DNA from: Cellulomonas gelida
Lineage (GTDB): Bacteria; Actinomycetota; Actinomycetes; Actinomycetales; Cellulomonadaceae
Direction: 5' to 3'
Assembly (NCBI RefSeq): GCF_006538725.1
Contig: NZ_BJLQ01000016.1
Span: 1-64,000 of the forward strand
DNA: 64,000 nt
Part shown: positions 1 to 64,000 of the stretch, piece after piece
How the letters are laid out: the number at the start of each line of letters is the position of its first letter
Numbering within the stretch: position 1 is the first letter of the stretch
The notes under the pieces: model-generated
Databases searched by the model: none
Seen by the model: only the letters and a program-made list of their open reading frames with translations
Told to the model about the DNA's origin: nothing
Position numbers and translations under genes: made by a program

Positions 1-33
1 GGGTGTCGTGGCGGTGGGGCCGCCACGACACCC
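1..33 (-). terminator. Hairpin terminator of the first protease gene
   Basis: A perfect 14-bp stem (1-14 with 20-33) closes a 5-base loop, 45 bases beyond the stop codon of the minus-strand protease gene. There is no clear T-run, as is usual for high-GC actinobacterial terminators. The window edge hides whether it also serves a gene to the left. Confidence 0.7.
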
Positions 34-77
34 CGTCGGTGTGCGTGATCCGCCGCGTCAGCGACGGACAGGGGTCG

Positions 78-3000
78 TCAGCGCGTGACCGTGAAGGTCA
101 CGGTCTTCGACGAGGCCGAGGTCCCGGCCGTGCCCGCGTAGCCGACGGTCAGGGTGTGCTTCCCGACGGACAGCGAGGTCGGCAGCGTGATCGTGGCCTT
201 GCCGGTCGTGCCGCTGACCGTGAGGGTCCCCGACGCGATCGTCTTGCTGCCCTCCTTGATGGTCACCTTCCCGGAGGGAGCAGCGGTCGCGCCCTTGACG
301 GTGACGGTGGCCTTGACCGTGCTGCCCTTCTTCGCGGTCCACTTCGACAGCGAGACGCTCGTCGTCGTCGTGGACTTCGCGACCGTGAGCTTCACGACGG
401 CCGACGTCGACCCGACGTACGCCGAGCTCGTCGGCACGAAGACCGCCTTGAGCTGGTGCGTCCCGACGCCCAGGGCGACGGCCTTGGTGGCCTTGCCTGC
501 GGACACCGTGACGGAGCCGAGCGACTTCGTGCCGTCGTAGAAGGTCACGCGCCCGGCCGCGGCCGGGGAGACCGTCGCGGTGAGCGTGGCCTTCTGGCCG
601 TACGAGGTGCCACCCGAGACGGCGAGCTTCGTCGTCGTCTTCGTCGGGACCGGGACGGTGACGTCCACGACCTGCGCCCGCGACGTGCCGGTGTTGTGGT
701 GCTGCAGGACGAGCAGCTTGCCCGACTTCGCGGTCGCCGATCGGTGCACGGGGATCGTGCCGACCTCGCCGATCGCCGGGACGAGCAGGCCCGGGTCCGT
801 CTCGAACCAGAACGACGGGTCGTACGGGTCGACCGTGAACGGCGTGACCTCGTCGACGACGGAGTCGCGCGCGTAGTCGGAGTACGTCCACACCGAGACC
901 GTCGGGGTGTCGCCCTTCTCGATGCCCGTGGCCACGAGGCCGATCGGTGCGACCAGCACGTTGCTGTTGAACAGGCCGCCGTCCATGCCGATGACGCCGT
1001 TGACGAGCTGCGTGTCGATCGCGTCGTCGGACGGGTCGGCGTGCAGGTCGAACGTCTGGACGACCGTGAGGTCCACCTCGGGGTCGATCTTCGTGACGAT
1101 CGACTGGAGGTCGGCCTCGCCGTCGTTGTCCACGTCGATGTCGATGACCGGGATGACCCCGGTGCCGATGGAGGCCCAGTCACCGTCGGTCGCGATGCCG
1201 ATGTTGAGCGTGGCCCACTCCGGGTCCTCCTCGAGCGCGTCGACGTACGGCGCGTTCGACGACCAGCCGACGTACCGCAGGTCGCCCGAGGCGATCGCGG
1301 ACGCGGACGTGGTCAGCGAGGCGTCGGCCTCGAGCCGGGGGCTCGTGGCCGCCAGGATCAGCGGCGACGTGAGCGACGTCCAGCCGCCCGCGTCGACACC
1401 GCGACCGGTGAGCGCGAGGCCCGCGGTCGTGGCCGTGCCCGAGAACGCGACGTTCGACGCCTTGAGGTCGGCGACGAGGCGCGGCGCCGCCTGGACGGGC
1501 ACGCGCAGCTCCTGGTCGTCGGACGTCGAGGTCAGCACGACGCGACCCGAGAGCGTGGTGACGTACTCGCGCGGGAGCCCGAACTGCGCGAGCTCCTGCG
1601 TCGGGTCGATCTCCCGCTCGAGCGTCGCCGGGTCGACCGTGAGGGTCAGCGTGAGCGTGGACGCCCGGCCGGCCGGGACGGTGACCTGCGACGGCGAGAC
1701 CGTGATGCCCGCGCCGCCGGCGGTGGACGCCGCGACGAACGCCGTGTCGTACGTGCGGGCCGACGAGCCGAAGTTGCGCACGGTGACCGTGGCCTTCTTC
1801 GTCACGACCTGGTCCGCCACGTCGACGACGCCGAACGCGACCGACGTGAGCTCCTCGTCCTGCGAGGCGTACGCGATGACGTCCGTCTCGACCGCGGCGA
1901 GCGCGTCCACACGGCCGGAGCCGACGCGCTCGGGGCCGTAGGCGATGCCCGCGCCGTCGGCCTCGGTGGTCACGTCGTGCGTCGCGGTGTTCATGACGGC
2001 CGCCTTGACCTGCTGGGCCGTCCAGCCCGGGTGCGCCGCCCGGACGAGCGCGGCGATGCCGGCCACGTGCGGGGTCGCCATCGACGTGCCCGAGAGCACG
2101 TGCCCGGCAGCACCGCCGCCGGACGCGGCCGACAGGATGCCCGTCCCGGGCGCGGCCACGTCGGGCTTCACGATGCCGAGCGACCCGTGCACACCGCGCG
2201 ACGAGCCCGAGTTGAGCAGGTCGCCCGCCCCGGCCTGCGTGCCGCGCATCGCGAGGCTCGGACCGATCTGCAGCCGCAGGGAGCCGGCCTCGATCTCGCT
2301 CATGAGCGCCTCGGTCGAGGACTTCGTGAGCTGGATGCCAGGGATCGCGGCGTTGCCCGAGATGCCGGCGGAGAACACGTCGACGTCGGTCGGCAGCACC
2401 ACACCGGCTGCGCCGGCGTTCGAGGCGTTCGTGAACCGGGCGACCGAGCCGCACACGCGCGCGGGCGTCTCGTCCCACCACAGGTACACGATCCGGCCGG
2501 CGACGGCCGCGGCCTGCTCGGGCGTGAACGGCGTGCAGCCGTCGAACTTGGCACCCAGGAACACGACGGGCGCGGTCACGTCGGCGCCGCCCGAGTACGC
2601 GATCGAGTTCTGGCCGGCGAACGTCTGGCCGCGCAGCGCCGCGGCGTCCGCCTCGATGACGCGCGCCGCGTCGAGCACGGGGGCGCCGACCGAGTTGGCG
2701 ACCGTGAGCGAGCTCGCGGCGTTGCCGGGTGCGCCGCCGACGTCGGTGATGTCGCCCGCGTTGCCGGAGGCCACCGCGACGACGACGCCGAGCTTGGTCA
2801 GCTCGTCGACGAGCAGGTTGTCCGGGTCGTCGGCCGGGGAGCCGTCCGAGCCGAGCGACATGTTGACGACGTCGACGTGGTCGGACAGGTCGCCGTCGCC
2901 GTTCGGGTCCGCGGCGCGGTCCAGGGCGAGGCTCGTGAGGTTCGTCGAGCCGCCGATGTCGCCGAAGACCTTGAACGCCCAGACCGTCGCGCCCGGCGCC

Positions 3001-3941
3001 GAGCCGGGGCCGATCTGCCAGTCGGAGACGTCCGTGAGGTCGTCGTACCCGCCGGTGAACGTGGTGCCGCTCTCCGTCACGCCGTACCCGGCGGCCGAGC
3101 CGGCGACGTGCGTGCCGTGGCCCGAGTTGGGGGACGTCGACAGCGAGTCGATGGGGTTCGCGTCGGGCGTCGGGACGTCCGTGGAGCCTGGCTCGTCGAG
3201 GCTCGCGTCGTACAGCGGCCCGGCGAAGTCGTAGCCGCCCGCGTACTTGGCCGCGTCGAACCACGCCGGGTCCACGGCCTGCGTGCCGTCGTCGCCGTAC
3301 GCGGCCTCGTATGCCGCAAGGGTGCCCGCGCCGCCGAAGTCGGCGTGCGTGTAGTCCAGGCCCGTGTCGATCACGGCGATGCTCACGCCGTCGCCGGTCT
3401 CGCCCGTGTCCTGCCACGTCGCGAGCGCGCGCGTGAAGTCGACCGTGTTCGCGTTCGACGGACGCTTGGTCGCCACGCGGTAGATCGCGGTGACGTCGTC
3501 GGACGCGGCGAGCGCCGCGATCTTCTCGGCGTCGCCGGTGACGAGCGTGCCCGCCATGAGGTTCGTCAGCGTGCCCAGGCGCTTGGGCGTGGCCGAGCCC
3601 GCGTTCTTCGCGGTGAGCTCGGTCGGCACGACGTCGGCCGCGAGGTCCTCGGCAGCGGCGGCGGCCTCGAGGACGGCGTCGGCGCCCTCGTCGGCGACGT
3701 CGACGCCCGCGTCGGTCGCGAGCTGGACGAGGGCCGTGATCTGGCCCTCGTCACCGGTGACGCCGATGCGCTTGCGGGCCTCGGCGAGCGTGGTCGAGGA
3801 CAGTGCGGGGTCGAGGCGCGAGGCGGCCGGCCCCGCGTCGGAAGGCGCAGCGGTGGCGGACGTGGCGAGCAGCGCGCTGGTCAGCGCGACCGACACCGCC
3901 GTGGTGGACGCCAGGAGTGAGCGCCGGACTGGTCGTGACAT
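78..3941 (-). CDS. Secreted subtilisin-family (S8) serine protease with PA-type insert and Ig-like tail, copy 1
   Basis: Predicted extracellular endopeptidase of 1287 residues, Vpr/C5a-peptidase-like in layout. An N-terminal signal peptide (two Arg, hydrophobic stretch, ATAAP at about 30-33) is followed by a propeptide-like region to about 170. The catalytic triad is visible as Asp192 (IDTGLDYTHADFGG), His275 (NSGHGTHVAG) and Ser620 (LSGTSMATPHVAG), with oxyanion Asn394 (ASGNAG). A protease-associated insert lies at about 455-560, between His and Ser. The last 190 residues hold two Ig-like repeats rich in Thr, Ser and Val. No sortase motif is seen, so the product is probably released. The ATG at 3941 follows GAAGGGA at good spacing; a start 26 codons upstream lacks these features. 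It is a close paralogue of the gene at 4877-8791. The family call is secure; the substrate is unknown. Confidence 0.93.
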   Translation of the reverse strand: MSRPVRRSLLASTTAVSVALTSALLATSATAAPSDAGPAASRLDPALSSTTLAEARKRIGVTGDEGQITALVQLATDAGVDVADEGADAVLEAAAAAEDLAADVVPTELTAKNAGSATPKRLGTLTNLMAGTLVTGDAEKIAALAASDDVTAIYRVATKRPSNANTVDFTRALATWQDTGETGDGVSIAVIDTGLDYTHADFGGAGTLAAYEAAYGDDGTQAVDPAWFDAAKYAGGYDFAGPLYDASLDEPGSTDVPTPDANPIDSLSTSPNSGHGTHVAGSAAGYGVTESGTTFTGGYDDLTDVSDWQIGPGSAPGATVWAFKVFGDIGGSTNLTSLALDRAADPNGDGDLSDHVDVVNMSLGSDGSPADDPDNLLVDELTKLGVVVAVASGNAGDITDVGGAPGNAASSLTVANSVGAPVLDAARVIEADAAALRGQTFAGQNSIAYSGGADVTAPVVFLGAKFDGCTPFTPEQAAAVAGRIVYLWWDETPARVCGSVARFTNASNAGAAGVVLPTDVDVFSAGISGNAAIPGIQLTKSSTEALMSEIEAGSLRLQIGPSLAMRGTQAGAGDLLNSGSSRGVHGSLGIVKPDVAAPGTGILSAASGGGAAGHVLSGTSMATPHVAGIAALVRAAHPGWTAQQVKAAVMNTATHDVTTEADGAGIAYGPERVGSGRVDALAAVETDVIAYASQDEELTSVAFGVVDVADQVVTKKATVTVRNFGSSARTYDTAFVAASTAGGAGITVSPSQVTVPAGRASTLTLTLTVDPATLEREIDPTQELAQFGLPREYVTTLSGRVVLTSTSDDQELRVPVQAAPRLVADLKASNVAFSGTATTAGLALTGRGVDAGGWTSLTSPLILAATSPRLEADASLTTSASAIASGDLRYVGWSSNAPYVDALEEDPEWATLNIGIATDGDWASIGTGVIPVIDIDVDNDGEADLQSIVTKIDPEVDLTVVQTFDLHADPSDDAIDTQLVNGVIGMDGGLFNSNVLVAPIGLVATGIEKGDTPTVSVWTYSDYARDSVVDEVTPFTVDPYDPSFWFETDPGLLVPAIGEVGTIPVHRSATAKSGKLLVLQHHNTGTSRAQVVDVTVPVPTKTTTKLAVSGGTSYGQKATLTATVSPAAAGRVTFYDGTKSLGSVTVSAGKATKAVALGVGTHQLKAVFVPTSSAYVGSTSAVVKLTVAKSTTTTSVSLSKWTAKKGSTVKATVTVKGATAAPSGKVTIKEGSKTIASGTLTVSGTTGKATITLPTSLSVGKHTLTVGYAGTAGTSASSKTVTFTVTR

Positions 3942-4017
3942 GCGTGTCCCTTCGTGTATCCCTCGGGGCGCCCCGCGACCCGATCTCGACGAGGGCGCGG
4001 TGCGGAGCGTGGGGCGC

Positions 4018-4033
4018 ACGTTACTGACCAGTA
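4018..4033 (-). promoter_or_regulatory. Promoter and palindromic operator candidate for protease copy 1
   Basis: On the minus strand a TAACGT -10 element occupies 4018-4023, giving a leader of about 70 bases. It overlaps the inverted repeat TACTGACCAGTA at 4022-4033 (arms TACTG and CAGTA). Nearly the same sequence sits at the promoter of the paralogue (8886-8901), and a related one at 28158-28173. The palindrome over the -10 suggests repressor binding. This is an inference. Confidence 0.5.
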
Positions 4034-4188
4034 GGACGATCGAGGGGCGAGTTCACCTGATCGCAACGAAGTCGCGGCGAGATGGCGGCAACATCCCGAG
4101 GGGTGGACATCTCGCCCCGGCGACGACGCCCTGAACAGGGGCGACGACGAAGGTGTGGACGGTGACGACCGTGCGCGTCCGGGTGGCC

Positions 4189-4194
4189 GACAAT
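4189..4194 (+). promoter_or_regulatory. Possible -10 element of the RNase H gene
   Basis: GACAAT ends 8 bases before the ATG at 4203, which has no Shine-Dalgarno sequence. This fits the leaderless pattern seen at many genes in this window. It matches only the A and T of TANNNT, so support is modest. Confidence 0.35.
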
Positions 4195-4202
4195 GGTCGG
4201 CG

Positions 4203-4733
4203 ATGATCACCGTGAGCACCGACGGCTCCTGCCTGCGCAACCCCGGGGGTGCGATCGGGTGGGCCTGGGCCAACCATGACGGCACGAGCGCCAGCGGCGG
4301 CGAGACGTCCGGCACCAACCAGATCGCCGAGCTGATGGCCGTGCTCGAGGCCGTCCGGGCGCACCCCGGCGACGAGCCGCTGCGCATCGAGGCCGACTCG
4401 CAGTACGCGATCAAGTGCTCGTCGGAGTGGGTGCACGGGTGGCGGCGCCGCGGCTGGCGCACCGCGGGCGGCGGCCCGGTGCAGAACCTCGCGCTGGTGC
4501 AGGCGATCGACCGCGCCATCGCGGAGCGCTCGGGCCCCGTGACGTTCACGTGGGTCCGCGGCCACCGCGGGGACCGGTTCAACGAGCGGGCCGACGAGCT
4601 CGCAGGCATCGCCGCGCGCGCCGCCCGCGACGGGCTCCTCCCGCGGCCCACGACCGTCGCCGACGCCGCGACCCGGCCCGACGGGGCGGCTCAGCCCGCT
4701 GCGCGCGGGCTCGTCGTCGACACGCTGTTCTGA
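4203..4733 (+). CDS. rnhA: Ribonuclease HI
   Basis: Cytosolic endonuclease that cuts the RNA strand of RNA-DNA hybrids (R-loops, primers). The 176 residues carry the full type I active site: Asp7 (STDGSC), Glu43 (AELMAVLEA), Asp65 (EADSQYAI), His121 (RGHRGD) and Asp131 (NERADELA). The RGWRTAGGGPV segment, a basic substrate-contact loop in RNase HI, is also present. The tail after residue 145 is longer than in E. coli and low in conserved motifs. ATG 4203 is preferred because the family starts directly with the first beta strand (ITVSTDGS); upstream in-frame codons would add unrelated residues. It lies alone on the plus strand between two minus-strand protease paralogues. Confidence 0.93.
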   Translation: MITVSTDGSCLRNPGGAIGWAWANHDGTSASGGETSGTNQIAELMAVLEAVRAHPGDEPLRIEADSQYAIKCSSEWVHGWRRRGWRTAGGGPVQNLALVQAIDRAIAERSGPVTFTWVRGHRGDRFNERADELAGIAARAARDGLLPRPTTVADAATRPDGAAQPAARGLVVDTLF

Positions 4734-4812
4734 GCGGGCTCGTCCTCCTCTGACCGGTCTCGTCTTCTGAGTCGGCTCGTCGCGCGAACGCCCGGGCCGG
4801 GGCCCGGCACGA

Positions 4813-4850
4813 CGGCGGGGCGCCGCGGCCGTGGCCACGACGCCCCGCCG
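4813..4850. terminator. Hairpin between convergent rnhA and protease copy 2
   Basis: A 10-bp stem (4813-4822 with 4841-4850) encloses a loop that itself can pair (GGCC twice). It lies in the gap between the stop of rnhA at 4733 and the stop of the minus-strand protease at 4877, so it could act in both directions. Confidence 0.55.
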
Positions 4851-4876
4851 AGGGCGTGCTCTTCAGGGCGACCGCG

Positions 4877-7800
4877 TCAGCGGCGGACCGTGAACGTGAC
4901 CGAGCCCTGCGAGGCCTCGGTCGACTTGCTGCCGGCGTAGCTCGCCGTCAGCGTGTGCGGGCCCGGCGCGAGATCACGCGGGAGCGCGATCGACACCGTG
5001 CCCGTGAGGCGCTGGACCTTGAGCGTGCCGGTACCGATGACCTTCGTCCCCTCGGTCAGCGTGACCGTCCCGAACGGGGCCGCGGTCGCGCCGGTCACCG
5101 TGACGACGGCCTGCGACGCGCCCGCACCGCCCGGGTACGGCTTGCCGCCGCCGCTCGTCGTACCGGACGCCCCGGAGCGGACGGAGGCACCGGTCACCGT
5201 GACCTTCGTCGTCGTCGCCGACTTGGCGACCGTCACCGGGACCGCCGCGGACACCGACGGCAGGAACGTCGAACCCCTCGCCGGGACGAACGACGCGGTG
5301 ATCGAGTGCGCGCCGAGCCCGAGCTGCACCGACGCGGTGGCCGCGCCGCGCCGGACGTCCGCGACGGCGATCAGGTGCGTGCCGTCGCGGAACGCGACGG
5401 TGCCCTTCGCCGACGGCGGCGTGAGGCTCGCCTTGAGGAGCGCCTTCTCGCCGTACGACGTCCCGCCGACGACCGACAGGGTCGTCGTCGTGGCGGTCGG
5501 CAGGGTCGCCTTGACCACCTGGACGCGCTTGCCCGCGACGTTGTGGTGCTGGAACACCAGGAGCTCGGCCGAGGCTGCGCTCGCGGAGCGGTGCACGGGG
5601 ATGGTGACCCCGCCGGCGCCGTTCGTGGAGATGAGCGAGTCGCGGTCGTTCTCGAACCAGAACGGCGGGGCGTACGGGTCGACCGTGAACGGCTCGGCCT
5701 CGTCGACCACGTCGTCCTTGCCGTACGGCGAGTACGTCCAGACGGTGACGGTCGGGGTGGCCCCCGGCTCGATGCCGACGGCACCGAGGCTGATCGGCGC
5801 GACGAGCACGTTGTTGTCGAACACGCCCGTGTCGACGTCGCCGAGCTCGTTGTTGATCGGCTCGATGTCGACCGCCGGGTTCGACGCGGGTGCGTGCAGG
5901 TCGAACGTCGAGACGACCGTGAGGTCGATCGACGGGTCGAGCTTCCACACGTACGACTCGAGGTCGTACGTGCCGTCGCCGTCGACGTCGGTGTCGATCA
6001 CGGGGATGACGGCCTGGCCGAGCGAGGCCCAGTCGCCCTGCGTCGCGACACCGATGTTGAGCAGCCCGTACTCCTGCGGGTCGGCGCCGAGCGCCTCGAC
6101 GTAGGGAGCGGTCGAGGACCAGCCGACGTACCTGATGTCGCCGGACGCGAGCGCCGAGGCCGACGTGGTGAGCGTCGGGTCCTCCTCGAGCTGGGGGCTC
6201 GTCGTGCCGAGGATCAGGGGCGTGGTGAGCGACTGCCAGCCGCCCGAGGACACGCCCTTGCCCGTGAGCGCCAGGCCCGCGGTCGTGGACGTCCCGGAGA
6301 ACGTGACGTCCTTGGCCTTGAGGTGCGAGACCAGACGCGGCGCGGCCTGCACCGGGACGCGCAGGTCGGAGGCGGCGGTGCGCGAGTCGAGGACGACCCG
6401 ACCGGTCAGCCCCGCGACGTACTCGCGCGGCAGCCCGGACTGCACCGAGGCGGACGTGGGGTCGATGTCACGCTCGAGCGTGGCCGGGTCGGCCTTGAGC
6501 GTGACCGTGAGCGTCGTGGAACGGCCCGGCGGCACGTTGACGCGCGTCGGGTGGACCGTGATGCTCGCGCCGCCCGCGGTGGACGCGGCGACGAACGACG
6601 CGTCGTAGCTGGCGAGCGTGCGGCCGGTGTTGCGCACGGTCACCTTGGCGGTGCGCACGACCGTCTTCGGGCCGACGTCGACGACGCCGAACGCGACCGA
6701 CGTGAGCGCCGGGTTCTTGGCGTTGTACGCGAGGACGTTCGTCTGCACGGCCTGCAGCGCGTCGACGCGACCGGCGCCCACCCGCTCGGGTCCGTACGCC
6801 AGACCGGTGCCACCGGGCTCGGTGGTGACGTCGTGCGTCGCGGTGTTGACCACGGCGGCCTTGACGTCGGTCGCCGACCAGCGCGGGTGCGCGGCGCGGA
6901 CCAGCGCGGCGATGCCCGCGACGTGCGGTGCGGCCATCGAGGTGCCCGACAGCAGCTGGCCCGCCGTGCCGCCGCCCGAGGCGGCCGACAGGATGCCGGT
7001 GCCGGGTGCGGCGACGTCGACCTTGGCGATGCCGAGCGAGCCGTGCACGCCGCGCGACGAGCCGTCGTTCAGCAGGTCGCCCGCGCCCTCCTGGCTGCTC
7101 GACTGCGCGAGGCCCGGGCCGATCGTCAGCGACAGCGTGCCCGCCTCGATCTCCGGCAGGAGCGCGTCGGTCGACTGCTTGGTGAGCTGCGCGCCGGGAA
7201 TCGTGGCGTTGCCCGCGATACCTGCGGCGAAGACCGCCTGCTCGGTGGGCAGGACCACGCCGACGGCGCCCGCGGCGGTCGCGTTGTTGAAGCGGACGGC
7301 CGATCCGCACAGCCGCGCGGAGTCGTCGTCGTTCCACCACAGGTACGCGATCTTGCCGGCGACTAGCGCGGCCTGCGCCGCGGTGAACGCCGTGCAGCCG
7401 TCGAAGTCGGCCGCCACGTAGGCGACCGGGGCGGTGACGTCCGGCCCGGAGTACGCGACCGAGTTCTGCGCCGCGAACAGCTTCCCGACGAGCGAGGCGT
7501 CGGAGGCGGCCGTGACCTTGACGGCGTCGAGCACCGGGGCGCCCACGGAGTTCGCGACCGTGATCGCGCTCGCGGCGTTGCCCGGCGAGCCGCCGATGTC
7601 GGTGATGTCGCCCGCGTTGCCCGAGGAGATCGCGACGACCACGCCGAGCTTGGTCAGCGCGTCGATGAGGGCGTTGTCGGGGTCGTCGGCCGGGGTGCCG
7701 TCGCTGCCGAGCGACAGGTTCAGGACGTCGACGTGGTCGGACAGGTCGCCGTCACCGTTCGGGTCCGCGGCACGGTCGAGCGCGAGGCCGGTGAGATCGG

Positions 7801-8791
7801 TCGAGCCGCCGATGTCGCCGAACACCTTGAACGACCACAGCTGTGCGCGGGGCGCGGCGCCGGGGCCGATCTGCCAGTCGGAGACGTCGGTCAGCGTCGA
7901 GTAGTCGCCGTCGAACGTGCTGCCGGTCGAGTCGACGCCGTAGCCGGCGGCGGTGCCGGCGACGTGCGTGCCGTGGCCCGAGTTGGGGGACGTCGACAGC
8001 GAGTCGATGGGGTTCTCGTCGGGCGTGGGGACGTCCGTGGAACCGGGCTCGTCGAGGCTCGCGTCGTACAGCGGCCCGGCGAAGTCGTAGCCGCCCGCGA
8101 ACTTGGCCGGGTCGTAGGAGCCCGCGGGGATCGGCTGGGTGCCGTCCTCGCCGTACGCGGCCTCGTACGCCTCGACGGTGCCCGCACCGCCGAAGTCGGC
8201 GTGCGTGTAGTCCAGGCCCGTGTCGATGACGCCGACCGAGACGCCCTCACCGGTCTGGCCGGTGTCGTGCCACGCCTGCAGCGCACGCGTGAACGTGACG
8301 GTGTTGGCGTTCGTCGGGCGCTTGGGGACGACGAGGCGGATCGCGGTGACCTTGTCCGACGACGCGAGCGCCCGGATCTTGGCGGCGTCGCCGCTGACGA
8401 GCGTCCCGGCGATGAGGTTGGTGAGGGTGCCGAGCCGCTTCGGTGCGGCGCTGGCGACGTTCTTCGCGGTGAGCTCGGCCGGCACGACGTCCTGCGCGAC
8501 GGCCTCCGTCTGCGCGGCGGCGTCCTGCACGGCGTCGGCACCCTGGGCGGCGACCTCGACGCCCGCGGCCGTGTCGAGCTCGACGAGCGCGGTGATCCGA
8601 CCCTTGGCACCGACGATCCCGGCGGCCTTGCGCGCCTCGTCGAGCGTGACCCTGCTGAGCGCGGGGTCGATGCCGTGGTCGGACGGGGTGGGTGGACCGG
8701 GTGGCGCGGCGGTGGCCGACGAGCCGAGGAGCGCGGTGCTGAGGGCCACCGCGAGCGCGGTGGTGGAGGCGAGGACGGATCTGCGTGACAT
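4877..8791 (-). CDS. Secreted subtilisin-family (S8) serine protease with PA-type insert and Ig-like tail, copy 2
   Basis: Predicted secreted endopeptidase of 1304 residues, collinear with the gene at 78-3941 through nearly its whole length. The signal peptide (RRSVLAST, hydrophobic core, SATAAP) is clear. The triad is Asp190 (VIDTGLDYTHADFGG), His273 (NSGHGTHVAG) and Ser618 (LSGTSMAAPHVAG), with oxyanion Asn392. The two copies differ most in the propeptide, the PA-like insert and the C-terminal Ig-like domains; the second Ig-like domain here carries a Gly/Ser-rich insert of about 20 residues absent from copy 1. ATG 8791 follows AGGGG at 5-6 bases, which is better than the in-frame GTG at 8797. 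The paralogues probably arose by tandem duplication. Different substrates or expression conditions are possible but not shown. Confidence 0.93.
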   Translation of the reverse strand: MSRRSVLASTTALAVALSTALLGSSATAAPPGPPTPSDHGIDPALSRVTLDEARKAAGIVGAKGRITALVELDTAAGVEVAAQGADAVQDAAAQTEAVAQDVVPAELTAKNVASAAPKRLGTLTNLIAGTLVSGDAAKIRALASSDKVTAIRLVVPKRPTNANTVTFTRALQAWHDTGQTGEGVSVGVIDTGLDYTHADFGGAGTVEAYEAAYGEDGTQPIPAGSYDPAKFAGGYDFAGPLYDASLDEPGSTDVPTPDENPIDSLSTSPNSGHGTHVAGTAAGYGVDSTGSTFDGDYSTLTDVSDWQIGPGAAPRAQLWSFKVFGDIGGSTDLTGLALDRAADPNGDGDLSDHVDVLNLSLGSDGTPADDPDNALIDALTKLGVVVAISSGNAGDITDIGGSPGNAASAITVANSVGAPVLDAVKVTAASDASLVGKLFAAQNSVAYSGPDVTAPVAYVAADFDGCTAFTAAQAALVAGKIAYLWWNDDDSARLCGSAVRFNNATAAGAVGVVLPTEQAVFAAGIAGNATIPGAQLTKQSTDALLPEIEAGTLSLTIGPGLAQSSSQEGAGDLLNDGSSRGVHGSLGIAKVDVAAPGTGILSAASGGGTAGQLLSGTSMAAPHVAGIAALVRAAHPRWSATDVKAAVVNTATHDVTTEPGGTGLAYGPERVGAGRVDALQAVQTNVLAYNAKNPALTSVAFGVVDVGPKTVVRTAKVTVRNTGRTLASYDASFVAASTAGGASITVHPTRVNVPPGRSTTLTVTLKADPATLERDIDPTSASVQSGLPREYVAGLTGRVVLDSRTAASDLRVPVQAAPRLVSHLKAKDVTFSGTSTTAGLALTGKGVSSGGWQSLTTPLILGTTSPQLEEDPTLTTSASALASGDIRYVGWSSTAPYVEALGADPQEYGLLNIGVATQGDWASLGQAVIPVIDTDVDGDGTYDLESYVWKLDPSIDLTVVSTFDLHAPASNPAVDIEPINNELGDVDTGVFDNNVLVAPISLGAVGIEPGATPTVTVWTYSPYGKDDVVDEAEPFTVDPYAPPFWFENDRDSLISTNGAGGVTIPVHRSASAASAELLVFQHHNVAGKRVQVVKATLPTATTTTLSVVGGTSYGEKALLKASLTPPSAKGTVAFRDGTHLIAVADVRRGAATASVQLGLGAHSITASFVPARGSTFLPSVSAAVPVTVAKSATTTKVTVTGASVRSGASGTTSGGGKPYPGGAGASQAVVTVTGATAAPFGTVTLTEGTKVIGTGTLKVQRLTGTVSIALPRDLAPGPHTLTASYAGSKSTEASQGSVTFTVRR

Positions 8792-8885
8792 GTGCACCCC
8801 TGGAGTTGTGGGTTCTCACGGAGCGTCCGTGGGACCGTCGGGCTGACCGTTGCCCTCGTCGGCGGAGACCACGCACGCCCGACGC

Positions 8886-8914
8886 ACGCTACTGACCGGT
8901 ACGCCCCACGTCAT
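8886..8914 (-). promoter_or_regulatory. Promoter and operator candidate for protease copy 2
   Basis: On the minus strand, ATGACG (8909-8914, a near -35) and TAGCGT (8886-8891, -10) are spaced by 17 bases. This gives a leader of about 88 bases. The -10 overlaps TACTGACCGGTA (8890-8901), matching the element at 4022-4033 with one change. Confidence 0.55.
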
Positions 8915-8983
8915 CCGGTACGACCGAATTGGTGGCGGCGCTCGTCGAACGCCCCGCCGAGGACCGGCGTGCCGGCGCGCCCC

Positions 8984-9574
8984 TCAGCGCAGCGGGACGA
9001 ACGCGTACGACCCGTGCGTCGTGTCGCTGACCTGCCCGTCCGCGACGACGAGCAGGTGCATCGTCGACCGGATCGGCAGCACCAGGCGGCCCGGGTCGGC
9101 CAGCATCCCGACGAGCTCGTCGGGGAGCGTGCGCGCGGCCGCCGAGACGAGGATCCGGTCCCAGCCGCCCGGGCGAGAGCGCCCGACGGTCCCGGGCGGC
9201 GCGATCTCGAGCCGCGCGCGAGGGGTCGCACGGCCGGCGCCGGCCGGGGTCCCCAGGTACTCGGCGACGTTCGCCGCGCCCCAGACCGCGAGCTCGGGGT
9301 CCAGCTCGAGACCCAGCACGTCGCCGTCCGGTCCGACGAGCCAGGCGAGCAGTGCCGTCGTCCACCCCGAGCCCGCGCCCACGTCGAGCACGCTCGCACC
9401 CGGCGGGACGTCCAGCAGGCGCAGCATCGCCACGACCGTGCTGGGCTGCGAGCCCGTCGAGCCGTGCCACAGCGGCAGCGCGCGGTCCTCGTCGGCGTGC
9501 GCCCGCTGTGCGCGCGGCAGGAACTGCACCCGCGGCACCGCCCGCAGCGCCTCCCGTACCCGGTCCTCGCTCAT
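8984..9574 (-). CDS. pcm: Protein-L-isoaspartate O-methyltransferase family protein
   Basis: SAM-dependent methyltransferase of 196 residues, likely repairing isoaspartyl residues in aged proteins. The start region (VPRVQFLP, then a GSTGSQPSTVVAMLR stretch) matches the conserved N-terminal part of PCMT enzymes. Motif I is VLDVGAGSGWTTALLA, and GWDRILVSAAA follows at the motif II position. The end (GSYAFVPLR) also resembles the family. The ATG at 9574 is preceded by a weak GGGTGA match. It diverges from the oxidoreductase gene at 9677 with a 102-base gap. Some actinobacterial members act on other substrates or are peptide-modifying, so the exact substrate is inferred. Confidence 0.82.
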   Translation of the reverse strand: MSEDRVREALRAVPRVQFLPRAQRAHADEDRALPLWHGSTGSQPSTVVAMLRLLDVPPGASVLDVGAGSGWTTALLAWLVGPDGDVLGLELDPELAVWGAANVAEYLGTPAGAGRATPRARLEIAPPGTVGRSRPGGWDRILVSAAARTLPDELVGMLADPGRLVLPIRSTMHLLVVADGQVSDTTHGSYAFVPLR

Positions 9575-9676
9575 CCGATGGTCACCCGGCCGTCGTCGTG
9601 CTCGTCGCGCCCGCCCCGCCGCGCCGCTGCGTCGCCGTGCGCGCGGTCGGCCGTCCTCAGCACCGACACTAGGCGC

Positions 9677-11497
9677 GTGAGTGATCCCCGGCCCGCGACA
9701 CCGTCGTCGTCCCCCGGCCCGACCACGGCCCGTGCCGCGGCCCTCGACGCCGACGTGATCGTGGTCGGCTCGGGCTTCGGCGGTTCGGTCGCGGCGCTGC
9801 GGCTCACCGAGAAGGGCTACCGCGTCATGGTCCTGGAGGCCGGGCGGCGGTTCACGCCCGAGACGCTGCCGCGGACCTCGTGGGACGTCCGGCGGTTCCT
9901 GTGGGCGCCGCGGCTCGGCTGCACCGGGATCCAGCGCATCCACGCGCTGCCGGACGTGCTCGTGCTCGCGGGCGCCGGGGTGGGCGGCGGCTCGCTCGTC
10001 TACGCCAACACGCTGTACGAGCCCGAGCGTGACGAGTTCTGGGACGACCCGCAGTGGGCGGGCATCGCCGACTGGCGCGCCGAGCTCGCGCCGCACTACG
10101 ACCAGGCGCGGCGCATGCTCGGCGTCGTCGAGAACCCCGCGACCACGCCGGCCGACGAGGTCGTCCGCGGTGCCGCCGAGGAGCTCGGGGTCGCGGGCAC
10201 GTACCGGCGCGCACCCGTCGGCGTGGTGTTCGGGCGCGAGGGTCGGGTCGAGCCGGGGACCGTGGTGCCCGACCCGTTCTTCGGGGGCGTCGGGCCCGAG
10301 CGCCGGGGCTGCACGCAGTGCGGCGCGTGCATGACGGGCTGCCGGTTCGGGGCCAAGAACACGCTCGAGACCAACTACCTGCCGCTCGCGGAGCGCGGCG
10401 GCGCGCGCGTCGTGCCGCTCACCACCGTGACCGCGGTGCGCCCGGCCGACGACGGCACGTGGGAGGTCGACGTCGTCGCGACCGGCCGTCGGCGTCCTCG
10501 TCGGACGGCCCGTCGGACTGCTCGTCGGACTTGTCGGACCCTGCGGGCCGGGCAGGTGGTGCTCGCCGCGGGCGCGTGGGGGACGCAGGACCTGCTGCAC
10601 CGGCTCAAGGCCGACGGTGTGCTGCCCGCGCTGTCCGACCGGCTCGGGCACCTGACGCGCACGAACTCCGAGGCGCTCGGCGGTGCGGTCGCGCGGTGGC
10701 GCGACCGGCGGACCGGGCCGGACCTGACCCGCGGCGTCGCGATCACCTCGTCGATCTGGCTCGACGAGCGCACCCACCTCGAACCCGTCCGGTACGGCCG
10801 CGGGTCCAACCTCATGGGCCTGCTGTCGACCGTGCTCACCGCGGGCCCGACGACGGGCGAGCGACCGACCGGTGCGCGGGTGCGCCACGTAGGGCGCTGG
10901 TGCGCCGCGGCCCTGCGCCACCCCGGCCAGATGGGCTCGCTGCTGCTGGGCCTGGGCTCGTGGTCGCAGCGCACCGTGATCGGGCTCGTGATGCAGACCG
11001 GTGCGGCCTCGATCGTCGTGCAGCCGCGGCGGACCTGGCGCGGACGCGTGCGCCTGACCTCGACGCCGGGCGACGGCGAGCCCAACCCCACGTGGATCCC
11101 GCAGGCGCACGACGCGTACCGCGCCATGGCGCGCCAGCTCGGCGGGTTCCCCGCCTCGAGCGTGGCCGAGGTGGTGGACGTGCCCATGACGGCGCACTTC
11201 ATCGGCGGCTGCACGATCGGGCGCTCCGCGGCCGACGGCGTCGTCGACCCCTATCACCGCGTGCACGGCTACCCGGGGCTGCACGTGCTCGACGGGTCGA
11301 CGATCTCCGCGAACCTCGGGGTGAACCCGTCGTTGACGATCGCCGCCCAGGCCGAGCGCGCGTGCGCGCTGTGGCCCAACCGGGGCGAGAGCGACCCGCG
11401 GCCGCGACCCGGCGAGCCGTACGTGCGGTTGGCGCCGGTACCGCCCGCGCGACCCGTGGTGCCCGCGCGCGCCCCGGCGGCGTTGCCCAGGCACTGA
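9677..11497 (+). CDS. GMC-family FAD-dependent oxidoreductase (cholesterol-oxidase-like)
   Basis: Predicted flavoprotein of 606 residues oxidising an alcohol or sterol. The FAD fold starts at residue 26 (VIVVGSGFGGSVAALRL, then VMVLEAG). A cluster C212-x2-C215-x2-C218-x3-C222 (GCTQCGACMTGC) followed by FGAKNT is typical of the ChoD-like branch of the GMC family. The C-terminal HFIGGCTIG and SANLGVNPSLTIAA motifs are the conserved end of that branch. Residues 271-292 form an Arg/Thr-rich insert encoded by imperfect CGTCGGAC repeats, which looks like slippage-derived sequence. The GTG start is chosen because the FAD fold begins soon after; there is no good Shine-Dalgarno sequence. Sterol activity is inference only. 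Confidence 0.85.
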   Translation: MSDPRPATPSSSPGPTTARAAALDADVIVVGSGFGGSVAALRLTEKGYRVMVLEAGRRFTPETLPRTSWDVRRFLWAPRLGCTGIQRIHALPDVLVLAGAGVGGGSLVYANTLYEPERDEFWDDPQWAGIADWRAELAPHYDQARRMLGVVENPATTPADEVVRGAAEELGVAGTYRRAPVGVVFGREGRVEPGTVVPDPFFGGVGPERRGCTQCGACMTGCRFGAKNTLETNYLPLAERGGARVVPLTTVTAVRPADDGTWEVDVVATGRRRPRRTARRTARRTCRTLRAGQVVLAAGAWGTQDLLHRLKADGVLPALSDRLGHLTRTNSEALGGAVARWRDRRTGPDLTRGVAITSSIWLDERTHLEPVRYGRGSNLMGLLSTVLTAGPTTGERPTGARVRHVGRWCAAALRHPGQMGSLLLGLGSWSQRTVIGLVMQTGAASIVVQPRRTWRGRVRLTSTPGDGEPNPTWIPQAHDAYRAMARQLGGFPASSVAEVVDVPMTAHFIGGCTIGRSAADGVVDPYHRVHGYPGLHVLDGSTISANLGVNPSLTIAAQAERACALWPNRGESDPRPRPGEPYVRLAPVPPARPVVPARAPAALPRH

Positions 11498-11501
11498 CGG
11501 G

Positions 11502-11549
11502 TCCTTCACCGCACCCGTCTTTCACCAGACCCGTCCTTCACCGCACCCG
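11502..11549. repeat. Three tandem 16-bp repeats
   Basis: Three contiguous 16-bp units lie directly after the stop codon of the oxidoreductase gene. Units 1 and 3 are identical (TCCTTCACCGCACCCG) and the middle unit differs at two positions. Confidence 0.9.
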
Positions 11550-11933
11550 ACGCTCGTGCACGTGCCGGTGGCCGCGGCGCTCCGGGTGTCGGCGACATGG
11601 AAGCGTGTGCACGATTCGTCCGACGTGTCCGGTCTGCGCAGGTCAGCACGGCGTGTCGCGGCTCCTGTGGTCGCTGTCACAGCCTCGTCGGAGCGGGTGA
11701 ACTTGTGTGTCGGAGACGTGAAGACGCCCGTCGAGGGCCTGCGCCGAGCCCGTGTCCGGTATGCGGAAAGTGCTCCGCAGGGCCCTCGGCGCGCATTCGG
11801 GACGTGACCAGGAGGGACGTCCGTCGGTCGCTCCGGAGGCGTTCCGTCGCCTGATCGCTGCCCGGTTGGGCGTTGTGTCGGACATGTGCGACTGCGCCGG
11901 TCAAGCCTTGCAGGACCTTGACGGATCTCAACC

Positions 11934-11961
11934 TGGACATCCCGCGAACGCTCCTTAGCGT
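11934..11961 (+). promoter_or_regulatory. Promoter of the VanY-type carboxypeptidase gene
   Basis: TGGACA (11934-11939) and TAGCGT (11956-11961) are spaced by 16 bases. The -10 ends 8 bases before the ATG at 11970, so the transcript is probably leaderless, although a GGAG also lies in the gap. Confidence 0.5.
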
Positions 11962-11969
11962 GGAGATCG

Positions 11970-13475
11970 ATGACTGACGAGCCGCAGCGCCGGCGTACGT
12001 CCGGAGGCGGCCGCCACGCGGCAGCAGAGCGGACTCGCACGCGCCCCACCACCCGTGTGACCCCCAGCCGACTGGCGAAGGGGTTCGTCGTCGTCGCCCT
12101 CACGGCGGCGTTCGGCGGATTCGTCTCGCAGAGCACGGCCGCGAACGAGCAGGACCGCACCGCGATGCGCGACGCGCGAGCCGCCGTCGCCGACGCCGCG
12201 CTCGACGCCGTGCAGACCGCGCGCGCCGCGACCGACGCGGCCGAGGTCGTGACCCCCGACGACGACACGCTCGACGAGCTCGACGCCGCGACGGCCGAGC
12301 TCGAGGACCTGCTCGACGAGGCCGGCGTCCTGCGGGCGCGGTCCGCCGATGCCCCGTCCCGCAGCGGCGACCGCACCGCCGACGGCACCGCTGACCGCAC
12401 CGCTGACCGCACCGCCGACCGCACCGCCGCGACCGAGCGCGGCGCCGACGGCTCGGCCACGACGCCCTCCGACGACGCCGCCTCCGACGGTGCCGCGACC
12501 GCTGAGACCGCGACGGACGCCCCGGCGCGTGTGCCCGGCCTGCTGAGCGCGTCCGAGGACCGCCTCGCACCGGCCGCCCCCGACGCCACGACGACACCCG
12601 ACGCCGCGGCCACGGCCCCGGCCGACGACGCCACGGCTCCGGTCGACGGCGCGACCGCCGAGCCGACCGCCCCGGCCGACGGCGCGACCGCCGAGCCGAC
12701 CGCCCCGGCCGACCCGGCCGCAGACCCCGGTGCCGCGGACCCGAGCAGCGCAGCCGACCCGAACACCCCCGCCGAGGTCGTCGACCCGGCCGACGAGGTC
12801 GTCGTGCCGCCCGTCGCCGGGCCCGAGGACGAGACGACGCGCAAGATCCGCGAGGCGGTCGCGCGAGTCGTGGAGCTCAGCAGCGAGGTCGCCGAGACGA
12901 CCCAGGAGACGCGCGAGCGCATCGCCGCCGAGCAGCAGGCCGCAGCCGAGAAGGCGGCCGCCGAGAAGGCCGCCGCCGAGGCCGCGGCGAAGGCCGAGGC
13001 GGAAGCCGCCGCGAAGGCCGCCGCGGAAGCCGCCGCCGCCAAGGAGGCCGAGCGTGCCGCCTGGAAGCAGTCGCTGCTCGGCTACGCGAACGGCCAGATC
13101 CCGTCCTCCGCGCTGTGCGCCCCGTCGTTCGACTCGAGCGCGCTGCTGCGGTGCGACGCCGCCGAGGACCTCGACGCGCTCGACGCCGCGTACCACGCCG
13201 ACTTCGGCGTGCACCTCGCGATCTCCGACTCCTACCGCTCGTACGGCAACCAGGTGAGCTGCCGTGCGCGCAAGGGCTGGCTGTGCGCCCAGCCCGGCAC
13301 GTCGAACCACGGGACCGGCATCGCCGTCGACCTCGGCGGCGGCATCCAGGTGTTCGGCACCAAGCAGCACGCGTGGATGCAGCAGCACGCGGGCGAGTTC
13401 GGGTGGGTGCACCCGGCGTGGGCGCGGGCCGGCGGCAGCAAGCCCGAGGCGTGGCACTGGGAGTACACGCGCTGA
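11970..13475 (+). CDS. Membrane-anchored VanY-type D-alanyl-D-alanine carboxypeptidase (M15)
   Basis: Predicted zinc peptidase trimming peptidoglycan stem peptides outside the cell, 501 residues. A basic N-terminus is followed by one membrane segment at about 31-49 (GFVVVALTAAFGGFV). A long Ala/Asp/Thr/Pro-rich stalk follows, then an Ala/Glu/Lys coiled coil at about 315-360. The M15 domain occupies the last 130 residues: SNHGTGIAVD gives zinc ligands His447 and Asp454, and PEAWHW supplies the catalytic Glu493 and zinc ligand His496. The stalk contains an exact 33-bp tandem duplication (12645-12710) and RTAD repeats, so its length probably varies between strains. It is not in an obvious operon, so a general wall-remodelling role is more likely than glycopeptide resistance. 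Confidence 0.88.
   Translation: MTDEPQRRRTSGGGRHAAAERTRTRPTTRVTPSRLAKGFVVVALTAAFGGFVSQSTAANEQDRTAMRDARAAVADAALDAVQTARAATDAAEVVTPDDDTLDELDAATAELEDLLDEAGVLRARSADAPSRSGDRTADGTADRTADRTADRTAATERGADGSATTPSDDAASDGAATAETATDAPARVPGLLSASEDRLAPAAPDATTTPDAAATAPADDATAPVDGATAEPTAPADGATAEPTAPADPAADPGAADPSSAADPNTPAEVVDPADEVVVPPVAGPEDETTRKIREAVARVVELSSEVAETTQETRERIAAEQQAAAEKAAAEKAAAEAAAKAEAEAAAKAAAEAAAAKEAERAAWKQSLLGYANGQIPSSALCAPSFDSSALLRCDAAEDLDALDAAYHADFGVHLAISDSYRSYGNQVSCRARKGWLCAQPGTSNHGTGIAVDLGGGIQVFGTKQHAWMQQHAGEFGWVHPAWARAGGSKPEAWHWEYTR
12645..12710. repeat. Exact 33-bp tandem duplication in the stalk of the carboxypeptidase
   Basis: 12645-12677 and 12678-12710 are identical and in frame, encoding DGATAEPTAPA twice. 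Such repeats expand or contract without frameshift. Confidence 0.92.
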
Positions 13476-13596
13476 GCCGCGGAGGTCCGGTTGCCGTGGC
13501 GCGCGAGAGCGAGCGCCCGGTGCGCCGGCCGCGCAGGCAGTCGGCCGCCCGTGCGTGTCCCGCTCTTCACCCAGCCTGGTAGTGGCCAGCTGCACC

Positions 13597-13602
13597 TAGC
13601 AT
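13597..13602 (+). promoter_or_regulatory. -10 element of the STAND-like ATPase gene
   Basis: TAGCAT ends 6 bases before the ATG at 13609 and there is no Shine-Dalgarno sequence, so transcription probably starts at the start codon. Confidence 0.5.
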
Positions 13603-13608
13603 CGGTCC

Positions 13609-14595
13609 ATGCCTGCACCGGGTCGTGCCTGGCCGCTCGTCGGCCGCGCCGCTGAGCTCGACGACCTCGAGGCCTACCTGACCGAGGCCACCGACGGGCC
13701 GGGCGGCGCCGTCCTGCTCGAGGGTGAGGCCGGGGTCGGCCGCACGAGCCTCGTCGAGGCGCTGCAGTCGGGCGCCCAGCTCCTCGGCATCCGCGTGTGC
13801 GGCGGCGCCGACGCGCTCGACGAGCTGCGCCGCCCGTGCGTCGACGGGTCCGCGCGGCTCGTCGTCCTGGAGGACGTGCACTCCTGGGACGACGACGAGC
13901 TCGCGGGCCTGGCCGCCGCGTCGGGCGACGGCTTCCCGCCGCGCACGCTCGTCGTGCTGACCCTGCGCCCGGTGCCGCACCGCCCCGCGGTCACGCACGT
14001 CGTGAGCCGGTGGACGCGCGCCGGCGCCCGCTACCTCGAGCTGCGCCCGCTGCCGACCGCCGCGGCCGTCGAGCTCGCCGAGGCGATCGTGGGCGCGAGC
14101 CTCGGTCCGTCGCTGCGCGGCGCGATCTCGACCGCGGGCGGCAACCCTCGGTTCGTCGTCGACGTGGTCACGACCGCGCACGACGCCGGCGCGCTCGTCG
14201 CGGTCGAGGGCGGCATCGACGCGGTGCTGCCTGGCTGGCGGGGCGAGGTCGAGGAGGTCGTCCGGTCGCGCGTCGCCTACCTGGGCGCCGACGTGCTCGC
14301 GCTGCTGTCCGCCGCGTCGGTGCTCGGCGTCTCGTTCGTCGTCGTGGACCTCGCCGCGCTCGTCGACCGGCCGGTCGCGGAGGTCTGGCGAACGCTGCGG
14401 CACGCGCTCGCGGCGGGCGTCGTGCAGGCGCGTGGCGACCGGCTCGTGTTCCGGCACGACGTGGTGCGCGCGGCGCTGTACGGCGGGCTGCTGCCCGCCG
14501 ACCGACGTGCGCTGCACGCCCGTGCGGCGTGGACGCTGCGCGAGGCGGGCGCGCCGCAGGCGGTCGTGGCGACCCACCTCGAACGCGCCCGCTGA
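13609..14595 (+). CDS. Orphan STAND/MalT-like ATPase head, lacking sensor repeats and HTH
   Basis: The 328 residues resemble the first third of large LuxR/MalT-type (STAND) regulators. The opening motif is LVGRAAELDDLEAYL. A P-loop-like GEAGVGRTSL lies at 39-48, and a Walker B-like LVVLEDVHSWDDDEL follows. The winged-helix part ends with LVFRHDVVRAALYGGLLPADRRALHARAAWTL. The Walker A lysine is replaced by Arg45. The chain stops where the TPR-like region and C-terminal HTH would begin, and only 174 bases separate it from the next gene. It is either a stand-alone adaptor or a decayed remnant. The frame is intact, with codon use like its neighbours. The function is unknown. Confidence 0.7.
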   Translation: MPAPGRAWPLVGRAAELDDLEAYLTEATDGPGGAVLLEGEAGVGRTSLVEALQSGAQLLGIRVCGGADALDELRRPCVDGSARLVVLEDVHSWDDDELAGLAAASGDGFPPRTLVVLTLRPVPHRPAVTHVVSRWTRAGARYLELRPLPTAAAVELAEAIVGASLGPSLRGAISTAGGNPRFVVDVVTTAHDAGALVAVEGGIDAVLPGWRGEVEEVVRSRVAYLGADVLALLSAASVLGVSFVVVDLAALVDRPVAEVWRTLRHALAAGVVQARGDRLVFRHDVVRAALYGGLLPADRRALHARAAWTLREAGAPQAVVATHLERAR

Positions 14596-14769
14596 CGCTC
14601 GCCGCCGTCCTGGTCGTGGCCCTGGCGTGCCCCCGTGCGCGGGTCGCGCCGCGATGTGGGCGCCGGGCTGCGCCGCGGCGGGCGGGGGCCTAGCGTGGGC
14701 GGACGGGCCCGGCGGCGCCGCCTCGCGCGGCACGACGAGCGCCCACCACCCCGACGAGAAGGAGCGGAC

Positions 14770-15207
14770 ATGCCCACGCGCAGCGCGAAGACCTCTTGGC
14801 ACGGCACCCTGACCGAGGGCACCGGTCACGTCGAGCTCACGAGCTCGGGCGCCGGGGCGTACGACGTCTCGTTCCCGCGCCGCGCGGCCGACGACGCCGA
14901 GGGCGTCACCAGCCCCGAGGAGCTGATCGCGGCCGCCCACTCGTCCTGCTACGCGATGCAGCTCTCCGCGGTCATCGCCGAGGCCGGCGGCACGCCCGTC
15001 GGGCTCGACGTGACGGCTGACGTCACGCTGCGGCCCGACCCCGCCGGCGGATTCCGGATCTCCGGGATCGCCCTGCGGGTGCGCGGGCAGGTCGAGGGGC
15101 TCGACGCCGACGGCTTCCTCGCCGCCGCCGAGAGCGCCAAGCTCGGCTGCCCGGTGAGCAAGGCCCTGACCGGTACCGAGATCACGCTGGACGCAGCTCT
15201 CGCCTGA
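14770..15207 (+). CDS. OsmC-family peroxiredoxin
   Basis: Thiol peroxidase of 145 residues that reduces organic hydroperoxides in the cytosol. Both family cysteines are present: one in AHSSCYAMQLSAVIAEAGG and one in AKLGCPVSKALTG. The N-terminal AKTSWHGTLTEGTG and the ending ITLDAAL fit OsmC rather than Ohr. The ATG at 14770 follows GAAGGAG at 6 bases, and a TAGCGT -10 candidate is at 14691-14696. A strong hairpin terminator follows. The gene stands alone, and no peroxide-regulator gene is adjacent. Confidence 0.9.
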   Translation: MPTRSAKTSWHGTLTEGTGHVELTSSGAGAYDVSFPRRAADDAEGVTSPEELIAAAHSSCYAMQLSAVIAEAGGTPVGLDVTADVTLRPDPAGGFRISGIALRVRGQVEGLDADGFLAAAESAKLGCPVSKALTGTEITLDAALA

Positions 15208-15216
15208 CCCGAGGGC

Positions 15217-15250
15217 ACCTCGCCCCGGAACCCAGGTCCCGGGGCGAGGT
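15217..15250 (+). terminator. Terminator after osmC
   Basis: A perfect 12-bp stem (15217-15228 with 15239-15250) and a 10-base loop begin 9 bases after the osmC stop codon. It separates osmC from the feo operon. Confidence 0.85.
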
Positions 15251-15269
15251 GTTCGGGACTTCCGTCCCG

Positions 15270-15298
15270 TGAGGATTGCCTCACCTCATCACTAGCGT
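15270..15298 (+). promoter_or_regulatory. Candidate IdeR/DtxR iron box and -10 of feoABC
   Basis: The 19-mer at 15270-15288 (TGAGGATTGCCTCACCTCA) matches 14 of 19 positions of the DtxR/IdeR consensus, including both AGG/CCT half-site cores. It lies where the -35 would be, with TAGCGT at 15293-15298. Iron-bound repressor would block transcription of the ferrous iron importer. The pathway logic is established; binding here is inferred. Confidence 0.7.
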
Positions 15299-15305
15299 CG
15301 AGTGC

Positions 15306-15551
15306 GTGAACCTCGCGCAGAGCACGCCGGGCGACGTGGTCCGGGTCACGCGCATCGACCTCGACGGGGCGATGCGCAGACGCTGCCGTGAGCTGGGACT
15401 GGCTCCGGGGGCGGTCGTGCACGTCACGCACCGCGGCGGGTTCGGCGGCCGGGTCGTGGGGATCGGTGCGGACCGGTTCGCGCTCGACGCCCAGACGTGC
15501 GTCCACGTATACGTCGCCCCCGTCGCGCCCGTCGACCTGACCACGTCATGA
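15306..15551 (+). CDS. feoA: Ferrous iron transport protein A
   Basis: Small cytosolic SH3-like protein of 81 residues that supports FeoB. TPGDVVRVTRIDLDG at the start, the RCRELGLAPGAVVHVTHRGGFGG core and the closing FALDAQTCVHVYV follow the FeoA pattern. GTG 15306 is chosen because a TAGCGT -10 ends 7 bases earlier and the family starts at this point; an upstream ATG at 15276 would lie inside the iron box. Its stop overlaps the feoB start by 4 bases, so the two are translationally coupled. Confidence 0.88.
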   Translation: MNLAQSTPGDVVRVTRIDLDGAMRRRCRELGLAPGAVVHVTHRGGFGGRVVGIGADRFALDAQTCVHVYVAPVAPVDLTTS

Positions 15552-17542
15552 GCTGCCACGAGGCGCCCGCGGCGATCTCGCCCGGGCCGGTCGGCACCGC
15601 CGTGCTCGACGAGCCCCGCATCGTGCTCGTCGGCAACCCGAACGTGGGCAAGTCGACCCTGTTCAACGCGCTCACGGGCGCGCGACAGCGCGTGGTCAAC
15701 GCCCCCGGGACGACGGTCGAGCTGCAGGAGGGCCGCTGGCGCGTGGGTGGCGTCCCGTGCCGCCTCGTCGACCTGCCCGGTACGTACAGCCTCGACGCGC
15801 GCTCGCCCGACGAGCAGGTCGCCGCGCACGCCGTGCACGACGACAGCACCGACCTCGTCGTGCTCCTGGTCGACGCCGCGGGGCTGGCCCGGTCGCTCGT
15901 GCTGGCGGGTCAGGTCGCGAGCGCCGCGCGGCCCGTCGTCGTCGCGCTGACCATGACCGACGTCGCTCGCACGCGAGGGCTGACCGTGCCCGCCGACGCC
16001 CTCGCGGACCAGCTCGGCGTCCCTGTGGTCGTGGTCGACCCGCGCACCGGGGCCGGCCTCGACCGGCTCGCCTCGGCCGTCGCCCTCGCGCTGACGCACC
16101 CCCGCCGCCTCACCACCGCGCCGAGCCGACGCGTCACCACGCCCGGGACCGCTCCGGACACCGTGCTCGAGGGGGAGGCGGCCGCGGCCGGCACCGCCGC
16201 GAGCGACGACGAGGCCGAGCGCGTGTTCGCGTGGGTCGCCGACGTGCTGGCCGCCGTGCAGCTCGGGGGCGACGCGCCGCGGGCACCCGTGCGCACCTGG
16301 TCGGACCGCGTGGACCGCGTGCTCCTGGACCCGCGCGCGGGGATCCCGGTGCTGCTCGTCGTGATGTGGGCCCTGTTCCAGCTCGCGACGACCGTGGCCG
16401 CCCCGCTCATCGCCGCAGTCGACACGCTCGTGAATGGCTGGCTCGCCGACGCGGTGCGCGCCGCCCTGCCGTCGTCGGGCCCGTGGCACTGGCTCGAGGG
16501 CCTGCTCGTCGACGGCGCCCTCGCGGGCGTCGGGACGGTGCTGTCGTTCGTCCCGCTGCTCGCGCTGGTGTTCGTCGCGGTGGCCCTGCTCGAGGACTGC
16601 GGCTACCTCGCCCGCGCGGCGTTCGTCGCCGACCGCGCGATGCGGGCGATCGGACTCGACGGCCGGGCGGTGCTGCCGCTCGTCGTCGGCTTCGGCTGCA
16701 ACCTGCCCGCCCTGGCCGCGACCCGCACGCTCCCGCACGCGCGTCAGCGGCTGCTCACGGGGCTGCTCATCCCGTTCACGTCGTGCACCGCACGGCTCAC
16801 GGTGTACGTGCTCCTCGCGTCGGTGTTCTTCCCGCAGCACGCGGGCACCGTCATCTTCGTCATGTACCTCGCGTCCGCCGCGCTCGTCGTGCTCGGCGGT
16901 CTGGCGCTGCGGCGCACGCTGTTCCGCGACGTCCGCCGCGAGCCGCTCGTCCTCGCGCTGCCCGCCTACCAGCGCCCCGCGCCGCGGCCGATCGCGTTGT
17001 CGGTGTGGGTCCGGGTGCTCGCGTTCGCCCGGAAGGCGGGCGTGATCATCGTCGGGACGCTCACCGCGGTGTGGTTGCTCATGGCGATCCCCGTGACGGG
17101 CCATCACGCGATCGCCGACGTGCCCGTGCAGGACTCGTTGTACGGGCGCGCCGCCTCGACGCTCGCCCCCGTGCTCGCACCCGCCGGGTTCGGCACGTGG
17201 GAGGCGGCGGCCGCGCTCGCGACCGGCTTCGTCGCCAAGGAGGTCGTCGTGGGGTCGCTCGCGCAGACGGCCGCCGTGGCCGAGCCCGACGACCCCGCGC
17301 ACCCGGGCGACCTCGGCGACCGGCTGCGGGCGACGTTCGAGCGGTCGTCCGGTGGGCACCCGGGGGCCGCGGCCGCGGGGTTCCTGTGGTTCGTGCTCGC
17401 CTACAGCCCGTGCCTGGCCACCCTCGCCGAGCAGCGGAGGATGTTCGGGCTGCGGTGGACTGCGCTCGGGGTCGGCGTCGGGTTCACCGTCGCGTGGGTG
17501 GGCGCGGTCGTGGTGTTCCAGGTCGGGCGGTTGCTGGGATGA
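15548..17542 (+). CDS. feoB: Ferrous iron transporter FeoB
   Basis: GTP-gated Fe(II) importer of the cell membrane, 664 residues. The N-terminal G domain shows G1 GNPNVGKST (29-37) and G3 DLPGTYSLD (75-83). The G4 site reads TMTD (135-138) in place of the usual NxxD. The membrane part carries the two Gate regions: LEDCGYLARAAFVADRAMRAIGLDGRA..GFGCNLPAL and later MAIPVTGHH..FVAKEVVVGSLAQ. PGTWEAAAALATGF and FLWFVLAYSPCLATLA mark the last helices. ATG 15548 overlaps the feoA stop (ATGA). Between the G domain and the first helix the linker is short. Confidence 0.93.
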   Translation: MSCHEAPAAISPGPVGTAVLDEPRIVLVGNPNVGKSTLFNALTGARQRVVNAPGTTVELQEGRWRVGGVPCRLVDLPGTYSLDARSPDEQVAAHAVHDDSTDLVVLLVDAAGLARSLVLAGQVASAARPVVVALTMTDVARTRGLTVPADALADQLGVPVVVVDPRTGAGLDRLASAVALALTHPRRLTTAPSRRVTTPGTAPDTVLEGEAAAAGTAASDDEAERVFAWVADVLAAVQLGGDAPRAPVRTWSDRVDRVLLDPRAGIPVLLVVMWALFQLATTVAAPLIAAVDTLVNGWLADAVRAALPSSGPWHWLEGLLVDGALAGVGTVLSFVPLLALVFVAVALLEDCGYLARAAFVADRAMRAIGLDGRAVLPLVVGFGCNLPALAATRTLPHARQRLLTGLLIPFTSCTARLTVYVLLASVFFPQHAGTVIFVMYLASAALVVLGGLALRRTLFRDVRREPLVLALPAYQRPAPRPIALSVWVRVLAFARKAGVIIVGTLTAVWLLMAIPVTGHHAIADVPVQDSLYGRAASTLAPVLAPAGFGTWEAAAALATGFVAKEVVVGSLAQTAAVAEPDDPAHPGDLGDRLRATFERSSGGHPGAAAAGFLWFVLAYSPCLATLAEQRRMFGLRWTALGVGVGFTVAWVGAVVVFQVGRLLG

Positions 17543-17612
17543 ACGCGGAGAGGGACGTGCCACGACCCGTGCGGACAGCGCGTGCGAACGCTGCTGGTCC
17601 GGAGGCGCCCCG

Positions 17613-17855
17613 ATGAGCGTGCTCGACGACGTGCTGCGCGTGACGCGCTCCGGCGCTACGCCCGCGACGACCGCGCGTACCCTCGGGATCGACGAGGGCC
17701 TCGTCGTCGCCGCGCTCGACCACTGGGCGCGCCGCGGCGCCCTCGCGCCGACGCTCGCCCGCCGCGACGCGCCGTGCTCGTCGTGCGACCCCGGCACGCC
17801 CAGCGACACCCCGCTCCCACTCGCGTGCGCCGGCTGCCCCCTCGCCCGCCGCTGA
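17613..17855 (+). CDS. feoC: FeoC-like winged-helix protein with four cysteines
   Basis: Third gene of the iron operon, 80 residues. The first 50 residues form a small helix-turn-helix (VLRVTRSGATPATTARTLGIDEGLVVAALDHWARRGAL). The tail has CSSC and CAGC pairs separated by 15 residues, a possible Fe-S or metal site as in FeoC. A GGAGG lies 7 bases before the ATG. It starts 70 bases after feoB. The identification rests on position, size and architecture. Confidence 0.7.
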   Translation: MSVLDDVLRVTRSGATPATTARTLGIDEGLVVAALDHWARRGALAPTLARRDAPCSSCDPGTPSDTPLPLACAGCPLARR

Positions 17856-17910
17856 CCTGCCCGCACCAAGCCCGCCCCTGACCGGCCGGCGCCACAGACC
17901 AGCCGCCCCC

Positions 17911-17984
17911 GACCGGCCTGCCCCTGACCGGCCTGCCACTGACCGGCCTGCACCTGACCGGCCTGCCGTGACGGGCCTGCCGCT
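17911..17984. repeat. Five tandem 15-bp repeats after feoC
   Basis: Units GACCGGCCTGCCNCT run at 17911, 17926, 17941, 17956 (14 bases) and 17970, with degenerate copies on both sides. They fill the gap between feoC and the FAD/Fe-S dehydrogenase. Confidence 0.85.
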
Positions 17985-18085
17985 GACGGGCTCGGCCTGG
18001 TCGTGGCTCGAGGGCCATGGGGGTCGGCGTCCGGTCTGCGACCGGTCCCGGTCCGGCTCCGCGCGCGAGTGCGAAGATGCCCCCC

Positions 18086-21025
18086 GTGACTGCCGTGGCC
18101 GACGAGAACCGCTTGCGCACCGACGTCGTCGCCGCGCTCCGGTCCGCCGTGCGCGGCGCGGTGGACGACTCGTCCCGTCGCCGCGCCGAGTACTCGACCG
18201 ACGCCTCGAACTACCGGGTCGTGCCCGAGGTCGTCGTCTTCCCGCGCGACCGCGACGACGTGCTGGCCGCGCTCGCGGTCACGCGCGAGGCCGGTGTGCC
18301 GCTCACGGCTCGCGGTGCGGGGACCTCCGTCGCGGGGAACTCGATCGGCCCCGGCGTCGTGCTCGACTTCTCGCGCCACGTGAACCGCATCCTCGAGATC
18401 GACCCGGAGGCACGCACCGCGCGCGTCGAGCCGGGCGTGATCATGGCCTCGCTGCAGCGGGCAGCCGCACCCCACGGTCTGCGGTTCGGGCCGGACCCGT
18501 CCACGTGGACCCGCGCGACGCTCGGCGGGATGATCGGCAACAACGCGTGCGGGCCGCGCGCCGTCGCCTACGGCCGCACCGCGGACAACGTGCTCGCACT
18601 CGACCTCGTAGACGGCACCGGCCGTCGCCTCACGGCCGGTGCGGGGGAGGGCGCGCTCGACGTGGTCCCCGGCCTGGCCGAGCTCGTGCGAGCGAACCTC
18701 GACCTGCTGCGCACCGAGCTCGGGCGGTTCGGGCGCCAGGTCTCCGGGTACTCGCTCGAGCACCTGCTGCCCGAGAAGGGCGCCGACCTGGCGAAGGCGC
18801 TCGTGGGGACCGAGGGCACCGTCGGCACGCTGCTCGAGGCCACGCTGCGGCTCGTCCCGGTCGCGGCAGCGCCCGTGCTCGTCGTGCTCGGCTACCCGGA
18901 CATGCCGACCGCCGCCGACGCCGTGCCCGCACTCCTCGCCCACCGGCCCATCGCGATCGAGGGCATGGACGCACGGCTCGTCGACGTGGTCCGACGAGTC
19001 CGCGGTGCCGCCGCGGTGCCCGACCTGCCACCCGGTGGCGGCTGGCTGATGGTCGAGGTCGGTGCCGACACGCTCGACGAGGCACTCGACCGGGCCCGGG
19101 CGCTGGCTGCCGACTCGGCAACCGACGCCGTGGCCCTCTTCCCGCCCGGTCCGGCGGCCACCGCGATGTGGCGCATCCGTGAGGACGGTGCCGGTCTCGG
19201 CGGGCGCACGCCGTCCGGCGAGCAGGCCTGGCCGGGCTTCGAGGACTCGGCCGTGCCGCCCGCGAAGCTCGGCGGGTACCTGCGTGACCTCGAGGCGCTC
19301 ATGGCCCAGCACCGGGTCGACGGGCTCGCGTACGGGCACTTCGGCGACGGCTGCGTGCACCTGCGGCTCGACATCCCGCTCGAGCGGTCCGGCAACCCGC
19401 TGCGGGCGTTCATGGAGGACGCGGCGGAGCTCGTCGCGTCGCACGGGGGGTCGCTCTCCGGCGAGCACGGCGACGGGCGGGCTCGCTCCGAGCTGCTCTC
19501 GGTCATGTACTCGCCGCGGGCGATCGAGGTGTTCGGGGCGTTCAAGGACCTGTTCGACCCCCGCGACCTGCTCAACCCCGGCGTCCTCGTCCGGCCCCGG
19601 CCGCTCGACGCCGACCTGCGGCGCCCCGCCGCGCACCGTCTGCCGGCCGCCACGGGCTTCGCCTTCGCGCACGACGCGGGTGACCTCACGACCGCCGTCC
19701 ACCGGTGCGTCGGGGTGGGCAAGTGCCGCGCGGACTCGACCGCCGCGGGCGGGTTCATGTGCCCGTCGTACCTTGCGACCAAGGACGAGAAGGACTCGAC
19801 GCGCGGCCGCGCGCGCGTGCTGCAGGAGATGGCCAACGGCTCGCTCGTCTCGCGCGGCTGGTCGTCGCCCGAGGTCCACGAGGCGCTCGACCTGTGCCTG
19901 AGCTGCAAGGCGTGCTCGTCCGACTGCCCCGCGGGCGTCGACATGGCTCAGTACAAGTCGGAGGTGCTGCACCGTACGTATCGCCGCAGGCTTCGCCCGA
20001 TCAACCACTACGCGCTCGGCTGGCTGCCCCGCTGGGCGCGCATCGTCACGGGAGTGCCCGGGCTCGCGCGGGTCGTCAACGCGGTGCTCGGGGTCCGACC
20101 GATCGCCAAGCTCGTCCTCGCCGGGGGCGGCATGGACACCCGCCGCGAGATGGTCAGCTTCGCGGACGAGCCGTTCCGGCGCTGGGTCCGACGGGAGGGC
20201 GCGGACCAGGTCACGGTCGCGAGCACGCCCGACGAGCCTCGGCCTGAGCGCGGGGACGACGAAGGCCGACGTCCGCGCGTGCTGCTGTGGACCGACTCGT
20301 TCAGCGACGCGCTCGCACCCTCGGTCGCCCACGCGGCGGTCGCCGTGCTGCGGGACGCCGGGTACGAGGTGCTCGTCCCCGACCACCAGGCCTGCTGCGG
20401 CCTCACGTGGATCAGCACGGGCCAGCTCGACGGTGCGCGTCACCAGCTCGAGCACCTCCTCGAGGTGCTCGGCCCGTTCGCGGTCAACGGCATCCCGATC
20501 GTCGGCCTCGAGCCCTCGTGCACCGCTGTCCTCCGTTCCGACCTGACCGACCTCCTGCCTGACGACCCGCGCGCGGTCGCGGTCGCGCGCGAGACCCGCA
20601 CCCTCGCGGAGCTCCTCACGGCGCCCGCGCCGATCGGCCCCGGCGACCGCTGGCAGGTGCCCGACCTGTCCGACGTCACCGCCGTCGTCCAGCCGCACTG
20701 CCACCACTACTCGGTCATGACGTGGACCGCTGACCGTCGACTGCTGACCGACGCGGGCGCGCAGTTCTCGGCCATGGCCGGCTGCTGCGGCCTCGCAGGC
20801 AACTTCGGCATGGAGAAGGGCCACTACGACGTCTCGGTCGCCGTCGCGGAGAACTCCCTCCTGCCCGCACTGCGCGACGCGGCACCCGGTGACATCTACC
20901 TCGCCGACGGCTACTCGTGCCGCACCCAGGCCGACCAGCTCGCCGGTGTGGAGGGCATCCACCTCGCTCAGCTCCTGGCCTCCCACCTCCCCGCCCAGCG
21001 AGACGCGGCCACGCCCACCTCCTGA
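18086..21025 (+). CDS. FAD-linked dehydrogenase fused to Fe-S and CCG domains (YdiJ / D-lactate dehydrogenase-like)
   Basis: Predicted membrane-associated 2-hydroxyacid dehydrogenase of 979 residues passing electrons from FAD through Fe-S clusters. An FAD-binding type 4 domain lies at about 47-220 (LTARGAGTSVAGNSIGPGVV, GGMIGNNACGPRAVAYGRTADNV). An FAD-oxidase C domain follows, with GHFGDGCVHLRLDIPL and SGEHGDGRARSEL. A ferredoxin-like part has C541..C547 and C604-x2-C607-x2-C610-x3-C614 (LSCKACSSDCPAG). Two CCG domains end it (ACCGLTWISTGQ, AGCCGLAGNFGMEKGHY). Size and order match YdiJ-type D-2-hydroxyglutarate or D-lactate dehydrogenases. GTG 18086 sits 7 bases after GAAGAT; ATG 18077 is the alternative. 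The substrate is not decided. Confidence 0.88.
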   Translation: MTAVADENRLRTDVVAALRSAVRGAVDDSSRRRAEYSTDASNYRVVPEVVVFPRDRDDVLAALAVTREAGVPLTARGAGTSVAGNSIGPGVVLDFSRHVNRILEIDPEARTARVEPGVIMASLQRAAAPHGLRFGPDPSTWTRATLGGMIGNNACGPRAVAYGRTADNVLALDLVDGTGRRLTAGAGEGALDVVPGLAELVRANLDLLRTELGRFGRQVSGYSLEHLLPEKGADLAKALVGTEGTVGTLLEATLRLVPVAAAPVLVVLGYPDMPTAADAVPALLAHRPIAIEGMDARLVDVVRRVRGAAAVPDLPPGGGWLMVEVGADTLDEALDRARALAADSATDAVALFPPGPAATAMWRIREDGAGLGGRTPSGEQAWPGFEDSAVPPAKLGGYLRDLEALMAQHRVDGLAYGHFGDGCVHLRLDIPLERSGNPLRAFMEDAAELVASHGGSLSGEHGDGRARSELLSVMYSPRAIEVFGAFKDLFDPRDLLNPGVLVRPRPLDADLRRPAAHRLPAATGFAFAHDAGDLTTAVHRCVGVGKCRADSTAAGGFMCPSYLATKDEKDSTRGRARVLQEMANGSLVSRGWSSPEVHEALDLCLSCKACSSDCPAGVDMAQYKSEVLHRTYRRRLRPINHYALGWLPRWARIVTGVPGLARVVNAVLGVRPIAKLVLAGGGMDTRREMVSFADEPFRRWVRREGADQVTVASTPDEPRPERGDDEGRRPRVLLWTDSFSDALAPSVAHAAVAVLRDAGYEVLVPDHQACCGLTWISTGQLDGARHQLEHLLEVLGPFAVNGIPIVGLEPSCTAVLRSDLTDLLPDDPRAVAVARETRTLAELLTAPAPIGPGDRWQVPDLSDVTAVVQPHCHHYSVMTWTADRRLLTDAGAQFSAMAGCCGLAGNFGMEKGHYDVSVAVAENSLLPALRDAAPGDIYLADGYSCRTQADQLAGVEGIHLAQLLASHLPAQRDAATPTS

Positions 21026-21048
21026 CCTGCTCACGGGCGGTCGGGCTC

Positions 21049-22650
21049 TCACGGCGGGACCGCCTCGACACGCGCGCCCCCGGCCGGCACTGCTCCTGGA
21101 GCGTTGTGCGCGCGACCGCCGCGCGTGCGGAACACATACCGCCGACCCTCGCCGCCGACTGGTGAGCCGAGCGTCGACAGCACCCCGGGCTCGGCCCGTT
21201 CGACGCGCTCGACGTCCAGGTCGAGGCGGTGCACCTCGTGATGGTGGAAGCCGCACAGCAGCAGGGCGTTGTCGAGGTCGGTCGCGCCGCCGTCGCGGTG
21301 CCACCACGCGATGTGGTGCAGCTGGCCGTACGCGGGCGGCACGCTGCAGCCGTTCCACGCGCACACCCGGTCCCGCGCGATCACGGCGTAGCGCTGCGCG
21401 GGCGTGAACGCTCGCCGCGTCCGACCCACGTCCAGCGGCAGCCCCGCAGCGCCCATCACCACCCGCGTCATGGCGCAGTCGCACAGCGCGGCAGCGAGCT
21501 CGGTCGCCGAGAGCGGTACCCCCGCGTCGGTCACCGCGGACGGGACGGTCGGCGGCATGAGGGGCACGCCCTCTGACCGCCGCCCCTGTGCTCGTGGACC
21601 GGCCGCGCGACGCTGCCCCTGCTGACTCCTCACGAGCGCCCATGTCTCGGCCGGAACCAGCAGCGAGACGTGCGACCCCGACCCGGCGCCGCCGACGCCG
21701 GGAGCGCCGACTCCACGAGGCCCCGCCGCCCCGTCGGCGTCGCCGCCCTCCACCGGCATGTCGTCCTCGCCGCAGCTCGCGGTCTGCCTGGCGTCGCCGC
21801 CGCTCGCCGCCGCGGCGTCACCGCCACCAACCCCGTGCCGGACTGACCCGCCGGCGAGCGCCGTGAGAGCGTCGGCGCGTGCCTGCTCAGGCGTCCGGTC
21901 CTCGTCGGGGCGGTGGCCGGTCGCGTCGAGCGCGCGCTGCAGGCGGGCGCCCGCGAGCGGGTCGAGCCGGCCGCGCAGGAACGTCCCCTCGGCCGCATGC
22001 GTCAGCGTGAGGAACCGGGCGCGGCGGTGCGCCTCCCGCTGGTCCGCGTGGTGCGCGGGGTGCTGCGCGGCCACCCAGGCGGCGAGCTCGCGCCCGAACT
22101 CACGGGAGTCGACGCCCTGCGCGAGGTCGACCACCGCGGCCTGCCCCTCGGCGGTGCTGAGCGCCTGCGCCACCTGCGCGGGCGCCTCCGCGAGTGTCCG
22201 GGCGAGCACGTCGGCGTGCCCCTCGCGCACACGACCCTCGGCCGTCGCGGTGCGCACGTCCGGCAGGCGGGTGAGCGCCTCGGCGGTGCGCACCTGCGTC
22301 GCGACCTGCCAGCGGGACGAGCCCGTCTGCCGCGCCCGGGTGTCGGCGAGCTCCCGCTCGGCGCCCGCAGCCGCTGCCGCCGCTTGGTGGGCCGCGAGCA
22401 CCGGCGCGCGCACCGCGGGGACGAGCGCCGCGAGCCGGTCGAGCGTCCCGAGCACAAGGGCACGCTGCGCACCGGTCCACCGATCGGCGTCAGCCGCGCG
22501 ACGCGCGAGCCCCATGAGGCGCTCGCGCAGGTCCTCCAGCTCCGCGAGCACGTCCTCGGCCCGCGGAGCGGCACTGCCGGCGCGCGCGCCGCCGGAGCGC
22601 GCGCCGCCCAGCACCGTGCTCACGCCACCCGGCCCCGAGGAATCGAACAT
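21049..22650 (-). CDS. DUF222 / HNH endonuclease-domain protein (13E12 repeat family)
   Basis: The 533 residues follow the common actinobacterial DUF222-HNH layout. A helical DUF222 domain occupies about 40-260 (ALVLGTLDRLAALVPAVRAPVLAAHQAAA, FLRGRLDPLAGARLQRALDA). A low-complexity Gly/Ala-rich part follows, then the HNH site near the end: RDRVCAWNGCSVPP, QLHHIAWWHRDGGATDLDNALLLCGFHHHEVH. The metal-binding Cys/His set and DNA-cleaving His are intact. Family members are often multi-copy and their role is unsettled (possible mobile or DNA-repair nucleases). The ATG follows a consensus TAGAAT by 7 bases. It converges with the dehydrogenase gene (23-base gap). Confidence 0.88.
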   Translation of the reverse strand: MFDSSGPGGVSTVLGGARSGGARAGSAAPRAEDVLAELEDLRERLMGLARRAADADRWTGAQRALVLGTLDRLAALVPAVRAPVLAAHQAAAAAAGAERELADTRARQTGSSRWQVATQVRTAEALTRLPDVRTATAEGRVREGHADVLARTLAEAPAQVAQALSTAEGQAAVVDLAQGVDSREFGRELAAWVAAQHPAHHADQREAHRRARFLTLTHAAEGTFLRGRLDPLAGARLQRALDATGHRPDEDRTPEQARADALTALAGGSVRHGVGGGDAAAASGGDARQTASCGEDDMPVEGGDADGAAGPRGVGAPGVGGAGSGSHVSLLVPAETWALVRSQQGQRRAAGPRAQGRRSEGVPLMPPTVPSAVTDAGVPLSATELAAALCDCAMTRVVMGAAGLPLDVGRTRRAFTPAQRYAVIARDRVCAWNGCSVPPAYGQLHHIAWWHRDGGATDLDNALLLCGFHHHEVHRLDLDVERVERAEPGVLSTLGSPVGGEGRRYVFRTRGGRAHNAPGAVPAGGARVEAVPP

Positions 22651-22657
22651 ACGTACG

Positions 22658-22663
22658 ATTCTA
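22658..22663 (-). promoter_or_regulatory. -10 element of the DUF222/HNH gene
   Basis: On the minus strand TAGAAT lies 7 bases before the ATG at 22650. This is the best -10 match in the window and indicates a leaderless transcript. Confidence 0.6.
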
Positions 22664-22770
22664 GGGAAGGTCCGACGTGCCGGGCTGGCCCTGTGGACAG
22701 CGAGGGGTCACGGTGGGACGGCCATCGCGACGGCGGAGAGCGAGCCTCCCACGCCGCATCGCACCCCGCG

Positions 22771-22910
22771 GTCACACGAGACGTCGTCGCCCCGCCCCGC
22801 GTGTCAGTCGCGCGACGACGTCGTCCCCCGCCCCGCGTGTCAGCCGCGCGACAGCGTCGTCCTCCCGCCCCCCCGTGTCAGTCGCGCGACAACGTCGTCG
22901 TCCCGCGCCC
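22771..22910. repeat. Tandem repeats derived from the 3' end of the PPOX-family gene
   Basis: Units of 36-38 bp start with GTGTCAG at 22801, 22837 and 22875, and a partial fourth unit lies at 22771-22800. The unit at 22875 includes the last codons and stop of the gene at 22878-23336. The others are diverged copies placed beyond the stop, as if the gene end had been duplicated by slippage. Confidence 0.8.
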
Positions 22911-23336
22911 GGGGTGCCACGACGTGACGACCAGCCGCGTGCCCGACTCGTCGAGCCGCGTGTGCACCACCTCGGTGACGTCGAGCGCGAAGTACGCCCC
23001 CGGTGGCCCCTCGGCGGGCCGGGCGACCTCGACCAGCCGACCCGCGAGCTTGGCGTCGCCCAGCCACTGCGTCGTGTCCGACGGCGGCTCGAGCGTCGGG
23101 CTGTGCACGGCCACGCGCGGGTCGCGCAGCACGTCCTGCAGCTTGACCGAGCCCGGCATCATGCCGAGCGTCACGTCGTCACCGAGCTCGAGCTCGGTGC
23201 CGGAGATCCGCGGCGAGCCGTCGGCCCGCAGCGTCGCCATCGTCTTGTTCGTCCCCGCCCTGAACAGCGCTTCGACCACCGCCGCCAGGTCTGGCGCGTC
23301 ACGCCTCACGTCCGCCCATCGCACTCGTGCCGTCAT
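22878..23336 (-). CDS. Pyridoxamine-5'-phosphate-oxidase-fold family protein
   Basis: Small split-barrel flavin or heme-binding type protein of 152 residues. MATLRADGSPRISGTELELGDDVTLGMMPGSVKLQDVLRDPRVAVHSPT is the typical opening of PPOX-like proteins, and VTEVVHTRLDESGTRLVVTSWHPG closes the barrel. There is no pyridoxamine-specific signature, so a general FMN- or F420-dependent reductase role, or plain ligand binding, is as likely. The ATG at 23336 has a GGAGG about 13 bases upstream. Repeats beyond the stop copy its 3' end. It diverges from the thiamine-binding-type gene. Confidence 0.75.
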   Translation of the reverse strand: MTARVRWADVRRDAPDLAAVVEALFRAGTNKTMATLRADGSPRISGTELELGDDVTLGMMPGSVKLQDVLRDPRVAVHSPTLEPPSDTTQWLGDAKLAGRLVEVARPAEGPPGAYFALDVTEVVHTRLDESGTRLVVTSWHPGRGTTTLSRD

Positions 23337-23393
23337 CCGCCCATCGAACCTCCGACCACCCACACGCGCCGGACCCGAGGCGTCGGACCCCGC

Positions 23394-23425
23394 ACGCGTC
23401 GGGCCACACACGCGTCGGGCCACAC
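23394..23425. repeat. Two exact 16-bp tandem repeats
   Basis: ACGCGTCGGGCCACAC occurs at 23394-23409 and 23410-23425, with partial copies on both sides, in the 139-base gap between two divergent genes. Confidence 0.9.
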
Positions 23426-23475
23426 ACGTCGGACCAGCCGTTGCGTCCCGGCCGCCAGACGGGCAGGGTCGGGGG

Positions 23476-23781
23476 ATGCTCGTCGCCTTCTCCGTCGCCC
23501 CCAGCGGAACCGGCCGTGCGGACGGCTCCGTCTCCGAAGCCGTCGCGGCGGCGGTCCGGGTCGTGCGGGAGTCCGGTCTCCCGAACCGCACCGACGCGAT
23601 GTTCACGACGATCGAGGGTGACTGGGACGCCTGTTTCGACGTCGTCAGGCGCGCGACCGAGGCGGTCGCTCCGTTCGGTTCGCGGGTCTCGCTCGTCCTG
23701 AAGGCCGACATCCGGCCCGGTTACGTCGGCGAGCTCGACGGGAAGGTCGCTCGGGTCGAGGACGCGCTCCGGGACGCCTGA
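23476..23781 (+). CDS. Thiamine-binding (MTH1187/YkoF-like) domain protein
   Basis: A 101-residue ferredoxin-like domain. MLVAFSVAPSGTGRADGSVSEAVAAAVRVVRESGL and TDAMFTTIEGDWDACFDVVRRATEAV match the small thiamine-binding family. VSLVLKADIRPGYVGELDGKVARVEDAL is the characteristic ending. The role is probably binding thiamine or a thiamine fragment in the cytosol. CAGGGT lies 6 bases before the ATG, in line with the leaderless pattern. No thiamine transport genes are adjacent. Confidence 0.82.
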   Translation: MLVAFSVAPSGTGRADGSVSEAVAAAVRVVRESGLPNRTDAMFTTIEGDWDACFDVVRRATEAVAPFGSRVSLVLKADIRPGYVGELDGKVARVEDALRDA

Positions 23782-24127
23782 GAGCGGCCACCGGTCCACC
23801 GGAGCAGACGCTCCACGAGAACGGCGCGCGGCCAGGGGCGTCCTCGCTGCGCCGACACGAGCGCCGACGCGTGACATGCGTCCCCGTCAGGGCGAGGATT
23901 GCCCCGGTACGTCACCCGCACGGCCGTCGCGGGCGGTCAACTCGACCCGTCCGGCGGACAGACCGGACATGCGCGCACGTGCCAGAGTGTCGCTGACACG
24001 TGGAACTTCCGCGTGCACACCGTCGTCGGGGCTGCCACGAACGCCGGGACGAGGACCTCAGACGCCCGGGCAGGGCGCAGAGACCGCGCCGGTCGGACGT
24101 CGCGCGCCCCAGGAAGGCCGGGACCGG
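23782..24127 (+). other. 346-base gene-free leader region of the PD-(D/E)XK/RAMA-like gene
   Basis: It contains the inverted repeat GTGTC-GCT-GACAC at 23987-23999. The 13-mer made of its first part (GTGTCGCTGAC) also occurs in the metY leader on the other strand (32643-32655). An open frame runs from 23987 into the next gene, so a longer N-terminus is possible, but it is low in conserved character. I see no other RNA or gene. Confidence 0.45.
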
Positions 24128-26086
24128 ATGCCCCTGTTCGAGCTCGACGACGGTCGCCCGCGCCTCGTCCAGCCGATGCAGCCGTTGCCCGGGTCGTTCG
24201 CGCAGGATCTCGCGTCGCTGCTCACGCACCACCTCGCGGCGATCGCGGGGGAGCCGCTGTTCCCGGTGCGTCACCGCTCGAGCGCGCCGGACCACGCGGA
24301 CCTGCCCGAGCTCCTCGCGCTGGACGCGACGGGCCGCGCGGTGGTCCTCGAGGCCGTGCAGGTGCTGGACGACGACGCGGTCGTCGCGGCGCTGCGGCAC
24401 GCGGGCGCGGCAGCGCGCATGACGGGCACCGACCTGGCGCGCTCGTACCACGCGGACCCCGACCGGTTCGCGGTGGACTTCGCGGCGTTCCGTGACCAGG
24501 TGGCGTACGGGATGGCGACGAGCCGGCGTGAGGGCGTACGCCTCGTCGTGATCTGCTCGGAGGTCGCGACCGAGGCGGGCGACACGTTGAGCTACCTGCG
24601 GGGCCCGGGCCGGCACGTGGACGTGCTGCAGCTCGGCGTGGTCCGCGGCGTCGACGACCGCCGGTTCCTCGACGTCTCGCCGCTCGCGCGGCACGAGAAC
24701 GTGCGGCGCCCGGTCGAGCCGACGGCGCTGCGGCTGGTCCGGTCGAGCGAGGCGTCGTTCGCGACGGCCATGGCGTACGAGGACGGCCGTCGCCGCCCGC
24801 CGGCACCGCTCGGCGGCGCCACACCGAGCCTCCCCGGACTCGGCACGAGCCACGGCGGCACAGGTCACGGCGGCACAAGGAACGGCGGTGCAGCGAACGG
24901 CGGCTCGTCGTACGGCTCGGGCCTGCCGTCCACCTCCGCCTTCCCCTCGGGCCCCAGCCAGCCGACGACCGCCCGGCCCCCGCAGCCGGGAGCGCACCGT
25001 CCGGTGGCTCAGACGACGAGCCGCACCCCGGGCCTGCCCACGACGAGCCGCGAGAACGCCGCCGTCCCGCCCCCGCCGCCGCAGCCCGCACGCCCGACGA
25101 CCCCCGCGCCCACGGCCGCGGTGCTGCCCGTCGCGGGCACCCCGAGCGCGCAGGTCTCCGCGTCCACGCGCGCGACCCCGGCCGTGATCCCGCAGTCGGG
25201 CCGCGCCGCCGGTGCGCCCGTCCCGCCGTCGTACGCGCCGCCGACGAACCGCACGACCTCGTCGTACGCGCCGCCCGTGAACCACGCCCCGGCGCACCCG
25301 CCCCTGACGAACCCGCACGTCACGGGCGCGACGCCGGGCCGTCCACCCGCGCCGTACGGCGCGCCGTACTCCGCCGCGCACGCGGCGCGTCCGCCCGCAC
25401 CCGTCCCGTCGCCGCCCGCGTCCCGCACGACGAGCACCGCCCCGATGCCCGCCGCGGCCGACCCGGACGGTGAGCGCGGCTACCCGGCGACCGCGTCGCC
25501 GCTGTACGAGTCGATGTCCTCCTTCCTGTCGGACCTCGCGCCCGCCCCCGCGCAGCTCGCCGAGCCGCTGAGCCACGTCCTGGGCACGTCGCACGAGCCG
25601 TTCGGCCACCCCGGACCCCGGCGGCCGGCGCCCGACGCGCAGGCGTACGACGACCGTGCACACGACGAGCGTGCGTACGACGAGCAGACCCCCGACGAGC
25701 GGCCACTCGACGAGCCCGTGTACGAGGACCCGGCGCCCGACCCCGACCCCCCTGCCACCCCCGCGCCCGTCGTGCAGCTCCCACCCCCGCCGCCCCGCCG
25801 ACCGGACATGCCGTACCCCGAGCTCGCGACACTCGCCAAGCAGCGCCGCGCGCTCGTGACGCTCGTGTGGTTCCGTGAGCGCCGCGGTCAGCGCCTCGTC
25901 GCGACGCTCGCGCCCGACGGGTCGATCGAGTTCGCCGACGGTGCCCGGTTCTTCGAGCCGAGCGAGGCCGCGACGTACGCCGCGGGCACGCCCGTCGAGG
26001 TCGACGGCTGGCGCGCGTGGCGCCTGGGCGACGGCGGGCCGACGCTCGCCGAGGCCACGGGACGCCACGACGAGGTGCGCGGCTGA
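24128..26086 (+). CDS. Unrecognised protein: degenerate PD-(D/E)XK-like head, disordered linker, RAMA-like tail
   Basis: 652 residues in three parts. Residues 1-215 look like a nuclease-related fold: HADLPELLALDATGRAVVLEAVQ (58-78) has the Asp, strand, turn, strand, Glu spacing of PD-(D/E)XK enzymes. The position of the catalytic Lys is Val77 (E75-A-V), so cleavage is doubtful. VRLVVICSEV and VDVLQLGVVRGVDDRRFLDVSPLAR follow. Residues 225-555 are Pro/Ala/Thr/Gly-rich and disordered. Residues 560-645 match the RAMA pattern (restriction enzyme and adenine methylase associated): LVATLAPDGSIEFADG, a PSEAATYA segment, then DGWRAWRL. ATG 24128 follows AGGAAGG at a long spacing. It is tail-to-tail with the hydrolase (3 bases). 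The fold assignments are by eye, moderate for RAMA and weaker for PD-(D/E)XK. No methylase or helicase is adjacent. Confidence 0.6.
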   Translation: MPLFELDDGRPRLVQPMQPLPGSFAQDLASLLTHHLAAIAGEPLFPVRHRSSAPDHADLPELLALDATGRAVVLEAVQVLDDDAVVAALRHAGAAARMTGTDLARSYHADPDRFAVDFAAFRDQVAYGMATSRREGVRLVVICSEVATEAGDTLSYLRGPGRHVDVLQLGVVRGVDDRRFLDVSPLARHENVRRPVEPTALRLVRSSEASFATAMAYEDGRRRPPAPLGGATPSLPGLGTSHGGTGHGGTRNGGAANGGSSYGSGLPSTSAFPSGPSQPTTARPPQPGAHRPVAQTTSRTPGLPTTSRENAAVPPPPPQPARPTTPAPTAAVLPVAGTPSAQVSASTRATPAVIPQSGRAAGAPVPPSYAPPTNRTTSSYAPPVNHAPAHPPLTNPHVTGATPGRPPAPYGAPYSAAHAARPPAPVPSPPASRTTSTAPMPAAADPDGERGYPATASPLYESMSSFLSDLAPAPAQLAEPLSHVLGTSHEPFGHPGPRRPAPDAQAYDDRAHDERAYDEQTPDERPLDEPVYEDPAPDPDPPATPAPVVQLPPPPPRRPDMPYPELATLAKQRRALVTLVWFRERRGQRLVATLAPDGSIEFADGARFFEPSEAATYAAGTPVEVDGWRAWRLGDGGPTLAEATGRHDEVRG

Positions 26087-26089
26087 GCC

Positions 26090-27157
26090 TCAGGCCCAGC
26101 CGTACCCCGCCGACCAGCGGTCGATCTCCGCGTAGACGCGCGCCCGCACGGGCGGCGCGGACAGCACCAGGTCGTGCAGGCCGCCCGCGATCCGCACGAC
26201 CGTCACGCACGGACCGAGCTGGGTCGCGCGCCGTGCGAGCAGCTCGACGTCGAGCACGGTGTCGGCCGAGCGCATCGCGTCGTTCCAGCGCGGCGTGATG
26301 AGCGTGCGCGACGACGCCATCATGAGCACCGGCACGTCGATCTGCAGCCCGCGCGCGACGATCGTGTGCCCGGTCATGATCGCCGACAGCCACCCCGCAC
26401 GGACCGGGAACGACGGGCTGGGCCGCCACCGGTCGTCGAACGTCCACTCGCCGCCGGACGCCGCGGACAGCGTGCGGTTGTAGAAGCCCGGGTCGATGTT
26501 GGGCAGCGGCGCCTTGGGCTGGAAGCGGGCGATCTGCGCGACGGCGGGGCTCGACAGGTGGCGCAGCATCCCCGAGCCCTGGAGCTCGAGCCACGGGCTG
26601 TTGAGCACGAGGCCGGCGAGGCGTCCGGGGTTGCGGTGCGCCCACAGGGAGGCGATGAGGCCGCCGGTCGAGTGGCCCATGACGACGACCCGCGCGTGCC
26701 GCCCGAGCTCCTCGTGGACGAGGTCCAGCGCGGCGGCGAGGTCCTCGTCGTACGTCACGAGGTCGTCGACGTAGCCGGGCGTCTGGTGCGGGCGCAGGCT
26801 GCGGCCGTACTTGCGCAGGTCGAGCGCGTAGAACGCGACGCCGCGCGCGGTCCAGTGCTCGGCGAGCTCGGTCTGGAAGAAGTAGTCGGACCACCCGTGG
26901 ACGTACAGCAGGGCGCGCGCGGGGCGCACGGCCTCGTCGGACGGGGGTCGGTGCCGCACGACCGTCGCGACGACCGCACCTTCGTCGTCGGGCGCCAGGT
27001 ACAGGGTCTGGGCCTGGTAGTCGGGCCCGAGCACGTCGGGCACCCACGTGCCGGGCGGTGAGACGACGGTGGGTACGTCCTCGTCGGGCGTCGCGGGAGC
27101 GGTCGTCGGGCCGGTGGCCGCTCCGCTCGCCGGCTCCGTCGCCGTCGTGTCGCTCAC
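26090..27157 (-). CDS. Alpha/beta hydrolase, S33/monoacylglycerol-lipase-like
   Basis: Predicted serine esterase or lipase of 355 residues. The HGWSDYF oxyanion segment is at 87-93 and the nucleophile elbow GHSTGG has Ser163. A C-terminal GGLHDL carries the His. DLRKYGRSLRPHQ is typical of the monoacylglycerol-lipase group. The first 40 residues are Thr/Ala/Pro-rich without a signal peptide. The GTG start has no strong Shine-Dalgarno sequence, and a start further inside the low-complexity part cannot be excluded. It may be co-transcribed downstream of the quinone reductase gene (37-base gap), but the substrates are unknown. Confidence 0.82.
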   Translation of the reverse strand: MSDTTATEPASGAATGPTTAPATPDEDVPTVVSPPGTWVPDVLGPDYQAQTLYLAPDDEGAVVATVVRHRPPSDEAVRPARALLYVHGWSDYFFQTELAEHWTARGVAFYALDLRKYGRSLRPHQTPGYVDDLVTYDEDLAAALDLVHEELGRHARVVVMGHSTGGLIASLWAHRNPGRLAGLVLNSPWLELQGSGMLRHLSSPAVAQIARFQPKAPLPNIDPGFYNRTLSAASGGEWTFDDRWRPSPSFPVRAGWLSAIMTGHTIVARGLQIDVPVLMMASSRTLITPRWNDAMRSADTVLDVELLARRATQLGPCVTVVRIAGGLHDLVLSAPPVRARVYAEIDRWSAGYGWA

Positions 27158-27194
27158 CGTCCTCGCCTCCCTCGTCGTGCGCCCGCCTGCGTGC

Positions 27195-28151
27195 TCACGT
27201 CGTCAGGACGATCTTCCCGAACTGCTGGCCGGCCGCGAGCCGAGCGACGGCGTCGCGCGCCTGCGTGAGCGCGAACGTGCGGTCGACGAGCGGCCGGACG
27301 CCGGTCCGCGCGAGGAACGCGAGCAGGTGCTGGAGGTCGTCGCGCGAGCCCATGGTCACGCCGAGCACGGAGATCTCCTGGAAGAACACCCGCGTGAGCT
27401 CGGCGGCGGTCGGGTCGCCCGAGGTCGCCCCCGCGACGACGACGGTCCCGCCGGGACGCACCGAGCGCAGCGAGTGCGACCACGTCGCCCGGCCGACGGT
27501 CTCGAGCACCAGGTCGACGCGCGGCACGCGCGCCCCGGGCTCGACCGCGGCGGCCGCACCGAGCGTCAGGGCGTGCGTGCGCCGCTCGTCGGACCGGCTC
27601 GTGACGAGCACCTCGAGCCCGGCGGCCGCCCCCAGCAGGATCGCCGCGGTGGCGACCCCGCCGCCCGCGCCCTGCACCAGCACGCGCTGCCCGGGGGTGG
27701 CACGTCCGGTCGTGAAGAGCATGCGGTAGGCGGTCAGCCACGCGGTCGGCAGGCACGCGGCCTCGACGAAGGAGAGCTCGGCGGGCTTGTCGACGAGGTT
27801 CCACGTCGGCACCGCGACCTGCTCGGCGAACGTGCCCGGGTACCGCTCGGACAGCAGCGAACGCGGCTCGTCGGGCCCGACTCCGTGCCCGGACGTCCCG
27901 CCGATCACGCCGTGCACGACGACCTCGCGCCCGTCGACGACCCCCGCGGCGTCGGTGCCGAGGATCATCGGGAGCTGCTCGGCGCGCAGCCCGACGCCGC
28001 GCAGCGACCACACGTCGTGGTGGTTGAGCGCCGCGGCACGCACGTCGACGACGGACCAGTGCTCGCGCGCCTGTGGCTCGGGCCGGTCGCCGACCTCGAG
28101 GGCGGCGACGGGGTCGTCGGGGGAGAGGTCTCGTGCGTAGGCCGCGATCAC
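27195..28151 (-). CDS. Zinc-independent quinone oxidoreductase / MDR-family alcohol dehydrogenase
   Basis: NADPH-dependent reductase of 318 residues with a GroES-like N-terminal half (VRAAALNHHDVWSLRGVG, MILGTDAAGVV) and a Rossmann domain. The latter has VLVQGAGGGVATAAILLGAAAGLEVLVTSRSDERR. Cys ligands for catalytic and structural zinc are absent, which places it with quinone reductase/CurA-type MDR enzymes. The ending TQARDAVARLAAGQQFGKIVLT is typical. The GTG is 6 bases behind TAACGT, so it is probably leaderless. The promoter shares a palindrome-like element with the two protease genes. Confidence 0.87.
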   Translation of the reverse strand: MIAAYARDLSPDDPVAALEVGDRPEPQAREHWSVVDVRAAALNHHDVWSLRGVGLRAEQLPMILGTDAAGVVDGREVVVHGVIGGTSGHGVGPDEPRSLLSERYPGTFAEQVAVPTWNLVDKPAELSFVEAACLPTAWLTAYRMLFTTGRATPGQRVLVQGAGGGVATAAILLGAAAGLEVLVTSRSDERRTHALTLGAAAAVEPGARVPRVDLVLETVGRATWSHSLRSVRPGGTVVVAGATSGDPTAAELTRVFFQEISVLGVTMGSRDDLQHLLAFLARTGVRPLVDRTFALTQARDAVARLAAGQQFGKIVLTT

Positions 28152-28157
28152 ACCGTC

Positions 28158-28173
28158 ACGTTACCCACCGGTA
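28158..28173 (-). promoter_or_regulatory. Promoter with ACGTTAC-N2-CACCGGTA element
   Basis: On the minus strand TAACGT (28158-28163) is 6 bases before the GTG start. It is embedded in a 16-base element that resembles those at 4018-4033 and 8886-8901. Confidence 0.5.
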
Positions 28174-28236
28174 GTGCGCCGGGCCCGGGAATCGCCCGGC
28201 CCGGGGACGCGCAGGTCCGGAACCCGGGGCGGGCGG

Positions 28237-28971
28237 CTACGGCCGGTCGAGCGGGTCCGGGAACACCGTCAGCAGCTGGCGGCTCACGAGGCCCACGGTC
28301 CGGGCGAGCGCGTCGCGCGCGGCGGCGGCGACGAAGCCGAGGTCGCGCACGTGCCACAGCACGAGCGCGTTGGCCCACGCCGCGTCGCGCGCCTTGTCGA
28401 TCGAGAAGTTCGAGACGAGGTCAGCCACGGGTGACAGCTCACCGCCCGCCGCGACCACGCGCGCGTCGAGGAACGACTGCCGCAGCGGCCGGACGACCTC
28501 CGCGAGCACGTCGTTGACGCGCTCGAAGTCCGCGTGGACACCGCGTGCGGTCGGTGGCACTCCCCGCGCCTCGCACGTCGCGACGACCGCGAGCGGGAGG
28601 TCGTGGTTGATGTGCGCGTTCATGCCCGCGAGCGCGAGCTGCAGCGGCCACAGCCCGGCGTGCGCGCGACGCTCCACGAGCGGCGCCCACGCCTTGTTGA
28701 CCGTGCGCCGCGCCGCGAGGTCGCGCGGCACGTCGAGGAACAGGCCCGCGAACCGCACGTCGAGGTCCTCGACGAAGTCCGGGTGCGTGAAGGTCCCGTC
28801 GGTCACCCGCACCGCGACGAGCGCCGTCACGTCCCGGTACACGTCGCTGAACACGCCCAGCCCGTCGGTGCGCGACCACTGCGCGCGCTCGGCGTCCATC
28901 GCGGCCAGGACCCGCCCGATCGCGACAGACCCGCTCGGCACCCCGTTCGGCTCCCCGTTCGGCACCCCCAT
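28237..28971 (-). CDS. DUF5995 family protein
   Basis: 244-residue cytosolic protein of unknown function. The family hallmark NAHINHDLPLAV is present, along with FAGLFLDVPRDLAARRTVNKAWAPLVERR and the closing RDLGFVAAAARDALARTVGLVSRQLL. The N-terminus MGVPNGEPNGVPSG is a short repeat. The start ATG at 28971 has an AGGTGGG just upstream. HINHDL could bind a metal. It is separated from the quinone reductase promoter by 85 bases with a GC-rich hairpin. No function is inferred. Confidence 0.75.
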   Translation of the reverse strand: MGVPNGEPNGVPSGSVAIGRVLAAMDAERAQWSRTDGLGVFSDVYRDVTALVAVRVTDGTFTHPDFVEDLDVRFAGLFLDVPRDLAARRTVNKAWAPLVERRAHAGLWPLQLALAGMNAHINHDLPLAVVATCEARGVPPTARGVHADFERVNDVLAEVVRPLRQSFLDARVVAAGGELSPVADLVSNFSIDKARDAAWANALVLWHVRDLGFVAAAARDALARTVGLVSRQLLTVFPDPLDRP

Positions 28972-29030
28972 GCGCCCACCTTGGCGGATGCCGCCGCCGC
29001 TGCCCAGGGTGAATCCGGGTGCCGGGGCCC

Positions 29031-29756
29031 TCAGAGCACGGGCAGCATGCGCCCGAGGTCGGGCACGGAGTCGCCGGTCCAGCGCGGGGCGATCGCGGCG
29101 GCGAGCGCGTCGACGTCGTAGGGTGCGCGACCGCTGGCCAGGCGCACCCAGGCGCGCGCGTCCGTCACCTCCAGGTCCCACCCGCCGCGTGCGACGACGA
29201 TCGCGAGCAGCTCGCGCGCGACGAGGTCGAGGGCCCGCGGCTCGACCGGGTCCGGGCCGGCGCCCGCGCCCGGCACGCGGCGCACGGACACGAACAGGTC
29301 GTCGGCGTGCACCACGAGCTCGATCACGCGCGAGACGGTCATGGTCGACAGGCGCACGGGCCCGCGGCGGGCCTGCACCACGGGGTCGCCCGCCGCGGTC
29401 AGCGCGTCGAGCGCCGCGAACGCGGCCGCCGCGCGGTCGTCGATCCAGCCGATCGGGTCGCCGGCCACCTGGGCGGCCAGTGCGCGCGTGGTCTCGGCGA
29501 TGTCGCCCGCCCGCCCCGCGTACGTCCCGAGGTACTCCGCGAGCGTGAGGGGGACCGTGCCGGCCGGCAGCGGGGAGCACGCGGCGAGCGCGTCCATGGC
29601 CCGGCCGAGGTGCGCGACGAGCGCCGTGACCGTCCAGCCCTCGAGCACCGAGGGTGCGTCGCCGACGGAGTCGTCGACGACCTCGACGACCCAGCGCCGC
29701 AGCAGGTCCCACTGGTCGTGCAGCGCGGTCGAGGCCTCGGTCAGCGACGCGGTCAT
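29031..29756 (-). CDS. Maleylpyruvate-isomerase-family (DinB-like, mycothiol-type) protein
   Basis: Four-helix DinB/MDMPI fold of 241 residues. HDQWDLLRRWVVEVVDDSV, LEGWTVTALVAHLGRAMDAL and MTVSRVIELVVHADDLFVSVR place the three metal-binding His/Glu positions of this fold. A C-terminal SCP-like part follows (RAWVRLASGRAPYDVDALA). Family members use mycothiol as cofactor in isomerase or S-transfer reactions. The specific substrate is unknown. ATG 29756 lies 6 bases after CAGGAT. Confidence 0.78.
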   Translation of the reverse strand: MTASLTEASTALHDQWDLLRRWVVEVVDDSVGDAPSVLEGWTVTALVAHLGRAMDALAACSPLPAGTVPLTLAEYLGTYAGRAGDIAETTRALAAQVAGDPIGWIDDRAAAAFAALDALTAAGDPVVQARRGPVRLSTMTVSRVIELVVHADDLFVSVRRVPGAGAGPDPVEPRALDLVARELLAIVVARGGWDLEVTDARAWVRLASGRAPYDVDALAAAIAPRWTGDSVPDLGRMLPVL

Positions 29757-29799
29757 GGCCCCATCCTGCCGTGCGGGCACGCCGATGCGGGGGCGCAGG

Positions 29800-31020
29800 T
29801 CAGGGGCGGGTGCGGACGAGCTCGCCGAGGAACTCCGAGACGTGCCTGCCGACCTCGTCCTCCTCGATGAGGAACCCGTCGTGCCCGAAGTCGGAGTGCA
29901 CGACGCGCACGGGTCCCGCTCCCGGGACGTGCGCGGCGATCCGCTCGGCCTGTGCGAGCGGGAACAGCCGGTCGGTGTCGACGGCCACGACGAGCCCGCG
30001 CGCGGTGATCTGCGACAGCGCGTTGTCCACGCCGCCGCGGTCGCGGCCCAGGTCGTGCGTGATCATCGTGCGCGTGAGGGTGACGTAGGTGTTGGCGTCG
30101 AACCGTCGTACGAGCTTGTCGCCGTGGTGCTCGAGGTACGACTGCACCGCGAACCGCCCGCCCTCGAGCGGGTCCTCGGCGCCCTGCGGGATCCGCCCGA
30201 AGCGCTCGTCGAGCTCGTACGCCGAGCGGTAGCTCTGGTGCGCGATCTGCCGCGCGAGCCCGAGCCCGACGTGCGGGCCGTCGCCGTCGGGTGCGTCGTA
30301 GTAGTCGCCGCCGCGGAACTTCGGGTCGGCGTGGATCGCGACGAGCTGGGTGTGGAAGTTGGCGATCTGGTCGCCCGAGGTCTGCGCGCTCGTCGCGATC
30401 GCGGCGAACGCCTCGACGCGCTGCGGCTCCGACGCGGCCCACTCGAGCACGCGCAGCCCGCCCATCGACGCGCCGATCACGAGCGCCCACGTGCGGATGC
30501 CCAGCAGGTCGGCCAGGCGGACCTCGGCGGCGACCTGGTCGCGCACGGACAGCTGCGGGAACCGGCTGCCCCACGGGCGGCCGTCGGGCGCGGGCGACGA
30601 GGGTCCCGTCGAGCCCTGGCAGCCGCCCAGCACGTTGGGCGCGACGACGAACCAGCGCTCGGTGTCGATCGGCGCACCCGGCCCGACCATCGACTGCCAC
30701 CACCCGGGCGTCGGGTGCCCGTGGCCGGCCCCGCCCGTGACGTGCGAGTCGCCGGTCAGCGCGTGCAGGACGAGCACGGCGTTCGAGCCGTCCTCGTCGA
30801 GCTCGCCCCAGGTCTCGTACGCGAGCCGGACCGCGGGCAGGCGACCGCCGGACTCGAGCGCGAACGGTCCGAGGTCGGCGAACTGCCGACGCCCGACCTC
30901 GTCGCCGTCCTGCCATGCCGACGACGCGGGCACGGCAGCCCGCTGCGCGACCGGGGTGCGGCTCGCGCGCGTGCTGGCCAGCGCCCGGGCGGGGGCGAAG
31001 GCGGAGGACTCGTCGGACAT
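29800..31020 (-). CDS. metX: Homoserine O-acetyltransferase
   Basis: Cytosolic acetyl-CoA:homoserine acetyltransferase, the first committed step to methionine, 406 residues. LAYETWGELDEDGSNAVLVLHALTGDSHV and GWWQSMVGPGAPIDTERWFVVAPNVLGGCQGSTGP are the MetX signatures. Nucleophile Ser185 is in GASMGG, and Asp (AVDTDRLFPL) and His (SDFGHDGFLIE) complete the triad. ATG 31020 is 8 bases behind TAGATT, so the gene has its own promoter although metY lies just upstream. The first 40 residues are Ala/Arg-rich and not conserved in the family. Confidence 0.95.
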   Translation of the reverse strand: MSDESSAFAPARALASTRASRTPVAQRAAVPASSAWQDGDEVGRRQFADLGPFALESGGRLPAVRLAYETWGELDEDGSNAVLVLHALTGDSHVTGGAGHGHPTPGWWQSMVGPGAPIDTERWFVVAPNVLGGCQGSTGPSSPAPDGRPWGSRFPQLSVRDQVAAEVRLADLLGIRTWALVIGASMGGLRVLEWAASEPQRVEAFAAIATSAQTSGDQIANFHTQLVAIHADPKFRGGDYYDAPDGDGPHVGLGLARQIAHQSYRSAYELDERFGRIPQGAEDPLEGGRFAVQSYLEHHGDKLVRRFDANTYVTLTRTMITHDLGRDRGGVDNALSQITARGLVVAVDTDRLFPLAQAERIAAHVPGAGPVRVVHSDFGHDGFLIEEDEVGRHVSEFLGELVRTRP

Positions 31021-31028
31021 GGGGAACC

Positions 31029-31034
31029 AATCTA
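31029..31034 (-). promoter_or_regulatory. -10 element of metX
   Basis: TAGATT on the minus strand ends 8 bases before the metX ATG and lies downstream of the metY terminator. It gives metX a separate, probably leaderless, transcript. Confidence 0.55.
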
Positions 31035-31092
31035 CGCAGGGGCGCGGCCGACGTCCCGCCGCGACCGCGGTGCGGGACGAAGGTCCGTGGAC

Positions 31093-31132
31093 CGAGCGGG
31101 GTGGGGCGCCGTGCGACGCCCCACCCCGCTCG
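31093..31132 (-). terminator. Strong terminator after metY
   Basis: A perfect 16-bp stem (31093-31108 with 31117-31132) and an 8-base loop lie 12 bases beyond the metY stop. It separates metY from metX, which are often a single unit elsewhere. Confidence 0.85.
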
Positions 31133-31144
31133 TCGGGACGAGCG

Positions 31145-32467
31145 TCAGGCGGCACCCTTGGCGGCCCGGAAGCCCGCCTCGAGGTCCGCGAGGATGTCGT
31201 CGATGTGCTCGATGCCCACCGCGAGGCGCACGAGGCCCGGCGTCACGCCGGACAGCGCCTGCTCCTGCGGGGTGAGCTGGCTGTGCGTCGTCGACGCGGG
31301 GTGGATGACGAGCGAGCGCACGTCGCCGATGTTCGCGACGTTCGAGTGCAGCTCGAGCGCGGAGACGAACGCCTGACCGGCCGCCGACCCGCCCTCGATC
31401 TCGAACGCGAGCACTGCGCCGCCGCCGCGCGGCGCGAACTTGACCTGGTTGGCGTGCCACGGGCTCGACTCGAGGCCCGAGTAGTGCACGCCGAGCACGT
31501 CGTCGCGCGCCTCGAGCCACTGCGCGACCTTCGTCGCGTTCTCGACGTGCCGCTCGACGCGCAGCGACAGCGTCTCGATGCCCTGCGAGATGAGGAACGC
31601 GTTGAACGGCGAGATCGCCGCGCCCAGGTCGCGCAGGAGCTGGATGCGCGCCTTGAGGATGAAGGACAGGTTCGCGCCGAACGCGGAGCCGACGCCGAGC
31701 GCCTCGGCGATCACGAGGCCGTGGTACGACGGGTCCGGCGAGTTGAAGCCCGGGAAGCGGTCCGGGTACTGCGCGTAGTCGAACGAGCCGCCGTCGACGA
31801 TCACGCCGCCGATCGCCGAGCCGTGCCCGCCGAGGTACTTGGTGGCCGAGTGCACGACGACGTCGGCACCCCACTTGAGCGGGTTGATGAGGTAGGGCGT
31901 CGCGACCGTGTTGTCGACGATGAGCGGCACGCCGTACTCGTGCGCGACCCCCGCGACGAGCTCGATGTCGAGCACGTCGGACTTGGGGTTGGGGATCGTC
32001 TCGGCGAAGAACGCCTTGGTGTTCGGGCGGATCGCCGCGCGCCAGGCCTCGGCGTCGTGCGGGTCGGTCACGAAGGTCGTCTCGACGCCGAGCTTCGGCA
32101 GCGTGTAGTGCAGCAGGTTGTACGTCCCGCCGTAGAGGGACGGGCTCGCGACGACGTGGTCGCCCGCCTCGGCGACGTTGAGGATCGCGAGCGTCTCGGC
32201 CGCCTGGCCGGAGGCCACGAGCAGCGCGGCGACGCCGCCCTCGAGCGAGGCGATGCGGTTCTCGACGACCTCCTGCGTGGGGTTGCCGATGCGCGTGTAG
32301 ATCGGGCCGAGGTCCTGCAGCGCGAAGCGCGCGGCGGCCGTGCCGGCGTCGGGGAAGACGTAGGACGTCGTCTGGTAGATCGGCAGCGCGCGGGCGCCCG
32401 TCGTGGGGTCGGGCGTCTGGCCGGCGTGGACCTGACGGGTCTCGAAGTTCCAGTTCTCGTTGCTCAT
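31145..32467 (-). CDS. metY: O-acetylhomoserine aminocarboxypropyltransferase (sulfhydrylase)
   Basis: PLP enzyme of 440 residues making homocysteine from O-acetylhomoserine and sulfide. TRQVHAGQTPDPTTGARALPIYQTTSYVF, YTRIGNPTQEVVENRIASLEGG and the PLP-lysine segment SATKYLGGHGSAIGGVI are diagnostic. SLGTRLSRH-type binding is replaced here by SGVTPGLVRLAVGIEHIDDILADLEAGF at the end. ATG 32467 follows AGGAG at 8 bases. The 5' leader is about 200 bases and encodes a small Cys-containing peptide, suggesting attenuation. With metX it forms the direct sulfhydrylation route to methionine. Confidence 0.95.
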   Translation of the reverse strand: MSNENWNFETRQVHAGQTPDPTTGARALPIYQTTSYVFPDAGTAAARFALQDLGPIYTRIGNPTQEVVENRIASLEGGVAALLVASGQAAETLAILNVAEAGDHVVASPSLYGGTYNLLHYTLPKLGVETTFVTDPHDAEAWRAAIRPNTKAFFAETIPNPKSDVLDIELVAGVAHEYGVPLIVDNTVATPYLINPLKWGADVVVHSATKYLGGHGSAIGGVIVDGGSFDYAQYPDRFPGFNSPDPSYHGLVIAEALGVGSAFGANLSFILKARIQLLRDLGAAISPFNAFLISQGIETLSLRVERHVENATKVAQWLEARDDVLGVHYSGLESSPWHANQVKFAPRGGGAVLAFEIEGGSAAGQAFVSALELHSNVANIGDVRSLVIHPASTTHSQLTPQEQALSGVTPGLVRLAVGIEHIDDILADLEAGFRAAKGAA

Positions 32468-32642
32468 CTGCGTGCTCCTGGTGGCGGGAAGGGGATCCGC
32501 GGGGAGCTCGGGCAGCCGACGTCCGTCCCGCGGGAGAGGGGAGGGTCGCGCACGGTTCGAACGGGGAGGGCCCCGCTGGACCTTCGTCGGTGTGCTCGTC
32601 GGATCGACGTCGAGCAGCCGGCGGGCAGGCCGAACGTGCGCG

Positions 32643-32669
32643 TCAGCGACACATTCGACGGCAGGGCAT
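32643..32669 (-). CDS. Putative Cys-containing leader peptide of metY (MPCRRMCR)
   Basis: An 8-codon frame ATG..TGA starts exactly 6 bases after a TACTCT -10 element, the distance typical of leaderless genes here. It has two Cys codons, each followed by Arg, plus two Met and three more Arg/Pro. It lies 176 bases upstream of the metY ATG, on the same strand. Cys-rich leader peptides that control sulfur genes by ribosome-mediated attenuation are known in actinobacteria. That this one does so is an inference. Confidence 0.5.
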   Translation of the reverse strand: MPCRRMCR

Positions 32670-32675
32670 GGGGTG

Positions 32676-32704
32676 AGAGTAGGCACCACGTACCGCAACG
32701 TGAA
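32676..32704 (-). promoter_or_regulatory. Promoter of the metY leader
   Basis: TTCACG (32699-32704) and TACTCT (32676-32681) are spaced by 17 bases on the minus strand. The -10 is followed after 6 bases by the leader-peptide ATG. Confidence 0.55.
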
Positions 32705-32759
32705 ACGCCCGTCTCGCATGGTGAACATCCCCTGTCTCGTCCATCCGGTTCGTCCGAAA

Positions 32760-32801
32760 TGTGACTAGTGTGAAAGGTGGGACTGTTGTGACTGGTGTTC
32801 A
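32760..32801 (+). promoter_or_regulatory. Direct-repeat regulator site upstream of the NlpC/P60 gene
   Basis: TGTGACTAGTGTGA (32760-32773) and TGTGACTGGTGTTCA (32787-32801) share 10 of their first 12 bases or more and start 27 bp apart. Each contains two TGTGA/TGT-like hexamers on one helix face, as in OmpR/MtrA-type sites. TAGTGT at 32766-32771 could serve as a -10. MtrA control of NlpC/P60 hydrolases is known in actinobacteria; here it is inferred. Confidence 0.4.
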
Positions 32802-32905
32802 CTTCTGGGGCTCCCGCAGGTAGCGTCCGCAGAGCGCGTCCGTCACCGCCGGTGGCGTGCGCAGGGGCACGCACGAGCAGGGACCGCTGGAAGGGGCACG
32901 ACGAC

Positions 32906-34336
32906 GTGGGCGAACGAGGGGCCGTGCGACGAGCACGGGGCGCGAGTGCGCTCGCCGCAGCGACGGTCGGGCTGCTGCTCGTCAGCACGCCGGGAGCCGT
33001 CGCCGACCCGGGCGCGCCGTCCGACGACGACGTGCGCCAGGCGCAGGCCGCGGTCGGTCGTGCGCAGCGCTCGGTCGCCGAGATGGAGATCCGCCTCGCG
33101 CAGCTGAGCTCCGAGGCCAACGCCGCCGAGCTCGAGGTCCAGCAGGCCGGCGAGGCCTACACGCAGGCGATGTCCGACGCGCAGGTCGCGCACGACGCCG
33201 CCGCCCAGGCGCAGGACCGGTCCGACGAGGCCGCCGCCGCCGCCGAGAAGGCGCGCCGCGAGCTCGTCGCGATCGCGCGTCAGGTCGCCCGCTCGGGCGG
33301 GTCCGCCGACCTCGTCGAGGCGCTGCTGTCCGCCGAGGGGTTCGAGGACGTCGCTCGTCGGACCAGCCAGATGGACCAGTTCACCCGCAAGACCGACGAG
33401 GCCGTCCAGGCGTACCAGGCGACCACGCTCGTCGCCGGCACGCTCGCGGGCGCCGCGACGCAGGCCGCCGACGACGCGACCGACGCGCAGGCGCAGGCGC
33501 AGACGCTCCTCGATGCCGCGCAGGCCACCGCCGACGACGCGGCCGCCGCCCAGGCCGCGGGCGAGGCCGAGCGCGAGACGCTCCTGGCCGAGCTCGCCAC
33601 CGCGCGTCAGACGAGCGTCGACGTCGAGCGTCAGCGTCAGGCCGCGATCGACGAGGAGCGGCGCAAGCGCGAGGAGGAGGAGGCCCGCCGCAAGCGCGAG
33701 GAGGAGCAGCAGCCCACCCCGCCGCCCACGCAGCAGCCGACCCGCCCGCCGGTGACGACTCCGCCGCCGACGACCCCGACGACGCCGCCGCCGACGAACC
33801 CCACGACCCCGCCGCCGGCCAACCCGACCACCCCGCCGCCCGCGAACCCCACGACGCCGCCACCGGCGAACCCGACCACCCCGCCGCCTGCGCCGACGAC
33901 CCCGCCGCCGCCCAAGCCCACCACGCCGCCGTCGCAGTACGGCCTCGGCACCGGCATCTCGCGCGGCTCGGCCGCGCAAGGGCAGAACGCGGTCGCGGTC
34001 GCCAAGACGCGGCTCGGGGCGCCGTACGTGTGGGGCGGCACGGGCCCGGGCTACGACTGCTCCGGCCTGACCATGACCTCCTGGCGCAGCGCGGGCGTCG
34101 CGATCAACCGCACGTCGCGCGACCAGTACAAGCAGGTCCTCAAGATCAGGTACGCCGACATGCGTCCCGGTGACCTCGTGTTCTGGGGCACCAACCCGAA
34201 CGACCCGGGCTCGATCTACCACGTCGCCATGTACATCGGCGGCGGTCAGATCATCGAGGCCCCGCGGCCGGGCGTGGCCGTGCGCATCACGTCGATGCGC
34301 TGGGCCGGCTCCATGCCGTACGCGGGTCGCCCCTGA
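32906..34336 (+). CDS. Secreted NlpC/P60 peptidoglycan endopeptidase (RipA-like)
   Basis: Exported hydrolase of 476 residues cutting peptidoglycan stem peptides, likely at division sites. The signal peptide (ARGASALAAATVGLLLVSTPGAVADP) spans about 10-35. A long coiled coil runs from about 40 to 265 (RSVAEMEIRLAQLSSEANAAELEVQQ, later EERRKREEEEARRKREEEQQ). A Pro/Thr linker built from NPTTPPPA repeats follows. The C-terminal NlpC/P60 domain has catalytic Cys385 (GYDCSGLTMTSW) and His439 (IYHVAMYIGGG). GTG 32906 follows GGAAGGGG at 9 bases. It has its own promoter region, divergent from metY, and a strong terminator. Confidence 0.92.
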   Translation: MGERGAVRRARGASALAAATVGLLLVSTPGAVADPGAPSDDDVRQAQAAVGRAQRSVAEMEIRLAQLSSEANAAELEVQQAGEAYTQAMSDAQVAHDAAAQAQDRSDEAAAAAEKARRELVAIARQVARSGGSADLVEALLSAEGFEDVARRTSQMDQFTRKTDEAVQAYQATTLVAGTLAGAATQAADDATDAQAQAQTLLDAAQATADDAAAAQAAGEAERETLLAELATARQTSVDVERQRQAAIDEERRKREEEEARRKREEEQQPTPPPTQQPTRPPVTTPPPTTPTTPPPTNPTTPPPANPTTPPPANPTTPPPANPTTPPPAPTTPPPPKPTTPPSQYGLGTGISRGSAAQGQNAVAVAKTRLGAPYVWGGTGPGYDCSGLTMTSWRSAGVAINRTSRDQYKQVLKIRYADMRPGDLVFWGTNPNDPGSIYHVAMYIGGGQIIEAPRPGVAVRITSMRWAGSMPYAGRP

Positions 34337-34353
34337 CCTGCCGCGCACCAGCG

Positions 34354-34396
34354 ACGACGAAGGCCCGGTCCCTCACGGGAGCCGGGCCTTCGTCGT
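34354..34396. terminator. Bidirectional terminator between the NlpC/P60 gene and ppa
   Basis: A 15-bp perfect stem (34354-34368 with 34382-34396), extended inside by TCCC/GGGA and a 4-base loop, lies between two convergent genes. Its stem sequence ACGAAGGCCCGG recurs in the terminator at 59118-59157. Confidence 0.88.
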
Positions 34397-34410
34397 ACGT
34401 GCGGGGTGGG

Positions 34411-34905
34411 TCAGTGCTCGTAGCCCGCGTCGATCGCGCGCTGGCGCGAGCGCTGGATCTCCGCCTCCGCCTCGGCGCGGCCGGTCCAGTGCGCGCCCTC
34501 GACGGACTTGCCGGGCTCGAGGTCCTTGTAGACCTCGAAGAAGTGCTGGATCTCCAGGCGGTGGAAGTCGGACACGTCGTCGATGTCCTGGCGCCAGGCC
34601 GCGCGCTGGTCGCCCGTCGGGACGCACAGCACCTTGTCGTCGCCGCCCGCCTCGTCGCGCATGCGGAACATGCCGAGCGCGCGGCAGCGGATGAGGCAGC
34701 CGGGGAACGTGGGCTCCTCGAGCAGCACGAGGGCGTCGAGCGGGTCGCCGTCCTCGCCGAGGGTGCCCTCGATGAAGCCGTAGTCGTCGGGGTAGCGGGT
34801 CGACGTGAAGAGCATGCGGTCGAGCCGGATCCGCCCCGTTGCGTGATCCACCTCGTACTTGTTGCGCTGACCCTTGGGGATCTCGATCGTGACGTCGAAC
34901 TCCAC
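34411..34905 (-). CDS. ppa: Inorganic pyrophosphatase, family I
   Basis: Soluble cytosolic pyrophosphatase of 164 residues that drives biosynthetic reactions by hydrolysing pyrophosphate. The active-site region is intact: [15 protein letters not shown], then [24 protein letters not shown] with the D-x-D-P-x-D metal site, and [25 protein letters not shown] at the end. GTG 34905 follows AGGAG at about 4 bases; the family begins [12 protein letters not shown]. It converges on the NlpC/P60 gene and is divergent from the PBP4-type gene. Confidence 0.95.
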
Positions 34906-35064
34906 GGCTCTCCTGTCCGCTCGCCGGGTCGCGGATCGGACGCGTGGCCGGGCGGCGTGGTTCGGGGACCGGCGCGCCGCAGGTACGGGCGGACCGTCTT
35001 GTCGACATATTCTGACCCACCGGTGGGCCGACCGTCCCATCGGGTCCCCGAGCGGAGCGTGACG

Positions 35065-36489
35065 ATGGCCACAGGTGCGCGTGTCGTCGGCACGACGATG
35101 CTCGTCCTGGTCCTCGGCCTGGGCGGCTACGTCGCAGCCGACGCGTACGACGTCGCGCCCGGCTTCGTGACCCTGGACCCGGTCCCCGCCGAGGCCGCGC
35201 CGTTCCCGAGCGCGCCCGCCGCGGTCGCGCCGCCGGACGTCGTCCCCGCGCTCGGCGACCTCGACGAGCAGGTGCCCGAGCCCGCGTCCGACCCCGTCGC
35301 GACGCTCGTCGACAAGCTCGCGAACGACTCCCGGCTCGGCAAGAACGGCGCGACGGGCGTCGTCGTGGCCGACCAGCTCACGGGCGAGGTCATCGCCGAG
35401 CGGCGGTCCACCGCCCCGCGCGAGCCCGCGTCGACCGCGAAGCTCGTCACCGCGGTCGCGGCGCTCGGCACGCTCGACGCCACGACGACGCTCACGACGA
35501 GCGTCGTGCGCGGCAGCGGCGACCAGGTGGTGCTCGTCGGTGGCGGCGACATGATGCTCGCGCCCGACGCGGGCGACGCCGCGGTCGTCAACGGCCGCGC
35601 GGGCCTGGGCGACCTCGCGCGAGCGGCGGCCAAGCAGCTCAAGCTCGTCGGGCTCACGACCGTCACGCTGCGGGTCGACGACACCCTGTTCACCGGGCCG
35701 CGCACCAGCCCCGGCTGGGACGAGGGCGACCTGAACATGGGCTACGTCGCGCCCGTGACCGCGCTCGCGGTCAAGATCGCGGCGACCAAGGAGGGCGTGC
35801 CCTACCCGCCGCGGTCAGCCGACCCGACGATCGCCGCCGCGAAGATCTTCGCGCAGCGGCTCACCGAGGCGGGCATCACGGTCACCGGCGACCCGGCGCG
35901 CGCCGCCGCACCGGCCGGGGCGACCGTGCTCGCGACCGTCTCGTCGGCCCCGCTGCCCGAGCTCGTGCACTTCTTCCTCGAGGACTCCGACAACACCATC
36001 ACCGAGGTGGTCTCGCGCGTCGTCGCGCTCGACCAGCGCCTCCCTGCGAGCTTCGAGGGCGGCACCCAGGCGGTCCTGCGCGCGGTGACGCGGCTCGGCG
36101 TCGACACCAAGGACGCCGTGCTCGCCGACGCCTCCGGCCTGGCCGAGGGTTCGCTCCTCACCCCGCTCACCCTGCTCGACCTCGTGGAGCTCGTCGTCGA
36201 CCCGGCCCATCCCGAGCTGCGCTCGATCGCCGCGGGGATGCCGATCGGCGGCCTGACCGGCACGCTCGGCGACCGCTACCTGTCGTCCGACGCGCGCGGG
36301 CTGGTCCGCGCCAAGACCGGGAGCCTGTCGGGGGTCAAGGGCCTGGCCGGCACGGTCGTCGACGACAACGGTCGCCAGCTCGTCTTCGTCGTGCTGGTCA
36401 AGCACGAGAAGGAGACCGGTCCGTTCGGGCCGCGCCAGGCGATCGACGAGTTCGTCACCAACCTCCACGCCTGCGGCTGCACGGGCTGA
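35065..36489 (+). CDS. dacB: D-alanyl-D-alanine carboxypeptidase/endopeptidase, PBP4 class
   Basis: Penicillin-binding class C protein of 474 residues acting on peptidoglycan outside the membrane. One N-terminal membrane or signal segment is at about 7-25 ([19 protein letters not shown]). The three active-site motifs are S123-TAK, S308-DN and K417-[11 protein letters not shown] after the first motif is typical of PBP4. ATG 35065 has GGAG 7 bases upstream; the GTG two codons earlier is the alternative. It reads divergently from ppa. In many actinobacteria this gene precedes the zinc-protease, tilS, hpt and ftsH genes, as here. Confidence 0.92.
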
Positions 36490-36574
36490 CCCGCCACCGT
36501 CCCCCCGCTCCCTCGCGACACCCCGCCCGCGACGCCCGCGAGACCGGCCCTCTCCCGCGAGGTCGTGAGTTCCG

Positions 36575-36631
36575 ACTGCAGACCTCACGCAGAGCTGCCG
36601 ACCTCACGCAGACCTGCCGACCTCACGCCGG
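36575..36631. repeat. Three tandem 19-bp repeats
   Basis: Units at 36575-36593, 36594-36612 and 36613-36631 share CTGCNGACCTCACGC. Their core resembles the palindromes that flank them, so they may be fragments of a dispersed intergenic element. Confidence 0.85.
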
Positions 36632-36684
36632 CCGGCCGCCCCGCCGCGACCTGTGGTGAGCGCCGGCGAGGTCGGCACTCGCAC

Positions 36685-36716
36685 GCGAGGTCGTCAGTCC
36701 GGACTGCCGATCTCGT
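36685..36716. repeat. Extragenic palindrome centred on AGTCCGGACT
   Basis: Sixteen-base arms pair with one mismatch and two G-T pairs around the centre at 36700/36701. A related sequence (CGAGGTCGTGAGTTCCGACTGCAGACCTC) lies at about 36558-36586. This is a candidate REP-like element. Confidence 0.65.
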
Positions 36717-36839
36717 ACGGGAGTGCCGATCTCGTGCATGGGAGTCGGGGGCGGGGGCGGGGGTGGACGGGGCGTGGGCGGGGCGGTGTGGTGGGGACGC
36801 TGTGGGCGAACGGCGGGGAGGGCGGCCAGGGTGGCGGGT

Positions 36840-36845
36840 TACCGT
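36840..36845 (+). promoter_or_regulatory. -10 element of the zinc-metalloprotease gene
   Basis: TACCGT ends 7 bases before ATG 36853, with no Shine-Dalgarno sequence. This is probably the promoter of the rightward block that continues through tilS and hpt. Confidence 0.5.
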
Positions 36846-36852
36846 GAGCCGC

Positions 36853-37947
36853 ATGAGCGCGACGACGGGCCCGGTCGACTGGGACACCGCCCAGCGGGTC
36901 GCCGCGCGTGCGGCCCGGCCGGGGCCCGCTGCGCCGCGGGCCGAGCTCGAGGACCTGGTCGCCGGGCTGCGTGACGCCGCCGGTCCCGCCGCCGAGCATG
37001 CCGCGCGCGTGACCCGCCTGGTCCCGGCCGACGGTCGGGCGCCCGCCGACGTGTCGCGCATCCTCGTCGTCGACCGGGCCGGCTGGACCCGGGCGAACGT
37101 GCGGATGTTCGCGACGATGAGCGCGCCGCCCGCCGGTGCCGCGCCGGCCGACGGCGCTCCGCTCGACCCGCCCGCGCGCACGGGCTTCGCCGGGCGGCTC
37201 GCCGCCGGTGCCCAGCTCGGAGCGGCCCTCGCCCTGCTCTCGGGCAAGGTGCTCGGGCAGTTCGACCCGTTCACGCCGCCCGCGGGAGCCGCGCCGGACG
37301 CGCCCGGGGAGGGGCGCCTGCTCCTCGTCGCGCCCAACGTCCTGCACCTCGAGCGCCGCCTGGGCGTCGACCCCGACGACTTCCGACTGTGGGTGTCGCT
37401 GCACGAGCAGACGCACGCGCTGCAGTTCGCGGCCGCGCCGTGGCTCGCCGGGCACCTGCGCACTCGCTTCGCTGAGCTGCTCGGCGACCTCGCCGGGCAG
37501 GGCGAGGAGACGTTCGGCCGCATGGTGTCGGCGGTCGGCAAGGTCCTGACCGACGACGAGGGCAGCCTCCTCGACGTCCTGACGCCCGAGCAGCGGGTCG
37601 TGGTCGACGAGGTCGGCGCGGTCATGTCGCTGCTCGAGGGGCACGCCGACGTCGCGATGGACGCCGTCGGCCGGGGCGTCGTGCCGTCGGTCAAGGAGAT
37701 CCGACGCAAGTTCGAGGAACGGCGCGACCACGGTGCGCGCGCTCGGGGGCCCGCGGGCATCGTGCGGCGGCTCCTCGGCATGGACGCCAAGCTCGCGCAG
37801 TACCGCGAAGGCGCGGTGTTCGTGCGCGCGGTGCGCTCGAGGGTCGGCGTCAACGGGCTCAACGCGGTGTGGACGTCGGTCGAGCAGCTGCCGAGCCCGG
37901 CCGAGATCGCCGACCCGAGCGCGTGGGTGCGCCGGGTGCACGGCTGA
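36853..37947 (+). CDS. Zinc-dependent metalloprotease of the DUF2342 / F420-associated family
   Basis: 364-residue protein with the HExxH zinc motif HEQTH at 184-188, in [39 protein letters not shown] downstream carries the likely third ligand Glu. [26 protein letters not shown] is the family hallmark before the zinc site. Members are sometimes labelled coenzyme-F420-biosynthesis associated or putative hydrolase; the biological substrate is unknown. There is no signal peptide, so it is cytosolic. It starts the block zinc protease, tilS, hpt; tilS begins 2 bases after its stop. Confidence 0.85.
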
Positions 37948-37949
37948 CC

Positions 37950-39266
37950 GTGGCCGGGCCGGACCCCCGCGTCGCCGACGTGCGGCGCGCGGTCACCGCC
38001 GCGGTCGCGGACCTGCCCGACGACGCGCTCGTGCTGGTCGCGTGCTCCGGCGGGCCGGACTCGCTCGCGCTCGCGGCGGCGGCGGCCTTCGCGGTGCCCC
38101 GCTCCGGGTCCGCTGCGTCGGTCTCGGCGGCCTCGTCGGGCTCGTCGGGCTCGTCGGCCTCGTCGGGCTCGGCGGGCTTGTCGGGCTCGGCGGTGCGGCC
38201 GGTTCAGTCGGCTTCGGCCGGCCCGTCGGCGGCGCGACGGGCCGGTGCGGTCGTCGTCGACCACGGGCTCGTGCGGGGCTCAGCCGACGTCGCCGAGCGC
38301 GCCGCGCAGCAGTGCCGCGCGCTCGGGCTCGACCCCGTGCTCGTCGTGCGCGTGCAGGTGTTCGGCGCGGGTGGGCCCGAGGCCGCCGCACGCGCCGCGC
38401 GGTACGCCGCGCTGGAACAGGCCGCGGACGAGACCGGGGCCGCCGCCGTGCTGCTCGGCCACACCCTCGACGACCAGGCCGAGACGGTCCTGCTCGGCCT
38501 CGCCAGAGGCTCCGGCGGGCGTTCCCTGGCGGGTATGGCCGGGGTGCGCGGACGGCTGCGTCGGCCCCTGCTCGGCATCCGGCGCGAGGACACGCTCGCG
38601 GTGTGCGAGGTGCTCGGCCTCGACCCGTGGCACGACCCGACCAACGCGGGCCAGCCCGGCGACCCGCTGCGCAGCCGCGTGCGCGCCCACGTGCTGCCGG
38701 TGCTGGAGCGCGAGCTGGGACCGGGCGTCGCGCGGGCACTGGCCCGCACCGCGACCCACCTGCGCGAGGACGCCGCAGCGCTCGACGCCGCAGGCGCCAC
38801 ACTCCTCGCCGACGCCCTCACCCCTGCCGACCCGTCCTCCCCCGCCGGCTCCCGTGTCCCGGTCGCCGGGCGCTTCGTTGCTCCGGCACCGCTTCGTCGG
38901 CCCGAAGCGACGAACCCGCGCGGGAACGACGACGCGGCCCCGGCCGGCGACGGCGCGGCGGGCTCCGACGGCGGGGCGGGGGTGGGGGTGGTGCTCGACG
39001 TGGGTGTCCTGCTCGGGGCCGAGGACGCCGTGCGGCGGCGGGCCGTGCGTGCGGCGGTCGTCGCCGCGGGGGCGCCCGCGGGTTCGGTGCACCGGGTGCA
39101 CGTGCTCGCGGTGGACGCGCTGCTCACCGACTGGCACGGCCAGGGCCCCGTCCAGCTGCCCGGGCGGGTGGTGGCACGCCGCCGCTGTGGCACGCTTGTC
39201 GTCGGGCCCGACAGCCCACCGATGCCAGCCCGGGCGACCCGTCCGGCGGACCAGCACCGCACCTGA
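37950..39266 (+). CDS. tilS: tRNA(Ile)-lysidine synthetase
   Basis: Cytosolic ATP-dependent enzyme that modifies the wobble C of tRNA-Ile(CAU) to lysidine. The 438 residues carry the PP-loop SGGPDS (33-38), [35 protein letters not shown] and [26 protein letters not shown]. Between the PP-loop strand and VVVDHGL sits a Ser/Gly/Ala insert of about 30 residues, encoded by near-perfect 9-bp repeats (about 38129-38193). The GTG start is 2 bases after the upstream stop. The C-terminal domain is low in conserved residues and ends [17 protein letters not shown]. Confidence 0.92.
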
Positions 39267-39277
39267 CAGGAGCAGCA

Positions 39278-39832
39278 GTGGACCCTGCGGACATGGGAGC
39301 CGACCTCGAGAAGGTCCTGCTCACGCAAGAGCAGCTCCACGGCAGGCTCGACGAGATCGCGGCCCAGATCGACGCGGACTACGCGGGCAAGGACCTCCTG
39401 CTCGTCGGCGTCCTCAAGGGTGCCGTGATGGTCATGGCCGACCTCGCGCGCCGGCTGCACTCACCCGTGCAGATGGACTGGATGGCGGTCTCGTCCTACG
39501 GGTCGGGGACCAAGTCGTCCGGTGTCGCGCGGATCCTCAAGGACCTCGACACCGACCTGATCGGCCGGCACGTCCTGATCGTCGAGGACATCATCGACTC
39601 GGGCCTGACGCTGTCGTGGCTCGTGTCGAACCTGCGCAGCCGCGGCCCGGCGAGCGTCGAGATCGCAACGATGCTGCGCAAGCCCGACGCCGCCAAGGTC
39701 GAGGTCGACGTCCGGTACGTCGGGTTCGACATCCCGTCGGAGTTCGTCGTCGGGTACGGGCTCGACTACGCCGAGAAGTACCGCAACCTGCCGTTCGTCG
39801 GCACGCTCGCACCCCACGTCTACGGCGCCTGA
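39278..39832 (+). CDS. hpt: Hypoxanthine phosphoribosyltransferase
   Basis: Purine salvage enzyme of 184 residues using PRPP. The PRTase motif [17 protein letters not shown] and the flexible loop [10 protein letters not shown] are clear, and [30 protein letters not shown] is the classic C-terminus. GTG 39278 has AGGAG 6 bases upstream; ATG 39293, five codons later, is the alternative. The neighbours tilS and ftsH are the conserved order in most Gram-positive bacteria. Confidence 0.95.
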
Positions 39833-39952
39833 CCCCGCGGACCCGTCCGTCGGCGGTGCACGACCCGGCCGTCGGCAGGCTGTGCCCTGCGCGAACAGGG
39901 CCCGGGAACGCCAGGCGGAACGTGTACGTTCGACCGATCAGCCCGCTCGAGC

Positions 39953-39986
39953 AGGAGGATGAGGGGCCGAGCCCCGAACGCCTATG
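39953..39986 (+). promoter_or_regulatory. Distant Shine-Dalgarno and hairpin before the ftsH start
   Basis: AGGAGG (39953-39958) lies 25 bases before the ftsH ATG, too far for normal use. A hairpin GGGGC-CGA-GCCCC (39963-39975) sits between them and, if formed, would cut the effective gap to about 12 bases. A 21-codon frame from GTG 39922 also ends in ATGA over the start codon, which allows translational coupling. Confidence 0.4.
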
Positions 39987-42017
39987 AACGTCAAGCGCCT
40001 CGCCCGCGGTCCGCTGCTGTGGATCGTGCTCGCCGTCGTGCTGCTCTGGATCGGCGTGTCCACGCTGACCCAGCCCAGCGTCAAGTCGATCGACACGTCC
40101 GACGGCCTCGCGCTGCTCGCGGGTGACACCGTCGAGTCCGCGAAGATCACCGACGGCGTCCAGCGCGTGCAGCTCACGCTGGACAAGAACTTCGTCAAGG
40201 GCGACGACGACTTCGGCAAGCTCGTGCAGTTCCAGTACGTCGTGCCGCAGGGCGAGACGGTCGTCAAGGCGGTGCAGAGCGCCGACCTCGAGAAGGGCTT
40301 CACGTCCGAGAACCCGCAGACCTCCTGGTGGAGCAGCCTGCTGTCGCTCGTGCTGCCGTTCATCATCATCCTGGCGATCTTCTGGTTCCTCATGGCGAAC
40401 ATGCAGGGCGGCGGCTCGCGGGTCATGAGCTTCGGCAAGTCGCGCGCGAAGCTGGTCTCCAAGGAGTCCCCACAGGTCACGTTCGCGGACGTCGCGGGCG
40501 TCGACGAGGCGGTCGAGGAGCTCACCGAGATCAAGGAGTTCCTCTCCGAGCCGGCGAAGTTCCAGGCGGTGGGCGCCAAGATCCCCAAGGGCGTGCTGCT
40601 GTACGGCCCGCCCGGGACCGGCAAGACCCTCCTGGCCCGCGCCGTCGCGGGCGAGGCCGGCGTGCCGTTCTACTCGATCTCCGGCTCGGACTTCGTCGAG
40701 ATGTTCGTCGGCGTGGGCGCGAGCCGCGTGCGTGACCTCTTCGAGCAGGCCAAGCAGAACGCTCCCGCGATCATCTTCGTCGACGAGATCGACGCCGTCG
40801 GTCGCCACCGTGGCGCCGGCCTGGGGGGCGGGCACGACGAGCGTGAGCAGACGCTGAACCAGATGCTCGTCGAGATGGACGGCTTCGACGTCAAGACGAA
40901 CGTCATCCTGATCGCCGCGACCAACCGGCCCGACATCCTCGACCCGGCCCTGCTGCGCCCGGGCCGCTTCGACCGCCAGGTCGCGGTCGAGCCGCCGGAC
41001 CTCAAGGGCCGCGAGAGGATCCTGCAGGTGCACGCGCAGGGCAAGCCGATGGCCCCGGCCGTCGACCTGACCGCGGTCGCTCGTCGGACCCCCGGCTTCA
41101 CGGGCGCGGACCTGGCGAACGTCCTCAACGAGGCCGCGCTGCTCACCGCGCGGCAGAACGCGCAGATCATCGACGACCACGCGCTCGACGAGGCGATCGA
41201 CCGCGTCGTCGCAGGTCCGCAGAAGCGCACGCGCGTCATGAACGTCAAGGAGCAGAAGCTCACGGCGTACCACGAGGGCGGCCACGCGCTCGTCGCCGCC
41301 GCGCTGCGCTACACGGACCCCGTCACGAAGGTGACGATCCTGCCCCGCGGTCGCGCGCTCGGCTACACGATGGTCATGCCCGTCGAGGACAAGTACTCGG
41401 TCACGCGCAACGAGCTGCTCGACCAGCTCGCCTACGCGATGGGTGGCCGCGTCGCCGAGGAGCTCGTCTTCCACGACCCGACGACGGGTGCGGGCAACGA
41501 CATCGAGAAGGCCACCGCGACCGCGCGCCGCATGGTGACGCAGTTCGGCATGAGCAGCTCGATCGGCGCGATCCGCCTCGGTCAGGACTCCGGCGAGGTC
41601 TTCCTCGGCCGCGACATGGGCCACCAGCGCGACTACTCCGAGGAGGTCGCGGGCCGGATCGACGCCGAGGTGCGCGGGCTCATCGACCGTGCGCACGACG
41701 AGGCCTGGGAGATCCTGGTCGAGTACCGCGACGTCTTGGACGCCCTCGTGCTCGAGCTCCTCGAGAAGGAGACGCTCAACGCCAAGCAGCTCGCGGAGAT
41801 CTTCGAGCCCGTGGTGAAGCGCGAGCCGCGCCAGGTGTGGCTCTCGAGCGACCAGCGTGCCGTCTCGGACCGCCCGCCGATCCAGACGCCCGCCGAGATC
41901 GCCGCGCAGAACGGGCACGCCGTCGTCCCCGAGGACGAGGCCGTCGCCGCGAACCACGAGCGCCCGCCGGTCGAGACCATCGAGCTCCCGCCGTCGCAGA
42001 CGCCCGAGGCCAACTGA
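39984..42017 (+). CDS. ftsH: ATP-dependent membrane zinc metalloprotease FtsH
   Basis: Membrane AAA protease of 677 residues that degrades unstable and misfolded membrane proteins. Two membrane helices (about 11-29 and 113-133) flank the periplasmic domain. Walker A GPPGTGKT is at 208-215, Walker [16 protein letters not shown] follows, and the SRH has [16 protein letters not shown]. The zinc site H430-EGG-H434 is followed by the third ligand Asp in [10 protein letters not shown]. The last 60 residues are a variable Pro/Glu-rich tail. The ATG is the first in-frame start after a stop; its odd initiation region is described separately. folE overlaps its stop codon. Confidence 0.97.
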
Positions 42018-42619
42018 TGGTCGACCCGATCACGGAGCCCACCGGCCCCGTCGGTGAGTACGACCAGCCGCGCGCCGAGGCCGCGATCCGTGAGCTGCTG
42101 ATCGCCGTCGGTGAGGACCCGGACCGCGAGGGCCTGCAGGACACCCCGGCGCGTGTGGCGCGTGCCTACCGGGAGATCTTCGCCGGGCTGCGGATGACCC
42201 CGAAGGACGTCCTGACGACGACCTTCAACCTCGGTCACGACGAGATGGTCCTGGTCAAGGACATCGAGGTGTACTCGACGTGCGAGCACCACCTGGTGCC
42301 GTTCCACGGTGTGGCGCACGTCGGCTACATCCCGGGCGCCGACGGTCGCATCACGGGGCTGTCGAAGCTCGCGCGGCTCGTCGACGTCTTCGCGCGGCGC
42401 CCGCAGGTCCAGGAGCGCCTCACGACGCAGATCGCCGACGCGCTCGTCGCGGAGCTCGAGCCCCGCGGCGTGATCGTCGTCATCGAGTGCGAGCACCTGT
42501 GCATGTCGATGCGCGGTGTCCGCAAGCCTGGTTCACGCACCGTGACGTCCGCGGTGCGCGGGCAGATGCGCACCGCCGCGACGCGTGCCGAGGCGATGAG
42601 CCTCATCCAGGCGCACTGA
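42017..42619 (+). CDS. folE: GTP cyclohydrolase I
   Basis: First enzyme of tetrahydrofolate synthesis, 200 residues, converting GTP to dihydroneopterin triphosphate. The zinc and active-site motifs [23 protein letters not shown] and [18 protein letters not shown] are complete, and [23 protein letters not shown] is invariant in the family. ATG 42017 overlaps the ftsH stop (TGATG). The folate genes continue at folP after a 1.5-kb interruption. Confidence 0.97.
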
Positions 42620-42635
42620 GCACGAGGAGCGAGTC

Positions 42636-43220
42636 GTGAGCGTTCGTCGGACGGTGGCCCGCGCGTTCTGGCGGGTCAGCCGCTGGGACCTGGTCACCGA
42701 GCGTCCGCCGCGGGACGGCGCGGGCATCCTGATCGGCGCCCCGCACACGTCCAACTGGGACTTCATCTTCATGCTCGGCATCGCGTGGGAGCAGGAGCTG
42801 CCGTTCCGGTGGCTCGGCAAGCACACGCTGTTCTCGGGCCTCGCCGGCCCGCTCATGCGAGGGTTGGGCGGCATCCCCGTGGACCGGCGCGACCCCGCCG
42901 GGCTCGTCGACGAGCTCGTCTCGCGGGTGCGCGACGGCGAGCGGTTCTACCTCGTCGTGACGCCCGAGGGCACGCGCAGCGGGTCCGGCTGGAAGTCGGG
43001 CTTCTACCGGATCGCCCGCGAGGTGGACTGGCCGGTGACGCTCGGCTACGTCGACCGGACCACGATGACGACGGGCCTCGGCCCGACCGTCCGGCTCACC
43101 GGCGACGTCCGCGCGGACATGGACGTCATCCGTGCGTTCTACGCCGACAAGTCAGGTTTCCAGCCGCGGCGGCGCACCGAGCCACGCCTGCGCGCCGAGT
43201 CGGGGGAGGAGTCGGTATGA
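42636..43220 (+). CDS. 1-acyl-glycerol-3-phosphate acyltransferase-like (PlsC family)
   Basis: Membrane-surface acyltransferase of 194 residues in phospholipid or lipid acylation. The H-x4-D catalytic motif is HTSNWD (37-42), and VTPEGTRS is the second acyl-acceptor motif. LMRGLGGIPVDRRDPAGL lies between them. It belongs to the short, single-domain glycerol-acyltransferase group that acts on unknown acceptors. GTG 42636 has GAGGAG 7 bases before it. It sits 16 bases after folE, and its stop overlaps the start of a tiny membrane gene. Confidence 0.85.
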   Translation: MSVRRTVARAFWRVSRWDLVTERPPRDGAGILIGAPHTSNWDFIFMLGIAWEQELPFRWLGKHTLFSGLAGPLMRGLGGIPVDRRDPAGLVDELVSRVRDGERFYLVVTPEGTRSGSGWKSGFYRIAREVDWPVTLGYVDRTTMTTGLGPTVRLTGDVRADMDVIRAFYADKSGFQPRRRTEPRLRAESGEESV

Positions 43221-43312
43221 GGTTCATGCGGTCGCGCAGGGTGCTCGTCGTCGTGTCCATGGTCGCGGCGATCGCCCTCGTCGGGACGCTCGCCATCGGC
43301 CTGCTCGTCTGA
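43217..43312 (+). CDS. 31-residue single-pass membrane peptide
   Basis: ATG 43217 overlaps the acyltransferase stop (ATGA). The product is MRFMRSRR followed by a continuous hydrophobic helix (VLVVVSMVAAIALVGTLAIGLLV) and stop. Such an Arg-rich start and 23-residue helix make a good inner-membrane micro-protein. Coupling to the acyltransferase suggests it may anchor or regulate that enzyme. There is no known family by eye. Confidence 0.6.
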   Translation: MRFMRSRRVLVVVSMVAAIALVGTLAIGLLV

Positions 43313-43360
43313 CCCCGGCACCCCCCGGTACCGACTGCCCGCCCGACTCCGCGGCCTGGG

Positions 43361-43720
43361 TCAGCTGGTCTCGCCCTCGTAGAGCCCGATGTCGTTGCCG
43401 TCGGGGTCGCGCACGACGGCCCACCAGCTCGTCTCGCTGATCGGCGACTTGGGCATGAGGACGGTCGCGCCGAGCTCCGTGGCCTTCGCGATCGTCTCGT
43501 CGATCGAGTCGACCTCGACGTAGCTGCGCGGCTGGGTGAAGCCCTCAGAGCGCGGAGCGAGGCCGCCGCCGCTGATCTTGTTGGGCGCCTGCCACATGGG
43601 GTAGCCCTCGTAGCCCGCGACCTCGGCGATCTGCCAGCCGAACAGCGTGCCGTAGAAGCGGGTCGCGGCGTCGTTGTCGGACACCGGGATGTCGATGTGG
43701 GTGATGTCTCCGTGGGGCAT
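43361..43720 (-). CDS. VOC-family (glyoxalase/bleomycin-resistance fold) protein
   Basis: 119 residues with the paired beta-alpha-beta-beta-beta units of VOC proteins: ITHIDIPVSDNDAATRFYGTLFGWQIAEV in the first half and YVEVDSIDETIAKATELGATVLMPKSPI in the second. WAVVRDPDGNDIGLYEGE closes it. The metal-ligand pattern (His, Glu) is partly kept. The start at 43720 has a GGACGGAG Shine-Dalgarno sequence, and a TAGCGT -10 candidate is at 43780-43785. It is opposite in direction to the flanking folate genes. The substrate is unknown. Confidence 0.85.
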   Translation of the reverse strand: MPHGDITHIDIPVSDNDAATRFYGTLFGWQIAEVAGYEGYPMWQAPNKISGGGLAPRSEGFTQPRSYVEVDSIDETIAKATELGATVLMPKSPISETSWWAVVRDPDGNDIGLYEGETS

Positions 43721-44047
43721 CGCACGCTCCGTCCTCGTCGTGCCGCCCGACCGCGAATCGGCCGAATCGGACCCCCAGCACGCTACGACAGCCCTCCGAC
43801 ACCCGCCCACCCACACTCGACCCAGCCCCGCACGTGCCCCTCCACAGCCCACGCCTTCCACTCACTCCACGCCACGCACGCCACCCGCCCGCGCTGCTCG
43901 ACCCGCACCGCAGCTCTCCACCCAGCGCACGCTCAGCCTCCGACCCCCCGACCCCGAGCGAGCGCAGGCTGGTCCGCGCGCCCTGGCCCTCGACCCAGGG
44001 GTTGCTCCGGCTGTGGCGGGGTGAGGCCTGAGTGAGCGCTGGCTCGC
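43721..44047 (+). other. Gene-free C-rich stretch between the VOC gene and folP
   Basis: The plus strand is C-rich and G-poor at about 43790-43950, then turns to G-rich at 44048. It contains the direct repeat CGAATCGG-C-CGAATCGG (43754-43770) and the -10 candidate of the VOC gene. I see no reliable gene or hairpin. Confidence 0.5.
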
Positions 44048-44107
44048 GGGGGGGTGGGTGGGAGTGGGGGTGGGGTGGGGGTGCTGGGTGGGGTGGGCGC
44101 ATAGGCT
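44048..44107 (+). promoter_or_regulatory. G-quadruplex-prone tract and -10 element of the fol-pan-nad operon
   Basis: 44048-44098 holds nine runs of three to seven G separated mostly by single T. TAGGCT at 44102-44107 follows directly and lies 6 bases before the GTG of folP. The -35 position falls inside the G-runs, so a quadruplex on the non-template strand would affect promoter use. Formation is inferred. Confidence 0.6.
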
Positions 44108-44113
44108 CTGCGG

Positions 44114-45088
44114 GTGAGCGTCGAGGGACCGGTCGGGCTGCCCGACGAGCTGCGCCGTGCCGGTCGCACGCTCGTGATGGGCGTCGTGAACGTGACACCG
44201 GACTCGTTCTCGGACGGTGGTCGCTGGTACACGCCCGCCGCGGCGGTCGCGCACGGGATCACGCTGCTCGAGCAGGGCGCGGACCTGCTCGACATCGGCG
44301 GCGAGTCCACGCGGCCCGGCGCGCGCCGGGTGCCGGTCGACGAGGAGCGCGCGCGCGTGCTGCCGGTCGTCACCGAGCTGGTCCGGCGCGGCGCGGTCGT
44401 CAGCGTCGACACCACGCGTGCGCAGGTGGCGCGGGCCGCGGTCGAGGCGGGCGCGCTCGTCGTGAACGACGTCTCGGGCGGACTGGCCGACGACGCGATG
44501 TACGACGTCGTGGCGGAGACCGGTGTCGCGTACGTGGCGATGCACTGGCGCGGGCACGCGGACGTCATGGACGAGCTCGACGCGTACGACGACGTCGTGA
44601 CCGACGTGCGGCGCGAGCTCGCGGCGCGGGTGGCCGCGCTGCGGGCCGCGGGCGTGCGCGACGAGCAGGTGGTGCTCGACCCCGGGCTCGGGTTCGCGAA
44701 GCCTGGCGCGACGAACTGGCCGCTCCTCGCGCGGCTCCCCGAGCTCGTCGCCGACGGCTTCCCGGTGCTCGTCGGCGCGAGCCGCAAGCGCTTCCTGGGC
44801 CACCTGCTCGCGGGCCCCGACGGCACGCCCGCGCCACCGCTGCGCCGGGACCACGCGACCGCCGCGATCAGCGCGCTCGCGGCGGCGGCCGGGGCCTGGT
44901 GCGTACGCGTGCACGAGGTCGCAGCGTCCGCGGACGCCGTGCGTGTCGCCGCAGCGTGGCAGGGTGGCAGCCGCACCGACCGCACCGACACCCAGCGCCC
45001 GGGGACCGGGGAGACCGGTACCGGGCCGACCAGCACCGGACCGACACGCACCGCAGGCACCGGCAGCGAACGACAGGAGGACGCGTGA
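44114..45088 (+). CDS. folP: Dihydropteroate synthase
   Basis: Cytosolic enzyme joining p-aminobenzoate to the pterin, the sulfonamide target, 324 residues. VVNVTPDSFSDGGRW and LLDIGGESTRPGARRV are the two PROSITE-type signatures; VLDPGLGFAK and LVGASRKRFLGHLL complete the site. The last 50 residues are Thr/Gly/Arg-rich and not conserved. GTG 44114 follows TAGGCT by 6 bases. The next gene starts inside its stop (GTGA). It heads a 10.7-kb run of overlapping genes. Confidence 0.95.
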   Translation: MSVEGPVGLPDELRRAGRTLVMGVVNVTPDSFSDGGRWYTPAAAVAHGITLLEQGADLLDIGGESTRPGARRVPVDEERARVLPVVTELVRRGAVVSVDTTRAQVARAAVEAGALVVNDVSGGLADDAMYDVVAETGVAYVAMHWRGHADVMDELDAYDDVVTDVRRELAARVAALRAAGVRDEQVVLDPGLGFAKPGATNWPLLARLPELVADGFPVLVGASRKRFLGHLLAGPDGTPAPPLRRDHATAAISALAAAAGAWCVRVHEVAASADAVRVAAAWQGGSRTDRTDTQRPGTGETGTGPTSTGPTRTAGTGSERQEDA

Positions 45089-46701
45089 GCGACGTGACCG
45101 ACGCCCAGGGTCACCGCCTGGACCAGATCCGCCTCGTCGGGGTGAGCGCGACGGGGTACCACGGCGTGTTCGAGCACGAACGCCGCGAGGGGCAGACCTT
45201 CGTCGTGGACGTCGTCGTCCACCTCGACACGCGCCGCGCGGCCGCGCGCGACGACCTCGCGCACACGCTCGACTATGGCGCGCTCGCCCAGCAGGTGGTC
45301 GCGGTGATCGAGGGACCGCCCGCGGACCTGATCGAGACGGTCGCGGAGCGGGTGGCCGCCACCGTCCTGGCCGACGGTGCGGTGAGCGCGGTCGACGTCA
45401 GCGTGCACAAGCCGCAGGCGCCGATCACGGTGCCGTTCGGGGACGTGGTCGTGACGATCCGCCGCGACCGCACCAAGCTCCCCGCGGCCGAGCCGCACCG
45501 CCCCGAGCCGCACCGCCCCGAGCAGCAGCGCCCCGAGAACCACGGTCCCGAGAACCACGGTCCCGAGTCAGCCGCGCGGGCCGCAGCACCCGGGGCCGCG
45601 CAGGGCGCGGCCGCCGCTCACCCCAGAACCGCGGCGCTGCCGGTCGCGCCCGACGCCCCGCCCGCCCCGGCTCCCACGGGCGCCCCGGCCGCCGTGCCCG
45701 GCGCGACGCCTGTGGGTCTCCCCGCCGCGGCAGGATTCGCCGGCGCCCCTGTCCCCGCGCCGCTCGTCGACCCGACGGCCGCGTCGCTCGTCGGACCCCT
45801 GGGTGCGGCGGCCATGACCCCGCCGCTCGTCCCGCTGCCGCCGCCGGGCGACGTCGTGACCGGCGGGCCGTCCGGCGACGAGGCGCACGTGCACGCCGCG
45901 GACGCGACGCAGGTCATGGCCGCGACGCCGTTCGCGGCCGACGAGACGCAGGTGATGTCCGCACCGCCGTTCGGCGCCGACGAGACACAGGTCGTCTCGT
46001 CGCTCCCGTTCGAGCCGGACGACGCGACGCACGTCGCCGCCTTCGCGGCGCCCGAGCAGGACGACGAGCGCGTCGTCGACGGCGAGATCGTCACCGACCG
46101 GCTCGACGAGGTGCCCCCCGGACCTGTCGGCGCGGTGCTCGCGCTGGGGGCGAACCTGGGCAACGCGCAGGAGACGCTGCGCACGGCGGTGGGTGACCTC
46201 GACCGCACGCCGGGCATCGACGTGGTCGACGTGTCCCCGCTCGCCCGCACGGCTCCCGTGGGCGGTCCGGAGCAGCCGGACTTCCTCAACGCGGTCGTGC
46301 TGGTGCGCACCACGCTCTCGCCGCGCGAGCTGCTGCGCGCGACGCAGGCGGTCGAGCAGCGGCACGGGCGCGAGCGGCTCGAGCACTGGGGCCCGCGCAC
46401 GCTCGACGTGGACATCGTCGTGTACGGCTCGGTGCTCGCGGTGACGGACGACCTCGAGCTGCCGCACCCGCGCGCGCACGAGCGCGCGTTCGTGCTGCAG
46501 CCGTGGGCGCAGGTGGACCCGTCGGCGGTGCTGCCGGGCCTGGGCGGCGGTCCGGTGGCCGCGCTGGCCGCGACCGCGCCGGACCGCGAGGGCCTGCGCT
46601 GGCTCGCGCTCGACTGGCTGACCGCACCGGTCCCCGCCGCGCAGTGGGACGAGCACGCCGAGCACGACGCCCAGGGGCATCCCTCGCCGCCGGAGTCCTG
46701 A
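45085..46701 (+). CDS. folBK: Fused dihydroneopterin aldolase and HPPK (FolB-FolK) with long linker
   Basis: 538-residue bifunctional folate enzyme. FolB is at about 9-130 (GVSATGYHGVFEHERREGQTFVVDV, VSVHKPQAPI) and FolK at about 350-515 (VLALGANLGNAQETL, QPDFLNAVVLV, WGPRTLDVDIVVYG, LPHPRAHERAFVLQPW). The 215-residue linker is Pro/Ala-rich with three and a half 13-residue repeats of the type D-x-TQVM-x3-PF (273, 286, 299, 313). GTG 45085 overlaps the folP stop and has AGGAGG upstream. FolB-FolK fusion is known in actinobacteria; the repeat linker is the unusual part. Confidence 0.93.
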   Translation: MSDVTDAQGHRLDQIRLVGVSATGYHGVFEHERREGQTFVVDVVVHLDTRRAAARDDLAHTLDYGALAQQVVAVIEGPPADLIETVAERVAATVLADGAVSAVDVSVHKPQAPITVPFGDVVVTIRRDRTKLPAAEPHRPEPHRPEQQRPENHGPENHGPESAARAAAPGAAQGAAAAHPRTAALPVAPDAPPAPAPTGAPAAVPGATPVGLPAAAGFAGAPVPAPLVDPTAASLVGPLGAAAMTPPLVPLPPPGDVVTGGPSGDEAHVHAADATQVMAATPFAADETQVMSAPPFGADETQVVSSLPFEPDDATHVAAFAAPEQDDERVVDGEIVTDRLDEVPPGPVGAVLALGANLGNAQETLRTAVGDLDRTPGIDVVDVSPLARTAPVGGPEQPDFLNAVVLVRTTLSPRELLRATQAVEQRHGRERLEHWGPRTLDVDIVVYGSVLAVTDDLELPHPRAHERAFVLQPWAQVDPSAVLPGLGGGPVAALAATAPDREGLRWLALDWLTAPVPAAQWDEHAEHDAQGHPSPPES

Positions 46702-47189
46702 TGCAGCGCACGCGTTGGCAGACGCTCACGCTCCTCGCGGTCGGGGTCGCGGCCGTCACGTGGCTCGGGTTCTCCGTGCTCGCGGGTCGCGGCGGGCTTC
46801 CCCCGCAGGTGCCGTGGCTCGTCGCGGCGGTCGAGGTGCTCATCGCGTGCGTCGTGTTCTCGATGGGCTGGGCGGTGCGGCAGTTCCTGCGCGGCAAGCG
46901 GCCCACGCTCGACCCGATCCGGGCGGCGCGCACGGCCGTGCTCGCGAAGGCGTCGTGCTACACGGGTGCGCTCCTCGCCGGGTGGTACGGCGGTCAGACG
47001 GTCGTGCTGGTGACCGACCTCGCGACGCACGGCAACGGCGGGCGCGCGGTCGCGGCGGGCATCGCGACCGTCGGCGCGCTGGTGCTCGCGGCGGTCGGGC
47101 TCGTCGTCGAGTGGTTCTGCCGCGTCCCGCCGCCGCAGGACGACGAGAAGGCCGAGTCGACGACGTCGCCGCAACCCACGGCCGGGTGA
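46701..47189 (+). CDS. DUF3180 membrane protein
   Basis: 162-residue integral membrane protein with four hydrophobic segments, at about 8-28, 38-55, 80-100 and 115-140. RTRWQTLTLLAVGVAAVTWLGFSVL opens it, and LDPIRAARTAVLAKASCYTGALLAGWYGGQ is the most family-like stretch. Its function is unknown; it is commonly found after folK in actinobacteria. The ATG shares a base with the folK stop (TGATG). Confidence 0.85.
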   Translation: MQRTRWQTLTLLAVGVAAVTWLGFSVLAGRGGLPPQVPWLVAAVEVLIACVVFSMGWAVRQFLRGKRPTLDPIRAARTAVLAKASCYTGALLAGWYGGQTVVLVTDLATHGNGGRAVAAGIATVGALVLAAVGLVVEWFCRVPPPQDDEKAESTTSPQPTAG

Positions 47190-47234
47190 GGTCCGGCGGC
47201 AGGGTGTGCGGGACGACGATGGAAGGATGACGGT

Positions 47235-47780
47235 GTGACCTCCGAACCGACTCCTGCGCCCAGCCAGGCCCCCGACGCGGCAGCGCCGACGAGCGCGAGC
47301 CTGCCCTTCGAGCCGCACGGCGTGACGTGGACGCCGGTCTCGCCACGCCTGGCCTCCGCGCGGCTCACGTCGATCGCCCTGGTGCTCGGCCCGGTCGTGC
47401 TGCTGCTCGTCGGCCTCGCGCTCGCGACCAAGGCCGTGTGGCTGTGGATCCCCGCGGGCGTCGTCGCGCTGCTCGCCCTGTGGGGTGCACTGCTCGTCCC
47501 GCGGCAGGTGCGCGCCATGGCGTACGCCGAGCGCGACGACGACCTGCTGATCCGACGCGGCATCATGTTCCGCTCGCTCGTCGTCGTGCCGTACGGCCGC
47601 ATGCAGTACGTGGACGTCAGCGCGGGGCCGTTCGCGCGCCGGTTCCGCATCGCCTCGGTGCAGCTGCACACCGCGTCGCCCGTGACGAGCGCGTCGATCG
47701 ACGGCCTGCCGCCCGCGGAGGCGGCGCGCCTGCGGGACCGGCTCGCCTCGCGCGGTGAGGCTCGGCTGGCGGGGCTGTGA
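47235..47780 (+). CDS. Bacterial PH-domain membrane protein, YdbS-like
   Basis: 181 residues. Two hydrophobic helices (about 46-65 and 71-90) precede a bacterial PH/DUF304 domain with DDLLIRRGIMFRSLVVVPYGRMQYVDVSAGPFARRFRIASVQLHTAS. The proline-rich first 30 residues are cytosolic. YdbS/YdbT-type pairs are membrane proteins linked to envelope stress or antimicrobial tolerance in Bacillus. GTG 47235 follows GGAAGG at 8 bases. The stop overlaps the next gene, which is its usual partner. Confidence 0.82.
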   Translation: MTSEPTPAPSQAPDAAAPTSASLPFEPHGVTWTPVSPRLASARLTSIALVLGPVVLLLVGLALATKAVWLWIPAGVVALLALWGALLVPRQVRAMAYAERDDDLLIRRGIMFRSLVVVPYGRMQYVDVSAGPFARRFRIASVQLHTASPVTSASIDGLPPAEAARLRDRLASRGEARLAGL

Positions 47781-49426
47781 GCACCGTCGTGCACGACGAG
47801 CACGTCCCCGAGGAGGCGTGGCGTCGGGTCCACCCGGTCACGCCGGCGCTCAAGGGCTGGAAGACGCTCGTGGCGGTCGTCGTGATCGCCGGGTACCAGG
47901 CGGCCGACGACGTGCGCTCGGCCGCGGACCTGCTCGGCGGTCCGGGCTGGCTGATCGCGCTGGGGATCGTGCTGCTCGTCGCGCTGATCGGCTGGGGGTA
48001 CGCGGCGATCGCGTGGCGGCACATGCGGTTCGCCGTGACCGACGAGGCCGTGCACCTGCACTCGGGCGTGCTCTTCCGCACGCAGCGGCAGGCGCGCCTC
48101 GACCGGCTGCAGGCGGTCGACGTGGTGCAGCCGCTGCTCGCGCGCCTGGTCGGGCTCGCCGAGCTGCGGCTCGAGGTCGCGGGCGGCAGCGGGTCGGCCG
48201 TGCAGCTCGCGTACCTGCGTGAGCCCGACGCGCAGGCGCTGCGCAGCGAGCTGCTCGCGCTCGCGGCGGGGCTGCGGCGCCCGTCGTCGGCCGCCGCGAC
48301 GACGCCGAGCGCGGTGACCGCCGCGGTCGGCACCCCCGTGACCACCCGCCCGGAGCCCGCCGCCGGCCCCGGCGATGCCCCCGCGGTCGGCACCACGCCC
48401 GGGACCGGCCAGCACGGGACGGCGGGCGAGGCCGTCCTCGCCGACGGGACCGTCGGCGACACCCGCGCTGCGGAGATCCCTGCCGCTCAGACCCCGGTCG
48501 CTTCGTCGTCGGCCACCCTGCCGCTGCCTCCCGCGTTCGAGGAGGCGCCCGAGCAGGAGGTCTACGCGGTGCCGATGCCGCGCCTGCTCGCGGCGACGCT
48601 GCGCTCGGCGACGGTCGTCGGGCTCGTCGTGCTGGTCGTGGTCGCGGTCGTGAGCGCCGTCTGGTCGCGTGACGTGGGGATCCTCGCGGTGCTGTTCCCC
48701 GCGTTCGTCGGGTTCGGCGGTGCGCTGTGGGGCCGCGTGAACGCGGGCGCGAGCTTCCGTGCGGCGGTCTCGCCGGACGGCATCCGGCTGCGGCACGGCC
48801 TGACCGAGCAGCGTGCGCAGACCGTGCCGCCGGGGCGTGTGCAGGCCGTGCGCCTCACGCAGCCGCTGTGGTGGCGACGGTCGGACTGGTGGCGCGTCGA
48901 GATCAACGTCGCCGGCTACGGGACGAGCGAGGACGCCAAGCGGGCGACCGTCCTGCACCCGGTGGCGACGCGCGACGAGGCAGCGACCGCGCTGTGGCTC
49001 GTGCTGCCGGACCTGGGCGTCGCCGACCCGCGTGCGCTGGTCGACGCGGCGCTGTCGGGCGTCGGTGACGAGGGCGGGTTCACGCCCGCGCCCCGGCAGG
49101 CGCGCTGGGTCGACCCGATCGCGTGGCGTCGCCACGGCGTGCGGGTCACGCGGACAGCACTGGTCGCGCGCTCGGGCCGGCTGGTCCGGCAGGTCGACGT
49201 CGTCCCGCACGAGCGGACGCAGTCCCTCGGGCTCGAGCAGGGGCCGCTGCAGCGCCGGCTGGGGCTCGCGAGCTTCGTCGTGCACTCGACGCCCGGGCCG
49301 GTCTCGCCGCGCGTGGACCACCTGGACGGCCGCGTCGCCGCGGCGCTGCTCGACGAGCAGGCGGAGCGGGCACGCACGGCGCGGGCCGCGGCGCGTGCCG
49401 AGCAGTGGATGCGGGAGAGGTCGTGA
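47777..49426 (+). CDS. Bacterial PH-domain membrane protein, YdbT-like
   Basis: 549 residues with two PH/DUF304 units. The first (about 80-170, FAVTDEAVHLHSGVLFRTQRQARLDRLQAVDVVQPLLARLVG) follows a pair of membrane helices. A low-complexity Ala/Thr spacer, a second helix pair at about 275-315 and two more PH-like stretches follow (PDGIRLRHGLTEQRAQTVPPGRVQAVRL; ALVARSGRLVRQVDVVPHERTQSLGLEQGPLQRRLGLASF). GTG 47777 overlaps the YdbS-like stop, so the two are translated together. The function in this operon is unknown. Confidence 0.82.
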   Translation: MSTVVHDEHVPEEAWRRVHPVTPALKGWKTLVAVVVIAGYQAADDVRSAADLLGGPGWLIALGIVLLVALIGWGYAAIAWRHMRFAVTDEAVHLHSGVLFRTQRQARLDRLQAVDVVQPLLARLVGLAELRLEVAGGSGSAVQLAYLREPDAQALRSELLALAAGLRRPSSAAATTPSAVTAAVGTPVTTRPEPAAGPGDAPAVGTTPGTGQHGTAGEAVLADGTVGDTRAAEIPAAQTPVASSSATLPLPPAFEEAPEQEVYAVPMPRLLAATLRSATVVGLVVLVVVAVVSAVWSRDVGILAVLFPAFVGFGGALWGRVNAGASFRAAVSPDGIRLRHGLTEQRAQTVPPGRVQAVRLTQPLWWRRSDWWRVEINVAGYGTSEDAKRATVLHPVATRDEAATALWLVLPDLGVADPRALVDAALSGVGDEGGFTPAPRQARWVDPIAWRRHGVRVTRTALVARSGRLVRQVDVVPHERTQSLGLEQGPLQRRLGLASFVVHSTPGPVSPRVDHLDGRVAAALLDEQAERARTARAAARAEQWMRERS

Positions 49427-50553
49427 GCGTCGGGCCGGCCGACGTCGCGCCGGGTGCGCCCGAGCGTCGTCCGGGGCGGCTCGGGGTCGGGATCGTCGGC
49501 GCGGGTCGCGTGGGCGCGGTGCTGGGCAACGCGCTGCGTGCGGCCGGGCACCCGGTCGTCGGGGTCAGCGCGGTGTCGCAGGCGTCACGCGACCGAGCCG
49601 AGGCGCTGCTGCCGGGAGTGCCTGTGCTCGAGGTCCAGGAGGTCGTGCGGCGCGCCGAGCTCGTCGTGCTCGCCGTCCCCGACGACGCGCTCGCCGACCT
49701 GGTGCGCGGGCTCGCGGAGACCGGCGCGTGGCAGCTCGGTCAGATCGTCGTGCACACGTCCGGGCGGTACGGCACGGACGTCCTGACGCCCGCGCGCGCG
49801 GCCGGGGCGATCCCGCTCGCGCTGCCCCCCGCGATGACGTTCACCGGGACGTCGCTCGACCTGGCCCGCCTGATCGGCTGCCCGTTCGCGGTGACCGCGC
49901 CGGCGGCCGTGCTGCCGATCGGCCAGGCGCTCGTCGTGGAGATCGGCGGCGAGCCGACCGTGCTCGACGAGGACGCGCGCGGGCTGTACCACGCGGCTCT
50001 CGCGCACGGTGCGAACCACCTCGTCGTGCTGGTCGCGCAGGCCGCGCAGGCGCTCGCCGCGGCGGGTGTCGACGACCCCGGCCGGATGCTGACGCCGCTG
50101 CTCGAGGCGGCGCTCGACGGTGCGCTGCGCGCCGAGTCGCCCGGTGACGTCCTGGGCCGGGACGCACGGGGGAGCGGGGCGATCGCCGCGCTGACCGGGC
50201 CGGTGCGCCGGGGCGACGCGGGGACGGTCGTGGAGCACCTCGCGGTGCTCGACGCGTTCGCCGCCGTCGAGGGCGCACCCGACGTCCCGGCGGCCTACCG
50301 GACGCTCGCGCGGGCCGCCGACGCCCGTGCGCTGGCCGCCGGGCTGCTCTCCGCGGACGCCGCCGCCCGGGTGCTCGACGCGCTCGCGTCGGGTACGTCA
50401 CAGTCCTCGCCGGTCGCGGGCATCGATCCGGATGCGGGATCGTTGCAGTCAGAGCACAGCGCCGATCCCGGGTCCGCGCACGACGACGCCCGGGGCGACG
50501 AGCAGCACGACGACCCGCAGGACGGGCCGCCCGGCCCGCAGGAGGACGCATGA
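49423..50553 (+). CDS. Rossmann/DUF2520 protein, possible ketopantoate-reductase-like enzyme
   Basis: 376 residues. A dinucleotide-binding fold is seen from 23 ([29 protein letters not shown], then [21 protein letters not shown]), followed by a helical DUF2520 domain. The helical part includes [30 protein letters not shown]. The ending (about 320-376) is acidic and disordered. The gene overlaps panC (ATGA), and no other ketopantoate reductase is visible here, so a role in pantoate supply is plausible but unproven. GTG 49423 overlaps the YdbT-like stop. Confidence 0.75.
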
Positions 50554-51449
50554 CCACCGCCGTCGGTACCCCGACGCTCGCGCGCACCCGCGCGGAGCTC
50601 GACGCCGCCCTGCGCGCGCCGAGCACCGGTGCGGCGCAAGCGCGGCACGCGCGTGCCGTCGTGATGACGATGGGCGCGCTGCACGCGGGGCACCTGTCGC
50701 TCGTGCGCCACGCGCGGACGCTGGCGGACCGGGTGGTGGTGACGATCTTCGTCAACCCGCTGCAGTTCGGGGCGGGCGAGGACCTGTCGCGCTACCCGCG
50801 CGACCTCGAGGGCGACCTCGCGCTGCTCACGGGCCCCGGGCTGCTCGGCCCCGACGACGTGGTGTTCGCGCCCGAGCCCGATGTCGTCTACCCCGGCGGC
50901 GACCCGGTGGTGCGCGTGAGCGCCGGCGCGCTGGGGGAGTCGTTCGAGGGCGCGATCCGCCCCGGGCACTTCGACGGCGTCCTGACCGTCGTGCTCAAGC
51001 TCCTGCACCTGACGCGTCCGGACGTCGCGCTGTTCGGCCGCAAGGACGCGCAGCAGCTCGTCGCGGTGCGGCGCATGGTCCGGGACCTGGACGTGCCCGT
51101 CGAGGTGGTCGGCGTGCCGCTGGTGCGCGACGACGACGGCGTGGCCCTCTCGAGCCGCAACGCCTACCTGTCGCCCGACGAGCGACACCGCGCACGCGGG
51201 CTGTCCCAAGCGCTGCGGGCAGGGGAGCAGGCGGCAGGCGGTGGCACCGGTGCAGTGCTCACCGCGGCGCGCGAGGCGCTCGCGGCGGCCGGGGTCACGG
51301 ACGTGGACTACGTCGCGCTCGTCGACCCGGACGACTTCGCACCGGTCCCCGACGACCACGCAGGCGAGGCCGTGCTCGCGCTCGCGGCCCGCGTCGGCAC
51401 GACGCGCCTGATCGACAACACGAGCGTGACGCTGGGAGGCGAGGCATGA
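50550..51449 (+). CDS. panC: Pantothenate synthetase
   Basis: ATP-dependent ligase of 299 residues joining pantoate and beta-alanine. [18 protein letters not shown] (the HxGH nucleotide motif), [50 protein letters not shown] and [13 protein letters not shown] are all intact. ATG 50550 overlaps the DUF2520 stop. The C-terminal domain ends [12 protein letters not shown]. With panD, the next gene, it supplies pantothenate for CoA. Confidence 0.97.
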
Positions 51450-52102
51450 CCACGCTGATGCGCACGATGATGACCGGCAAGATCCACCGCGCGACGGTGA
51501 CGCAGGCGGACCTGCACTACGTCGGGTCGGTCACGGTGGACGCGGACCTGCTCGCGGCGGCGGACCTGCTGCCCGGCCAGCAGGTCGACATCGTCGACGT
51601 GACGAACGGCTCTCGCCTGACCACGTACGCGATCGCGGGCGAGGCGGGCTCGGGGCAGATCTGCATCAACGGCGCCGCGGCGCACCTGGTGCACCCCGGG
51701 GACGTCGTGATCCTCATCGCGTACGGAGTCATGTCCGACGCCGAGGCCCGCACCTACGAGCCGCACGTCGTGCTCGTCGACTCCGACAACCGGATCGTCG
51801 ACCTGTCCGACGACCCCGGTCAGGTGCCGGACGAGTGGACCCAGGCTGCGGGCCTCCTGCCGAGCGGCGTGCCGTTCGCGCAGGGCCGGGACCTGGTGGA
51901 CCACCCGCACGCGGTGGACCGCGGCGCGCCGCACACGCACGCCGGGTGCGGTGTGCGCGAGCCCCACACGCACGGTCCGCACGAGTCGGTCGTCGACGGG
52001 CACGCGGTCGAGCACCGGTCCGACGAGCGTCCCGACGACCGGCGGGACGCCGCGTCCGACGAGCAGGCCCAGGGTCCCGTCACGCACGGCGCCACGCGGT
52101 GA
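51446..52102 (+). CDS. panD: Aspartate 1-decarboxylase with His-rich C-terminal extension
   Basis: Pyruvoyl enzyme making beta-alanine. [32 protein letters not shown] includes the Gly27-Ser28 self-cleavage site. [10 protein letters not shown] and [27 protein letters not shown] complete the fold. Family members end near 127-140 residues; this one has 218. The added 78 residues are rich in His, Asp and Arg ([22 protein letters not shown]) with 14 His, which suggests metal binding or a protein contact. Its start overlaps panC and its stop overlaps nadB. Confidence 0.95.
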
Positions 52103-53886
52103 CGACGACCGCCCCGACGACGGCGGGCGTCGCCACGACGGGCGTGCACGCGGCCTCGTCGGACCCTGTGCAGGCGACGTCCGGTGACACGCCCCCTCGG
52201 CTCGCGACCCGGCTCGCCGCGCCGCCGGCGGGCTGGACGATCGAGGTCGACGCGATCGTCGTCGGCTCGGGCATCGCGGGGCTGACGGCGGCGCTCGAGC
52301 TGCGCACGCGTGTGCCGCGCGTGCTGCTGGTGACCAAGGACCTGCTCGGGTCGGGCTCGACGGTCTGGGCCCAGGGTGGGATCGCCGCGGCGCTCGACCC
52401 GGAGGACTCGCCCGCCGCGCACCTGGCCGACACGCTCGTCGCGGGCGCGGGTCTGTGCGACCCGCGCGCGGTCGAGGTGCTCGTGACCGAGGGGCCCGCG
52501 CGTGTGCGCGAGCTCGTGGGCCTCGGCGCGGTGTTCGACACCGCCCCCGACGGGCAGATCTCGCTGACGCGCGAGGGTGGCCACCACGCGGACCGCATCG
52601 TGCACGCGGGCGGCGACGCGACGGGTGCCGAGATCTCCCGCGCGCTCGTCGCACAGATCGAGGCGGTCCGCGAGGACCCGGGCATCGAGATCATCGAGCA
52701 CGCGCTGGTGCTGGACGTGCTGACCGGCCCTCCCGGACCGGACGGGCGGCCCGGCGCGGCGTGCGGCGTGACGCTGCACGTGATCGGTGAGGGACAGCGC
52801 GACGGCGTGGGCGCGGCGCTCGGCAAGGCCGTGATCTTCGCGACCGGCGGGATCGGCCAGGTGTTCCGCTCGTCGACCAACCCGCCGCAGGCGACGGGCG
52901 ACGGCATCGCGGCGGCGCTGCGCGCGGGCGCGGTCCTGGGCGACGTCGAGTTCGTGCAGTTCCACCCGACCGTGCTGTGGCTGGGCTCGGGCGTGAAGGG
53001 CCAGCTCACGCTGGTCTCGGAGGCCGTGCGCGGCGAGGGTGCGCTCCTGCTCGACACCGACGGCGTGCGGTTCATGCCGGACGTGCACCCGATGGCCGAG
53101 CTCGCGCCGCGGGACGTGGTCGCGCACGCGATCGTCCGGCAGATGGCCGCGACCGGCTCGGACCACGTGTGGCTCGACGCGCGGCACCTGGGCGCGGAGT
53201 TCCTGCGCAAGCGGTTCCCGACGATCCACGAGCGCCTGCTCGAGCACGGCATCGACCTCACGACGGACCTGGTCCCGGTCGCACCCGCGCAGCACTACCA
53301 CTCGGGTGGCGTCGTCACTGACCTCGTCGGGCGGTCGTCGCTGCGCGGTCTGTACGCCGCGGGCGAGGTCGCCTGCACGGGCGTGCACGGCGCGAACCGT
53401 CTCGCGTCGAACTCGCTGCTCGAGGGTCTGGTGTTCGCGCACCGCGCGGCCCGGCACATCACCGAGCAGGTCGCGGTCGGCACGCTGCATCACCAGGACC
53501 CGGTGCAGCGCGCGGGCGACGAGGCGCTGGTCGCCGCGGCGTCCCGGTCGCGCGTGCAGCGCCTGGCGACCGACGGTCCGGGCGTGCTGCGCTCGGGCGA
53601 CGGCCTGCGCCGCGCCGCTGCCGGGCTGGCGGCGGTCCCCACCGACGCGCACCAGCGGCACGACGACGACCGGCTGCTCGCCGCCCCGCAGGTGGCCGAG
53701 TGGGAGACGACGAACGTGCACCAGGTCGCGAGCGTGCTCACGGCGACCGCGCTCGCGCGCCAGGAGAGCCGCGGCGGGCACGCCCGCTCCGACTTCCCCG
53801 AGCCCGACGAGCGCTGGCGCCTGCGCCTGCACGCCCGGCTGGGCGAGGACGGCCGCCTGGAGCTGTCCCGCACCCCGATCGACTGA
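52099..53886 (+). CDS. nadB: L-aspartate oxidase
   Basis: FAD enzyme of 595 residues, first step of NAD synthesis (aspartate to iminoaspartate). The FAD site [19 protein letters not shown] starts at about 50 after a low-complexity leader. [55 protein letters not shown] and the C-terminal HYHSGGV and [20 protein letters not shown] are the family motifs. GTG 52099 overlaps the panD stop. The adjacent quinolinate synthase (nadA) gene is not in the window. Confidence 0.96.
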
Positions 53887-53894
53887 GGACGACG

Positions 53895-54830
53895 ATGACG
53901 CACCCGACGAGCGCACCCACCGGCGCGCCTGCCGCCCGCCCGGGCGTGCTGCCCGGTGACCCCGGCCCCGACGAGACCGCGATCGAGCGCCTGGTCGCGA
54001 CGGCGCTCGACGAGGACCTCGGCCCCGCGCCGGGGCGGGACGTGACGTCCCAGTCGACGATCGCGCCGACGACGACCGGCACCGCCGACATGGTCGCGCG
54101 CGCGGACGGCGTGGTCGCGGGGCTCGTCGTCGTGCCCGTGGTGCTGCGCCAGGTCGCCGAGCGCCTGGGACTGACGCCCGCGACGTTCGTCGTGCGCGTG
54201 CCCGACGGCACCCGCGTGACCCGCGGCGACGTGCTCGCCGAGCTCACCGGCCCTGTGCAGCTCCTGCTCGTCGCGGAGCGCACGCTGCTCAACCTCGCCT
54301 CACGCGCGTCGGGCGTCGCTACCCACACGCGCCGCTGGGCCGACGCGCTCGACGGCTCGGGCGCCCGCGTGCTCGACACCCGCAAGACCACGCCGGGCCT
54401 GCGCGCGCTCGAGAAGTACGCGGTGCGCTGCGGCGGCGGCACCAACAAGCGCATGGGCCTGTACGACGTCGCGATGGTCAAGGACAACCACGTCGCCGCG
54501 GCCGGCTCGGTGACGGCCGCGATCGAGGCCGTGCGCGCGCGGTTCCCGGACGTCGCGATCCAGGTCGAGGCGGACACGCGCGACCAGGCGCTCGAGGCCG
54601 TCGCCGCGGGCGCCGACTTCCTGCTGCTCGACAACATGCCGACCCCCGTGCTGGCCGACGTGGTCGCCGCGGTACGCGCGGTGGCCCCGAGCACGGAGCT
54701 CGAGGCCACCGGGAACCTGACCCTGGACCGGGCCTGCGAGGTCGCCGGCACGGGCGTCGACTACCTGTCCGTCGGGGGCCTCACGCACTCGTCCCCGATC
54801 CTCGACCTGGCCCTCGACCTGCAGGCCTGA
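53895..54830 (+). CDS. nadC: Nicotinate-nucleotide pyrophosphorylase (quinolinate phosphoribosyltransferase)
   Basis: 311 residues. LDEDLGPAPGRDVTSQSTI near the start, AERTLLNLASRASGVATHTRRWADAL, VLDTRKTTPGLRALEKYAVRCGGGTNKRMGL and the core VKDNHVAAAG are fully typical. QVEADTRDQALEAVAAGADFLLLDNM and LEATGNLTLDRACEVAGTGVDYLSVGGLTHS close the active site. It starts 8 bases after nadB and ends the operon. A type III pantothenate kinase gene, usual next in this order, is absent. Confidence 0.97.
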   Translation: MTHPTSAPTGAPAARPGVLPGDPGPDETAIERLVATALDEDLGPAPGRDVTSQSTIAPTTTGTADMVARADGVVAGLVVVPVVLRQVAERLGLTPATFVVRVPDGTRVTRGDVLAELTGPVQLLLVAERTLLNLASRASGVATHTRRWADALDGSGARVLDTRKTTPGLRALEKYAVRCGGGTNKRMGLYDVAMVKDNHVAAAGSVTAAIEAVRARFPDVAIQVEADTRDQALEAVAAGADFLLLDNMPTPVLADVVAAVRAVAPSTELEATGNLTLDRACEVAGTGVDYLSVGGLTHSSPILDLALDLQA

Positions 54831-54838
54831 CGTCAGCG

Positions 54839-54865
54839 GCGCTCGGCCACCAGCCGCGCGAGCGC
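54839..54865. terminator. Weak hairpin between convergent nadC and the sigma-partner gene
   Basis: A 7-bp stem (54839-54845 with 54859-54865) and a 13-base loop lie between the two stop codons. It is the only hairpin in this 43-base gap. Confidence 0.35.
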
Positions 54866-54873
54866 CCGGGCCG

Positions 54874-56271
54874 TCAGGCGCACTCCCAGACGATGTTCGT
54901 CGCCTCGGGCCGCAGCTGCAGGTGCCACTCGCCGCCCGGACCCTGCACGCCGTACAGCGACTGCGCGGCGAGGAAGTCGTCCGTGGTGGCGAACCGGTAG
55001 CCGGCGTCGAGCCCGGTGAGCGTGTCGCCCGAGTCCGGGTCGATCGTGCCGGAGTTCTCCAGCTGCCAGTCGTGCACCGCGGCGGCCAGCGGGTTGCCTG
55101 GGGCGGGGACGACGACGTCGCGCCCGTCGGCGGTGCGGCCCGCCGTGCGCCACTGCGCCGCGTCGTGCGAGTTCTCGACGGAGAACTGCGCGGTCGAGCA
55201 CGTGCCCACGGCGGGTGCCTGCGCGTAGTTCGCCCAGTCGCCGTCGGCGCCCCTCGTGCTGCGGTCCACGCCGTCGTCCCACGTGATGTCGAGGTAGTCC
55301 AGGCCCGGCACGTCGGCGTCGGCGACCGGGATCATCGAGCCGAACGGGGTGCGGACGACGTACGACGAGGACCGCAGCCCGTCGAGGTTGCTGACGACGT
55401 CACGGCGCGCGACGGTCAGCGGACCGAACGTCGCGACGTCCTCGAGCCGCTCGCCGGACCCCGCGGCCGGCAGCGACATGCCACCCACCCGGTTCGCCTC
55501 GGCGCGGGTCGCCTCGGTGGACAGCGCCCACCCGTCGCCGAGCGCGAGGCTCGCGGGGAGCGTGAGCGTGTCGTAGAACGTGTCCCGGTCCTCGACGGCC
55601 TTCGACGAGGAGAAGTCCGACGCGCACGCGTCGGTGGTGCGGGCGCTCGGGCAGACGATCGCCCGCGGGCCGTCCTCGTCGATCTCGTAGAGCTCGACGC
55701 GCGCGCCCCACGCGACGCTGTCCTCCTGCACCCCGGGGAAGGACAGCGCGTAGATCGCCGAGGCCTCGCGGTCGCCGACGAGGGTCAGCTGGTAGTCCGG
55801 GCCGTTCGCGAGCTCGTCGGCCGTGAACAGCGCGTCGAGCGCGTCGGACGCCTCGATCGCCTCGTCGAACCACCGCTCGCCGGTGCGCGGCGCGGACAGC
55901 CGGGCGAGCACGGTCGCGTCGTCGATCTGCGCGGCACGCACCGCGGGACCGTCGTCGGCGGCCGTCGTGGGCTCGGTCGTCGGCTCGGTCGTCGCGTCGG
56001 TCGTCGGGCTGGGTGCGCTGGTCGGGCCGTTCGTCGCGCTGCGCGTCGCGGGGTCCACGGGCGTGCTGGAGTCCGACGAGGTGAGCGACCAGGCGCCGAG
56101 ACCGAGCACGCCCGCGCACGCCGCGGCGCCGACGGACTCGAACGTGTGGCGCTGGATCCGGGCGCGGCGCACGGTGCCGCGCACGCGCGTCAGCTCTCGC
56201 TCGTCGATGGGGCCGGTCGCCTCCGCGATCTCGTCGCGTGCGCCGTGCAGGAGCTGGCCGAGGTCGTTCAT
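54874..56271 (-). CDS. Single-pass membrane protein paired with a sigma factor (anti-sigma-like)
   Basis: 465 residues. A cytosolic N-terminal part of 43 residues contains ELTRVRGTVRRARIQRHTF, followed by one membrane helix (about 44-63, SVGAAACAGVLGLGAWSL). A Thr/Pro-rich spacer precedes a large extracellular domain without a recognised fold (WFDEAIEASDALDALFTADEL, AVHDWQLENSGTIDPDSG). Four Cys (PSARTTDACAS, GTCSTAQF, IVWECA) may form disulfides. The gene overlaps the upstream sigma-factor stop (ATGA). Position and topology suggest an anti-sigma or sensor partner; there is no zinc HCC motif of the common anti-sigma class. Confidence 0.65.
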   Translation of the reverse strand: MNDLGQLLHGARDEIAEATGPIDERELTRVRGTVRRARIQRHTFESVGAAACAGVLGLGAWSLTSSDSSTPVDPATRSATNGPTSAPSPTTDATTEPTTEPTTAADDGPAVRAAQIDDATVLARLSAPRTGERWFDEAIEASDALDALFTADELANGPDYQLTLVGDREASAIYALSFPGVQEDSVAWGARVELYEIDEDGPRAIVCPSARTTDACASDFSSSKAVEDRDTFYDTLTLPASLALGDGWALSTEATRAEANRVGGMSLPAAGSGERLEDVATFGPLTVARRDVVSNLDGLRSSSYVVRTPFGSMIPVADADVPGLDYLDITWDDGVDRSTRGADGDWANYAQAPAVGTCSTAQFSVENSHDAAQWRTAGRTADGRDVVVPAPGNPLAAAVHDWQLENSGTIDPDSGDTLTGLDAGYRFATTDDFLAAQSLYGVQGPGGEWHLQLRPEATNIVWECA

Positions 56272-56858
56272 CGTGCGCCCTCCGGGTTCGTCGTCGGCGT
56301 GAGGCGGGGGACCTGCACGGCGGGGGTGGTCGTGGGACGGACCGGGACGGTCTCGTCGGGGTGGTGCGGGTGGGTGCCGAGGATCTGCGCGAGGCGTGCC
56401 AGGCCGTCGGACGTGTAGCGCTTGACGGCGCCCTCGCTGAGGTTGAGGACGTGCGCGGTCTCGGTGACGGACAGGTCCTCCATCTGCCGCAGGACCACGC
56501 AGGCACGCTCACGCGGGCTGAGGAGCGCGAGGGCCCGCAGCACGTCGCGGCCCGGACCCGGTGGTTCGACGGTGTCGGGTGGCGTCGGCTCGGCCGCGGC
56601 GCGCAGGGCGACGAGGCGTTCGCGCTTGCGGCGGCGGACCTCGTCGATCGCGCGGGACGCGATCGCGCGCCGCACGTACGCCTCGGCCTGCTCGACGGTC
56701 GTGAACCGTGCCCGGCCGCGGAAGGTCGCGATGAGCGCCTCCTGCACCAGGTCGGGTGCGTCGCTCGTCGACCCCGCGACGAGGGCGGCGTGCGCGACCA
56801 GGCGCGGGTAGCGTTCGCGCGCCACCTGGTCCAGCAGCTGTTCCCACGGTCTGGCCAC
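56268..56858 (-). CDS. SigE-family / ECF-type RNA polymerase sigma factor
   Basis: 196 residues with region 2 ([45 protein letters not shown]) and region 4 ([55 protein letters not shown]). The HTH of region 4 is of the SigE-family type. A 40-residue Pro/Thr tail follows. The start was set at GTG 56858, with GAGGAG 5 bases upstream, instead of a TTG 14 codons earlier. It is co-transcribed with the membrane partner, and its promoter region is shared with lysS (106-base gap). Confidence 0.85.
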
Positions 56859-56952
56859 GTCGTCTCCTCGTGCTGCTCGATCCCACTGTCGCTGTGACAA
56901 CGGTCGCGGGTGCAGGTCGCGTTGGGGTGAATGTCGCGACGGACCCGCCGAT

Positions 56953-56958
56953 TACCAT
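56953..56958 (+). promoter_or_regulatory. -10 element of lysS
   Basis: TACCAT ends 6 bases before the lysS GTG and no Shine-Dalgarno sequence is present. This is probably a leaderless transcript. Confidence 0.55.
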
Positions 56959-56964
56959 GGGTCC

Positions 56965-58500
56965 GTGACCGACACCCCGCTGCCGCCCGCTGCCGACGCG
57001 CCCGAGGTCGTCACCGACGACACGCCCGAGCAGATCCGCATCCGGCGCGAGAAGCGCGAGCGCCTGCTGGCGCAGGGCACGGCGCCTTACCCGGTGTCCC
57101 TGCCCCGGACCCACACCATCGAGCAGGTGCGCGCGGCGTACCCGGCGCTCGAGCCCGGGCAGGAGACGGACGACGAGGTCGGCGTGGCCGGCCGCGTCGT
57201 GTTCCTGCGCAACACCGGCAAGCTGTGCTTCGCGACGCTGCAGGACGGCGCCGGCACGCGGCTGCAGGCGATGCTGAGCCTCGCCGAGGTCGGCGAGGAG
57301 CGCCTCGCGGCGTTCAAGGCGGACGTCGACCTGGGCGACCACGTGTTCGTGCACGGGCGCGTGATCCAGTCCAAGCGCGGCGAGCTGTCGGTGTTCGCGG
57401 ACTCGTGGCAGATGGCCGCCAAGGCCATTCGTCCGCTGCCGAACCTGTACGAGGGCGCCGAGCTGTCCGACGAGGCGCGCGTGCGGCAGCGTTATGTGGA
57501 TCTCATCGTCAACTCCAAGGCGCGCGACATGGTGCGGACCCGCGCCGCCGTCGTGCGATCGTTGCGCGACAACTTCGCACGGCGTGGATTCCTCGAGGTC
57601 GAGACCCCGATGCTCCAGGTGCGCCCCGAGGGCGCGGCAGCGCGTCAGTTCGAGACGCACATGAATGCGTTCGACATGGAGCTGTTCCTGAGGATCGCAC
57701 CGGAGCTGTTCCTCAAGCGTGCCGCGGTCGGTGGCGTCGAGCGCGTCTTCGAGATCAACCGGAACTTCCGCAACGAGGGTGTGGACGCCACGCACTCGCC
57801 GGAGTTCGCGATGCTGGAGGCGTACGAGGCCTACGGCGACTACGACACCATGGCGGCGCTCACGCAGGACCTGGTGCAGACCGCCGCGCTCGAGGCGCTC
57901 GGCACGACGACGGCCGTCCTCGCCGACGGGACCGAGTACGAGCTGGGTGGCGACTGGACGCACCTGACGATGTACGAGTCCCTGTCCGAGGCGGTGGGCG
58001 TCGAGATCACGCACGACACGGACGACGAGACGCTGCTCAGGCTGCTCGAGAAGGCCGAGATCGAGCTCGCCCCGGCCCAGCGCAACCACGGCAAGCTCGT
58101 CGAGGAGCTGTGGGAGCACCACGTGGGGGCGCACCTGCACGCGCCGACGTTCGTGCGCGACTTCCCGGTCGAGACCTCGCCGCTCACGCGCGACCACCGC
58201 AGCAAGCCGGGCCTCGTCGAGAAGTGGGACCTGTACGTGCGCGGCCTCGAGCTCGCGACCGCGTACTCCGAGCTCGTCGACCCCGTGATCCAGCGGCAGC
58301 GGTTCGAGGCGCAGGCCTTGCTCGCGGCGCGCGGCGACGACGAGGCGATGCGCATCGACGAGGACTTCCTCACGGCGATGGAGTTCGCGATGCCGCCGTC
58401 GGGCGGCATGGGAATGGGGATCGACCGCCTTCTCATCGCGCTCACCGGACAGTCGATCCGCGACACCATCCTGTTCCCGCTCGTGAAGCCGCAGGCATGA
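56965..58500 (+). CDS. lysS: Lysyl-tRNA synthetase, class II
   Basis: 511 residues charging tRNA-Lys. The OB-fold anticodon domain (about 60-160, [22 protein letters not shown]) precedes the catalytic core. Motif 1 is in [20 protein letters not shown], motif 2 in [30 protein letters not shown], and motif 3 in [18 protein letters not shown]. Its usual neighbours in this order (nadC before, lsr2 after) are kept, with a sigma-factor pair inserted between nadC and lysS. Its stop overlaps a small membrane gene. Confidence 0.97.
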
Positions 58501-58685
58501 ACGGCATCGGGGGCGTGCTCGCGGCGGTCATTCCGTCGATCGGTGTGGGGCTGCTGTTCTGGTTCGCGATGCGTTCGATCGTCAACGCGGACCGCACCGA
58601 GCGTCAGGCGCTCGCGCGGATGGATCGTGAGGAAGCGGAGCGGGCCGCCACGAATTCATCGAAGGAATCTCGCCCATCCATTTGA
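58497..58685 (+). CDS. 62-residue single-pass membrane protein
   Basis: ATG 58497 overlaps the lysS stop (ATGA). The N-terminal half is one hydrophobic helix ([26 protein letters not shown]). The rest is charged ([22 protein letters not shown]). Small proteins of this kind are common between lysS and lsr2 in actinobacteria. The function is unknown. The overlap makes co-translation with lysS likely. Confidence 0.65.
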
Positions 58686-58758
58686 CGTGAATTGTTTCCC
58701 GGTGTGATGCTGACTGTCGACAGAATGACGGTGCGACACAATTACGGGAGAACACCGG
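58686..58758 (+). promoter_or_regulatory. A/T-richer leader region of lsr2
   Basis: This 73-base gap is far richer in A/T than the rest of the window, with AATTGTTT and CACAATTA stretches. A TTGACG at 58682-58687 could be a -35, and CACAAT near 58736 could be a -10. Lsr2 prefers AT-rich DNA, so the gene may bind its own leader. The exact promoter is unclear. Confidence 0.4.
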
Positions 58759-59094
58759 ATGGCTCAGAAGGTTCAGGTCCTGCTGATCGACGACGTCGAC
58801 GGCGCCGCCGCGGACGAGACGGTCACCTTCGCGCTCGACGGCGTGACGTACGAGATCGACCTCACGGCCGAGCGCGCGGCGCAGCTGCGTGACTCGTTCG
58901 CGACGTGGGTCGGCCACGCACGCCGGGTCGGCGGCCGTTCGACGTCCGCCGCTCGCCCCGCCGGCGCGCGCCGCCGCCGCAGCGACAACGACGCGCACGC
59001 GATCCGCGAGTGGGCCAAGGGTCAGGGGCTCGAGGTCTCCGAGCGTGGCCGCATCAGCGCCGAGGTGCGCGAGGCGTACGACAAGGCGCACTGA
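58759..59094 (+). CDS. lsr2: Lsr2-type nucleoid-associated protein
   Basis: 111-residue H-NS-like protein that bridges and silences AT-rich, often foreign, DNA. The dimerisation half (MAQKVQVLLIDDVDG, VTFALDGVTYEIDLTAERAAQLRDSF) is joined by a basic linker (RRVGGRSTSAARPAGARRRR) to the DNA-binding half, HAIREWAKGQGLEVSERGRISAEVREAYDKAH. The RGR minor-groove motif is intact. ATG 58759 has GGGAG 9 bases upstream. It ends at a strong terminator and is not followed by clpC here, as it is in many actinobacteria. Confidence 0.95.
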   Translation: MAQKVQVLLIDDVDGAAADETVTFALDGVTYEIDLTAERAAQLRDSFATWVGHARRVGGRSTSAARPAGARRRRSDNDAHAIREWAKGQGLEVSERGRISAEVREAYDKAH

Positions 59095-59117
59095 CGCACG
59101 CGGCACGACACCGCACA

Positions 59118-59157
59118 CGACGAAGGCCCGGTACCTCGCGGTACCGGGCCTTCGTCG
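59118..59157. terminator. Bidirectional terminator between lsr2 and xylB
   Basis: A perfect 18-bp stem (59118-59135 with 59140-59157) closes a 4-base loop, the strongest hairpin in the window. It sits between two convergent stops. The stem core is the same as in the terminator at 34354-34396. Confidence 0.9.
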
Positions 59158-59189
59158 CGCCGAGTGGGGCGTCCGAGCTGCGGAGTGCC

Positions 59190-60620
59190 TCAGACGTCCG
59201 TCGGGCGGGTGGCGGTCAGGTCACGCACCGCCGCGTACTGCTCACGCACCCGGGGGTCGGGTGCGGCCGTGAACACCTCGGCCGAGCCGGCGGCGCTCCA
59301 GGCGGGCGGCTCGTCGGCGCCCGAGAGCACCCACGCCGCCTGCCGCGCGGCACCGTCCGCGACGTACTCACCGGGAGTCGGGACCAGCACGTCGAGACCG
59401 AGCACGCTCGGCGCGATGCGCCGCACGGCCTCGGACCGCGCACCGCCCCCGATGAGGAACAGCCGCTCCACGGCGACGCCCTGCGCCCGCAGCGCGTCGA
59501 CGCCGTCGGCGAGGGCGCACAGCATGCCCTCGACCGCGGCCCGCGCGAGGTGCGCGGGCGTGGTGTTGGCCAGGCGCAGACCGTGCAGCGCGCCCGTGGC
59601 GTCGGGCTTGTTCGGCGTGCGCTCGCCCTCGAGGTAGGGGACGAGCACCAGGCCGTCGGCACCCGAAGGAGCCTGCAGCGCGAGCTCCGAGAGGCCCGCG
59701 TGGTCCACGCCGAGCATGCGCGCGGTCGCGTCCAGGACGCGCGACGCGTTGAGCGTGCACGCGAGCGGCAGGAAGTGCCCGCTCGCGTCGGCGAAGCCGT
59801 TCACCATGCCGGTGCCGTCGGTGGTGGCCGAGCCGGTGACGGCCGAGACCACACCCGACGTGCCGATCGACACCGCGACGTCGCCCGGGCGCAGGCCCAG
59901 GGCCAGCGCCGCGGCCGCGTTGTCGCCCGCACCCGGTCCGAGGACCGGCTTGCGTGCGCCGACGGCCGAACGCGGTCCCGCCTCGTTCGGGCCCAGCACG
60001 CGCGGCAGCACCGCGTCGTGGCCCAGGCCCAGCTCGAGCAGGTCGTGCCGGTAGTCGTTCGTCGTGGGCGACCAGTAGCCCGTGCCGGACGCGTCGGAAC
60101 GGTCGGTGACGAGCTGGTCGAGACCTCCCGTGCCCGGCCCGTGCCCCGCGAGGCGCCACGTGAGCCAGTCGTGGGGGAGCGCGACGGCCGCGACCTTCGC
60201 CGCGTTCTGCGGCTCCGCGTCGCGCAGCCAGCGCAGCTTGGTGACCGTGAGCGAGGCGACGAGCACGGAGCCCGTCGCGTCCGCCCACGCCTGCGGGCCG
60301 CCGAGCTCGTCGATCAGGTCGAGCGCGGCCTGCGCCGAGCGTGTGTCGTTCCACAGCAGCGCGTCGCGGACCACCTCGCCGTTCTCGTCGAGGGTGACCA
60401 TGCCGTGCTGCTGCCCGCCGACGCTGATCGCGTCCACGTCGTCGAGGCCGCCCGCGTCAGCGATCGCGGACTGCAGTGCGTCCCACCACGCCGCGGGAGC
60501 GACCTCGGTTCCGTCGGGGTGGGACGCGCGACCGGAGCGCACGAGCGCTCCGGTCGCGGCGTCCCGGACCACGACCTTGCAGGACTGGGTCGAGGAGTCG
60601 ACCCCGGCGACGAGCGCCAT
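59190..60620 (-). CDS. xylB: Xylulokinase
   Basis: FGGY-family sugar kinase of 476 residues that phosphorylates D-xylulose. [16 protein letters not shown] binds phosphate. [16 protein letters not shown] contacts the sugar, and [29 protein letters not shown] has the catalytic Asp. [25 protein letters not shown] is the ADP-binding signature. ATG 60620 has an AGGGA-type Shine-Dalgarno sequence. It lies 28 bases downstream of xylA on the same strand, so the pair is one operon converting xylose to xylulose-5-phosphate. Confidence 0.95.
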
Positions 60621-60648
60621 GCCTGTTCCGTCCCTGTCCGGTGCTGCG

Positions 60649-61839
60649 TCAGCCGCGCGCGCCGAGCGCGTGCTCGAGCGCGAGCTGGTTGAGGCGCACG
60701 AAGCCGTAGCCGTGCTTGGCCACGCCGTCGACGTCGAAGTCCTCGAACGCCGAGCGGTCGGCGAGGAAGTCCGCGAGCGTCTCGCCCTCGTTCAGCGTGG
60801 GCTTGGCGAGCTCGAACACACCGGCGGCCTCGAGGGCCTCCTTGACCTCGGGGTCCTCGCGGAACGCGATCGCGCGCTCCTTGAGCAGGAGGTAGGTGGC
60901 CATGTTGGCGCGAGCCGACTCCCACACGCCGTCGAAGTCCTCGGTGCGCGAGGGCTTGTAGTCGAAGTGCACCGGGCCGGTGTACTTCGGGCCGCCGCTC
61001 GGGAAGCCGTTCTCGAGCAGGTCGACCGTGGCGAACGCGGAGAACAGGTCGCCGTGGCCGAACACCAGGTCCTGGTCGTACTTGATGCCGCGCTGGCCGT
61101 TGAGGTCGATGTGGAACAGCTTGTCGGCCCACAGCGCCTGCGCGAGGCCGGTGGTGTAGTTCAGGCCGGCCATCTGCTCGTGGCCCGTCTCCGGGTTGAG
61201 GCCGACGATGTCGCCGTGCTCGAGCTTGGCGATGAGGCCGAGCGCGTGGCCGATCGTCGGCAGGAGGATGTCGCCGCGGGGCTCGTTGGGCTTGGGCTCG
61301 AGCGCGATGCGGAGCTTGTAGCCCTTCTCCTTGATGTACGCGGCGACGGTGTCGATGCCGTCGGCGTAGGCCTGGTGCGCGGCGTAGAGGTCCTTGGCCG
61401 AGTCGTACTCGGCGCCCTCGCGGCCGCCCCACATGACGAACGTGTCCGCGTCGAGCGAGGCGGCCAGGTCGACGTTGCGCAGGATCTTGCGCAGCGCGTA
61501 GCGGCGCACGCGACGGTCGTTCGAGGTGAACGCGCCGTCCTTGAAGACCGGGTGCGTGAACGTGTTGGTCGTGACCATCTCGACCGTGATGCCGGTCTCG
61601 GCCAGGGCGCCCTTGAAGCGGTCGAGGATCTTCTCGCGCTCGGCGTCCGACGAGCCGAACGGGACCACGTCGTCGTCGTGGAACGTCACGTGCGACGCGC
61701 CGAGCTCGGCGAGCTTGTGGACCGACTCGACCGGGTCGAGCCACGGCCGGGTGGCGGCGCCGAACGGGTCCTGGGCGTTCCAGCCGACGGTCCAGAGACC
61801 GAAGGAGAACTTGTCAGCGGGGGTGGGCTTGCGCACCAT
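60649..61839 (-). CDS. xylA: Xylose isomerase
   Basis: Tetrameric TIM-barrel metal enzyme of 396 residues, the actinobacterial (class I) short form. The catalytic His is in [46 protein letters not shown] (metal Glu and Lys) and [27 protein letters not shown] supply the two metal sites. ATG 61839 follows GAGG at 7 bases. A perfect 12-bp palindrome lies just before the Shine-Dalgarno sequence, and the promoter region is shared with a divergent ROK repressor. Confidence 0.96.
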
Positions 61840-61847
61840 CTTCAGAC

Positions 61848-61909
61848 CTCTCAACGTTGAGACGGGGATTAGTTGTACGGATGAACTTATGCCGTCCAGC
61901 CGCTAGGGT
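61848..61909. promoter_or_regulatory. xylA / ROK-repressor divergent control region
   Basis: CTCAACGTTGAG (61850-61861) is a perfect palindrome next to the xylA Shine-Dalgarno sequence. TTAGTT-N9-AACTTA (61869-61889) is an inexact inverted repeat lying near the promoter of each gene. TAGGGT at 61904-61909 is the -10 of the repressor, 8 bases before its ATG. One or both repeats probably bind the ROK protein. Confidence 0.55.
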
Positions 61910-61917
61910 CAAGCCCT

Positions 61918-63195
61918 ATGAGAGCCACGGCGGCGCGGCAGGCGAGCCTGCGGGAGCACAACCTCGGTCTGGTGCTCCGCACCGTGCTCGAGGTGCGTGC
62001 GGCGCACCAACCGCCACGGTCCCGCGCGGACGTCGCCGCCGCCACCGGGCTGGCCAAGGCGACCGTCTCAGCGCTCGTCGACCAGCTCGTCGCCGGCGGA
62101 CTGCTCGCCGAGCTCGCTCCCGCCGCGCCCCAGCGCGCCGGACGCCCCGCGGTCCCGCTCACCGCCCCGACGGGCACGCTCGCGGCCATCGGCGCCGAGG
62201 TCAACGTCGACTACCTCGGCGTGCGCGCGCTCGACCTGGCCGGCACGGTCCTCGACGAGCGGCTCACGCACGCGGACCTGCGGGGGAGCGCGCCCGACGA
62301 GGTCCTGTCGATGCTGGGCACGCTCGTCGAGCAGTCGGTCGCGGCACTCGCGGGCGGGCCGCGGCTCGTCGGGACCGCACTCGCCCTGCCGGGCCTCGTC
62401 GACCGGACCACCGGGATCCTGCGGCTCGCCCCGAACCTGGGCTGGCGCGACGTCGACGTCGCGCGCATCCTCGCGCAGGCCTCGCCGACGCTCGCCGCGA
62501 ACCCGCCCCTGCTCGCCAACGAGGCGGACCTCGCCGCCCGCGCCGAGGCCGCGGCGCGCGTCGTGCCCGGCGGCGACCGGCCGAGCTTCGTCTACGTCTC
62601 GGGCGAGATCGGCGTCGGTGCCGCGCTCGTGCTCGACGGCGCGCTGTTCGCCGGGCGGCACGGGTGGGCGGGCGAGGTCGGCCACATCGTCGTCGCCGAG
62701 GGCCGCACGCTCGAGCAGGTCGCGGGCCAGGACGCGATGCTGAGCGCCGCAGGGCTGAGCGCCGACGAGGGTCTCGAGGCGCTCGTCGCGGCGGCCGACC
62801 GCGGCGAACCGCGCGCGGGGCACGCGCTGGCGACGGCCGGAGCGGCGCTGGGGCTCGCGCTCGCGAACGTCGTGAACGTCATCGACGTCTCCGACGTGGT
62901 GCTCGGTGGGACCTACGCCCGGCTGGCGCGCTGGCTGACGGAGCCCGTGCTCGTCGCGATGCGCGACCGCGTGCTCGCCGCGCCCTGGGCCGAGCCGCGC
63001 GTGGACGTCGCGCTCGCCGCGCCCCTGCCCGCCATGACCGGTGCCGCGCTCGCCCAGCTCGGGCGGGTCCTGGCCGACCCCGTGGACTGGCTCGCGGACC
63101 CCGCAGAGCCCGCGGACCACTCGGAGCCCGTAGGGCCCACGGAGGGCGCGGCGCCCACGGAGCGCGGGGGCGCGCCGGTTCCCGCCGGCGCCTGA
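61918..63195 (+). CDS. xylR: ROK-family transcriptional repressor, XylR-type, without the zinc-Cys cluster
   Basis: 425 residues. A winged HTH (SRADVAAATGLAKATVSALVDQLVAGGLLAEL) is followed by a sugar-kinase-like ROK domain with ALPGLVDRTTGILRLAPNLGWRDVDV, LANEADLAARAEA, YVSGEIGVGAALVLDGALFAGRHGWAGEVGHIVV. The usual C-x-CG-x2-GC zinc signature after GHIVV is missing (AEGRTLEQVAGQDAM instead). The C-terminal 40 residues are Pro/Glu/Gly-rich. The position divergent from xylA makes it the likely xylose-responsive repressor. Ligand identity is inferred. Confidence 0.85.
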   Translation: MRATAARQASLREHNLGLVLRTVLEVRAAHQPPRSRADVAAATGLAKATVSALVDQLVAGGLLAELAPAAPQRAGRPAVPLTAPTGTLAAIGAEVNVDYLGVRALDLAGTVLDERLTHADLRGSAPDEVLSMLGTLVEQSVAALAGGPRLVGTALALPGLVDRTTGILRLAPNLGWRDVDVARILAQASPTLAANPPLLANEADLAARAEAAARVVPGGDRPSFVYVSGEIGVGAALVLDGALFAGRHGWAGEVGHIVVAEGRTLEQVAGQDAMLSAAGLSADEGLEALVAAADRGEPRAGHALATAGAALGLALANVVNVIDVSDVVLGGTYARLARWLTEPVLVAMRDRVLAAPWAEPRVDVALAAPLPAMTGAALAQLGRVLADPVDWLADPAEPADHSEPVGPTEGAAPTERGGAPVPAGA

Positions 63196-63246
63196 GCGGT
63201 CCCGGCCGTTCGTCGTCCCACCTGCGCGGACGCCCTCCGCGCGCCG

Positions 63247-63252
63247 TAGGCT
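63247..63252 (+). promoter_or_regulatory. -10 element of the lactonase-type gene
   Basis: TAGGCT ends 8 bases before GTG 63261 and no Shine-Dalgarno sequence is present, so the transcript is probably leaderless. Confidence 0.5.
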
Positions 63253-63260
63253 CGGGCACC

Positions 63261-64000
63261 GTGACCCAGCTCTGGATCGGTACCTACCCGTCGGCCGGCG
63301 CCGGCACCCCCGTCGGCCGTGGCGAGGGCATCTGGTCGGTCGACCTCGACGACGCGACCGGCGCGCTGAGCGGCGCGCGGCAGGTGGTCGAGACGCCGTC
63401 GCCGTCGTTCCTCGCGACGAGCGCCGACGGGCGCGTGCTCTACGCGGGCAACGAGCACGCGGACGGCACGATCACGGCCTTCGAGGTCACGCCCGGCTCC
63501 GAGGGCCTGGACGACGGGCTCGTGGAGCGCGCGTCGCGACCGTCGGGCGGCGACGACCCGTGCCACCTGCTCGTCGACGACACCGACCTGCTGGTCGCCA
63601 ACTACTCCTCGGGCACGCTCGCGGTGATCGGCCTGACGCCGGACGCCGGGCTCGCCCCCGGCGGGCAGGTCCTGGGCCATGCGGGCGGCGGTCCCGTCGT
63701 CGACCGGCAGGACGGCCCGCACGCGCACTTCGTGGCGGTCGCGCCCGGCGGTGCGCACGTGCTCGTCGTCGACCTGGGCACCGACGAGATCCGCCGTTAC
63801 TGCCGCACCGACGACGGGCTGCGTCCCGACGGGGTCGCCGCGACGCTGCCGGCCGGCACCGGGCCGCGGCACCTGGGCTTCTCGCCCGACGGGCGGTTCG
63901 CGTACGTCGTGGGTGAGCTCGACGTGGCGGTGCACGTCCTGGCGTGGGACGCGGCGAGCGCGACGGGCACGCTCGTGCAGTCGGTCGCCGCGGTCGTCGG
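63261..64000 (+). CDS. Lactonase-family seven-bladed propeller protein (6-phosphogluconolactonase-like), partial
   Basis: The first 246 residues are present; the gene runs off the window. TQLWIGTYPSAGAGTPVGRGEGIWSVDLD, SPSFLATSADGRVLYAGNEH and VANYSSGTLAVIGL are propeller blades of the YbhE-type lactonase family. DGPHAHFVAVAPGGAHVLVVDLGTDEIRRYC and GTGPRHLGFSPDGRFAYVVGEL carry the family His and Arg pattern. It may hydrolyse a sugar lactone. The close xyl genes fit sugar metabolism, but the transcript is separate. Confidence 0.82.
   Translation, partial: MTQLWIGTYPSAGAGTPVGRGEGIWSVDLDDATGALSGARQVVETPSPSFLATSADGRVLYAGNEHADGTITAFEVTPGSEGLDDGLVERASRPSGGDDPCHLLVDDTDLLVANYSSGTLAVIGLTPDAGLAPGGQVLGHAGGGPVVDRQDGPHAHFVAVAPGGAHVLVVDLGTDEIRRYCRTDDGLRPDGVAATLPAGTGPRHLGFSPDGRFAYVVGELDVAVHVLAWDAASATGTLVQSVAAVV

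Follow-up and report, generated by a model that had tools for sequence, protein, structure and literature searches.

Locus and gene layout

The window, a 64,000-nt stretch of contig NZ_BJLQ01000016.1 of Cellulomonas gelida, contains a gene whose reading frame is open across 652 aa on the + strand. Its product combines a NucS-like nuclease head, apparently dead, with a long Pro/Ala-rich linker and a RAMA tail (Table 1). The order of domains, a PD-(D/E)XK-like head followed by a RAMA-like tail, had been read from the letters in the original prediction and is confirmed by Pfam and by fold searches with AlphaFold models; its description as an unusual design is likewise justified, the architecture being uncommon. 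In a literature search conducted largely outside subscription journals, no protein joining a NucS-like domain to RAMA was noticed.

A putative ribosome-binding sequence, AGGAAGG, lies 10 nt 5′ of the ATG at 24128 and is found at most 25 nt from the start in 13 of the 18 Cellulomonas rows examined. An alternative in-frame start at 23876, giving a longer protein, is unsupported and was dismissed because the orthologues share the shorter N-terminus and begin at the same point, mostly with MPIFELD or MPLFELD. Inspection of 18 upstream regions of 220 nt each for an SOS or RecA-NDp/PafBC promoter gave no match. A GTGGGACAGT-like upstream element, spotted by eye, is not claimed because just 6 of 18 rows have it exactly, the window gene not among them.

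Table 1. Features of the gene and of its translation start in the window
Feature	Position	Strand	Basis
Whole gene, 652 aa: apparently dead NucS-like head, linker and RAMA tail	24128..26086	+	Reading frame, Pfam, alignment
Putative ribosome-binding sequence AGGAAGG	24111..24117	+	13/18 rows
Head, residues 1–190: predicted NucS/EndoMS-type PD-(D/E)XK fold	24128..24697	+	AlphaFold model, fold search, profile alignment with intact relatives
Former catalytic strands, residues 58–78: E61 (was Asp), E75, V77 (was Lys)	24299..24361	+	Model and alignment
Pro/Ala-rich linker, residues 222–560, purifying selection undetected	24791..25807	+	Composition, dN/dS
RAMA tail, residues 564–645	25817..26062	+	Pfam, AlphaFold model, fold search
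E610-P611-S612, site of the MPND Ser-x-Ser	25955..25963	+	Alignment, PMC9963953
W628, site of MPND Trp135	26009..26011	+	Invariant in 30/30 aligned tails

A NucS-like head without its catalytic Lys

The AlphaFold model of residues 1–221 is of fair to good quality (pLDDT 81), and its best five matches in the PDB are all NucS/EndoMS structures (top E 8.4e-4, probability 1.00), with low TM-scores (0.30–0.36) and E ≤ 0.001 for one match only. Against Pfam, the head gives no match and the whole protein no NucS_C match up to E 1; the protein matches nothing in the PDB by sequence, and profiles built from the head and tail alignments recover neither NucS nor MPND among PDB sequences. As these sequence searches are negative, the assignment of the head rests on the fold search and on a chain through intact relatives that retain the catalytic motif. 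The degenerate-head profile aligns with two of these, L128 and L130, across 180 columns (probability 99.7), and L130 in turn gives a weak alignment with NucS of P. abyssi (E 0.96), in which the two catalytic motifs coincide. The head is also matched by the PADLOC profile PDC-S11 (21.6 bits, residues 56–195), as are 18 of 35 heads at E 0.01. The possibility that the gene is simply the genus's own NucS is rejected, a separate NucS_C protein being present in 30/30 Cellulomonas genomes.

The PD-(D/E)XK character of the head had been deduced from the spacing of residues 58–78; the five best fold matches agree, and the model predicts strands at 61–65 and 71–80 that hold the positions named at the time. 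In the alignment, E75 and V77 occupy the Glu and Lys positions of the E-x-K motif of intact relatives. Replacement of the Lys by Val77, noted then for a single protein, proves to be a property of the family. The catalytic residues were tabulated in 94 distinct rows (78 loci of named hosts, 23 other loci, the window gene and L030), with seven loci of <200 aa read from the match omitted and identical proteins counted once; separation of four Lys-bearing rows (L128, L130, L136 and L030, a paralogue in genome G008) leaves 90 degenerate heads. The catalytic Lys is kept in none of them and the Asp of the PD position in 7, being replaced in the other 83. Glu or Asp is retained at the E position in 75 and D66 is conserved in all 90. 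Given the retained acid at position 75 and D66, the head may still bind metal.

PD-(D/E)XK enzymes can relocate catalytic residues. This precedent, together with the retained acids, speaks for a nuclease that is active, or conditionally active, via a rearranged catalytic site. In no head column, however, does Lys reach half of the rows, and the heads contain 0.43 Lys on average, so that a moved Lys is unlikely; the sole column with Arg or Lys in at least 85% of the rows is R138. A nuclease with a migrated Lys is rejected for want of any Lys column, and since the catalytic Lys is replaced throughout and the PD Asp nearly so, continued cutting by a rebuilt site is very improbable. Judged from its residues, the protein appears no longer to cut DNA.

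Linker, RAMA tail and DNA-contact residues

Some 330 disordered residues had been expected between the two domains. The linker itself stands, residues 222–560 being rich in Pro and Ala; its disorder is deduced from composition, 66% of the residues being Pro, Ala, Ser, Thr, Gly or Gln. The two intact relatives measured have linkers of 24 and 20 aa, against a median length of 186.5 aa (range 47–549) for 80 degenerate proteins.

The Pfam RAMA profile (PF18755) matches residues 580–642 of the window tail at 39.2 bits, above the cut-off of 35.2, and is matched by 30/30 tails at E 0.01. The match spans positions 37–96 of the 107 in the profile, the N-terminal third being unmatched, versus 5–105 in L128 and 5–104 in L130. 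The AlphaFold model of the tail (pLDDT 86) finds the RAMA domain of MPND as its best three PDB matches (best E 6e-4, probability 1.00, TM 0.59–0.66), in line with the RAMA-like tail originally proposed. Across the family, L135, L129, L026 and L029 score under the RAMA cut-off and L124, L125 and L126 have no Pfam RAMA match. In L087 (Cellulomonas massiliensis), the orthologue's frame, from 6001, stops without a readable RAMA tail.

According to the available text of PMC9963953, Ser113, Ser115 and Trp135 of MPND touch the DNA backbone, mutation of each nearly abolishes binding, and the RAMA domain of CcrM contacts the backbone as well. Alignment of L130 with MPND (E 0.002) places the S-P-S and Trp of MPND on the S-P-S and the DGW Trp of L130. 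The Ser pair could be read in 84 of the 90 degenerate rows (L048, L087, L124 and L127 have no tail motif, and L125 and L126 no locatable site). It is kept in none of the 84, and Asp or Glu occupies the first site in 71. S-x-S is present in all three intact relatives, and Ser/Thr-x-Ser in eight of nine unrelated RAMA proteins, a control made up of the tail-only matches having loci and read by eye. Loss of the Ser pair, with an acid at the first site, speaks against DNA binding in the manner of MPND, and on the evidence of these residues the degenerate tail is not a standard reader.

The protein could nevertheless have remained a DNA reader that marks or shields chromosomal sites, its RAMA tail recognizing modified or unmodified DNA and its dead head contributing affinity. 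The RAMA fold, the invariant Trp, the backbone contacts of MPND and CcrM and an Arg-rich tail hairpin (R583, R585, R586 and R589, in at least 90% of 14 rows) favor this reading. It is opposed by the absence of the Ser pair from every degenerate tail and its persistence in intact and unrelated RAMA proteins, and by seven of the 30 Cellulomonas genomes, the window's included, which all carry the gene and have no match to PF02384 or PF01555, two large adenine-methylase families. A DNA reader is consequently judged unlikely. The same data bear on two earlier statements. That no methylase lies nearby holds for the whole assembly of the window as far as these two families are concerned. That the head is tethered to a modified-DNA-type reader is unsupported as stated, and the seven genomes weaken it, as does the finding that 6mA left MPND binding unchanged, although an earlier study cited in the same available text found 6mA selectivity (PMC9963953).

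A second branch of the family, with Actinomyces, Georgenia and others, differs at its C-terminus. At least six Arg and Lys among the last 20 residues are found in 15 of its 27 proteins, on a background of 1.9 per 20 residues in this branch, and in none of the 61 proteins of the window's branch or the three intact relatives. L124 (no Pfam match) and L127 (no tail motif) appear to have lost RAMA and have kept the Arg/Lys-rich end. The combination suggests that nearness to nucleic acid is what is retained, by changing means.

Intact relatives and related nucleases

Three nuclease–RAMA proteins, L128 (303 aa), L130 (319 aa) and L190:8663–9562 (299 aa), keep the PD...E-x-K motif and have full-length RAMA matches (64.9, 77.1 and 51.9 bits, respectively). 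Directly preceding L128 is a type ISP restriction–modification (R-M) gene of 1604 aa (Type_ISP_C, 331 bits), its stop 1 nt from the L128 start. Such a pair, a type ISP R-M gene with an intact NucS-like nuclease–RAMA gene starting 1 nt later (L139:1520–7244, genome G062), is possibly a two-gene restriction cassette. No clear R-M gene is seen at L130 and L190, where both loci are short or disturbed; by eye, the disturbed region L190:7900–10400 (G430) contains apparent pieces of ABC-transporter and CinA-like genes. None of the eight neighbors of the window gene occurs in the loci of intact relatives.

The intact relatives match two PADLOC candidates, PDC-S11 with the head and PDC-S14 with the RAMA part. 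Within the genus itself, L030:3706–10052 (G008) lines up an MmeI-like methylase piece below cut-off, a 1118-aa ResIII helicase, an Eco57I-type methylase and an intact DUF91/NucS-like nuclease (PDC-S11, 495 bits), a row that is likely an R-M or defense island.

Distribution and neighborhood

The head is found in 29/30 Cellulomonas genomes; the single miss is a 920-contig assembly, and 28/28 good genomes are positive. In the order, 28 of 149 genomes match and 25 of these hold a degenerate member, the other matches being intact relatives (G062, G151) and a DUF91-like protein (G071). Second matches of G020 and G079 (L137 and L138) read as unrelated proteins. In the class, 7 of 296 genomes match, with intact relatives in G062 and G430 and DUF91-like proteins in G622 and G634; the match in G467 reads as an unrelated protein. 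Of the 296 class genomes searched, four matching ones lie outside the order, and no degenerate member is present in any of these. Hosts include Cellulomonas, Actinotalea, Isoptericola, Flavimobilis, Georgenia, Bowdeniella and Actinomyces. Viral, plasmid and phage collections, searched with a single sequence, yielded no relative.

Neighbors were counted in those 57 of the 78 loci of named hosts that offer >4 kb on each side and a gene of >200 aa. They include a convergent alpha/beta hydrolase (53 of 57), a Zn alcohol dehydrogenase (46), an FAD oxidase and metX (45 each), and a thiamine-binding protein and a maleylpyruvate isomerase-like gene (40 each), and the matching gene run recurs in members from other families of the order. 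As these neighbors have no evident functional link to DNA, the location says more about vertical descent than about function. The survey of homologue surroundings proposed with the original prediction thus returns housekeeping genes, not methylases or defense genes, an R-M neighbor being seen only at the intact L128. An operon with the thiamine-binding gene is rejected: the two genes share a strand in the window and lie on opposite strands in L021 and L022. Elsewhere in the window, a DUF222 protein with a weak HNH match (21049–22650, − strand) is present in 2 of the 57 full loci, pointing to recent insertion or to loss elsewhere. Three tandem 36-nt repeats (22790–22899; 89–100% identity, spaced 36 and 38, spacer-free) adjoin a PNPOx-like gene.

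This distribution bears on a disguised defense protein, acting either as sensor or adaptor within a restriction or abortive system or as a decoy against phage counter-defense. Such a role is compatible with the PDC-S11 matches of half of the heads, with the PDC-S11 and PDC-S14 matches of intact relatives and with the type ISP gene next to one of them. The near-universal presence in the genus, the stable housekeeping locus and the lack of relatives in the viral, plasmid and phage collections argue in the other direction, and a defense role is regarded as distinctly unlikely.

Phylogeny and selection

A tree built from 59 thinned heads separates the 50 degenerate rows from six DUF91-like nucleases and the three intact RAMA proteins. 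The dividing branch has support 100/99 and is recovered in 100% of bootstrap trees. Rooting was at the midpoint, and the tree has two long end branches; a root on the nuclease side implies one loss of catalysis.

Over 190 pairs from 20 Cellulomonas genes, the head has the lowest median dN/dS (0.25), followed by the tail (0.38) and the linker (1.00). These values are rough, given diverged synonymous sites and a poor linker alignment, but the contrast is large. Head and tail are under purifying selection and none is detected for the linker. A decaying, functionless remnant would be in keeping with the vanished catalytic residues, the linker free of detected constraint, the missing RAMA at the end of L087 and the lack of a RAMA match in L124. 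The low dN/dS of both domains, the open frames of the orthologues read and the presence of the gene in every good genome contradict it, and of all readings considered this is the least credible.

Origin and possible role

Architecture, motif loss, single origin, purifying selection, stable neighborhood and vertical descent are each supported by computation. Collectively, they lead us to favor, with modest confidence, a restriction-type enzyme that lost catalysis once and has been kept as a non-catalytic, perhaps DNA-proximal, scaffold; the gene has probably acquired a new function that involves no cutting. The ancestor would have been a compact two-domain restriction-type protein, with a NucS-like PD-(D/E)XK nuclease joined to RAMA. 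Within the order, it would have lost the catalytic Lys, plus the Asp in most lineages, and the gene would have settled in a housekeeping locus and then been inherited vertically. In the resulting scaffold, the head would bind a partner, which could be a protein or else DNA at an end or a branch, and a flexible linker would separate it from the tail. The tail would hold the protein close to nucleic acid, one branch of the family using an altered RAMA and the other often an Arg-rich end. Both the scaffold role and the nearness to DNA are what we infer from these features.

It is tempting to propose a fuller account, put forward more tentatively and plausible rather than probable. A two-domain restriction enzyme would have been domesticated once, losing the catalytic site and the canonical DNA contacts of RAMA, and would now serve Cellulomonas and related bacteria as a near-universal chromosomal scaffold; in the sister branch, an Arg-rich end would have partly replaced the original nucleic-acid anchor. 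The absence of this end from the window's own branch counts against the scaffold explanation. If it is right, the family allows one to follow how a restriction-type enzyme became a conserved, non-enzymatic component of the cell, by direct comparison of the intact relatives, the single loss and the purely vertical descendant. The Cellulomonas hosts of the gene are harmless and easy to grow. The scaffold explanation would further mean that a RAMA fold by itself is no proof of a modified-base reader, as which it is widely read from sequence (e.g. in the available part of PMC12839542).

Comparison with known systems

The predicted fold of the head is shared with NucS/EndoMS (PF01939; PDB 2vld, 5gkj, 5gke), from which the window protein differs by its replaced Lys and PD Asp, the lack of a NucS_C match and the presence of a RAMA tail. 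The tail shares its fold and Trp with the RAMA domains of MPND (PDB 7ydt, 7ydw) and CcrM (named in the available text of PMC9963953), but the sites of Ser113 and Ser115 are never both Ser/Thr in the 84 degenerate tails.

Closest in layout are L128, L130 and L190:8663–9562, which have the same domain order and N-terminal start; they differ in their intact motif, compact size (299–319 aa) and short linker. The PDC-S11 phage-defense candidates of PADLOC (e.g. L030:8955–10052, 495 bits) have a head related to that of the window protein, yet their E-x-K is intact, they give no RAMA match and they adjoin methylase and helicase genes. Fusions of RAMA to a nuclease fold are also known from RAMA-Mrr-NTPase and GIY-YIG-RAMA endonucleases, described in the available text of PMC11037411 as possible type IV enzymes; these use other nuclease types, whereas the window head is NucS-like and catalytically degenerate. 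Type IV, modification-dependent restriction is associated with an intact nuclease site and with a patchy distribution and a defense context. The window protein appears to lack such a site, and its gene is found in nearly all Cellulomonas genomes (29/30), among housekeeping neighbors.

A precedent for the proposed head is RecC, whose inactivated PD-(D/E)xK domain lost catalysis and took another role (PMC1185551, available text); RecC belongs to RecBCD and is without RAMA, and the likeness is drawn from its published description. More generally, in PD-(D/E)XK pseudoenzymes the fold is kept and the motif lost across a clade under selection. The same combination is found in the window family, which, with loss of activity read from its residues, would be a pseudoenzyme of this superfamily.
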